DNA of 32,055 nucleotides, from positions 1-32,055 of the IMG/VR virus record IMGVR_UViG_3300044701_003663; one strand, written 5' to 3'. Origin of the DNA: a virus. The notes below the pieces were generated by a model. The model did no database searches, was not told where the DNA came from, and saw only the letters and a program-made list of their open reading frames with translations. Positions 1-32,055 of the stretch are shown here, piece by piece (position 1 is the first letter of the stretch; every line of letters begins with the position of its first letter). Both the position numbers and the translations under genes were made by a program.

Positions 1-75
1 GGATACAGATATCAATGTTTGTCACACCCAGCAATGGGCAACACTATCGTAATTAAAGATATCTCGGCTATTTAA
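1..75 (+). CDS. C-terminal end of an unknown gene (5' cut by the window)
   Basis: Frame 1 is open from the first base and ends at TAA 73-75, giving 24 residues that finish with the motif NTIVIKDISAI. The next gene starts 13 bases later on the same strand, the tight spacing seen throughout this phage, so a real gene end is more likely than chance. The fragment is too short to assign a family. From its position upstream of fibre genes a tail or baseplate protein would be a reasonable guess, but that is only inference. A chance open stretch of this length cannot be excluded. Confidence 0.45.
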   Translation, partial: GYRYQCLSHPAMGNTIVIKDISAI

Positions 76-87
76 TAGGACTGGTAC

Positions 88-1680
88 ATGAGTGAATACA
101 AAGAGTACACAGTTACTACAGAAAGTCTAGAGCTTACTGATGCTGTGTGGGACGCTCTTCTTACTGAGGGAAGTAATCTAACTACTATTCCTATTAGAGC
201 CGTGGAAGTGGCAAACGATAGGCCAGAAAACCCTTTAAACACTTCATACTGGTTAACAGATAAAGAAGCAGAGTTTCTAAGACAAGACCCCCGCGTTTCT
301 GATGTACAAAACCTAAGCATTTTTAGACCACAAAAGTTAGCTTTTCAAACTGGAACTTTTGATAAAACTACAAATGAAACTGGTCCTAAAGTTAACTGGG
401 GGTTGTTGAGACATTCAAAGCTATCTAATGTTTATGGGAGTAGTCTTTTAGACCCAGGTGGAACCTACGACTATGTTTTAGATGGTTCTAATGTTGACGT
501 TGTAATTATAGATAGCGGTATTCAAGCCAACCACCCTGAATTTTTATATTCTGATGGTAGTGGTGCAAGCAGAGTAAACCTTGTAGATTGGTTTGCAGTC
601 AGCGGTGTTTCTGGAAGTATGCCTTCTGGTTTCTATCAAGATTATGATGGTCATGGAACCCACGTTGCAGCTACTGTTGCTGGTCTTAATTTTGGATGGG
701 CAAAAAATGCAAGAATTTATTCTATAAAGCTTGAAGGCTTAAGAGCTCCTAGTGATCCTGGAGAAGGGTTTGACGTATCAACAGCTTTTGACGTGTTGAT
801 TGGTTGGCACAATAACAAAACAAATGGAAGACCTACTGTTGTTGTTAACAGCTGGGGGTACGGGGTATTTCATAGAGCTGATTTAGAAGCTTTTTCATTT
901 GGACTAGATGAGTCAGAAACTCTTTACGCTATAGCTGGAGGAGTTTATCGAGGTGTTACTTGGGAAGGTACTGTATTAGACACTGCAAAAGGCCACACTG
1001 GTGCTCTTGTTGCCCCATCTACTTACAGATACCCATTTCGAGTTGCTGCTGTTGATGCTGACATTAGGACTGGTGCTGAAGCTGGAATTTTATTTGTCAA
1101 CGCTGCTGGAAATGAATACATAAAAATTGATGTCCAAGGTGGAATTGATTACAACAATTACATCACTACTGACTTCGGTGCTTTTACATATCATAGAGGT
1201 GGTACACCAGGAGCTAGTATTACAGCACGAGAGAGTGTTTTCACTGTAGGTTCTATTGACCACCAAACAGTCACTGGAACTTCTACAGAGAGAAAATCAA
1301 ACTTCAGTAACTCTGGCCCAGGAGTGACAGTTTATGCCGCTGGGTCAAGAATTATGAGTGCAATGAGCCAAGTCAATGACGATAACTCTAACTACCCTTA
1401 CTTTTTAAATGGCTCTTTTAAGCAGCAACTTTTGTCTGGTACATCCATGGCAGCTCCTCAAATTGCAGGTATAGCGGCTCTTGTCTACCAAATGCACCCA
1501 GACTGGACCCCAAGACAGGTCATCAACTTCATCAAAGATAAGTCATTTTCTAGTCTTTTTAAGACTGACCTCACAAATGATTATACGAATGTCCATAGCG
1601 TGCATGGTGGCGCTAACCTGATAGCCTACGTACCTATGGCTTCACAGAGAAAATTCTCCTTCCAAAGAGCCACGGTATAG
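88..1680 (+). CDS. Subtilisin-like serine protease (S8), phage virion-associated candidate
   Basis: This 530-residue protein carries a complete subtilase catalytic set: Asp142 in IIDSGI, His189 in DGHGTHVA, the oxyanion Asn342 in AAGNE and Ser453 in SGTSMAAP. The first 110 residues include LTDKEAEFLRQDPRVSDV, which resembles the end of an I9-type inhibitory propeptide, so the enzyme may be made as a self-inhibited zymogen. I see no signal peptide or membrane segment, so it is not obviously secreted by the host. The ATG at 88 follows AGGA at 77-80. The gene lies upstream of collagen-like fibre genes on the same strand, so it may be a structural protein or may process fibre proteins; both roles are inference. 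The family assignment is firm, the substrate is unknown. Confidence 0.92.
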   Translation: MSEYKEYTVTTESLELTDAVWDALLTEGSNLTTIPIRAVEVANDRPENPLNTSYWLTDKEAEFLRQDPRVSDVQNLSIFRPQKLAFQTGTFDKTTNETGPKVNWGLLRHSKLSNVYGSSLLDPGGTYDYVLDGSNVDVVIIDSGIQANHPEFLYSDGSGASRVNLVDWFAVSGVSGSMPSGFYQDYDGHGTHVAATVAGLNFGWAKNARIYSIKLEGLRAPSDPGEGFDVSTAFDVLIGWHNNKTNGRPTVVVNSWGYGVFHRADLEAFSFGLDESETLYAIAGGVYRGVTWEGTVLDTAKGHTGALVAPSTYRYPFRVAAVDADIRTGAEAGILFVNAAGNEYIKIDVQGGIDYNNYITTDFGAFTYHRGGTPGASITARESVFTVGSIDHQTVTGTSTERKSNFSNSGPGVTVYAAGSRIMSAMSQVNDDNSNYPYFLNGSFKQQLLSGTSMAAPQIAGIAALVYQMHPDWTPRQVINFIKDKSFSSLFKTDLTNDYTNVHSVHGGANLIAYVPMASQRKFSFQRATV

Positions 1681-1691
1681 GATTTTAAAGG

Positions 1692-1697
1692 TATAAT
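1692..1697 (+). promoter_or_regulatory. Possible -10 element upstream of the fibre genes
   Basis: The short gap between the protease and the first collagen-like gene contains a perfect TATAAT about 30 bases before the ATG at 1731. No convincing -35 sits at the right distance; the bases there fall in the end of the protease gene. It could give extra transcription of the abundant fibre genes, but in AT-rich DNA the hexamer may be chance. Confidence 0.3.
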
Positions 1698-1730
1698 TAT
1701 GAGAAAAGCTGACGAAGTAAGGAGCGACAA

Positions 1731-3317
1731 ATGGCAGCAAAACGCTTAGGTCTTGCTACTCCCAATGCAAACATAGCTACTCTGCTTGCTACCAACGACA
1801 CAGTTGGTGTTGCTTCTGTAATTGTTTCAAACAGAGCGAATATTCAGAGTCTTGTTACCATCTACGTTGAACCAGCCGAAGCCTTGGGTGTGGAGGCAAC
1901 TCGCTCCTACATTGTTGACAATTTGGCTGTTTCTGTGGGTCAATCCTTTGAGACATTCAGATTTGCTTTAAATGTTGGAGACCAGCTTTGGGTTAAGTCC
2001 AGCACATCTCTTGCTAATTTTTCTGCAACTCTTGTTTATGACCAAGCTGGTAGAGCAAATATAACTTATTCTTCAAATCAACCGGGATTCCCTTCTGTAG
2101 GAGATATTTGGATTGATTCTGACACTCAAGAAGTTAATTTTTATACAGGCTCAGGATTTAACACTGTAGCAAGTATTGCTCCTTCAGGACCTACAGGTCC
2201 TGCAGGTCCATTTGGTCCGACAGGTCCATCAGGACCAACTGGTCCCCAAGGGTCTAGCGTTCGTATTCTTGGAACATACGCAACTCTTAATCTTCTTCAA
2301 GCTGATAACCCAATTGGTGCAATTGGTGATGCTTATGTCGTTGCTTCAGAATTTGTTTATGCATGGTCAGACCTTAACCAAGAATGGGCGCTTGTTGGTC
2401 CAATTGGTGTAACTGGTCCAGCTGGACCTACAGGTTCTACAGGACCGCAGGGTATTGGTGGAGCAGATGGTGCTACAGGTGCTACTGGTCCCGCTGGTGA
2501 ACCAGGAGGACCAACTGGTGCTGCTGGACCAACTGGTCCAACAGGTTCACTCGGACCAACTGGTCCAACTGGAGCAACTGGACCAACTGGTCCTACTGGT
2601 GCTATTGGTGAAACAGGAATAATTTCTAGTGCAGTTCCTCCAGCAGATTTATCAATTATTTGGGTAGATACAACTGTAGATTCAGCAATTCTTACCCACG
2701 CTAGCACTCATGCTGCTGGCGGTAGTGATGAGGTGACCCTATCTACAAGTCAAATTTCTGGGTTAAACACGAGACTTGGTGATTTAGATATTCTTTCTAG
2801 TGGAGAGGGCAGTATTGATAGAAAAGCTCCTCTTACTGGTGTTGCATATGGAGCATCAGGAAACCTTATTCTAACTTATCGCCGAGCAATTAAAACAGAG
2901 ACTATTACAAAACTCTCTATGGCTTGCGGTACTGCTGCTGGTGCAACCCCAACGCTAGTAAAATTTGGAGTCTATTCAGTAAATGACTCTACTGGAGATT
3001 TAACTTTGGTAGCGTCTACTGCAAACGACACATCAATTTTTTCAACCGCTAACAGCGCTTTTGAAGTTAACTTAACTTCATCATTTACCAAGACAGCTGG
3101 TAATTTGTATGCATATGCAGTTGTACTGGTAAGCACACAAACGCTTCCTACAGTTATTGGTCACGCACATGTTGCATCTGCTGGTGTTAACGCAATTTTG
3201 GCCTTGCCTCCAAGAATTACAGGTTTAGTTGCGGCTCAAACAGATTTACCAAGCTCTATTTCTGCAGGTTCTGTAACAGCTTCTAACCGTGCACTGTGGA
3301 CGCACGCCCTACCTTAA
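1731..3317 (+). CDS. Collagen-like tail fibre protein
   Basis: The 528-residue product has an N-terminal beta-type region (residues 1-150), a short collagen-like Gly-X-Y block (about 153-174), a globular insert starting at [12 protein letters not shown], a longer Gly-X-Y block (about 223-296, rich in GPT and GAT triplets), and a C-terminal region of about 230 residues. The linker [16 protein letters not shown] after the collagen block is a motif seen in many phage fibre proteins. Gly-X-Y blocks form trimeric rods, so this is probably an extended fibre with a C-terminal binding head. The ATG follows AAGGAG at the right distance. The fibre role is well supported by composition and context; the receptor and place on the virion are unknown. 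Confidence 0.8.
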
Positions 3318-3336
3318 GAGTCAATAGGAGAATAAA

Positions 3337-3798
3337 ATGCCAGTCTTAAAAAAATATGATCTTGATGATCAAATTTGGAAACCTATTGCTGTTGGAGCTA
3401 CTGGTCCTACTGGACCTACTGGCTTTGTTGGACCTACTGGCCCAACGGGTGCACAAGGTGTTACTGGGCCTCAGGGGGACTGGTCAACTGCTCAACCTGT
3501 TGTGACAAAAAGCGCTTCTTTTATTTTAGAGCTAACTGATGCTGGAAAAATTTTAAAATGTGATAATGGTGCTTCCATGATTGCAACAATACCTGTTGAA
3601 GCATCAGTTGCTTTTCAAGACGGTCAAAAAATTGACTTTATTCAATATGGAGCAGGTCAGCTTACCGTCGCTGGGGCAGTCGGCGTGACAGTAAGAGCAA
3701 CTCCAAGCAATAAATTGAGAGCTCGCTACTCTGTAGCTTCTGCCGTAAAAATTGGAACTAACGAGTGGATTCTCGTCGGAGACTTGGCACTAATTTAA
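3337..3798 (+). CDS. Short collagen-like fibre or adhesin protein
   Basis: This 153-residue protein starts with a short lead (MPVLKKYDLDDQIWKPIAV), a Gly-X-Y block at about residues 21-49, and a C-terminal domain of about 100 residues. That domain has the pattern FILELTDAGKILKCDN, then QYGAGQLTVAGAVGVTVR and NEWILVGDL, which I recognise as a small beta domain common at the ends of phage fibre and decoration proteins. The ATG follows AGGAG. It sits 19 bases after the larger collagen-like gene and is probably co-transcribed; the two may be parts of one fibre or separate adhesins. Confidence 0.75.
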   Translation: MPVLKKYDLDDQIWKPIAVGATGPTGPTGFVGPTGPTGAQGVTGPQGDWSTAQPVVTKSASFILELTDAGKILKCDNGASMIATIPVEASVAFQDGQKIDFIQYGAGQLTVAGAVGVTVRATPSNKLRARYSVASAVKIGTNEWILVGDLALI

Positions 3799-3800
3799 AA

Positions 3801-4430
3801 ATGCCAATTAATGTCGGGTCCATTGCTGGTGCAGGTTATTTAAAAAACCCTGCAGAAGCTTTTAATTTAGATTACAGGGTTAATTATATTAAAAACCCGA
3901 CTTTTGAAGTAGACATCTCTGACTGGACACCTTTTGCTGGAACTACCTTAGAAAGAGATACAAACGAATTTAACACAGGGTCGGCTTGTCTTAAAGTTAC
4001 AAACACCTCTGGAGGAGGTGTTCAAACACTTGAAAGAATCCCATTTATTGACACTTCAGAAGAGTGGACTGTCAGCGCTTATGTAAAGCTCGATGCTCTA
4101 AATGACAATGCGACTTACTATCTTCGTCATCTTCAATACACTACAAGCACTGCTTCAGCTGCTATATCTAGTGGAAATATTGGAATTCAAGCCCTAACTA
4201 GTGCTGATGGCTGGGTTAGATTGAGCGGGTCTTTTACTAGAACCTCTGGAGCTAACTTTTTTGCACTAAGAATTGTGACCACTTCAGCATCTAATACAGA
4301 CGTATTTTTTGTTGACTCTGTTATGGCAGAAAGGTCTTCCACTTTGGGAACCTATTTTGATGGCTCACTAGACGGATTTTGGACTGGAACTCCCCACTCA
4401 AGCTATAGCGGTGCTACCCCATACGTGTAA
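3801..4430 (+). CDS. Carbohydrate-binding-module-like fibre protein
   Basis: I start this 209-residue protein at ATG 3801, two bases after the previous stop, rather than at an in-frame ATG at 3765 that would overlap the upstream gene. The Shine-Dalgarno match is poor (GGAG about 19 bases away), so translation is probably coupled to the upstream gene. Residues from NYIKNPTFEVDISDWTPFAG through WTVSAYVKL and DGWVRLSGSFT to FFVDSVMAE follow the layout of carbohydrate-binding jelly-roll domains of the CBM4/9 type, found in many phage tail proteins. A sugar-binding adhesin is the likely role; the ligand cannot be read from the sequence. Confidence 0.65.
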   Translation: MPINVGSIAGAGYLKNPAEAFNLDYRVNYIKNPTFEVDISDWTPFAGTTLERDTNEFNTGSACLKVTNTSGGGVQTLERIPFIDTSEEWTVSAYVKLDALNDNATYYLRHLQYTTSTASAAISSGNIGIQALTSADGWVRLSGSFTRTSGANFFALRIVTTSASNTDVFFVDSVMAERSSTLGTYFDGSLDGFWTGTPHSSYSGATPYV

Positions 4431-4462
4431 TTTAAGGTAAGCTATTTCACGAAAGGACGAAA

Positions 4463-5038
4463 ATGACATATCCCAACTGGTTTGAAAATGATGGTCAAGA
4501 GAACTTTAAAAACCATCTACTAGAGTTTTTAAATAAACCTGCTCGAATGTTGCAAATAGGCGCATACACAGGGGATGCTTCTGTGTGGCTTTGGGACAAC
4601 ATATTACGTCACAACCCAGACTCGGTGTTGATTGATGTAGACACGTGGGAGGGTTCTGACGAACCTGTTCATAATCAGATGAACTGGGAGTCTGTAGAAA
4701 GTTTTTATGATGTAAAAACTTTAGTAGGGCAGCAGAGCAAAAAAATTATTAAAGTCAAGTCTACAAGTGATTGGTTTTTTAAAAATAATTTAGAGAAGTA
4801 TGACTTTGTGTATGTTGATGGGGATCATACTTCCTATGGTGTAATAAAAGACGCAATAAGCGCTTACGAGTGTTTAAATGTAAATGGAATAATAGCTTTT
4901 GATGATTATCAATGGTCCGCTGGGCTTGGCTATTTAAATGAGCCAAAGTTGGCAATAGATGCCTTTAATGCAGTTTATTCGGACCGACTCGAACTTTTAG
5001 TTGACGGATATCAGCGTTGGTATAGGAAGACAAGGTAG
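4463..5038 (+). CDS. SAM-dependent methyltransferase (class I, Methyltransf_24-like)
   Basis: This 191-residue protein has class I methyltransferase landmarks: motif I-like MLQIGAYTGDAS at residues 29-40, the acidic strand end LIDVD at 56-60, YDFVYVDGDHTSYG at about 113-126, and GIIAFDDYQW at about 142-151. The VDGDH and FDDY pattern is typical of the Methyltransf_24 group, many of which act on sugars or small molecules and sit beside glycosyltransferases. The ATG follows AAAGGACG. It lies 9 bases ahead of a glycosyltransferase and two genes ahead of a halogenase, so the three probably act together on one acceptor. The substrate is unknown; a DNA methyltransferase is unlikely because no NPPY or DPPY motif is present. 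Confidence 0.75.
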   Translation: MTYPNWFENDGQENFKNHLLEFLNKPARMLQIGAYTGDASVWLWDNILRHNPDSVLIDVDTWEGSDEPVHNQMNWESVESFYDVKTLVGQQSKKIIKVKSTSDWFFKNNLEKYDFVYVDGDHTSYGVIKDAISAYECLNVNGIIAFDDYQWSAGLGYLNEPKLAIDAFNAVYSDRLELLVDGYQRWYRKTR

Positions 5039-5047
5039 GATGCTCAC

Positions 5048-6124
5048 ATGAAAGTAGCTATATACACAATCGCATTAAATGAACGACAGTTTGTTGATAA
5101 ATGGTATGAAGCTTCAAAAGAAGCTGATTACTTGTTAATAGCCGATACAGGCTCCACAGACGGCACCATTGAGCGTGCAAAAGAGCTTGGAATTAATGTA
5201 GTCGATGTTCGAGTATCCCCTTGGCGTTTTGATGACGCTAGAAACGCAGCGATGGCAGCTTTACCAATCGATATCGATATGTGTATCTCCCTTGATATGG
5301 ATGAAGTAATTACTCCTAACTGGCGTCCATTGCTTGAAGCTGCATGGCAACGTGGAGTAACACGTCCTCGCTATAAGCATATTTGGTCTTGGAATGATGA
5401 TGGGACTCCAGGTTTGGAGTTTAGCTATGACCACATTCATACTCGTAAAAATTATCGTTGGCGTCACCCAGTGCATGAGTGTTTATATGTATACGGACGC
5501 GAGGAAGTACAAGAGTGGATTGAAGGTTTAGAGACTCACCACCACCCAGACCCAACAAAGTCGCGCTCTCAGTATCTACCGTTGTTAGCTCTTTCTGTTC
5601 AAGAAGATCCATACAACGACCGCAATGCGTTCTACTATGGTCGAGAACTTTATTTTTATGGTCGCTACCAAGAAGCAGCAGTGGAGCTAAAGCGACATCT
5701 TGAACTCCCAACAGCCCGATGGGCACCAGAGCGTGCTGCATCAATGCGCTTTATTGGTAAGAGTCTTCCTGCAGAAGCAGAGATTTGGTTTCGTAAAGCT
5801 ATCGAGCAAGCTCCAGGACGACGTGAACCTTTTGTTGATTTAGCAGAGTTGTACTATCAACGTAAAGATTGGCAGAAGTGTTATGAAGCTGCTAAAGATG
5901 CTATTGCCATTGCTGAGAAACCTTTAGAGTACTTGTGCGAAGCAAAAGCATGGGGAGCAGCCCCACACGATTTTGCTGCAATTTCTGCTTACTATTTAGG
6001 TAAGTTTGAAGAAGCAGTGGAGCATGCAAAGAACGCTTTTAGCATCGAGCCAGATAATGAAAGACTTGCAGAAAATCTTAAATTTTGTCTTAGCGCTGTA
6101 AATCCAGAAGAAAAGAGTGTCTAG
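5048..6124 (+). CDS. Family 2 glycosyltransferase with C-terminal TPR-like repeats
   Basis: The N-terminal third of this 358-residue protein is a GT-A fold of family GT2: MKVAIYTIALNERQFV, then ADTGSTDGTIERA at residues 32-44, and the metal-binding DXD as LDMDE at 82-86. WRHPVHECL follows later in the catalytic domain. From about residue 190 the sequence changes to helical pairs such as YGRYQEAAVELKRHLE, FRKAIEQAP and LGKFEEAVEHAKNAF, which look like TPR units. Glycosyltransferases with TPR tails occur in actinobacterial phages. The ATG follows TAGGATG, and the stop overlaps the halogenase start by one base. Possible targets are the fibre proteins encoded upstream or a host surface glycan; neither can be read from the sequence. 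Confidence 0.85.
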   Translation: MKVAIYTIALNERQFVDKWYEASKEADYLLIADTGSTDGTIERAKELGINVVDVRVSPWRFDDARNAAMAALPIDIDMCISLDMDEVITPNWRPLLEAAWQRGVTRPRYKHIWSWNDDGTPGLEFSYDHIHTRKNYRWRHPVHECLYVYGREEVQEWIEGLETHHHPDPTKSRSQYLPLLALSVQEDPYNDRNAFYYGRELYFYGRYQEAAVELKRHLELPTARWAPERAASMRFIGKSLPAEAEIWFRKAIEQAPGRREPFVDLAELYYQRKDWQKCYEAAKDAIAIAEKPLEYLCEAKAWGAAPHDFAAISAYYLGKFEEAVEHAKNAFSIEPDNERLAENLKFCLSAVNPEEKSV

Positions 6125-7632
6125 TGAAATTTGTAGTCTGTGGTGGTGGAACAGCTGGATGGCTTACCGCTTTAACCATTCACTCTAGTAATCCAAAGTT
6201 TCATGAAGTAGTGGTTATAGAATCACAAAAAATAGGAATTATTGGAGCTGGAGAGGCTACAAGCGGTTTTCTCTACGATGTATTAGATGGCTCTACTTTA
6301 TTTGGAAATAATCAAACAATGAACCCAAACAAAGTTGCTTTTGATTTTGCAGAGTTTGCTAAGAAAGTCGATGCTGTACCTAAGTACGCACTTAAGCACA
6401 TTAACTGGGCTAAAGACAAAGGCTCTTATTGGGCACCAATTAACGGCTCAGAAACTTCTAAGCGCTCTCCTGACCATCTATTTAATTATGTTGTAACAGA
6501 GTTTGGTCCTGAAAAAGCTTATCTATCTTCTGTATTAGGGCAGTCTTATGATCTAAATAAACTTCCGCCAGCGGGTGGAGGTTACGGGTTTCAGTTTGAT
6601 GCTCATAAAGTAGCTAAGTTTTTACGAGAGTATATAACTACAACCACAAAAACTACTCATATAGATTCAATTATCAAGGATGTTACTGTTACTAGCGATG
6701 GTCTAGTTGAAAGCGTGATTATCGAAGATGGTCAAGTCATTGAAGGAGATTTTTTCATTGACGCTACTGGATTTGTTAGATTGTTGGCAAACAAAGTTGG
6801 GATTGGGTGGACAGACTACAAAAACCAACTTCTTGTAGATAGAGCTATGCCTTTTATAGTTCCATACAAAGAAGAAGAAAAAGTACAACCTGTAACAGTT
6901 GCAGAAGCTCTTTCTTCTGGTTGGATGTGGCGAACTCCTACAGGAGGCCGCCGAGGTTGTGGGTATGTCTACAGCAGTGCGTTTATTTCTGAGGATGAAG
7001 CTCAAAAAGAAGCTGAAAAAATTATGGGGCACCCTATTGAGCCAATTAAGCATATTAAATATGAATCAGGCCGAGTGGACCAATTTTGGAAAGGCAATGT
7101 TTTAGTAGTTGGCCTTGCAAGCTCTTTCATTGAACCTTTAGAGGCAACCAGTATTCATGCAACTATTATGCAAATTTTTAGTTTCTGTCAAGAGTATCTT
7201 TCAGATACAAAAGAGAAAACTTTAAACCCTGCTTCAATACAAAAATACAACGCTAAAACTGAAAAAATGTATGAGTATTATAAAGACTTCACAGTGTTCC
7301 ACTATCAAGGTGGAAGAGAAGATTCCGAGTTTTGGAAAACTATTAAGTTCGACAAGATTACCTCTCCTGCTGTAGAAAACTACATCGAGAGGTCAAAGAG
7401 TAGAATTCCTAGTGCTCTGCATTTTATGGATTTTTGGGGTGTAGATTCTCTATGGAAGTGGACCTTAGCTGGTCTTGGATATGTTTCAAGAGAGCAAGCA
7501 ATGAGTGAGTTAAAACAATTTGATCAATTTGAATTTGCTCAAGCTCAATACAGAGCATTTAGAGAAGACATGAGAAAAATTCATGAAAATAGTAGACCTT
7601 TTGAGATGAGTCCCAAAGATTTTATTATTTAA
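6124..7632 (+). CDS. Flavin-dependent halogenase (tryptophan halogenase family)
   Basis: The 502-residue product matches the tryptophan halogenase family along its length. The FAD-binding motif GGGTAGW is at residues 7-13. YALKHINW places Lys91 where the family has its catalytic lysine. GWMWRTP at 266-272 corresponds to the family WxWxIP signature with Thr replacing Ile. SSFIEPLEATSIH holds Glu337 near the expected active-site glutamate. Such enzymes use reduced FAD, oxygen and halide to halogenate an aromatic or other activated carbon; a partner flavin reductase is needed and none is seen in this window. The start is GTG 6124, sharing its G with the TAG of the glycosyltransferase gene. A marine viral halogenase (VirX1 of a cyanophage) is an established precedent. 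The substrate here is unknown. Confidence 0.88.
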   Translation: MKFVVCGGGTAGWLTALTIHSSNPKFHEVVVIESQKIGIIGAGEATSGFLYDVLDGSTLFGNNQTMNPNKVAFDFAEFAKKVDAVPKYALKHINWAKDKGSYWAPINGSETSKRSPDHLFNYVVTEFGPEKAYLSSVLGQSYDLNKLPPAGGGYGFQFDAHKVAKFLREYITTTTKTTHIDSIIKDVTVTSDGLVESVIIEDGQVIEGDFFIDATGFVRLLANKVGIGWTDYKNQLLVDRAMPFIVPYKEEEKVQPVTVAEALSSGWMWRTPTGGRRGCGYVYSSAFISEDEAQKEAEKIMGHPIEPIKHIKYESGRVDQFWKGNVLVVGLASSFIEPLEATSIHATIMQIFSFCQEYLSDTKEKTLNPASIQKYNAKTEKMYEYYKDFTVFHYQGGREDSEFWKTIKFDKITSPAVENYIERSKSRIPSALHFMDFWGVDSLWKWTLAGLGYVSREQAMSELKQFDQFEFAQAQYRAFREDMRKIHENSRPFEMSPKDFII

Positions 7633-8173
7633 GTTGTTGCTTCTTAAGTTTTTTAGCTAAACGCTTTTTCTCTAGCTTTAGAGCTTTCTTCTCTCGAATG
7701 CGTGCTCTTTTTTCTGATTTGTCTATACGATCTTGTTTATAGGCTTCAATAGCATTTACGCTAGTTCGACTGCGCCAAGAAAAGCCACATACCGTACATG
7801 TGACTATCTTGGCGACAGTCCACCTACCACCACCAGGAATTTCCTGAGAACTTGTTTCTAGCTTTGAAGGACGAGCTGAGCAATAAGGACAGTGCGGGTA
7901 TCTACGGCGTTTTATCTCTTCGCCCTTGTAAGAGACAGAAAGTGCTCGACGTATCTCGCTCTCGTCTTTGCCACCCCACGTACCCCAAATCTGTCGGTGC
8001 TCTAAAGCCCACTGCAAACACTGAGCCCGTACAGGGCATTCGTAGCAAAGGTTTTTTGCATCGTATTTTTGTTTAGGGTCTTTAGAAAAGAACCAGTCTT
8101 TAAAATGAGTATTTTGAGGCTGAGCGCAAAGGGCTTCAGACTGCCATTCTATGTTGTTAGCTGGTTTCCACAC
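7625..8173 (-). CDS. WhiB-family protein with C-terminal zinc-ribbon-like and lysine-rich extension
   Basis: The N-terminal 70 residues are a WhiB domain: Cys16 in LCAQ, then Cys43, Cys46 and Cys52 in CYECPVRAQC, and the GTWGG turn at 64-68. WhiB proteins bind a redox-sensitive [4Fe-4S] cluster and regulate transcription by contacting the main sigma factor. This 182-residue copy is about twice the usual phage WhiB length. The extra part has two CxxC pairs (Cys95/98 and Cys126/129), which could form a zinc ribbon, and a very basic Lys/Arg tail from about residue 145 that could bind nucleic acid. The only usable start is GTG 8173, because a TAA lies two codons upstream. No Shine-Dalgarno precedes it, but TATAGT sits 7 bases upstream, so a leaderless mRNA is likely. 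Confidence 0.85.
   Translation of the reverse strand: MWKPANNIEWQSEALCAQPQNTHFKDWFFSKDPKQKYDAKNLCYECPVRAQCLQWALEHRQIWGTWGGKDESEIRRALSVSYKGEEIKRRRYPHCPYCSARPSKLETSSQEIPGGGRWTVAKIVTCTVCGFSWRSRTSVNAIEAYKQDRIDKSEKRARIREKKALKLEKKRLAKKLKKQQLK
7629..7654 (+). terminator. Weak terminator-like hairpin at the convergent junction
   Basis: TTAAG (7629-7633) can pair with CTTAA (7643-7647) across a 9-base loop, followed by a run of T at 7649-7654. It lies where the halogenase operon meets the minus-strand WhiB gene and overlaps both coding ends. The 5-bp AT-rich stem is weak, so this may be no more than chance. Confidence 0.25.
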
Positions 8174-8180
8174 ATATTAG

Positions 8181-8193
8181 ACTATATACTATA
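8181..8193 (-). promoter_or_regulatory. Tandem -10 elements giving a probable leaderless WhiB transcript
   Basis: On the minus strand TATAGT occurs at 8186-8181 and again at 8193-8188. The nearer copy ends 7 bases before the GTG at 8173, the spacing expected when transcription starts at the start codon, as is common in Actinobacteria. A weak -35 candidate, TTGTTT, lies 16 bases upstream of the distal copy. The whole gap 8174-8235 is strongly AT-rich and has no Shine-Dalgarno sequence. Confidence 0.5.
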
Positions 8194-8218
8194 AAACCAT
8201 AAAATAAGCAAACAACAC

Positions 8219-8242
8219 ACTATAAAACTATAAAACTATAAT
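8219..8242. repeat. Three tandem copies of an 8-base ACTATAAA repeat
   Basis: ACTATAAA at 8219-8226 and 8227-8234 is followed by ACTATAAT at 8235-8242. Read on the minus strand each full copy is TTTATAGT, which contains a -10-like TATAGT. The third copy covers the stop codon of the upstream gene (8236-8238). The same octamer also occurs in the gap before the SNF2 helicase gene (15372-15379). It may be a set of promoter elements or a binding site. Confidence 0.6.
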
Positions 8243-8574
8243 TCAACCCAAGTAAACTCAAAAACTTCTTCTACGTACTCACCATACTCGGTTTCACCAT
8301 TTGCATCACAAAAGGTGTAATTATTTTCTCCTTCTATAATACCTGCCCAACCAATTTCTACATGTGAATCCGCAATTGAATTAAAACCATCTGACAAAGA
8401 ATCAACTATGCCGTCTCTTTGTAGTGTCGATGCTAGACCTCTACGGACTAGCTCATTTTCAAAATCAACATGCTCTTTAGTATAATAAATGTTATCAGTG
8501 TAAAGCTTTTGCTCAATGTAGCCTTCTCCATCCCAGTGAATCCATAGAGACTCGCCAATTCTTTTATCTTTCAC
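8236..8574 (-). CDS. Hypothetical protein, acidic, 112 residues
   Basis: I do not recognise this protein. It is acidic and aromatic-rich, beginning MKDKRIGESLWIHWDGEG and ending EEVFEFTWVEL, with no membrane segment and a single cysteine. The start is GTG 8574, supported by GGGAG a few bases upstream on the minus strand. It begins 2 bases after the stop of the upstream CxxC protein, so both belong to the small-gene operon that contains the two WhiB genes. A small regulatory or host-interaction protein would be typical for such a cluster, but nothing in the sequence shows this. Confidence 0.7.
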   Translation of the reverse strand: MKDKRIGESLWIHWDGEGYIEQKLYTDNIYYTKEHVDFENELVRRGLASTLQRDGIVDSLSDGFNSIADSHVEIGWAGIIEGENNYTFCDANGETEYGEYVEEVFEFTWVEL

Positions 8575-8576
8575 GA

Positions 8577-8897
8577 CTACTCCCTATCTTCCCCGTAGTA
8601 GCCACCAAGCTCGTCTTCCTGATACTCATCTTCCTCATACATCCGAGGTTCTTCGGTCTCAGCAGAGAAAACAATCTTGTGTTCTTTTACATCAAAAATT
8701 CCAGCTATTGTTATTTTTCCGCAAATAGAGCAACTTTCAACTGTTCCTGTATTTATTTTTTGAGGGACATCTACACCTGACAAAGCCATTTTGATATTGC
8801 CATGGTCATCCATACTGTGCGGCTCCCAGCGGGCGTGCTCTTTTAACCAGCACTGTTCACATACTGGTGTAGGAGTGACTACAGGTCCACCGCTCAT
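8577..8897 (-). CDS. Small CxxC protein with acidic C-terminus (zinc-ribbon-like)
   Basis: This 106-residue protein has two CxxC pairs, CEQC near residue 13 and CSIC near residue 56, about 40 residues apart, which could bind one zinc ion as a ribbon. A His-containing stretch (EHARWEPHSMDDHGN) lies between them. The last 25 residues are very acidic with Glu, Asp and Tyr (EEPRMYEEDEYQEDELGGYY). I do not know the family. The ATG at 8897 has no Shine-Dalgarno and starts 9 bases after the WhiB gene upstream of it, so it is probably translated by coupling. It sits between two WhiB genes, so a regulatory role is possible but not shown. Confidence 0.7.
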   Translation of the reverse strand: MSGGPVVTPTPVCEQCWLKEHARWEPHSMDDHGNIKMALSGVDVPQKINTGTVESCSICGKITIAGIFDVKEHKIVFSAETEEPRMYEEDEYQEDELGGYYGEDRE

Positions 8898-8906
8898 ACA
8901 ATAATT

Positions 8907-9185
8907 TTACGCTGTTTTCTTGTAGGGGAATGGCTTACGTTTGCTTTTTATATGCTTTCTGTCAGCAGGGCTTAAACCGCCCCACAAACCAAACTCTTCG
9001 TTTTCTAAACCCCACAAGGCACATTCAACAAGATGTGCGCAACTATTACAGATTTTTCTAGCACCTTCGTAATTTATCTCTGGAGTCCCTGGCAAACTGG
9101 GCTCGTCTCTGTCTTCAGCAAAAAAGAAGTTCCCTCCTACCTGAGCACAAAGTGGGTCTTCATACTGCCAAGGAGGACGAATCAT
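8907..9185 (-). CDS. WhiB-family transcriptional regulator (compact)
   Basis: This 92-residue protein is a minimal WhiB domain: Cys13 in DPLCAQ, then Cys46, Cys49 and Cys55 in CNSCAHLVEC, and the GLWGG turn at 66-70, followed by a short basic tail (KSKRKPFPYKK). The four cysteines are expected to hold a [4Fe-4S] cluster. The length matches typical phage and host WhiB proteins. The region between the first and second cysteine is rather long, with FFFAEDRDEPSLPG. AGGGAT lies about 10 bases before the ATG. It is the second WhiB gene in under 1.6 kb and differs strongly from the first, so the two are unlikely to be a recent duplication. Whether it acts on host or phage promoters is unknown. Confidence 0.9.
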   Translation of the reverse strand: MIRPPWQYEDPLCAQVGGNFFFAEDRDEPSLPGTPEINYEGARKICNSCAHLVECALWGLENEEFGLWGGLSPADRKHIKSKRKPFPYKKTA

Positions 9186-9192
9186 TTAAAAC

Positions 9193-9501
9193 TTATCCCT
9201 TCTTCTTCTTGTCTTCTCGAAGTCCTACTTCATAACCACATCCAGCATAACCAGCAATATCAATCCATGTGTCTGGTTGGAACTCACCTTTATTTGCATA
9301 GCGAGCCATTTTCAAACCAACCATCATCATTGCTACATCTTCGTTTGAAATAGGGATTCCTAGAATTACAGACCAAATTTTTGCTGTTCGGTCAAAATTA
9401 TCTTCAGGGTCCCCATAATTAGTGTTTCTATCAGTAGAGATAATACGAGCTGCTTCTCTAAGAGCTTCTATGCGTGGGGGAGTTACTTCATTTTCCGACA
9501 T
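9193..9501 (-). CDS. DUF6378-like phage protein
   Basis: The 102-residue protein has the pattern I associate with DUF6378: LREAARIISTDRNTNYGDPE, FDRTAKIWSVIL, SNEDVAMMMVGLKMARYA, and DTWIDIAGYAGCGYEV. This small helical family is common in actinobacterial and other phages, near DNA metabolism genes. Its molecular function is not established. The helical layout with conserved Asp and Glu recalls all-alpha NTP pyrophosphatases, but that is only a resemblance. The ATG at 9501 has AAGGT about 8 bases upstream and overlaps the end of the upstream gene by 14 bases. Confidence 0.7.
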   Translation of the reverse strand: MSENEVTPPRIEALREAARIISTDRNTNYGDPEDNFDRTAKIWSVILGIPISNEDVAMMMVGLKMARYANKGEFQPDTWIDIAGYAGCGYEVGLREDKKKKG

Positions 9502-9739
9502 CTTTTACCTTCGCAATCACTTGTGCAGAGTATTCGTATACAGACGTAATGTCTTCTTTTTGTGTGACTATTAGTTCGTAATTGACTTGTTGAAAATTTT
9601 CTGAAATGTCTTCTTCGTCAAAAAAATCATCTCCCTCGTCATTAGTCCCTAAAAATTTTGCAATAGCTATGTCAGCTTTTTCACGAAGCTCTTCATAACT
9701 ATCACCTTGAACTGTTATGTTCAAGGTAATACTTTTCAT
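9488..9739 (-). CDS. Hypothetical small acidic protein, 83 residues
   Basis: I do not recognise this protein. It begins with a strand-like segment (MKSITLNITVQGDSYEEL), has a helical stretch with AIAKFLG, a very acidic middle (DEGDDFFDEEDISENF), and ends with strand-like VYEYSAQVIAKVK. The outline suggests a small alpha-beta fold with an acidic loop. Its ATG overlaps the upstream stop in an ATGA arrangement, and its own 3' end overlaps the DUF6378-like gene by 14 bases, so all three are translated from one message. That tight coupling is the main evidence that it is a real gene. Confidence 0.65.
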   Translation of the reverse strand: MKSITLNITVQGDSYEELREKADIAIAKFLGTNDEGDDFFDEEDISENFQQVNYELIVTQKEDITSVYEYSAQVIAKVKDVGK

Positions 9740-10158
9740 GTTAGAACCAGCTTCTCTAATTTAGCTGGTGGGTAGTGAGCACCATCAAGAATAGGTTCTT
9801 TGCCGTCATTACTTTTAATAATGACATCGCCGTACCTAACTCCAACGACAACACCCCTACGTCCGTTGTGAATTGTTCCAAGTTCTCCATCAAAAGCGTC
9901 AGCTTTAACTCGTACTTGTTCAGTTACTTTAATAAAACCTGGTTGTACTTGAACCCAAGATTCATTTTTATTCTCTTTAACAAGAGTGTGACCTTTTGCT
10001 AGTGAAGCAAACATATCAATTGCTTTAGTTTTAAATTCAGGAGTAAGGTCTAAAGACTCAATCAGTTCGATCAATTTCATCGTGGCATCGCCAACTGGCT
10101 TTCTTACCTTAGCTGCCTGTAATTGGGACTTAACCCAATCCATGTCTAAGTTTGACAT
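9736..10158 (-). CDS. Hypothetical protein with an SH3-like (KOW-type) C-terminal domain
   Basis: The first half of this 140-residue protein is helical (WVKSQLQAAKVRKPV, MKLIELIESLDLTPEFKTKA). The second half looks like a small SH3-like barrel: VRVKADAFDGELGTI, RRGVVVGVRYGDVIIKSND, then HYPPAKLEKLVL. KOW and similar barrels often bind RNA or proteins, but the match is by pattern only. The start is well supported: GGAAAGGAGGTC precedes the ATG by a few bases, and a promoter-like sequence lies just upstream. It heads the small-gene operon that runs down to the CxxC protein. Confidence 0.7.
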   Translation of the reverse strand: MSNLDMDWVKSQLQAAKVRKPVGDATMKLIELIESLDLTPEFKTKAIDMFASLAKGHTLVKENKNESWVQVQPGFIKVTEQVRVKADAFDGELGTIHNGRRGVVVGVRYGDVIIKSNDGKEPILDGAHYPPAKLEKLVLT

Positions 10159-10175
10159 TTGACCTCCTTTCCTAC

Positions 10176-10204
10176 AGTGTATTAGTTTTTAGTTGTTTAG
10201 TAAA
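10176..10204 (-). promoter_or_regulatory. Promoter candidate for the small-gene operon
   Basis: On the minus strand TTTACT (10204-10199) and TACACT (10181-10176) are separated by exactly 17 bases; each matches 4 of 6 positions of the sigma-70-type consensus. They sit in one of the few gaps in this strand, just before a strong Shine-Dalgarno (GGAAAGGAGGTC) and the ATG at 10158. Confidence 0.4.
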
Positions 10205-10207
10205 GAT

Positions 10208-11221
10208 TTAAGCTAACTGTTTTAGTGTTTTAGTTAATTTTTCGTTTATATCATCTTGGCTAGGAAGTTGGTTTAGGTATGATTGTTTTTGACTAAACGC
10301 CAACTCTGTACGTTCAACTGCATCCATAAGCTCTACGCTTGTTGCAAGATGTCTCCACTCTTCTCCCATATACCCCGTAATTTTCCAGTCGTGAACTACA
10401 GGAACTCCTTGGGATAGAGATTGAGAAAGTGCAGGAGACCACCAAGATTCATTATTTCTATATGTAGGCACAATTGTTCCGATTGCCCCGCGGATGTGAG
10501 TGAGAGTCTCTGATTCAACTTCCCAGACGTCTTGTTTGATGGGGGTAACCTTTTTTGTCAGCATTTGAGCATAGTTTTTTCCAGAAGAATTAAAAGCATC
10601 GCACACCCAATACTCATCACTGAGGTAGTAATTTTTTGTTTTTTCTGGTTGAAGAAGGACGTACGAATCAACACTCACCCCTACTAAATTTTCTGCAGGA
10701 AGATTAGGCAGATACTTAGTTAGTAGGTCTGCAGTTGACCAAGGGTACGATGGGTAAAAAGTTGTAGGCCACTGCTCATTACTTAGGTATTCAACAAAAC
10801 TTTTAATCTCGGCTTTAAGCTCTGGATTATCTACAACATCGGAATAACTTTTTCTTCTGTCGTAAAAACTTTTGAAAGTCGACGCTTCGTTGGTCCAAGC
10901 ATTTAACGAAGGTGGGATTTTAAAACTTTCTGGGGCATCAATTAAAAGAGATAGGTTGCCTATCTCTCTACACTTATTTGCTGTTATAAAAGCAGGATAG
11001 ATTTTGTTAGCAGAGATGCTGGTTGTTGGAGCAATGCCAACTATTACCAAATCAAACTCTTCTAAGTATGACTTTTCCCAGCCGATTTGAGGAGAAGCAA
11101 AAGTAACGTCAATTCCAGCGTTTTTAAAATTTTGACCTAGTAAATTACTAAAAGTAGGGGTTCTTTCTGCATGCTTTTTAGAAGCTTGTTGTGCAGTACA
11201 CCCAGTAATTAAAACTTTCAT
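10208..11221 (-). CDS. Putative glycosyltransferase (GT-B-like)
   Basis: This 337-residue protein begins with a Rossmann-like strand and loop (MKVLITGCTAQQASKK), then a second strand (GIDVTFASP) and FDLVIVGIAPTTSISANK. Near the C-terminus SLSQGVPVVHDWKITGYMGE resembles the donor-binding part of GT-B enzymes, where a GxPVV turn is typical. I recall similar proteins annotated as glycosyltransferases in actinobacterial phages, but no catalytic residue can be fixed by eye. The ATG follows AAGGA. It lies between the recombination operon and the small-gene operon, and a stable hairpin precedes it. Possible targets are host glycans or modified phage DNA bases; no base-modification gene is visible here, so neither is shown. 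Confidence 0.5.
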   Translation of the reverse strand: MKVLITGCTAQQASKKHAERTPTFSNLLGQNFKNAGIDVTFASPQIGWEKSYLEEFDLVIVGIAPTTSISANKIYPAFITANKCREIGNLSLLIDAPESFKIPPSLNAWTNEASTFKSFYDRRKSYSDVVDNPELKAEIKSFVEYLSNEQWPTTFYPSYPWSTADLLTKYLPNLPAENLVGVSVDSYVLLQPEKTKNYYLSDEYWVCDAFNSSGKNYAQMLTKKVTPIKQDVWEVESETLTHIRGAIGTIVPTYRNNESWWSPALSQSLSQGVPVVHDWKITGYMGEEWRHLATSVELMDAVERTELAFSQKQSYLNQLPSQDDINEKLTKTLKQLA

Positions 11222-11244
11222 AATGTCCTTTTTCAGTTATGTGA

Positions 11245-11277
11245 AGAGCCACCCAACGCTAAACGTTGGGCGGCTCT
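11245..11277 (-). terminator. Stable hairpin between the SSB-like and glycosyltransferase genes
   Basis: Bases 11245-11258 pair with 11264-11277 around a 5-base loop to give a 14-bp stem. The single mismatch in the plus strand (A 11251, C 11271) becomes a G-U pair in minus-strand RNA, so the structure fits the direction of transcription. No good U-run follows, so it may be a partial terminator, an RNA stabiliser or a processing site. Confidence 0.5.
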
Positions 11278-11292
11278 AACACAGATGTCACC

Positions 11293-11808
11293 TTAAAACG
11301 GTGCTGTTGGTGCCGCCGCTGGTGCAGCAGCTGGTGCTGGTGCAGGTGCAGGGGCTGGTGCCGCTGCTACAGGTGGTACTGCAGCTCCTGCAGTTGCTCC
11401 ACCCGACGCTGGGTAGTAGTTCTTAATTTCGTTCTTCTTGTTGCCCTGATAAGTCTTTTGACCAACCTGAGCACGGAAGCGACGACCCTGAAGTGCTGCT
11501 TCAATTTGTGCGTTTGACGGTGCACGGTCAAAAAAGTCTTTTGCAAGACCTAGTGCGCTCATCTTACGGAAAAAGATTCCGAGAGCTGTTGGGTTTTCAG
11601 GCGAAATTGTTAGGTTGTCCCAAACAAGACGCTTTGCAAAAGCACCAGATTCAACTTGTGCTTTAAGTGAAAACATTGTCTTACCAGACTGCGTTACCTT
11701 TGCAACGGCTTCTACAACATTCAAGTCATAGTCGCCATCTGGTAGTGGCTCATAAGATGCAGATTCACCTGCATTTTTAATGAGGTCTGCCCAATTGAGA
11801 GTACTCAT
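11293..11808 (-). CDS. DUF669-type single-stranded DNA-binding candidate with Ala-Pro tail
   Basis: Residues 1-135 of this 171-residue protein follow the phage DUF669 pattern: LNWADLIKNAGE, YEPLPDGDYDLNVVEA, KTMFSLKAQVESG, RLVWDNLTISPENP, FFRKMSALGL, and GRRFRAQVGQKTYQGNKKNE. DUF669 proteins sit next to phage recombinases and are thought to act as single-strand binding proteins. The last 35 residues are almost only Ala and Pro, ending TAPF; a flexible tail ending in Pro-Phe recalls the partner-binding tip of bacterial SSB, although the usual acidic residues are missing. The ATG overlaps the stop of the Sak4-like gene by 4 bases (ATGA), which couples the binding protein to the recombinase. Confidence 0.75.
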   Translation of the reverse strand: MSTLNWADLIKNAGESASYEPLPDGDYDLNVVEAVAKVTQSGKTMFSLKAQVESGAFAKRLVWDNLTISPENPTALGIFFRKMSALGLAKDFFDRAPSNAQIEAALQGRRFRAQVGQKTYQGNKKNEIKNYYPASGGATAGAAVPPVAAAPAPAPAPAPAAAPAAAPTAPF

Positions 11809-12593
11809 GCGTTTGCTTCTTTCTTAGTAGTGGTGGTTTGTTCTGTTTGTGGTGCTTGTCTTGGTCCGAAAATAGTGTCGAGCATGACATCAATAGATAG
11901 TTTGTCTTGCTCAACAATCGAGCCCAATCGGCCTTGAACTCGTTCTCCTGCTTCATACTCATTTGTGCGTTCGACGTACATACGACGAACCTTGTAAGGA
12001 GGTGAGAGCGGGTCAGGGTTAGGGAAAGATTCGATAGTCAGAGCGCCAAGAATGTCGTAAAAATATGGCGCTTGAATAGCGAGCTGACCTTGTAGGTAAG
12101 GTCTGTGCTTTCCATCCTGAGTCACACGAGACATTGCTGTAAGAACAACAGCCTCGAGTGGGTTAGTTGGGTGCATTGTTAGGTCGCGGAGGTCGCGTAG
12201 AAGACCACCCATGTGACGAAGTAGTTCGCCCCACTGTTGCATCTTCATCTGCTCATTTCCAGCGATGCTGTCCATGCACTTAACTTGTAACTCTGAAATA
12301 GAGTCAATAATCAATGACTTAAATTGGTGCTTACCAAGTTGTAGCCACTGATATGTTTTAATTACCGTGTCGTAATCACGTACTGTGACTACGCAGGTAT
12401 CCCAAGTTCCATCTGCTACAGGTGGTTCCTCTCGCAGTGGGTCCCAATACTTAACGACGATAGGCAAGAATCTGTGTCCGCCTTCAACGTCAAGCATGAG
12501 TCGTGGGTATGGTGCGGTTACGGCAAAAGTTGACTTACCAACCTTTGATTCTCCGTAAACCATTACGGTCAAAGACCGTTGGATTTCACTCAT
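11805..12593 (-). CDS. Sak4-like RecA-fold ATPase (phage recombinase)
   Basis: This 262-residue protein has a Walker A loop GESKVGKST at residues 14-22 and a Walker B strand SLIIDS with Asp97, followed by a compact RecA-type core (VVLTAMSR, then RPYLQGQLAIQAPYFYDIL). The size and layout match the AAA_24/Sak4 group, RecA-like ATPases that assist homologous recombination in phages together with a single-strand binding protein. Here the SSB-like gene is immediately downstream with a 4-base overlap and a Cas4-like nuclease is immediately upstream, which is the usual Sak4 neighbourhood. The C-terminal 20 residues (PQTEQTTTTKKEANA) look unstructured. Confidence 0.8.
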   Translation of the reverse strand: MSEIQRSLTVMVYGESKVGKSTFAVTAPYPRLMLDVEGGHRFLPIVVKYWDPLREEPPVADGTWDTCVVTVRDYDTVIKTYQWLQLGKHQFKSLIIDSISELQVKCMDSIAGNEQMKMQQWGELLRHMGGLLRDLRDLTMHPTNPLEAVVLTAMSRVTQDGKHRPYLQGQLAIQAPYFYDILGALTIESFPNPDPLSPPYKVRRMYVERTNEYEAGERVQGRLGSIVEQDKLSIDVMLDTIFGPRQAPQTEQTTTTKKEANA

Positions 12594-12596
12594 GCG

Positions 12597-13526
12597 TCAC
12601 TCGTTTCCTTTAGTTTCTTCTTGACCATAGTAAGCATATGGATCTGCTACTACGAAGTTATCACTGATTGCTTGTTCTGCGGCACTGCCATCATCAACAA
12701 GTGTGCAAACAGTGAAGAATGGGCACTTCCATTTGCAGTCACGCGAAGGGCGTGGATACGCATGGAAAGCTGGGTTCTCACCCTCATCCAATGCTTTTCT
12801 AACACGCATCATGTCGGCAATAGTGCCGTGTAGACGGTCCCAGAAGGAGCGTAGGGTGAAGATGTTGTGCCGTACTTCGATTTGGTCGTAGAACGGCGGA
12901 CGTGCCGCTGCAGAGCGTCGGACCTTCTTCAACATTGTGAAGATGCCTCCGTCTGAGCGTTCTGACTCATCCTTCTTGGTGGATTCCAAGAGCATGTATG
13001 TCAAAATCTGTTCATTCATTGGTGCAAGGTTTGCAAACTCGCTTAAAGAACCGCCAACAGTTTTAAAGTCGCGGAACATACGAACGCCATCACCCTTGCG
13101 ACGCACACGCATATCAAGTTTTCCAGTAAGCTCAACTTCTCCATTAAAAAGCGGTGCAGTAATAACTTCTTCAGTAGAAATCATTTCAAGTTCAGCATCA
13201 ACGCCATTTTCTTCTACCCACTGCAAGTAGCCTTCAAGCATGATGTGCCCAAGTTCTCCTTCTTTTTCTAACTCAGAGACATCTTTAAACTCTGCAAGAA
13301 GTAGTTGCTTTTCTGCATTTAAAAGATTCGCGTGGGATTGTAGAAGTGGTGTTCCATTTGCATAGTAATCATCTAGCGCAGCGTGGATTCGGGTACCAAG
13401 TACAAGCGCACCCGTGGAATCTCTATACTTTGGTTGCAATCTTCTGTAGTAGGTAAGCCACCACTTGCGACGGCAATCTTTAAATGTTTGAATCTCGCTG
13501 TTGGAGATTCTGACTACTTCGCTCAT
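12597..13526 (-). CDS. Cas4/RecB-like PD-(D/E)XK nuclease with Fe-S cysteines
   Basis: The 309-residue protein has the motifs of RecB-family nucleases: ISNSEIQTFKDCRRKWW with Cys18 at the N-terminus, GTRIHAAL with His48, TGKLDMR with Asp138, FRDFKT with Asp153 and Lys155, and NEQILTYMLL. The C-terminus has CKWKCPFFTVC with Cys264, Cys268 and Cys274. Together with Cys18 these make the four-cysteine set that binds an iron-sulfur cluster in Cas4 and AddB-type nucleases. It probably resects DNA ends to give single strands for the Sak4-like recombinase, with which it is co-transcribed. The ATG overlaps the helicase stop by 4 bases. No CRISPR array or other Cas gene is present, so a CRISPR role is not suggested. 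Confidence 0.82.
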   Translation of the reverse strand: MSEVVRISNSEIQTFKDCRRKWWLTYYRRLQPKYRDSTGALVLGTRIHAALDDYYANGTPLLQSHANLLNAEKQLLLAEFKDVSELEKEGELGHIMLEGYLQWVEENGVDAELEMISTEEVITAPLFNGEVELTGKLDMRVRRKGDGVRMFRDFKTVGGSLSEFANLAPMNEQILTYMLLESTKKDESERSDGGIFTMLKKVRRSAAARPPFYDQIEVRHNIFTLRSFWDRLHGTIADMMRVRKALDEGENPAFHAYPRPSRDCKWKCPFFTVCTLVDDGSAAEQAISDNFVVADPYAYYGQEETKGNE

Positions 13527-15322
13527 AGTAACCCTGCCTTATCGTCTTTAAGTAGTTTTAGTAGTTGTGTTTGATCTTGAACGATGTCTTCAAAGTTCTG
13601 AGCTTTTTTCTCAAGAACATCAATAACGCGTTCTTCTATAGTTCCTTCAGTCACGTAATCAGTAATTACTACTGAATCGTGAATTTCAGAACCAATTCTG
13701 TGAACTCTATCAAGTGCTTGCTTGTGGTCAACTAATGACCAAGGGCGTTGAAGCATAATTAAGCGTCGAGCAGCAGTTAGAGTTACTCCAACACCACCAG
13801 CTTGGGCAGTAAAAAGAATCCACTTTGTTTTTCCAGATTGGAAATCATCAATTGCTTTTTGACGCTCATCTTCAGTCTGAGCGCCCGTGATGAGTCCATG
13901 AGGAATGCTCTTCTTAGTCATCTCTGCGCTAACTAAATCGATTAATTGACGAGACACTGCGCAAACGGCTACCGAGTCATCACCAAAGTCTCCGCTTTGA
14001 ATATCATCCATAAGCGCATCAACTTTGCAAGAAGGTTCAGTTAGATATACAGCTACTTCTCCTGTCTGTTCATTTGTCTCAAGAACAGCAGAAGAACTTG
14101 CAAACTGTAGAAGTCTCAACGTCTGCGTCAAAATACTTGGAGCAGTGAGAGCAGAACCGTTTTCTAATTCTGCAATCATGGTGTCGCGCATCTGCTCGTA
14201 AGCTTTCTTTTGCTTAGGAGACATTTCAATGTCACGACGTTCGTTGATTACCTCTGGCAACCAAGGAAGCACGACAGACTTCAACATACGTCGCATCACA
14301 GGTTGTACAGCTTTATCAAACTCTGCTTGCATGTGTGGCTTTACTCCGATAACAAGCATTCCGCCAAACGCATTAAGCATTGTGTCAACCATGCGCTCAA
14401 TCCAACGGGTCTTGCTAGGCCAATCTTTAGGAGACAGCCAGTGAAGGATTGCCCAAAGGTCAACTACATCTTTTGCAATCGGTGTACCAGTCAAAGCAAA
14501 CTTAATTTCAGCATCACCAGTTGCTGCCCATAGAGCACGGGTCTGCTTAGACTTCGGCTCTTTTGAACGGTGAATCTCATCTGCAACAACAGCCTTAAAA
14601 TCAATGGTATTTAACTCACGCTGATGGACTTCGCAGCGGTTGACACTAATAGATTCATCGAGACCGCCACAATCGGAGCAACGAGTTAGGGCTACAGAAC
14701 CGTAAGGAGCAAGTCTTGAGTGCCCTCTCAAAGCCTCCCAATTAAGAACATAAACATCAGCCTGATTGTCGAACTGTTTCTTACGCTGGACAGCGCTTCC
14801 TTTAATAACTTGAGTGGTGACCTCAGGCCACCATTTTTCAAACTCTCTAGCCCAGTTCTTTTTGAGGGTGTTAGGGCAGACGATTAAAGCTGGAAAAACC
14901 TGTTCGCCGTCATTTTGTAGTTTTTTCAAGGCTCTAATTGCCTGAGCTGTTTTACCTAGACCTGGCTCATCAGCGAGCAAAGCACGTTTAGCGGTACTGA
15001 GGAACTGTACGCCCGCTCTTTGGTGTGGGAAGAGGTCTTCATCCCCATCAGCCTCTAAAACCTCTCTAAGGGCCATAGAAGGCGAAATACGGGTGTTTAA
15101 TTCATTGCTTGCCCAATCATTAAGGGCTGGACCTATTTGAAGGTCGTGGAGGAAGGTAGAACGCAAAGCGAGGCAACTGGACCAGCTTAGAGGCAGTCTC
15201 CACAGTTGGTCCTGAGCTGACCATTTAGAGCCCGGAATGGACTTACAAAGGTCCTTAAATCGCCACTCAGCTTGAATGACTATGTTGGATTTTTCAGCGT
15301 CTAAATCCACAAATACTGGCAT
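13523..15322 (-). CDS. SNF2-family DNA helicase/translocase
   Basis: The motif set is complete: DEPGLGKT (Walker A, residues 118-125 from the chosen start), ADEIH (motif II, a DEIH variant), LTGTP (motif III), TAQAGGVGVTLT, and QALDRVHRIG (motif VI). Between motifs Ia and II there is an insert with CSDCGG and a downstream Cys and His (CEVH) that may bind zinc. The first 90 residues before the helicase core recall the HARP-like part of SMARCAL1 relatives, which remodel forks and anneal strands. I start at ATG 15322, with AGGAAG about 7 bases upstream, rather than at an in-frame GTG two codons earlier that almost touches the Shine-Dalgarno. This gives 599 residues. It heads the recombination operon. 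Confidence 0.88.
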   Translation of the reverse strand: MPVFVDLDAEKSNIVIQAEWRFKDLCKSIPGSKWSAQDQLWRLPLSWSSCLALRSTFLHDLQIGPALNDWASNELNTRISPSMALREVLEADGDEDLFPHQRAGVQFLSTAKRALLADEPGLGKTAQAIRALKKLQNDGEQVFPALIVCPNTLKKNWAREFEKWWPEVTTQVIKGSAVQRKKQFDNQADVYVLNWEALRGHSRLAPYGSVALTRCSDCGGLDESISVNRCEVHQRELNTIDFKAVVADEIHRSKEPKSKQTRALWAATGDAEIKFALTGTPIAKDVVDLWAILHWLSPKDWPSKTRWIERMVDTMLNAFGGMLVIGVKPHMQAEFDKAVQPVMRRMLKSVVLPWLPEVINERRDIEMSPKQKKAYEQMRDTMIAELENGSALTAPSILTQTLRLLQFASSSAVLETNEQTGEVAVYLTEPSCKVDALMDDIQSGDFGDDSVAVCAVSRQLIDLVSAEMTKKSIPHGLITGAQTEDERQKAIDDFQSGKTKWILFTAQAGGVGVTLTAARRLIMLQRPWSLVDHKQALDRVHRIGSEIHDSVVITDYVTEGTIEERVIDVLEKKAQNFEDIVQDQTQLLKLLKDDKAGLL

Positions 15323-15328
15323 TTTCAC

Positions 15329-15390
15329 TTCCTGTCACTATGTCAAACATACTATCACGAAAAATTAAGAAACTATAAAATTCTTGATAG
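15329..15390 (-). promoter_or_regulatory. Promoter/operator region upstream of the SNF2 operon
   Basis: This 62-base AT-rich gap is one of few on the minus strand. It carries one TTTATAGT element (15379-15372), the same octamer that is tandemly repeated near the WhiB gene. A perfect 7-base inverted repeat, ACTATCA at 15351-15357 and TGATAGT at 15385-15391, flanks it, and a second small palindrome TATGTcaaACATA lies at 15339-15351. These could be a -10 element with an operator. No good -35 was found. Confidence 0.4.
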
Positions 15391-15876
15391 TTATTTTTCT
15401 TTGTCTAAGAGTACACGAGGTACCCATCCTTGCTTGGCTAGAGCTAGTAGGGCGTGTCGTATTGCATCATTAGCATGACCTTCTCCGCCCACATGCCAAG
15501 TCCCCACCTTCTTCAAAGCATCGTTGGGGAACATGTTCTTTGCATCCACTGGGTTCTGCATCCATATACCTTCTGGAGAGTACCCATCTTCTCTGCATAG
15601 ATGCTTTAAAACCCCTATCTGCTCTAAAGAGTAGGGAGCTTGAGAATTTCTAACAGTAGCCGCATTTATAATAAACCGTTCACATACAACTTTAAATGAA
15701 GGCGAGTTTTTATATTGGGCCATCACTGCTCGTATATCAGAAGCAAAGTCTTCAGGCTGAGATTCCATTGAATAAACTTTAACTGGAAGGTCATCAGCCC
15801 CTCCACTCCATGTAATGAGAGCTATACCCGTGGCTTTACCAGGGTCTACTGACAAGATTGCATAGTTAGAGTTCAT
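15391..15876 (-). CDS. RuvC-like Holliday junction resolvase
   Basis: This 161-residue protein has an RNase H-type nuclease outline: ILSVDPGKATGIAL with catalytic Asp11, VVCERF with Glu66, and GHANDAIRHALLAL with His134 and Asp137 near the C-terminus. This is the acidic set of RuvC-like phage resolvases, which cut branched DNA before packaging or during recombination. I choose ATG 15876, which overlaps the polymerase stop in an ATGA arrangement like other genes of this operon, rather than an in-frame TTG at 15894. The stop is followed by the promoter-like gap before the SNF2 gene. Confidence 0.75.
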   Translation of the reverse strand: MNSNYAILSVDPGKATGIALITWSGGADDLPVKVYSMESQPEDFASDIRAVMAQYKNSPSFKVVCERFIINAATVRNSQAPYSLEQIGVLKHLCREDGYSPEGIWMQNPVDAKNMFPNDALKKVGTWHVGGEGHANDAIRHALLALAKQGWVPRVLLDKEK

Positions 15877-17699
15877 TCGTACTTCTGCCCCCAATTCTCA
15901 AGTGGTCCTTCAACATCAGCCGTCAACGGGACAGCCCAACCTTCTTTGGTAGTCATACACTCGCGAACAATTTTTTTAATCTCTTCAGCTTCTTCACGAG
16001 GTGCTTGAAGAACAATTTCATCGTGTACTGGAACAATTAAGTAGTCAGTTAAGTCTGCTTGGTCTAACTTCAAAAGATTTGACTTGAACACTTCAGCAGC
16101 ACCACCTTGAATCAAATAGTTGACTAGCGTGTATGTACGCTCTTCGTCGCAAGGGATTCGACGTCCAGTCCAAGTGTGTACATATCCTTGACCTTCGGTA
16201 CGAAGCCTTTCTTGACCAATGTTGTCAATATGTTTTTGAAAAGCAGCCATACCGGGATAATTAACATCGAATGAGTCAGATACAGCACGCATCTGTGGTT
16301 CTGGTACACCAGCAGTTAAAGCTTGCTTAGCAACACCTGCACCATAGAGTCGTCCGTAGACAACACCCTTGATGAGGTTACGACGCTTGTCAGACTTTTG
16401 CATAGTTGGGTCTTGATAAACCTGACGACCAATTTCTGTAAATGGGTCAGAGCCAGTTGCATCTGCCATATTGAAAAGATTGATTAAGTTTACATCTCCA
16501 GATAGCGAGGAGAACATACGAAATTCAACTTGATCCAAGTCAGATGTAATAATTACATGGTCAGGGTCTTTTGGGATAAAAGCTCTGCGAACAGTTGCAT
16601 CGCCCTTAGGTAGCGTCTGCAACGCTGGGTCAGTAATAGACATGCGTGATGTTCTAGCAGCAACAGTTTTGATTGATGGGTGAAGAACCCCATCTATATT
16701 CATGTTGATGAAGTTAAGAAAATACGTGCTTGCTAGCTTTTCTGCTTTTCTAACTTGAAGAACTATGTCTGCTAACTCTTTAACTTCTTGGTTGCCTTCA
16801 ATAGCAAGTTTTTCTAGTTGGTCTCTTGCGGCAGATTTTTGACCAGAAGCGGTGAACTCTGTGATTTCTCCACCAAGCTCTTCCAACATTCTGACAAGCT
16901 GTTGATTACTTGTTATCGAGCCACCATAACGATTAAATGCCCAAAGTTTTGTCTTCTCTGTGTAATCAAGAAGTTCTTCATACTTTTTCTTAGAGTAGTC
17001 AACATCAACACGAGCGCCATTAATCTCCATACGAGTAACGACTTTTCGTGCGCCCATCTCGAGTTCATAGGCTCGGTTGTATGGACCGTTAGGACCACAC
17101 TTCTCCCAGTACATCTCCCACAAACGCATTGTTAGAACTGTATCGAGAGCACCATAAGACCAGAATGGTTCAAAAGAAATTGGAACAGTCCCCCAAGTCC
17201 AACCATTAGCTGAAAGTTCTTCATCAAGTTTTGATTGAAGATGTGCAGCGTACGGGTCTATGTGTTGAGCAGAAAGTTCTTTTAGACCACCAACACCCAG
17301 AGGGTCAACGATATGAGCCATAATCATCGTGTCGTGTGCACGGTCCCATGGAATACGCCAGCGAGATTTAATTTCAAACCAACGAGCTTCAAATGCAATG
17401 TTGTGACAAATAATAGGACCGTCAAAACGATTCATTGCTTCATAAAAAACGCCGTTCCACTCTTCCCATGGGATAGACCAACCAGTCATCCCGTCGCCAA
17501 CTTGGACAAGACGCAAATCGCCATGCCAAGGAGACAATGCATCTTTACGTTGACCGCCTGGACGTTCTCCAGTTTCAGTATCAATCGCTATCGCATTGTG
17601 TGGACGTCGTTCACCCAGCCAATGAAGAAAAGCTTGCGCTTTTTCTACAGAGTCAACTAGATGTAGTTGAACTCCTGTTAAATCTCGTCTCTCAGTCAC
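15873..17699 (-). CDS. Family A DNA polymerase with 3'-5' exonuclease domain
   Basis: The 608-residue enzyme has a proofreading domain and a polymerase core. Exonuclease motifs are DTETG (Asp40, Glu42), CHNIAFE (Asn100, with Glu104 where Asp is usual) and YGALD (Tyr182, Asp186). Polymerase motif A is SDLDQVEFR with Asp387 and Glu392; motif B is RNLIKGVVYGRLYG with Arg440, Lys444, Tyr448 and Tyr452; motif C is VPVHDE with His559 and Asp560. Tyr448 fills the position of Phe762 in E. coli Pol I. There is no 5'-3' exonuclease domain, as usual for phage enzymes. The start is GTG 17699, with a weak GAAAGA upstream. It is coupled to the RuvC-like gene by an ATGA overlap and is the likely replicative polymerase. 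Confidence 0.93.
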   Translation of the reverse strand: MTERRDLTGVQLHLVDSVEKAQAFLHWLGERRPHNAIAIDTETGERPGGQRKDALSPWHGDLRLVQVGDGMTGWSIPWEEWNGVFYEAMNRFDGPIICHNIAFEARWFEIKSRWRIPWDRAHDTMIMAHIVDPLGVGGLKELSAQHIDPYAAHLQSKLDEELSANGWTWGTVPISFEPFWSYGALDTVLTMRLWEMYWEKCGPNGPYNRAYELEMGARKVVTRMEINGARVDVDYSKKKYEELLDYTEKTKLWAFNRYGGSITSNQQLVRMLEELGGEITEFTASGQKSAARDQLEKLAIEGNQEVKELADIVLQVRKAEKLASTYFLNFINMNIDGVLHPSIKTVAARTSRMSITDPALQTLPKGDATVRRAFIPKDPDHVIITSDLDQVEFRMFSSLSGDVNLINLFNMADATGSDPFTEIGRQVYQDPTMQKSDKRRNLIKGVVYGRLYGAGVAKQALTAGVPEPQMRAVSDSFDVNYPGMAAFQKHIDNIGQERLRTEGQGYVHTWTGRRIPCDEERTYTLVNYLIQGGAAEVFKSNLLKLDQADLTDYLIVPVHDEIVLQAPREEAEEIKKIVRECMTTKEGWAVPLTADVEGPLENWGQKYE

Positions 17700-17713
17700 T
17701 TACAATCTTTCTT

Positions 17714-18184
17714 CTAGGGAATCATCTCTATTCTATAGATTGATTCTATCTTTTCATCATACTTTGCTGCTTGTTCTAAAAGCCGCTGGGCTACGTGAGT
17801 TAGATATCTTGCCCCACCAGCATCATATTTGTAAAGAGCATCTAGCACAGGCTCTGGGTCCTCAGAAACCTGAGCCCATGTTCGGTCTTTTTCAGGGAAA
17901 ATGATAGGAAGATTCTTACTTGGATAGCATTCTTCACATGGAAGAGAGTCTGTTTTTAGCTCTTCTGAAGGGGCTTCAACCAGTGCATACCTCTTTACAA
18001 GGGGGCAAGCTGCTCCATGAAAAACTAAAGAAACTCCAACTCTTGAAAGAATATAAGAACCATTTTCAGTTTTGTAAAGTTTAAATTCAATCCATCGTGT
18101 AGAGCCACGCCGCCATGAAGATGAATCACCTAGAAGACGACCACTAAATTGGAGGGTACGAGAACCGTCCTTTACTTCATACAT
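17714..18184 (-). CDS. Hypothetical protein, 156 residues (EXLDI-like pattern in the N-terminal half)
   Basis: The N-terminal half reads as a small beta-rich domain: SRTLQFSGRLLGDSSSW, RWIEFKLYKTENGSYILSRVG and SLVFHGAACPLVKRY. This order resembles small actinobacterial proteins annotated as EXLDI, but I am not sure of the match. The C-terminal half has CEEC near residue 83 and a helical end (GGARYLTHVAQRLLEQAAKY). Its ATG overlaps the upstream stop by one base (TAATG), so it is translated with the tail genes although it sits directly before the DNA polymerase gene. Function is unknown. Confidence 0.6.
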   Translation of the reverse strand: MYEVKDGSRTLQFSGRLLGDSSSWRRGSTRWIEFKLYKTENGSYILSRVGVSLVFHGAACPLVKRYALVEAPSEELKTDSLPCEECYPSKNLPIIFPEKDRTWAQVSEDPEPVLDALYKYDAGGARYLTHVAQRLLEQAAKYDEKIESIYRIEMIP

Positions 18185-18666
18185 TAAGGTTGTGCTCCTT
18201 CCTCAGGTGGAGTTGGAATTTCTTCCCCAGTTTCTGGATCATGAGTGTGATCAGCATGTTCTGCTGAAATCCAACCTTCTTCTTCTAGTCTTTGTTGTTC
18301 AGCTTCATATTGAGCATCGATGTATGCCTGAACTCTTTCATCGTAGTCTTTGTAGTAAATATAATTCCACCACAAAATAATCTCATTTTGACACCATTCG
18401 ACTTCTGACCATCCTTTTATAGGCCAAGCTTCCATGCTGTTGAACTCATTGAGCTGAACTAAAGACATAGAGTCCATCTTTATGTCTAAATAGCGAAGCA
18501 CATTGTCCATGTGTTGATAGATAGTTGCAGCAGCGACCTCAGAGATTTCACTCTCGTTGCCAACATTAATTACAGTATGAGACTCTTCATTAGTGGAAGA
18601 AGTGAATTTTTTGCATATAGAAGGACGTTTCTCTCCTTCATAGAAATTAGCAATGTATTCTATCAT
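18184..18666 (-). CDS. Hypothetical protein next to the tail fibre, 160 residues
   Basis: I do not recognise this protein. It has a mixed N-terminal half, a tryptophan-rich stretch in the middle (WPIKGWSEVEWCQNEIILWW), then a charged helix (YDERVQAYIDAQYEAEQQRL) and an acidic, proline-rich tail ending TPPEEGAQP. Its ATG overlaps the stop of the S74-type fibre gene by 4 bases and is preceded by AAGGA, so it is translated right after the fibre. Small genes in this place are often fibre assembly factors or attachments, which makes that a fair but unproven guess. Confidence 0.6.
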   Translation of the reverse strand: MIEYIANFYEGEKRPSICKKFTSSTNEESHTVINVGNESEISEVAAATIYQHMDNVLRYLDIKMDSMSLVQLNEFNSMEAWPIKGWSEVEWCQNEIILWWNYIYYKDYDERVQAYIDAQYEAEQQRLEEEGWISAEHADHTHDPETGEEIPTPPEEGAQP

Positions 18667-20240
18667 TTTGCATCCTTTAGTCGTTGTACTTCTTCTTTGA
18701 GAGAGTCTATCTCAGATTGCTGAGTTTTTAATAGTTCTACAACGAGTGTCGAAAGTAGTCCGTAGTCAAGACCTACTGGCTCCTTTTTTTCATTATACGC
18801 AACAATTTCACCAATCCCTAACTCTAAAACATCCTCGGCGATATATCCGTACATCCACTCTCTGTTTTGAGCATTTTGAATTTCTCGAGCGGCGGAGTGA
18901 GTTTTGTATTTGTATTTTTTAAGTCTAAGGTTTAAAAGATTTTTTGGGTTAATTTCATAATCAGATATCTCTGTCTTAAGCTTTTTTGTAGATGTCGAGA
19001 CCCCGCCAACAATACCTGTAATTTGCAAACCGTGAATGTGGCTACCGTCTCTACCTAAGTGAGAGTGACCAGATAGAGGACCAGATGCAGTGGTAATACT
19101 TCCACCAGTAAATGTGTGGCTGTGGGCTGGGACTGTCCCACCAGTATGGGTATGGTTACCTATGGCAACTTGATTAGAACCAGTACCAACTGGAAGACGG
19201 GCAAAAGCAAGAGTACCACTATCAATTTTTGCTGCAGAGACCTGAGGAATACGAGCATCAGAAAAAATTCCAGATGTTATTTTTGAAGCTGACAAATCTG
19301 GAATTCTTGCTGTACTAAAAGCACCTGTTGTAATTTTTCCAGCATCAAGATTTGGAATTCTCGCTGTGTCAAAAGTTCCAGAAACTATCTTACTTGCAGG
19401 GATATCATTACCAAGTCTGATGTTTGTTACTGCTCCCACACCAATTTTATCGCTAGTTACTTGACCATTACCAATTTGGTCAGTAAGAATTGATAAATTT
19501 TGAATGTGAAGATTTCCTTGAATAGTGCCTGGCTTTATTCTTGTGCCTTCAATTGTTGAAGCAAAGATTTTTTCGTTTGTTACAGCACCAAACTGAAGGT
19601 TTTCGGTAGAAACAGAGTTTGGAGCAAGTTCGCTGTTTCCTACAGCATCGACTCCAAGTTCTGCGCTAGTTACTGCCTCTGGTGCTATTTCAGAGGTCCC
19701 CACCGAGTCTGCAGAGATTTCTGCAGTTCCAACACCATCTGTAGCAATCTCACTGTTTCCTACAGAATCTGTTTGAATATTTTCAGAACCAGCTGCATCC
19801 ACACCTAACTCGGAAAATCCAACCGAGTCTTGGAATATCTCAGATGAACCAACAGCATCGGAAGCGATTTCACTATTGCCTACGGAATCAGTCTGCAAGT
19901 TTTCAGCACCAGCTGCATCTAACCCAAGTTCAGAGAAACCAACTGAGTCTTGAGCAATTTCAGATGAGCCAACCGCATCCTGAGCAATTTCTGAAGCGGT
20001 TACTGAATCTGTATCCAACTGAGTGCTACTAATAGCAGAGTCAGCAATTAAATTTCTAGTGAGTGATTGTTCCATAATCTTGTCCGAATCAATAGATCTA
20101 GGAGCAAGATTGTTTGTATCGACAGCAAAGTTACCTAATTTAGAGGGAGATGGCCTAGCCTCTAGATATTTAATTCTGCGCTGAACATCGGAAATAGAGC
20201 CTGTAATTGTTCTATTTCTACTTCTTCTTCTACTCGCCAA
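18663..20240 (-). CDS. Long repetitive tail fibre with HxH motifs and S74-type C-terminal chaperone
   Basis: Parts of the 525-residue protein: a basic N-terminus (MASRRRSRNR), a 10-residue repeat region (78-227, units like DSVGNSEIAS), an 18-residue repeat region (281-350, units like GKITTGAFSTARIPDLSA), a histidine region with four HxH motifs (363-365, 373-375, 392-394, 401-403), and a C-terminal segment (about 415-525) with STKKLKTEI, MYGYIAEDV, YGLLSTLVVELL and a terminal coiled coil. That last segment matches the S74 intramolecular chaperone, which folds trimeric fibres and is then usually cleaved off. HxH motifs bind iron inside other phage fibre tips. The start is TTG 20240, overlapping the upstream gene by 11 bases, with a weak Shine-Dalgarno; the true start is uncertain. 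Confidence 0.85.
   Translation of the reverse strand: MASRRRSRNRTITGSISDVQRRIKYLEARPSPSKLGNFAVDTNNLAPRSIDSDKIMEQSLTRNLIADSAISSTQLDTDSVTASEIAQDAVGSSEIAQDSVGFSELGLDAAGAENLQTDSVGNSEIASDAVGSSEIFQDSVGFSELGVDAAGSENIQTDSVGNSEIATDGVGTAEISADSVGTSEIAPEAVTSAELGVDAVGNSELAPNSVSTENLQFGAVTNEKIFASTIEGTRIKPGTIQGNLHIQNLSILTDQIGNGQVTSDKIGVGAVTNIRLGNDIPASKIVSGTFDTARIPNLDAGKITTGAFSTARIPDLSASKITSGIFSDARIPQVSAAKIDSGTLAFARLPVGTGSNQVAIGNHTHTGGTVPAHSHTFTGGSITTASGPLSGHSHLGRDGSHIHGLQITGIVGGVSTSTKKLKTEISDYEINPKNLLNLRLKKYKYKTHSAAREIQNAQNREWMYGYIAEDVLELGIGEIVAYNEKKEPVGLDYGLLSTLVVELLKTQQSEIDSLKEEVQRLKDAK
19191..19400 (-). repeat. Four 18-residue repeats in the tail fibre
   Basis: Residues 281-350 of the fibre contain about four units built around KITxGxFxxARIPxLxA, a repeat type I know from other phage fibres and expected to form a beta-structured trimeric shaft. 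They follow the 10-residue repeats and precede the HxH region. Confidence 0.75.
19560..20009 (-). repeat. Fifteen 10-residue (30-bp) repeats in the tail fibre
   Basis: Residues 78-227 of the fibre fall into 15 consecutive 10-residue units of the form D-[SA]-V-G-x-S-E-[IL]-x-x. Within them two 40-residue blocks (residues 88-127 and 128-167, bases 19979-19860 and 19859-19740) are almost identical, which indicates a recent four-unit duplication. It is coding, not a CRISPR array. Confidence 0.85.
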
Positions 20241-22263
20241 TTGTCTTTATCTTTCTCTTTTTGTCGACTTTCCAATCAGGAACAAGAACTAAATCTACCG
20301 CTTCGGGGAATGTAGGACTGTCAGGGACAGACACTTTATAAGACTCAATTTTTCTAATTAAGATGTCATCTCTTGGTTCTTGGTCATTGCCAAGTCTTTG
20401 ACGTATAAACTCATCATCAATAATGATTGAACACCAATCACCTGGATTGTAGGAACCAATCAATGGGGATAGAGAGCCATTGACCTGAATGTTGTAAGTG
20501 CCTACTGGAGGTAGAGCTTCATAAAGATAATCTTGAGCGTATTCATAGAGTGCGTTTTCATCTTCAATTTCATCTATCTGCTCTACCTGATCTAGAAGAG
20601 GCCAACTCCTACCTTCTGTATTAGAAAGGTATCCACGGACAGCAGCACCCGCATAAGGCTGGCTTGCGTCATCATTCATATCTTCTATACGACCAACCGC
20701 AAAAAAACGTGTCGCAGATTCTTCTGCAGACTCTTCTACAGTAAATGTAAGAACGTTTCCTGGGTACTCAAATACTATTTGATCAGCACCTAACTCTTCT
20801 GCAGTGTAGTAATCCCCGTTTGCTGGTTCAAACTCTAAGTCAGAAGGGAATACCTCAAACTTTCTTGTAAAGCTTGCAGTGTCGTAGTCATAGTCACAAT
20901 CAATTCGATACTCAAATGGACCATTTACAGAGTTGGAGTAGTCTTCTAGAATCTCTCCAACTGTTTTATTTTGATACCCTCTAAAAGTAAGTGTGTCTCT
21001 GTAATAACCACTTTTGATAGAGCTATCAAGAGCTATACCAATATCTGAGTTTGAAAGATAGCTTCCATAATCTCCGTAACTTACCTTGCTACCTAGTGTC
21101 ACAGTTCCACCAGCCACTGCTCTAAAATCGGTAAGCACTGAGCCAGTAACGTATCTAATTTTATTTGCGGCTGGAACAGCACTAATTATTTGCCGTCCAT
21201 CATATGTTGTGTCAAGTACCCCCGTAAAAAACGAATCTACACCTTTAACAACAGCAGAAGACCCAACTAATGAGTTATGGGTTCTATCAAGAGTCAGTTC
21301 TGCAGTTCCTCCCCCATTAGGTCCAAAAACGTTGCCCATTGCTCTTGAAATTACGTTGTATGTTTGAAGACCACTTACAGGGCTTGGCGGTACATCTGGA
21401 CCATTTAAGTCATATCTAAAAGTTGTCGATGTAGGAACTTCAGTTACAAAGTGAGTGCCATCTAAGTTAGAGCCAACTTCGTAGACAGAAACTTCTTGAC
21501 CAACAATGATGTCGTGTTCTTTTTCTGTAGTAATTGTTACTACGTTAGCTGAACGCTCTTTTTTAACGATTGGAACGTCAAAATCTTTAGCTGGTCTAAT
21601 TGCCTCATTTGCAAAATTAATGCCGCCCAAATCTGTGTTAATTCTGTAAACCAAATCTCTGGCTACATCAAAAGTATCTGCAAGTAATCTACATGCACCA
21701 GAATCGCTTGTACCAGAGGTGTTTGCAGAAGTGCTTGAATACTGAAATTGATTCGCAGCAGGTATGTTTGTGATTTGATGGGTACCATCTACAGCAGGGT
21801 TTACTGTAGTGATTTTTATAAACTGGTCTTTAGAAAACCCATGGGCTCCTTGAGTGGTTATTGTTGCAACTCCTCCAGAGACAGAATATGCACTAATTCC
21901 AATATATTCGGAACCATAAACAATAGTTTGCCAAATATTTCTATGATAAAGATAGCTAACAAACTCAGCGCCATCTACTGAAAGTTCTTGACTTCTTACG
22001 TCATATTGACGTGACCAAATAATTCCGCCCCACACGCAAACTCCATTACGCATAATGTAGATACCTGTCCTACCGGGCATAGTTGCTTCATAAAGATCAA
22101 GGGCTTTTGTAGTCTCGATGAATGGAATAGTTCCAGAAAAAGCACCAGCTTTTCTGTTAACTCTTTCGTAAGAAACATTTTTAAAGGGGACTTCAGAAAT
22201 AACAGTATTCGTCAGCAAATCTGTTAGATAGTATCGGTATTCGATATTAGTCTGTAGTGTCAT
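20230..22263 (-). CDS. Tail-tip (minor tail) protein, Gp37-like, with inserted beta repeats
   Basis: The 677-residue protein follows the Dit-like gene, the place of the tail-tip hub protein in siphophages. The start (YRYYLTDLLTNTVISEVPF, then GRTGIYIMRNGVCVWGGIIW and QELSVDGAEFVSYLYHR) matches the actinophage minor tail family often called Gp37-like. Three copies of a roughly 55-residue repeat follow, at about residues 127-176, 235-285 and 316-373, with cores like AHGFSKDQFIKITTV and DGTHQITNIPAANQFQY. The C-terminal third resumes the tail fold (LYEALPPVGTYNIQVNG, SYNPGDWCSIIIDD). The ATG has AAGGA about 10 bases upstream. The repeats are the same type as in the Dit-like and tail tube proteins. 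Confidence 0.75.
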   Translation of the reverse strand: MTLQTNIEYRYYLTDLLTNTVISEVPFKNVSYERVNRKAGAFSGTIPFIETTKALDLYEATMPGRTGIYIMRNGVCVWGGIIWSRQYDVRSQELSVDGAEFVSYLYHRNIWQTIVYGSEYIGISAYSVSGGVATITTQGAHGFSKDQFIKITTVNPAVDGTHQITNIPAANQFQYSSTSANTSGTSDSGACRLLADTFDVARDLVYRINTDLGGINFANEAIRPAKDFDVPIVKKERSANVVTITTEKEHDIIVGQEVSVYEVGSNLDGTHFVTEVPTSTTFRYDLNGPDVPPSPVSGLQTYNVISRAMGNVFGPNGGGTAELTLDRTHNSLVGSSAVVKGVDSFFTGVLDTTYDGRQIISAVPAANKIRYVTGSVLTDFRAVAGGTVTLGSKVSYGDYGSYLSNSDIGIALDSSIKSGYYRDTLTFRGYQNKTVGEILEDYSNSVNGPFEYRIDCDYDYDTASFTRKFEVFPSDLEFEPANGDYYTAEELGADQIVFEYPGNVLTFTVEESAEESATRFFAVGRIEDMNDDASQPYAGAAVRGYLSNTEGRSWPLLDQVEQIDEIEDENALYEYAQDYLYEALPPVGTYNIQVNGSLSPLIGSYNPGDWCSIIIDDEFIRQRLGNDQEPRDDILIRKIESYKVSVPDSPTFPEAVDLVLVPDWKVDKKRKIKTIGE

Positions 22264-22277
22264 TTATAAGAATCCTT

Positions 22278-24605
22278 TTACCCCAGCCAGCCAGATCTAT
22301 AGTAGACGCGAAGGCTAGCATCTCCGTTTACGTCACCTGAGTCGGTAAACTCTATTTCATTATTTCCTGGTGCAAGTTCAATAAAATCAGCTAAAACATC
22401 AATTCTTCCTCTAGCACCATCAACTTGACCATTAAACGCAACTTCTCTATTTTTTGTATCAATTTCTAGTACGTCAGCGCTAAGAGTTGCTGTTGCATTA
22501 CTTACTCCTGGAGTAAAGATAATGTCATTTTTCTTAATCGCTTTTCCACTAGCTAAAGTTTTTGGAATTGTGTCAGAAACGCTTGCTACTCCATTTGCCC
22601 CCGAGAATGGAAGACTTCCAGAAACTGTTGCAATACCACTTGGCGTAACGGGAACAGCGGTTGCAATACCGAGAAGTTCTATAAATACCGTTGTAACTTC
22701 AGTATTTGGAACGTCTGTTCCAGATATAACTAGAGTGAAGGAGTTTGCAGTAAGAACAGAAGCAACTGACCTAACTCCAGCACCGAAAGGTGTTGTGCCA
22801 GAGAATGTAAGCTCGGCTCCTGTATACAAACCATGAGCATTTACGGTGGTAACCGTTACAATGTTTCCAGTTCGTAAGTAAGATTTTACTTTTCGTGAAG
22901 AAGGCTCTGCAAATCCAGCTGTCACAGAAGTTGGAATTAGGTTTGCAACACTCTTTGAGTAAGCAAATGTTGTTGTACTAGGAACTGCAGTTATGGTAAA
23001 TGTTCCATCATAGCTAGGATCTACTCCAGAAACTACAATCTTCTCACCGACAACATAGTTGTGAGGTGTGCTTGTAGTTAAAATGATAGTGTTTGAAGAA
23101 GCTGATCTAACTGAAATAGCCCTGTCATTGGATGATGATTTTTTAAATTTAAAACTAGTAGGTGTTGGAATTTCAGTAATTGTGTAGGTTCCATTAAAGT
23201 AAGCATCAACGTTTGTAATAGAAACTAGTTCGCCGACAATAAAACCATGCGCAGCACTAGTTTGAAGAGTTGCTATGTTTAGAAGTAGCTCTTTGCTAAC
23301 AATTTCTTTTGCATTTGTACGAGTGGCAGCGTAGCTAAATGTGTTAGAAGTTGTTGCAGTAATAGTGTAAGAACCGTCAAAAGGAATACCTGTATTTGTA
23401 ACAGTCACATTATCACCAATAATAAATTGATGCTCGTCAGATGTTGTTAGAGTTGCAATGTTAGATACAACTACTTTTCCTGTTACAGTCTTTGGAGGTA
23501 CACGAGTTCTTGCGTAGGTAAAAGTGCTGTCATTTGGAACACCAGTAATTGTGTATGTTCCATCAAAAAGACTATCTACTCCAGAAATGGTTATTGGATC
23601 ATTTACTCCAAAGCCATGAGCAGTTGCTGTTTCTAATCTAGCAACACTGTTCTGTAGAGCCTTTGTGACGACATCTGTAATAACTGCAGACTCTGTTTCA
23701 AAAGTAAAAGTGGTGTCTGTTGGAGTAGAAGTGATTAATTGCTGACCATCAAATGGGAAACCCACGTTTGAGATATAAATTTCATCTCCAGCTGTAAAAT
23801 CATGCTTTGCTGTGGTTGTAAGAGTTGCCACATCAACAAGTCTTGTAGTGTCAAAAACAAGCTGCTTATTGACAATAGCTCGAACAATACTTCCCTTTAA
23901 AGACTGGGTGATTAAAATAAGCTTGTCTGTAGTTCTGTTATAGATAGAAGCAGGAGAGATAAGAGGTCCTGTAATCTCCAAAATGCAAGGGACAGGGTAG
24001 TTTCCAATGTTTTGAACAGCACCTATGCCGTTGTATCCCATTTCATTATTCTTTACAGGAACTTCACCAACGTTGTAGCCGTCAGGACTTGCATCGTTCC
24101 AAGAATATTTAATTGGGTCAGCAGCACGAAGACCAATTTCAAACTCTGTTCTTCCACGAGAGTTAAGTGTATTGATACGAACTTCACCGCTTAGGCGGAC
24201 CCAAGAAGCACGGATAGGGTCATTACCAGTTTTTAGCCATGCTCCCTTATAAACCAAATCGCAAGCGGCAATTAGCCTGTCTCTGGCTGCTTCTACCTGA
24301 GATGGGGTTTGAACTAGGTATACGCCTTTCAAAACTAAATCTCGAGCGTTGTAACGACCTTGTACATCGTAAGAGCCGTCACCAAAACCACGAGGGATGT
24401 CAGGCATTTCTGCTGATGGCATTGACCACCAGCCTTCGATATCAGTGACTACCCACACAACCCCGTCATCATCAATTGTGTTAAAAATAAAGTCGCCAAG
24501 AATAATATTTGCTTGAAGCTTTAATTTTTCAATGTAGTCGGTTTGTAGTGGGGTAAGACCGCGGTCTACATAAAAATTTTCTTGACCTTGTGTATAAGCA
24601 GCCAT
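22278..24605 (-). CDS. Distal tail (Dit-like) protein with a six-repeat insertion
   Basis: This 775-residue protein lies directly after the tape measure gene, the usual Dit position. Residues 1-245 (WVVTDIEGWW, GDGSYDVQGRYNARDLVLKG, RTEFEIGLRAADP) and the last 75 (LEIDTKNREVAFNG, FIELAPGNNEIEF, DASLRVYYRSGWLG) read as the two halves of a siphophage Dit protein. Between them, residues 247-628 are filled by six tandem repeats of about 60 residues, each with an AHGFxVG core, a DGTYTIT strand and a TFTY end. A typical Dit is 200-300 residues, so the insert more than doubles it. Such Evolved Dit proteins with inserted adhesion domains are known, usually with carbohydrate-binding modules. The ATG is one base after the tape measure stop. 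Confidence 0.78.
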   Translation of the reverse strand: MAAYTQGQENFYVDRGLTPLQTDYIEKLKLQANIILGDFIFNTIDDDGVVWVVTDIEGWWSMPSAEMPDIPRGFGDGSYDVQGRYNARDLVLKGVYLVQTPSQVEAARDRLIAACDLVYKGAWLKTGNDPIRASWVRLSGEVRINTLNSRGRTEFEIGLRAADPIKYSWNDASPDGYNVGEVPVKNNEMGYNGIGAVQNIGNYPVPCILEITGPLISPASIYNRTTDKLILITQSLKGSIVRAIVNKQLVFDTTRLVDVATLTTTAKHDFTAGDEIYISNVGFPFDGQQLITSTPTDTTFTFETESAVITDVVTKALQNSVARLETATAHGFGVNDPITISGVDSLFDGTYTITGVPNDSTFTYARTRVPPKTVTGKVVVSNIATLTTSDEHQFIIGDNVTVTNTGIPFDGSYTITATTSNTFSYAATRTNAKEIVSKELLLNIATLQTSAAHGFIVGELVSITNVDAYFNGTYTITEIPTPTSFKFKKSSSNDRAISVRSASSNTIILTTSTPHNYVVGEKIVVSGVDPSYDGTFTITAVPSTTTFAYSKSVANLIPTSVTAGFAEPSSRKVKSYLRTGNIVTVTTVNAHGLYTGAELTFSGTTPFGAGVRSVASVLTANSFTLVISGTDVPNTEVTTVFIELLGIATAVPVTPSGIATVSGSLPFSGANGVASVSDTIPKTLASGKAIKKNDIIFTPGVSNATATLSADVLEIDTKNREVAFNGQVDGARGRIDVLADFIELAPGNNEIEFTDSGDVNGDASLRVYYRSGWLG
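22722..23867 (-). repeat. Six tandem repeats of about 60 residues inside the Dit-like protein
   Basis: The units start near residues 247, 310, 373, 436, 498 and 572. Shared positions are a strand (NIATLTT), the turn AHGF-x-VG-x, a strand (VTISGV), FDGTYTIT and PTxTTFTY. The sixth copy is degenerate. The copies differ a lot at DNA level, so the array is not recent. Confidence 0.85.
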
Positions 24606-24606
24606 T

Positions 24607-27600
24607 TTATGCAGCCCCTCTTCTCATTTGGTAAGCAAGCTGACGTGATACAAGAGTTGCAAGCTGACGCTCATCCATACCAGCAGATGGATAGACATTC
24701 ACTGTCACGGCTTTACCAGTACCACCGCTGAGATAATCAATCATTGCTTTATCACGCTTTGATAGACCGTTTGGATCTAGTGGTTCTACACGTTCTGGTT
24801 TGCCAGCTTCTGCAATCTGAGCAAGTGTGCCTCCAGCAGATGGCATAACAACTCCACCTAAAGCAAGTCTTGGAATTCTAAAGTCGATTTTTGGTACTTG
24901 CTTACCTAAGAATGTTCCTCCACCAAGAGTAAATCCCTTTCCAGCAGCATTGGTATTCCACCACTGTTTGGCTTCTTCAAACCCTGACTTGACTCCATCG
25001 AACAAGAATCCAAAAATATTTCCAGCAGAGTCTTTAAACTTCTTTGGAAGAGTTTTTAAGAATGTCGGGATATCTTTTGTGAAGAAGTCTGTTACAGCAG
25101 TCCATGCCGTTGAAACTCCACCACTTAGAAAGTTCCAAACGCCTTTTGCCCCATCAGCAAACTTCTTTGGAAGACCAGCAATAAATGGACCAACAGTTTT
25201 TGTAAAGTAATCACTAATAGAAGTAAATGCTTTACCAAGAAGGTCAATAATCCAGCCCCAGAAGCCAGCTACAAGAGTTATATATCTCTTAGGAATTCCT
25301 AGTAGAAATGGGACAAGAGTGTTTGCAAACCAATTGCCAATATTGGTGAAGAGTGTTCCAAGAAGGTCAAAAATCCATCCCCAGAACCCAGCTACAAGTT
25401 TGATATAAGTTCTTGGAATACTGAGCAGGAACGGTACAAGAGTATTAGTAAACCAGTTACCTATGCTAGTAAATAAACCACCTAGTAGATCAGTAATCCA
25501 ACTCCAGAACCCAGACACTGCTTTAACAAATTTTCCTGGAAGAGACACGAAGAATGGAAGTAGCGTATTACTAAACCAGTTGCCAATACTGGTAAACAAA
25601 TTACCAAAGAATTTGCCTATTCCCTTGCCAAGTTCAGTAAAGAACCCGAGAACCTTTGGACCAAAGTCTTTAAAGAAGGCAACAATCTTGTCCCAGTTTT
25701 CGATAATAAGTGGGACTATGAGAAGAAGAAGTCCCATAGGGCCACCGAGAAGTCGTAAAGCTTTTCCAGCAAATCTTGCAGCCACACCAACACCACGCAA
25801 GGCTGTTGCTTTAATTCTTGAGGCAATTGTTGTCTTTTGCATAGCTGCAGCTGTTGAAGTTGCTCGTATGCCTAAACTGTATAACCTATTTCCAGCTTGT
25901 CTAACAGCCATAATATTTCCAGCGATAGCTTTACCAAAGAATGATACAGCTTTAAACGCAAGCCTAAATGCACGTATAAACGCGAAGGCTCCAGCAGCGT
26001 AGGCAAGGATAGTTGAAACACCTGGAAGCTTAAGGAAGTTGTTAAAGACTGTAAAGATTCCATTCAAGGTGTCAAAGAAAATCTTTATAGCGCCACTTTC
26101 GGTAAGAATTGCTACAAACTCAGCAAAGGAGACAACTAGGTCTCCTAGTGAAGGAAGAGTTTTTGCTAGTTCGAGACCAAGACCGTTAAAAATGTCAGTT
26201 GCTTCAATTAACTTATCTACAAACTGACCAAACTCAGGGGTTGCACCAATTCCAACAAGCCCACTAATAATTTTTCCAACAAGAGTGAGGATTTTTGTAA
26301 AGTTAATGGTCAAATTATTTAAGAAGGTTGTTAAACCTGCGTTATCTGCCCCACCTTTTGTGAACTCTCTCCACTTAGTAAAGGTCTCATCAAAATATTT
26401 AACAAAAATATCAGCAGAACCGCCTGGAGCAATAACATTGTCAATAATGTCGCCAAGGGCTCCAAAAGCTTCTTTAAATGCCCCACCCAAACCACTGGAG
26501 ATTCGGTTAATGTTTTCAAAGAACTCGGTGAGCTCTCCCGTGGCTTGCTTGGCCTTCATAGTCTTTTCGAAGGTTTCTCCAAGACGTTGAATCCACAAAC
26601 CAAACTTATCGATGAGCGGCTCAGCGGCAGCTAGTAATGCAAGAAGACCTCCGTAGAATCCGTTTGCACCTTTACCAAGTCTTCTTAGAAGGGTGTCGTT
26701 ATTCTTCCAAACAGTCTCAAGATTCTTAAGATTTGTACCCTCAGTAATAGCCTTTGAGAAGTCAATAGCAATATCACCAAGTACTCCTCCAGTTTTTTCA
26801 AGTAGAGGAATAAGTTTTGGAAACAGGTTGTCTACAAGATTTTGTATCGCTGTCTCAAGTTTTGGAAATAGTTCTTTTCCAGCGGCGGCTCTTAGCTTTT
26901 TAAACTCGCCTTGGATACTCATTAGGTACTTAACAAACCTCTGAGCCTCTGGAGATAATTCAGAAAGAGCATCGGCAAAAGCATCTGCTCCAGGACCTTT
27001 TTGAGCGTCGGCTAGGTCTTTATTAGCGTCAGCTACATCTCGAACAGCAAGAGCAATCTGACGATTGATGTCACGAACTGCTTTACTCTTTGTTGGGTCA
27101 TCAGTTGCTTCGTCTTTAGCTGCTGCAGCTGCTTTTTCAGCATCTGCTACAGCCTTTATAGCCTTTGCACGATCTATTTGAGCGTCAGTTACAGACTCTT
27201 GAGCATCTCTTTGAGCGATAACTGCATCTTTAACAGCTTGAGAGCCTTCAACGCCAGCTGCAGTTGCAGCCTTTTCTTCCTTCTTTAAATCTTTATTTCT
27301 ATCAATAGCCTTACGAAGGTTAAGGTCTGCTTCAGCAAAAGCAAGCTCTGCTTCTTGACGAGCACGAGAGTTAGGTGGAAGGTCTTGGACACGCTGCAAT
27401 GCATCACGAGCTTTAATAAACTCAAGGCGTGCCTTCTTCTCAGAAATTGCAGCGCCTTCAGTTTCAAAGCGAAGCTGCTGTAGCTTTTCTTTTGCTTCTT
27501 CGCGGGTTTTATTAAGTCGCTCTGTTGCTTTATTACTTGCTTCTTGAGCATCTCTATAGGTTCTTTCAGAACGAGATGCAGAAATTCTTGCATCAGCAAG

Positions 27601-28203
27601 ATTTTCTTCTGCGTCAACTTGGCGCTGAGTTAGCTGAGCAAGAAGTTCTGGTTTTGCCTCATCTTGAAGGCGTTGTAATCTTAATGAAGCATCTGCTACA
27701 CGGCGTTTTGCAGCAGCGACAGCTTTATCATTAGAAGCAGAAGCTTTCTGTGTCTTTAAACCAGCAGAAAGAGCTTTAGAAACGCCAGCAAAAGCAAGCT
27801 TAGCTGTCAGGGCCGCTTGACCAATTGAAGTCAATGTTGCGGCTATGGCAACTAAACCACCAGCTGCTACAGCTGATGCAGTTGCACCTAATGTAAGAAG
27901 TCCTCCACCAAGAGCACCAATTATTCCACCAAGAGCAGTAAAAGCTGGACCAAGAAAGTATCCAGTGGTTATAAGTCTGTCTAACTTTAGACGGGCTTCG
28001 TCAGCTTCTTTTCTAAACTTTGCACTAAAAAGTCCACCGCGCTCTGACCCACCGCTGGCTAATCCTTTTGAAAAGGAATCAGAAATATTACGACCAGCGT
28101 CCTCACCGATACCGTCTAAGCCTTCAAAAGCTTTTTGGATATCAGGACGAACGCGGTTGGTAATAGCACGGACAATGACGTGTGCTTCACCTACTACTGC
28201 CAT
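24607..28203 (-). CDS. Tape measure protein
   Basis: At 1198 residues this is the longest gene in the window and lies between the chaperones and the Dit-like gene, as expected. It has a hydrophobic stretch near residues 80-130 (FTALGGIIGALGGGLLTLGA), a long Ala/Glu/Lys/Arg coiled-coil region at about 160-420, a second hydrophobic stretch (GLLLLIVPLIIENW), then five 41-residue repeats at residues 867-1071 rich in Phe and Trp. Such proteins set tail length and may help DNA pass the host membrane. If the usual 1.5 angstrom per residue holds, the tail would be near 180 nm. The ATG has a perfect AGGAGGTGA Shine-Dalgarno 6 bases upstream. Confidence 0.92.
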   Translation of the reverse strand: MAVVGEAHVIVRAITNRVRPDIQKAFEGLDGIGEDAGRNISDSFSKGLASGGSERGGLFSAKFRKEADEARLKLDRLITTGYFLGPAFTALGGIIGALGGGLLTLGATASAVAAGGLVAIAATLTSIGQAALTAKLAFAGVSKALSAGLKTQKASASNDKAVAAAKRRVADASLRLQRLQDEAKPELLAQLTQRQVDAEENLADARISASRSERTYRDAQEASNKATERLNKTREEAKEKLQQLRFETEGAAISEKKARLEFIKARDALQRVQDLPPNSRARQEAELAFAEADLNLRKAIDRNKDLKKEEKAATAAGVEGSQAVKDAVIAQRDAQESVTDAQIDRAKAIKAVADAEKAAAAAKDEATDDPTKSKAVRDINRQIALAVRDVADANKDLADAQKGPGADAFADALSELSPEAQRFVKYLMSIQGEFKKLRAAAGKELFPKLETAIQNLVDNLFPKLIPLLEKTGGVLGDIAIDFSKAITEGTNLKNLETVWKNNDTLLRRLGKGANGFYGGLLALLAAAEPLIDKFGLWIQRLGETFEKTMKAKQATGELTEFFENINRISSGLGGAFKEAFGALGDIIDNVIAPGGSADIFVKYFDETFTKWREFTKGGADNAGLTTFLNNLTINFTKILTLVGKIISGLVGIGATPEFGQFVDKLIEATDIFNGLGLELAKTLPSLGDLVVSFAEFVAILTESGAIKIFFDTLNGIFTVFNNFLKLPGVSTILAYAAGAFAFIRAFRLAFKAVSFFGKAIAGNIMAVRQAGNRLYSLGIRATSTAAAMQKTTIASRIKATALRGVGVAARFAGKALRLLGGPMGLLLLIVPLIIENWDKIVAFFKDFGPKVLGFFTELGKGIGKFFGNLFTSIGNWFSNTLLPFFVSLPGKFVKAVSGFWSWITDLLGGLFTSIGNWFTNTLVPFLLSIPRTYIKLVAGFWGWIFDLLGTLFTNIGNWFANTLVPFLLGIPKRYITLVAGFWGWIIDLLGKAFTSISDYFTKTVGPFIAGLPKKFADGAKGVWNFLSGGVSTAWTAVTDFFTKDIPTFLKTLPKKFKDSAGNIFGFLFDGVKSGFEEAKQWWNTNAAGKGFTLGGGTFLGKQVPKIDFRIPRLALGGVVMPSAGGTLAQIAEAGKPERVEPLDPNGLSKRDKAMIDYLSGGTGKAVTVNVYPSAGMDERQLATLVSRQLAYQMRRGAA
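24991..25605 (-). repeat. Five 41-residue (123-bp) tandem repeats in the tape measure gene
   Basis: Units start at 25605, 25482, 25359, 25236 and 25113, each exactly 123 bp. The core reads LFTSIGNWFTNTLVPFLL, then SIPRTYIKLVAGFWGW. The first three are close copies, the last two are diverged but keep the length and the aromatic positions. The exact period suggests growth or shrinkage of the gene by whole units. Confidence 0.9.
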
Positions 28204-28209
28204 GTGCTA

Positions 28210-28218
28210 TCACCTCCT
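28210..28218 (-). promoter_or_regulatory. Perfect Shine-Dalgarno sequence of the tape measure gene
   Basis: On the minus strand the 9 bases AGGAGGTGA pair fully with the 3' end of 16S rRNA and lie 6 bases before the ATG at 28203. It is among the strongest ribosome binding sites in the window and fixes the tape measure start. Confidence 0.8.
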
Positions 28219-28225
28219 ATTTCTG

Positions 28226-28660
28226 TTAGCCGAGCGGTGCGTCTAGAGTTCTGCCAAAAGGAGTAGCCGCGTCTGCGTCAAACTCTGTTGGCGGTACATA
28301 TGGTTTTGTTACGCTATTTGATGGATCAAATGGAACTAGATCATCAAAGGAAGTCGAGCTAGATGCAGTTTCTGATTTCATTCCTGTATCTACTCTGTAC
28401 TTGTAAGTCGTGCCGTACAACGTTCTGTAGATCACTGAACGAGACTCTGACTTTGCTGCTACTTGTTCTTGAGAGACAATATTTAAATCATCTTCAAAAT
28501 AGTAGTGAAGGACGTCGACCATATCAGCCGCATCCATTTCAACTAGTTTCAGCCCGCTCACAAGTGCTTTCCCATTAACGTAAGGCCAGAGATCTACTGC
28601 CCACTCGATGAAGGCTCTGGCTGCTGCGTAGGGCGGCTTGAATACTCCTCTACAAGCCAT
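28226..28660 (-). CDS. Tail assembly chaperone, second product
   Basis: This frame encodes up to 144 residues from ATG 28660 and lies between the first chaperone and the tape measure gene. The segment AAARAFIEWAVDLWPYVNGK, then MDAADMVDVLHYYFEDDLN, matches the second chaperone frame of actinophages; the last 60 residues are rich in Ser, Thr, Asp and Pro. It overlaps the first chaperone by 67 bases in the -1 frame. In many siphophages this part is made as a fusion by programmed -1 frameshifting; here the frame also has its own ATG. The -1 frame is closed by a TGA just 5' of that ATG, so a shift must occur within 28594-28660. Confidence 0.7.
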   Translation of the reverse strand: MACRGVFKPPYAAARAFIEWAVDLWPYVNGKALVSGLKLVEMDAADMVDVLHYYFEDDLNIVSQEQVAAKSESRSVIYRTLYGTTYKYRVDTGMKSETASSSTSFDDLVPFDPSNSVTKPYVPPTEFDADAATPFGRTLDAPLG

Positions 28661-28941
28661 GCAGTGATTTCACCAAGAGTATCGACTGTAACGATTTTGT
28701 CTGGGTCATTAAGAAGTGCGTTAAACTTGTCCAAGCTTTCTGGAAGAAGGGTCTTCTCAAAAAACTCGTTGATGGTCCGTGCTACCGCTGCACCATCAGA
28801 TTCGTCTGCACCTGCCACGATGTTGAGAAGTACCTTGCCTTGAATTGCTGGACGGCATTGGAACTCTTCACCGTGAATCTTGAACGAAAGTGGAGAATAC
28901 TCTTGAGTACTCCCACCGAAGTCCTTGAATCGGTTTGTCAT
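28594..28941 (-). CDS. Tail assembly chaperone, first product
   Basis: The 115-residue protein starts at ATG 28941, with AAGGAAAC about 5 bases upstream; an in-frame start codon at 28974 lacks this support. It contains YSPLSFKIHGEEFQCRPAIQG, VARTINEFFEKTLLPESLDKF, ITAWLVEEYSSRPTQQPEP and a Ser-rich end (SSSGQ). The WLVEEYSSRPT and Ser-rich ending is the classic end of the actinophage gpG-like chaperone just before the frameshift site. It coats the tape measure protein during tail building. Position and pattern agree well. Confidence 0.8.
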   Translation of the reverse strand: MTNRFKDFGGSTQEYSPLSFKIHGEEFQCRPAIQGKVLLNIVAGADESDGAAVARTINEFFEKTLLPESLDKFNALLNDPDKIVTVDTLGEITAWLVEEYSSRPTQQPEPSSSGQ

Positions 28942-28995
28942 CTTGTTTCCTTTGTTTGTGTCGTTGCCTACCACGTATGTAGTAGACGTTCTATT

Positions 28996-29385
28996 TTACC
29001 CCGCCAACCTAAGGTTATCGGTGAGATAACGGTTAGGTTTTGTACCTGGATGTTTTACAACGTGGGCAAAAACAATTTGTCCCTTTGTTTGGAACTTAAG
29101 CATATGTCTACGATTTGGCCTAATGATGTGCGGGCTAGTGCCTTCATGGTGCGCTAATGCATAGTTTAGGTTTGAGCCAACTCGAACATATTGACCTCTT
29201 GTGTCACTCATATGTCTCATATGAATAGATGCACGAAGTGCCCCTGTTCTTACTCCCACTTGTGCTTTTGCACCAGCTTGTATCCGAAGACCACGCTTCC
29301 TTAAATCTTTGCCAATTGCCCCTTGAGGACTTCTAAGAAGCTGTTCCATTCCTGGCTTGAATTCATAAAACTTAACTCTTGCCAT
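28996..29385 (-). CDS. HK97 gp10-like tail completion/neck protein
   Basis: The 129-residue basic protein has the gp10-like pattern: KDLRKRGLRIQAGAKAQV followed by VRTGALRASIHMRH, then GSNLNYALAHHEGTSPH. The R-T-G-x-L-R-x-S-I core is typical of HK97 gp10 and related neck or tail completion proteins that join head and tail. The ATG overlaps the upstream stop by one base (TAATG). It has no obvious oddities. Confidence 0.75.
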   Translation of the reverse strand: MARVKFYEFKPGMEQLLRSPQGAIGKDLRKRGLRIQAGAKAQVGVRTGALRASIHMRHMSDTRGQYVRVGSNLNYALAHHEGTSPHIIRPNRRHMLKFQTKGQIVFAHVVKHPGTKPNRYLTDNLRLAG

Positions 29386-29891
29386 TATGGAACCGCCATC
29401 GTAATTGTCATACGAGTTGTTTGAAATCCACCCTCGGGAGGAGCAGAATCAACTGTTGCAATAACTCCAAGGCCGAAAGGTCCGTTGGTTGCCCACGAGT
29501 CAAATTGATTAATACTTTCCATTAAAATCCAAGCATCATATGCTGCAACCACAGCGGCAGCCTGAATGTCATCTGCTAGTGGTGGTTGTCCATTATTTTG
29601 CAAAATTGGGACAGAGCGTGACACAGAGATATTAAGAGTTACGCTTCGCGGGTCATTACAACGGCGAGGCTCCGTGGCTTCGTCACCTGGAGTTCCTACA
29701 TACATCTGAATCATAGAAACAACTAGCTGTTCGCAATCTACAGCTGGTGTTGCAATATTCCAATAACGTCTTGCTGGCAAAGGCATGCTGTAAGAGTTAT
29801 AAACAGTAATAACTCTGTCCAAAACATCTTGCATCAAGTTAGCAAGGTTTTTTGCGTCGTCTGACACACTTATTACACTTGGCAGTGTCAT
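29385..29891 (-). CDS. Probable tail terminator or head-tail joining protein
   Basis: The 168-residue protein has a helical start (DDAKNLANLMQDVLDRVITV), then RRYWNIATPAVDCEQLVVSMI, a strand-like RSVTLNISVSRSVPIL, and a helix with AAAVVAAYDAWILM. The order fits small tail terminator proteins that cap the tail tube, and its place between the connector and the gp10-like gene supports this. GGAGATAG precedes the ATG. I do not see a decisive motif, so another head-tail joining role is possible. Confidence 0.55.
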   Translation of the reverse strand: MTLPSVISVSDDAKNLANLMQDVLDRVITVYNSYSMPLPARRYWNIATPAVDCEQLVVSMIQMYVGTPGDEATEPRRCNDPRSVTLNISVSRSVPILQNNGQPPLADDIQAAAVVAAYDAWILMESINQFDSWATNGPFGLGVIATVDSAPPEGGFQTTRMTITMAVP

Positions 29892-29906
29892 CGTCTATCT
29901 CCGTCT

Positions 29907-31046
29907 CTAAGGCAGAACTATTGGGGTTACAGGGTTCCCTAGTTGATAAATAGCGTTGCTAGTTAGCAAGTTAATCACTTCATCCACTTCAGGATTGCCC
30001 AAACTTGGACGTGTTGCATATAAATCTAAAATTCCTGGGTCACGAGTGCCCAAAATAGGAAGAAGCTGTGAATAAGTAAGGCTAAGACGAATTGTTCCCT
30101 CTACTCTGTCCAAAACAGCCGCAGACTCAAAAGTAGTGCTTGTTGTGTTGGTGTAGTTGGATACAGTTGTAACTATTGTCCATGCTACATCTTCTGTTAA
30201 GAAGTCTGCGTTTAGCTCGTCTAGATAATAAACAACTGTTCCACCCTCTTGATTGAAGTACAAGTCATAGGCAGAAAGTTCAAATGCTGGGGCCTGACCA
30301 ATAATGCGACGAGCACGAGGTGTGTCTGGTGAGAATACTCGAGAGCGGGCGCGAGCCTTATCTGGGTTGACTGTCTTCAGGAACAAGTCAATTGCATAAA
30401 CACCAGTACGCAAGTCATCAATAAAATCTTGAGAATCTAGAACTGTATAAGTAACGCCTTGGCGAGATACAGATGTAACTCTTTGAGGAAGAGCACAAGT
30501 GTCGTCACCTTCGTAAAGCTTTACAAGTTCAATAGCCAACATTCTGGCTGCAGCTTTGCCAGCTACTGGAGGAGGAGTTCCATAAGTGTATGTAACCTCA
30601 ACGTTGGAAGGTGTCCAAGTAGCATTTGGAGTTCCGTAAATGGTTGAGTGATCAGCTAAATAATAAGTGTTAGGGTCGACAATATCGCCATCACCAGTGC
30701 GAAGAGCGTGTACGCGAACTACTTTACGACCACGAAGTCTTACACGACTGTAAGAAGAAGTTCCATCACCTTGATAATCGTGATGTGAATCAAAACCAAA
30801 GCCACCTTGTGGGAGGTTCTCTACCTGACCATTAATAAGGGTAGGAGAATAAGAGAGGCGAGAAGCACCAGCACGAAGATACGGGTCATAAACTGAAACA
30901 TAACGCTCCGTTACTGTTGTGCTTCCAGAAAATTTACGGCCTGACATGGCCCAAAGCATGTAAGAAGCGGTTTTAACGGCATCGTAGGCATAGTCAGAGT
31001 CAGCATAAATACCCAACTCATCTGTTTCAACCCAAAGATTGCTCAT
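29907..31046 (-). CDS. Head-tail connector (adaptor-like) with C-terminal extension
   Basis: The start of this 379-residue protein (DYAYDAVKTASYMLWAMSGR, then STTVTERYVSVYDPY) matches actinophage head-to-tail adaptor proteins of the HK97 gp6 type, and residues up to about 220 continue that pattern (AARMLAIELVKLYEGDD, VTSVSRQGVTYTVLDSQDF). About 140 further residues follow (FELSAYDLYFNQEGGTVVYY, LDRVEGTIRLSLTYSQLLPI), which look like a separate beta domain. Adaptors are often 100-230 residues, so this seems to be a fusion. The ATG follows AAAGGGACG. It is the first gene after a strong hairpin behind the tail tube candidate. Confidence 0.65.
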   Translation of the reverse strand: MSNLWVETDELGIYADSDYAYDAVKTASYMLWAMSGRKFSGSTTVTERYVSVYDPYLRAGASRLSYSPTLINGQVENLPQGGFGFDSHHDYQGDGTSSYSRVRLRGRKVVRVHALRTGDGDIVDPNTYYLADHSTIYGTPNATWTPSNVEVTYTYGTPPPVAGKAAARMLAIELVKLYEGDDTCALPQRVTSVSRQGVTYTVLDSQDFIDDLRTGVYAIDLFLKTVNPDKARARSRVFSPDTPRARRIIGQAPAFELSAYDLYFNQEGGTVVYYLDELNADFLTEDVAWTIVTTVSNYTNTTSTTFESAAVLDRVEGTIRLSLTYSQLLPILGTRDPGILDLYATRPSLGNPEVDEVINLLTSNAIYQLGNPVTPIVLP

Positions 31047-31075
31047 TTCGTCCCTTTCTTCTCCAGATGTGAATA

Positions 31076-31125
31076 GGGGCGGGCAGGGAACCGAGTGTTA
31101 GACACAAACGGCATCTGCCCGCCCC
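31076..31125 (-). terminator. Strong GC-rich hairpin behind the tail tube gene
   Basis: GGGGCGGGCAG (31076-31086) pairs perfectly with CTGCCCGCCCC (31115-31125), an 11-bp GC stem that stands out in AT-rich DNA. The 28-base loop can fold again: GTGT pairs with ACAC, flanked by CCG and CGG. It begins just after the tail tube stop codons. The U-run on the minus strand is poor, so it may be a partial terminator or an mRNA stabiliser that lowers expression of the connector genes relative to the tube. Confidence 0.6.
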
Positions 31126-31131
31126 TTTATC

Positions 31132-31143
31132 CTACTATTATTA
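31132..31143 (-). other. Four consecutive in-frame stop codons
   Basis: Reading on the minus strand, the tail tube frame ends TAA TAA TAG TAG without a gap. Back-to-back stops prevent readthrough and are typical of very highly expressed genes; four in a row is uncommon. Confidence 0.85.
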
Positions 31144-32055
31144 GGCGGATGGATCCTCAGTCGACGCGATAATGAAGTCGATTGGTAGATCTGGGTTGTA
31201 TGCATCAGAACCTGGAACGTTGTATCCAGTCTCTGAACCTTGAGCGTCAAAGTCAGACACTGCTAGGTAACCACGGTTACGAACTGCAGAACCTGCTGGG
31301 CTGACTGCTGTAGATGTAACATCTGTAGCTGTCTTTGCATAACGGAATGTTGTTGTTGTTGGAACTGCAGTGATTGTGTGAGTTCCATTGAATGTGGAAT
31401 CTACATCTGTCACAGTCACAGTCTGTCCAACTTCGAATCCGTGTGCTGAACCTGTTGTAAGGGTTGCAACGTTTGAAGTTAGAGACTTGTTAGATACTGT
31501 CTTTGATGACAAGTCGAACCAGCGGTAGAAGCCCTTTAGTCCTTCTGGTGCCCATGATGCACGAGCGTATGAGTATGGACGCTCTGCTGCCACTGGGAAC
31601 TCCCAGCGACCATCTAGACCAGCATTAAACTCTGGGTTTCCAAGACCGTATCCTTCGAATGTGTTTGCAAGCAAACCATTTTCGATGACGCGGTCACCTG
31701 ATTGACGAAGCTTTGCGTATGGGAATACCCAGTAGAAGTATGGAAGGCCAGTTGCACGCTTTCCGTCCTTAACTGCGTAAGACCAAACTTCAATTGCCAC
31801 GCCGTTACCAGCTGGGTCATCACCAACGGCTGGTGCGGCCCAACCGACTGACTTGTTGTCAGGTGATGCGTAAGAACCAAAATTCTTGCGGAGAAGTAGA
31901 CCGCCAGACATGAGAGCTGAAAGCTCAGAGTCTGGTTCGCAAATCGCAATCTCCATAGTGATGCGCTTTAGTGTGTCTGGGGCCTTGTATGACACGCATA
32001 CAGTTCCGTCAGCAGACTTTTCAACGATTTCGTCACCCTCTTCATATTCTGGGGT
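31141..32055 (-). CDS. Major tail (tube) protein candidate, 5' end outside the window
   Basis: The frame is open to the right edge, so the N-terminus is missing; 304 residues are visible. An apparent start at GTG 31995 is internal, because 20 coding residues precede it in frame (EYEEGDEIVEKSADGTVC). The pattern CVSYKAPDTLKRITMEIAIC, then ELSALMSGGLLL, GVAIEVWSYAV, LPYFYWVFPYAKLR and GLLANTFEGYGLGNPEF is what I know from actinophage major tail proteins. One copy of the roughly 55-residue beta repeat (AHGFEVGQTVTVTD, FNGTHTITAVPTTTTFRY) is set near the C-terminus. The four stop codons and hairpin behind it fit a highly expressed structural gene. A capsid-related protein is the main alternative, because connector genes follow. 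Confidence 0.7.
   Translation of the reverse strand, partial: TPEYEEGDEIVEKSADGTVCVSYKAPDTLKRITMEIAICEPDSELSALMSGGLLLRKNFGSYASPDNKSVGWAAPAVGDDPAGNGVAIEVWSYAVKDGKRATGLPYFYWVFPYAKLRQSGDRVIENGLLANTFEGYGLGNPEFNAGLDGRWEFPVAAERPYSYARASWAPEGLKGFYRWFDLSSKTVSNKSLTSNVATLTTGSAHGFEVGQTVTVTDVDSTFNGTHTITAVPTTTTFRYAKTATDVTSTAVSPAGSAVRNRGYLAVSDFDAQGSETGYNVPGSDAYNPDLPIDFIIASTEDPSA

Follow-up and report, generated by a model that had tools for sequence, protein, structure and literature searches.

Why would a phage carry a flavin-dependent halogenase (FDH), and on what would the enzyme act? The question is raised by the window analysed here, a 32,055-nucleotide stretch of viral DNA (IMG/VR record IMGVR_UViG_3300044701_003663), in which a halogenase gene lies among fibre, methyltransferase and glycosyltransferase genes. 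Phage halogenases have reportedly been noted since the cyanomyovirus genomes and, to our knowledge, their natural substrates have not been established. The available text of PMC2984593 offers a single suggested role for them, which it terms speculative. What is new here is the context of the gene, as an optional part of a fibre/methyltransferase/glycosyltransferase cassette.

Family, fold and catalytic residues

Translation of the halogenase ORF gave a protein free of internal stops, which matched the Pfam profile PF04820 (Trp_halogenase) with an E-value of 2.6e-83 and 280.8 bits against a cut-off of 21. The alignment spans nearly the whole profile (residues 2–458 on profile positions 1–449 of 458), and the PHROG match was phrog_2928, "tryptophan halogenase" (E 1e-90). 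The predicted structure (pLDDT 90.6) has the FDH fold: it superposes on SttH (VIA Z 39.7), PyrH (39.5), PrnA (38.2), RebH and VirX1 (34.2), all within VIA Z 34–40; the best Foldseek match had an E-value of 1.3e-37. The window enzyme has the full-length fold, the catalytic Lys and Glu and the FAD loop in common with the free-tryptophan halogenases PyrH, PrnA, RebH and SttH, to which it is 25–28% identical. The fold is also common to MibH (5uao, a lanthipeptide Trp halogenase by its title; VIA Z 36.3, 24% identity). VirX1 of cyanophage Syn10 (PDB 6qgm) is likewise viral, matches in sequence (E 9e-37) and superposes over 471 residues (rmsd 3.4, 23% identity), but its fold is more distant than that of PyrH or PrnA; this comparison covers sequence and fold. 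The window gene has fibre, glycosyltransferase and methyltransferase neighbours.

An intact active site had been claimed. A halogenase-type enzyme with its Lys/Glu pair retained is supported, but both residue numbers needed correction. In the stretch PKYALKHINW, PyrH Lys75 aligns with the earlier of the two Lys, so the catalytic position is Lys87 rather than Lys91. All 86 bacterial and all 6 phage-record cluster representatives have Lys at residue 87, as do 88 of the 89 viral ones, whereas residue 91 is variable (among the 89 viral representatives, K 33, L 13, R 10, M 9, N 6, E 5, H 4 and I 3 are listed). Similarly, the second Glu of the RebH EPLE motif (chain residue 377, which we take to be Glu357 after subtracting a 20-residue tag) aligns on Glu340, not Glu337, and the equivalents are RebH E357 and PrnA E346. 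Glu occupies this position in 78/89 viral, 86/86 bacterial and 4/6 phage-record representatives. Judged by these alignments, Lys87 and Glu340 are the catalytic pair, both retained, and are the residues to mutate.

The motifs GGGTAGW, GWMWRTP and IEPLEATS are present as described, starting at residues 7, 266 and 336. The first (residues 7–13) holds the GxGxxG FAD loop as GGGTAG (7–12). The WxWxIP site reads WMWRTP (267–272) with Thr in place of Ile; variants of this site are permitted according to the part of PMC8407142 available. The same source states that the tunnel motif Fx.Px.Sx.G is present, as such or as a variant, in all active FDHs. It is partly matched by FIEPLEATS, where Ala replaces Ser and Ser replaces Gly, a variant not named in the available part of PMC8407142. 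Unlike in the free-tryptophan halogenases as represented by PyrH, the Trp-binding motif YYHGFETYS (PMC8269204, seen in part) is not retained, the aligned place reading FWGVDSLW when the alignments were read by eye, and no biosynthetic cluster was seen around the window gene.

The gene evolves under purifying selection. The dN/dS was 0.067 against L004 (dS 0.22), 0.064 against L007 (dS 0.96), 0.055–0.070 against L008, L010 and L011, where dS is close to saturation, and 0.038–0.100 in five further pairs of relatives. Taken together, the protein looks like a working two-component FDH. The statement that no flavin reductase is encoded nearby holds for PF01613, the one family searched, with 0 in the window and 0/10 in the records of relatives (13/14 control genomes were positive).

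Viral relatives and the phage

Viral halogenases had been called rare, with VirX1 as the known precedent, and neither view survives. At least 588 confirmed IMG/VR stretches and 67 phage records carry one; 56 of the 67 are named Synechococcus phage, Cyanophage or Prochlorococcus phage, and a table in PMC10452541, as far as available, lists a halogenase in 20/153 cyanophages. Moreover, ORF137 of actinophage DSL-LC01 was described in 2023 as a tryptophan 7-halogenase homologue (PMC10611076, seen in part).

In a quick tree of 93/95 viral and phage-record clusters and 29/86 bacterial clusters, the window halogenase fell within a cluster made up of 45 viral rows (branch support 89, unstarred). A GTDB scan with a tight family alignment confirmed 0 bacterial relatives, and the best 80 of 580 relatives from a wider scan were all at most 34% identical in their best segment. 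Because the window gene groups with the 45 viral rows, no recent bacterial donor was found in the quick tree or among these best 80 of 580.

The phage itself is probably a freshwater phage of an actinobacterium, as had been suggested for the host: it has two WhiB genes, and among named phages its Sak4-like gene comes closest to that of Actinomycetia phage DSL-LC01 (84%), followed by Microbacterium phages (66–68%). A DNA-level match of the window to phage records was not found. DSL-LC01 (OQ999401) is, by the available part of PMC10611076, also a freshwater phage with a predicted Actinomycetia host. Its locus runs collagen, hypothetical, halogenase, glycosyltransferase, WhiB, and its glycosyltransferase is 62% identical to that of the window. 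Its halogenase, however, is only 26% identical, lies on the opposite side of the glycosyltransferase and falls in another clade, on a long branch with a weakly supported placement. In the open-licence PMC literature, which was the scope of the search and was seen in part, a freshwater phage with halogenase and WhiB was treated in PMC10611076 only, and a link between a phage halogenase and fibre decoration did not appear.

A second, distant halogenase is encoded by the three longest of the 10 relatives searched. It lies close to genes for M23 peptidases and for a polysaccharide pyruvyl transferase, with no collagen-like gene near it.

An optional gene in a fibre cassette

The cassette core consists of collagen-like fibre, methyltransferase and glycosyltransferase genes followed by a WhiB gene on the opposite strand (Table 1). 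Gaps between its ORFs, where they do not overlap, are no longer than 50 bases, and the last base of the glycosyltransferase gene is also the first of the halogenase ORF (position 6124). The operon described in the original prediction is in place, the methyltransferase and glycosyltransferase genes being directly upstream of the halogenase. The carbohydrate-binding protein also matched the phage spike fibre domain NF048003 (E 3.4e-8, slightly under its cut-off).

Table 1 Features of the halogenase locus in the window. Coordinates are window positions.
Feature	Position	Strand	Product	Evidence
Subtilase (S8 peptidase)	88..1680	+	530 aa	PF00082 E 1.4e-31
Collagen-like tail fibre	1731..3317	+	528 aa, GPT-rich	PF01391 E 4e-11; phrog_819 tail protein E 2.7e-28
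Short collagen-like tail protein	3337..3798	+	153 aa	Collagen PF01391 under cut-off; PHROG tail and structural families
Carbohydrate-binding/spike-fibre-like protein	3765..4430	+	221 aa	PF02018 E 1.5e-9
Methyltransf_24 methyltransferase	4463..5038	+	191 aa	PF13578 E 9.5e-13
Glycosyltransferase	5048..6124	+	358 aa, GT2 with C-terminal TPR repeats	Pfam, PHROG, profile, model
Flavin-dependent halogenase	6124..7632	+	502 aa, GTG start	ORF translation, Pfam, PHROG, alignments, model
Predicted catalytic Lys87 (codon)	6382..6384	+		PyrH alignment
Predicted catalytic Glu340 (codon)	7141..7143	+		RebH alignment
WhiB-like regulator (right border of cassette)	7625..8173	-		PF02467 E 3.6e-17

The glycosyltransferase lay immediately upstream of the halogenase in 20/21 loci, the 21st beginning within the gene. 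Conversely, in a redundant set of 82 glycosyltransferase loci (the best 80 listed plus L007 and L040), a halogenase adjoined the glycosyltransferase in 27, downstream in 25 and upstream in two; 34 were WhiB-flanked without a halogenase, 20 lacked it in another context and one was unknown. The absence search covered 32 of the 34 WhiB-flanked loci, with no positive in that run, and a separate Pfam search of positive records gave 10/10. The halogenase is therefore an optional add-on to the cassette, and in the quick tree the downstream and upstream slots hold halogenases of different clades. Since many relatives without the halogenase keep the glycosyltransferase and, on long enough contigs, mostly the methyltransferase and fibre as well, the fibre does not need the halogenase. 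Close relatives that share this conserved cassette and its peptide-type glycosyltransferase, some with the halogenase and some lacking it, amount to a natural experiment.

Collagen-like ORFs were found in 18/18 loci with a downstream halogenase and in 11/14 halogenase-free WhiB-flanked loci, all with at least 4.5 kb upstream. This link does not extend to viral halogenases in general: only 6/84 other viral halogenase loci had a collagen-like ORF (6/64 when the locus was at least 8 kb), and 37/95 loci of other viral halogenases had 2OG-Fe(II) oxygenase genes nearby. With oxygenases often nearby and collagens seldom so in those loci, the link to fibres is a peculiarity of the present lineage. A column was counted as discriminating when a single residue was shared by 90% or more of the positives but by no more than 20% of the negatives; on that criterion 0 columns separated halogenase-positive from halogenase-negative loci in the fibre (17 positive, 11 negative) or in the methyltransferase (20 positive, 18 negative).

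Candidate substrates

The partner glycosyltransferase bears on the substrate. Besides TPR-repeat proteins, its profile matched GmaR (E 8.6e-8) and SunS (E 2.7e-5); the domain of the window alone, used as a single sequence, gave weak matches (GmaR E 0.0032, SunS E 0.48). The best structure matches of the model (pLDDT 91.7) were SunS/ThuS peptide S-glycosyltransferases: 7msp (VIA Z 21.8, 258 residues, rmsd 2.6), 7msk (21.2, rmsd 7.2) and 7msn (21.0, rmsd 8.4). A GT2 domain with a TPR-type helical domain is common to them and the window protein, whereas identity is 13–16% and, as the whole-chain rmsd of 7–8 indicates, the domain angle differs. The model thus resembles SunS/ThuS and a peptide target may be proposed, which here would be the collagen-like fibre, unlike the peptide of SunS/ThuS. 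Thr fills 60% of the Y positions in the collagens linked to the glycosyltransferase, against 14% in six unlinked loci.

Because the model best matches SunS/ThuS and the adjacent collagen repeats are so rich in Thr at Y, our analysis favours a polypeptide, such as the fibre, over a small-molecule pathway product as the substrate of the halogenase. The "tailoring pathway" of the original prediction may be right as to tailoring, but the evidence leans to a polypeptide, with a SunS/ThuS-like glycosyltransferase and no scaffold-making enzyme in the cassette by Pfam, PHROG and NCBIfam family searches. A precursor peptide, sublancin-like or other, was not noticed among the called ORFs, nor was a lanthipeptide gene of the kind that would accompany a MibH-type enzyme.

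Our tentative preference, held somewhat short of probable, is that the optional halogenase tailors a virion polypeptide within a fibre-decoration cassette. We infer the activity, the halide, the supply of reduced FAD, the partner-gene roles and above all the substrate. A host reductase would supply reduced FAD, and the FAD hydroperoxide would oxidise a halide, probably chloride, to HOX, which would travel through the tunnel to Lys87; Lys87 and Glu340 would then steer X+ onto an electron-rich aromatic ring. The SunS-like enzyme would add a sugar to Thr of the fibre, and the methyltransferase would methylate either this sugar or the protein. The target of the halogenase would be an aromatic residue, Trp or Tyr, in the fibre or elsewhere among the virion polypeptides. 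Halogenation of the fibre would alter the host-contact surface of the phage and, if true, would be a new virus-surface chemistry. The broader proposal, that freshwater actinophages make halogenated, glycosylated collagen-like fibres through a phage enzyme acting on aromatic residues of virion proteins, and that one fibre cassette took in two separate lineages of halogenase, is unlikely as it stands; if it is true, halogenation of the virus's own surface would be a selectable trait in the arms race with the host. The lineage makes the substrate of a phage halogenase a question for mass spectrometry on virions.

The strongest competitor, though we consider it improbable, is an auxiliary metabolic gene that halogenates a small host metabolite such as free Trp, indole or another aromatic, the fibre neighbourhood being an island of gene gain. 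It would suit a halogenase that is optional among the glycosyltransferase loci, and characterised viral and indole-type halogenases such as VirX1 and BrvH accept small aromatics (PMC8407142 and PMC8269204, in their available parts). For phages of Nanopelagicales, a region holding tail fibre and collagen-like genes is reported to be a hypervariable island (PMC10202952, in part). However, the PyrH Trp-binding motif is absent at its aligned place, and two halogenase clades occupy a slot beside the SunS-like glycosyltransferase.

We give markedly less credence to the three enzymes modifying a component of the host envelope, for instance to block superinfection. Flavin halogenases act on electron-rich aromatics, groups that are mostly missing from envelope glycans, and the cassette starts with tail genes. 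The glycosyltransferase domain does align with the glycan-acting WrtF, titled a fucosyltransferase with oligosaccharide acceptors and the next structure match (VIA Z about 18), and with the teichoic-acid enzymes TarS and TarP (about 16), but SunS/ThuS score above them (21–22); the envelope-type neighbours of the second halogenase also fit this idea.

Slightly less probable again is a QhpG-like flavin monooxygenase that hydroxylates polypeptide Trp, with the subtilase as maturation protease. NCBIfam matches in this direction were weak and far under cut-off (halogenase to QhpG 5.2e-5 and GoxB 0.0042, S8 peptidase to QhpE 0.0013), and the top match was instead a geranylgeranyl reductase family (2.5e-6). 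The subtilase does accompany the halogenase: where the sequence upstream of the glycosyltransferase reached 4.5 kb or more, 18/18 positive loci had it against 3/14 negative ones (13/14 against 3/10 after dereplication, with one upstream-halogenase locus taken as positive). The association, a lead, was nevertheless not significant on the tree, because it comes down to two supported independent pairs, or five possible ones on the best tree. Lys87, Glu340 and the WxW block are features of halogenases, and tryptophan halogenases head the matches in both sequence and structure.

That the gene is in decay, or inactive and retained for something other than catalysis, is very improbable, since Lys87 and Glu340 are both kept at a dN/dS of about 0.06, even though the catalytic Glu has been lost in other viral branches (Gln in 10/89 and Thr in 1/89 cluster representatives) and aligns with Asp in DSL-LC01. 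With the Glu lost in some branches, the "tryptophan halogenase" labels of phage genes may not all mean an active enzyme; such losses are probably under-counted, because the retrieval patterns for viral and bacterial relatives include FxEPLE.

The halogenase and its catalytic residues

The halogenase ORF is intact, with a GTG start and 502 codons, overlaps the end of the upstream glycosyltransferase (GT) ORF by one base, and matches PF04820 in Pfam (E 2.6e-83) and phrog_2928 in PHROG (E 1e-90). All 30 matches of a PDB sequence search were tryptophan-type halogenases by name or known name, with RebH, Thal, LooH and PyrH at the top and VirX1 in 28th place (E 9e-37). Overlaid on known halogenases, as the original prediction had proposed, the AlphaFold2 model (31 aligned relatives as input; mean pLDDT 90.6) superposed on SttH, PyrH, PrnA, MibH and VirX1 with VIA Z scores of 39.7, 39.5, 38.2, 36.3 and 34.2. 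The ORF encodes a genuine phage halogenase that is probably active; it adds a member to an established enzyme family, and we assign the enzyme class with good confidence.

Lys91 and Glu337 had been named as catalytic, but the alignments place both functions on neighboring residues. In the printed profile alignment, Lys75 of PyrH (number counted) falls on the first Lys of PKYALKHINW, which is Lys87. In the alignment to RebH, the second Glu of the RebH EPLE segment, chain residue 377, falls on Glu340; we take residue 377 to be Glu357 after subtraction of a 20-residue tag. Conservation among 304 halogenases over 380 aa, reduced to one representative for each of 181 clusters at 70% identity, agrees with this placement. 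Lys occupies position 87 in 88 of 89 viral clusters and in every bacterial (86) and phage-record (6) cluster, and position 91 in only 33/89, 8/86 and 2/6; L014, a member of the window's own family, has His there. At position 340, 78 of the 89 viral clusters have Glu (10 Gln and 1 Thr in the others), as do all 86 bacterial and 4/6 phage-record clusters. A review reports that Lys-to-Ala kills activity in RebH, PrnA and Rdc2, and that a Glu-to-Gln change leaves PrnA two orders of magnitude slower and MalA inactive (PMC8407142). By alignment, the window enzyme keeps both residues.

Purifying selection acts on the gene, with dN/dS of 0.067 and 0.064 against the relatives L004 and L007, and of 0.055–0.070 against L008, L010 and L011, where dS is near saturation (1.9–2.1). 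Five pairs of other relatives gave 0.038–0.100, and pairs further apart are saturated.

Gln replaces the catalytic Glu in L023, L205, L207, L213, L253, L255, L259, L263, L266, L267 and L279; the group comprises 10/89 viral cluster representatives plus the Syn1 cyanophage gene, and 0/86 bacterial clusters. Judged from sequence, these viral “tryptophan halogenases” are possibly inactive or changed in chemistry. The 6-kb human faecal phage record MT837902, marked unverified and perhaps non-phage, holds two halogenase-like ORFs, one with Arg at the catalytic Lys.

A second PF04820 gene lies 56–60 kb from the first in the three longest (110.9, 136.0 and 160.7 kb) of ten large relatives searched; in the other seven the expected place is off the contig (six) or no more than about 1 kb from the contig end (L004), and the window is too short to reach it. 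This second halogenase is about 28–30% identical to the window enzyme, retains by eye the Lys and the EPLE segment, and neighbors M23 peptidases, acetyltransferase-like genes and a polysaccharide pyruvyl transferase gene. The earlier statement that no flavin reductase is encoded nearby held for the one family covered, PF01613, with none in the window or the ten relatives, and reduced FAD is therefore probably supplied by the host.

Coordinates of features in the window and in related viral loci
Sequence	Positions	Strand	Feature
Window	88-1680	+	Subtilase
Window	1731-3317	+	Collagen-like tail fibre
Window	4463-5038	+	Methyltransf_24 methyltransferase (MT)
Window	5048-6124	+	GT
Window	6124-7632	+	Halogenase
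Window	7625-8173	-	WhiB
Window	8907-9185		Second WhiB-like gene, near the first
L280	8319-9953		Second halogenase
L281	8054-9619		Second halogenase
L282	8552-10120		Second halogenase
L272	3-3529		Third gene order
L031	6101-9506		Two halogenases

A fibre–MT–GT cassette with an optional halogenase

Upstream of the halogenase, on the same strand, lie the subtilase, the collagen-like tail fibre, a short collagen-like tail protein, a CBM/spike-like protein, and the MT and GT, the two neighbors that the original prediction had recognized; the opposite-strand WhiB gene faces the cassette. Among 21 IMG/VR loci matched by the window protein, the halogenase directly follows the GT in all 20 that include the upstream side (L012 by match position).

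A reverse search with the GT family (the best 80 of at least 584 relatives, plus L007 and L040) gave 82 loci: 25 with the halogenase after the GT (scored within three ORFs), 2 with it before the GT (the Actinomycetia phage record DSL-LC01 and L084), 34 WhiB-flanked and 20 in other contexts that all lack a halogenase, and 1 unknown. With identical GTs removed, these numbers became 20, 2, 27, 16 and 1. An MT and a collagen-like ORF were seen in 24 and 21 of the 25 GT–halogenase loci, and in 24 and 15 of the 34 halogenase-free WhiB-flanked loci, many of which are cut off upstream. In a search that covered the records of 32 of these 34 loci and had no positive of its own, no contig gave a halogenase match at any position, although some contigs may be fragments. 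On these counts, fibre–MT–GT is the core of the cassette and the halogenase is accessory. On the GT tree, which has some long branches, the GT–halogenase state requires 6 changes, at least 2 of them on well-supported branches.

In the proposed phylogeny with viral and bacterial halogenases, a quick tree of 122 sequences (93/95 viral and phage-record clusters, 29/86 bacterial clusters), the GT–halogenase genes form one starred group that includes one other viral gene, from L031, and nests among 45 viral rows that group together with support 89 (not starred). The genes preceding the GT, in DSL-LC01 (a long branch) and L084, fall elsewhere, grouped weakly with each other and with the other halogenase of L031. 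Since the two arrangements occupy different places in the tree, halogenases appear to have entered the cassette on two occasions, once on each side of the GT, the second state occurring in two loci only. Of the arguments for a meaningful position, this recurrence is the strongest.

L272 shows a halogenase fragment, two ORFs, the GT, a 191-aa ORF and then opposite-strand genes. L031, a 129.6-kb virus contig, carries two halogenases of different clades in near tandem, separated by a single small ORF; the window gene groups with one of the two. We found no description of this cassette setting for a phage halogenase in the searchable literature, and the same neighbors are visible in the DSL-LC01 record.

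Possible substrates of the glycosyltransferase and the halogenase

The window GT combines a GT2 domain with TPR. TPR-repeat proteins aside, its family profile matches GmaR, which we take to be a flagellin glycosyltransferase (E 8.6e-8), and SunS (E 2.7e-5); the window domain alone matches them weakly (E 0.0032 and 0.48). The closest structures to the GT model (pLDDT 91.7), by both Foldseek and VIA, are SunS and ThuS, titled glycosin S-glycosyltransferases. Shortened SunS superposes with Z 21.8 over 258 residues (rmsd 2.6), and the whole chains with Z 21.2 and 21.0 at rmsd 7–8, which means that the domains sit at a different angle. Next comes WrtF (Z about 18), a fucosyltransferase that uses oligosaccharide acceptors, and TarS/TarP reach about 16.

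Where 4.5 kb or more of upstream sequence is present, a collagen-like ORF was seen in 18/18 GT–halogenase, 11/14 halogenase-free WhiB-flanked and 6/12 other-context loci. The corresponding figure for viral halogenase loci of other kinds is 6/84 (6/64 of those of at least 8 kb). Thr fills the Y position of G-X-Y in 60% of the 1368 triplets of the GT-linked collagens; in those of the six unlinked loci this position is Ser in 49% and Thr in 14% of 525. O-glycosylated Thr-rich collagen repeats are known from BclA of Bacillus spores, and the window GT may glycosylate the collagen-like fibre.

Since flavin halogenases attack electron-rich aromatic rings, the halogenase in such a setting would act on Trp or Tyr of a virion protein. 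MibH, said to act on a lanthipeptide, offers a parallel, and a polypeptide or fibre substrate is a tentative proposal that we favour with limited confidence. Two observations count against it: no fibre or MT residue separates halogenase-positive from halogenase-negative phages, and 2OG-Fe(II) oxygenase genes are frequent within 5 kb of other viral halogenases (two clusters, each named from a single representative, occur in 35 and 31 of 95 loci, the two combined in 37). A rival reading, QhpG-like oxidation of a polypeptide in place of halogenation, is kept alive by weak NCBIfam matches of the halogenase to QhpG and GoxB and of the subtilase to QhpE; these proteins belong to a protein-Trp oxidation and cleavage system. 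The subtilase accompanies the halogenase in 18/18 GT–halogenase loci with enough upstream sequence versus 3/14 halogenase-free loci, but the tree leaves just 2 supported independent pairs for this association; the subtilase could be a maturation protease.

Host and occurrence of viral halogenases

The actinobacterial host suggested earlier is in line with the WhiB genes and with a Sak4-like gene 84% identical to that of DSL-LC01 and 66–68% to those of Microbacterium phages. The low G+C (38–49% per kb) would fit a freshwater Nanopelagicales host; phages of this group are described as having WhiB and glycosyltransferase genes, along with a variable island that includes collagen-like genes (PMC10202952).

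Viral halogenases had been called rare, with VirX1 as the precedent, but they are not rare, and an actinophage had one on record before. A family scan of IMG/VR, of which the best 80 were kept, confirmed at least 588 relatives, and 67 phage-collection records match, of which 56 are named as cyanophages, 4 as Campylobacter phages and 2 as Pelagibacter phages, with others besides; a review table lists a halogenase in 20/153 cyanophages (PMC10452541). A tryptophan-7-halogenase homologue was already reported in 2023, together with WhiB genes, for DSL-LC01 (PMC10611076); it shares 26% identity with the window enzyme, and Asp takes the place of its catalytic Glu.

Among 115 virus-side loci, a redundant set including the window's own and four phage-record loci, two halogenase ORFs occur in 25, three in 11 and four in 10. 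Several paralogues lie on L032, L034, L036, L209, L235 and L236, with carbamoyltransferase genes in L032 and L034, an FkbM-type methyltransferase in L034 and 2OG-Fe(II) oxygenases in L036.
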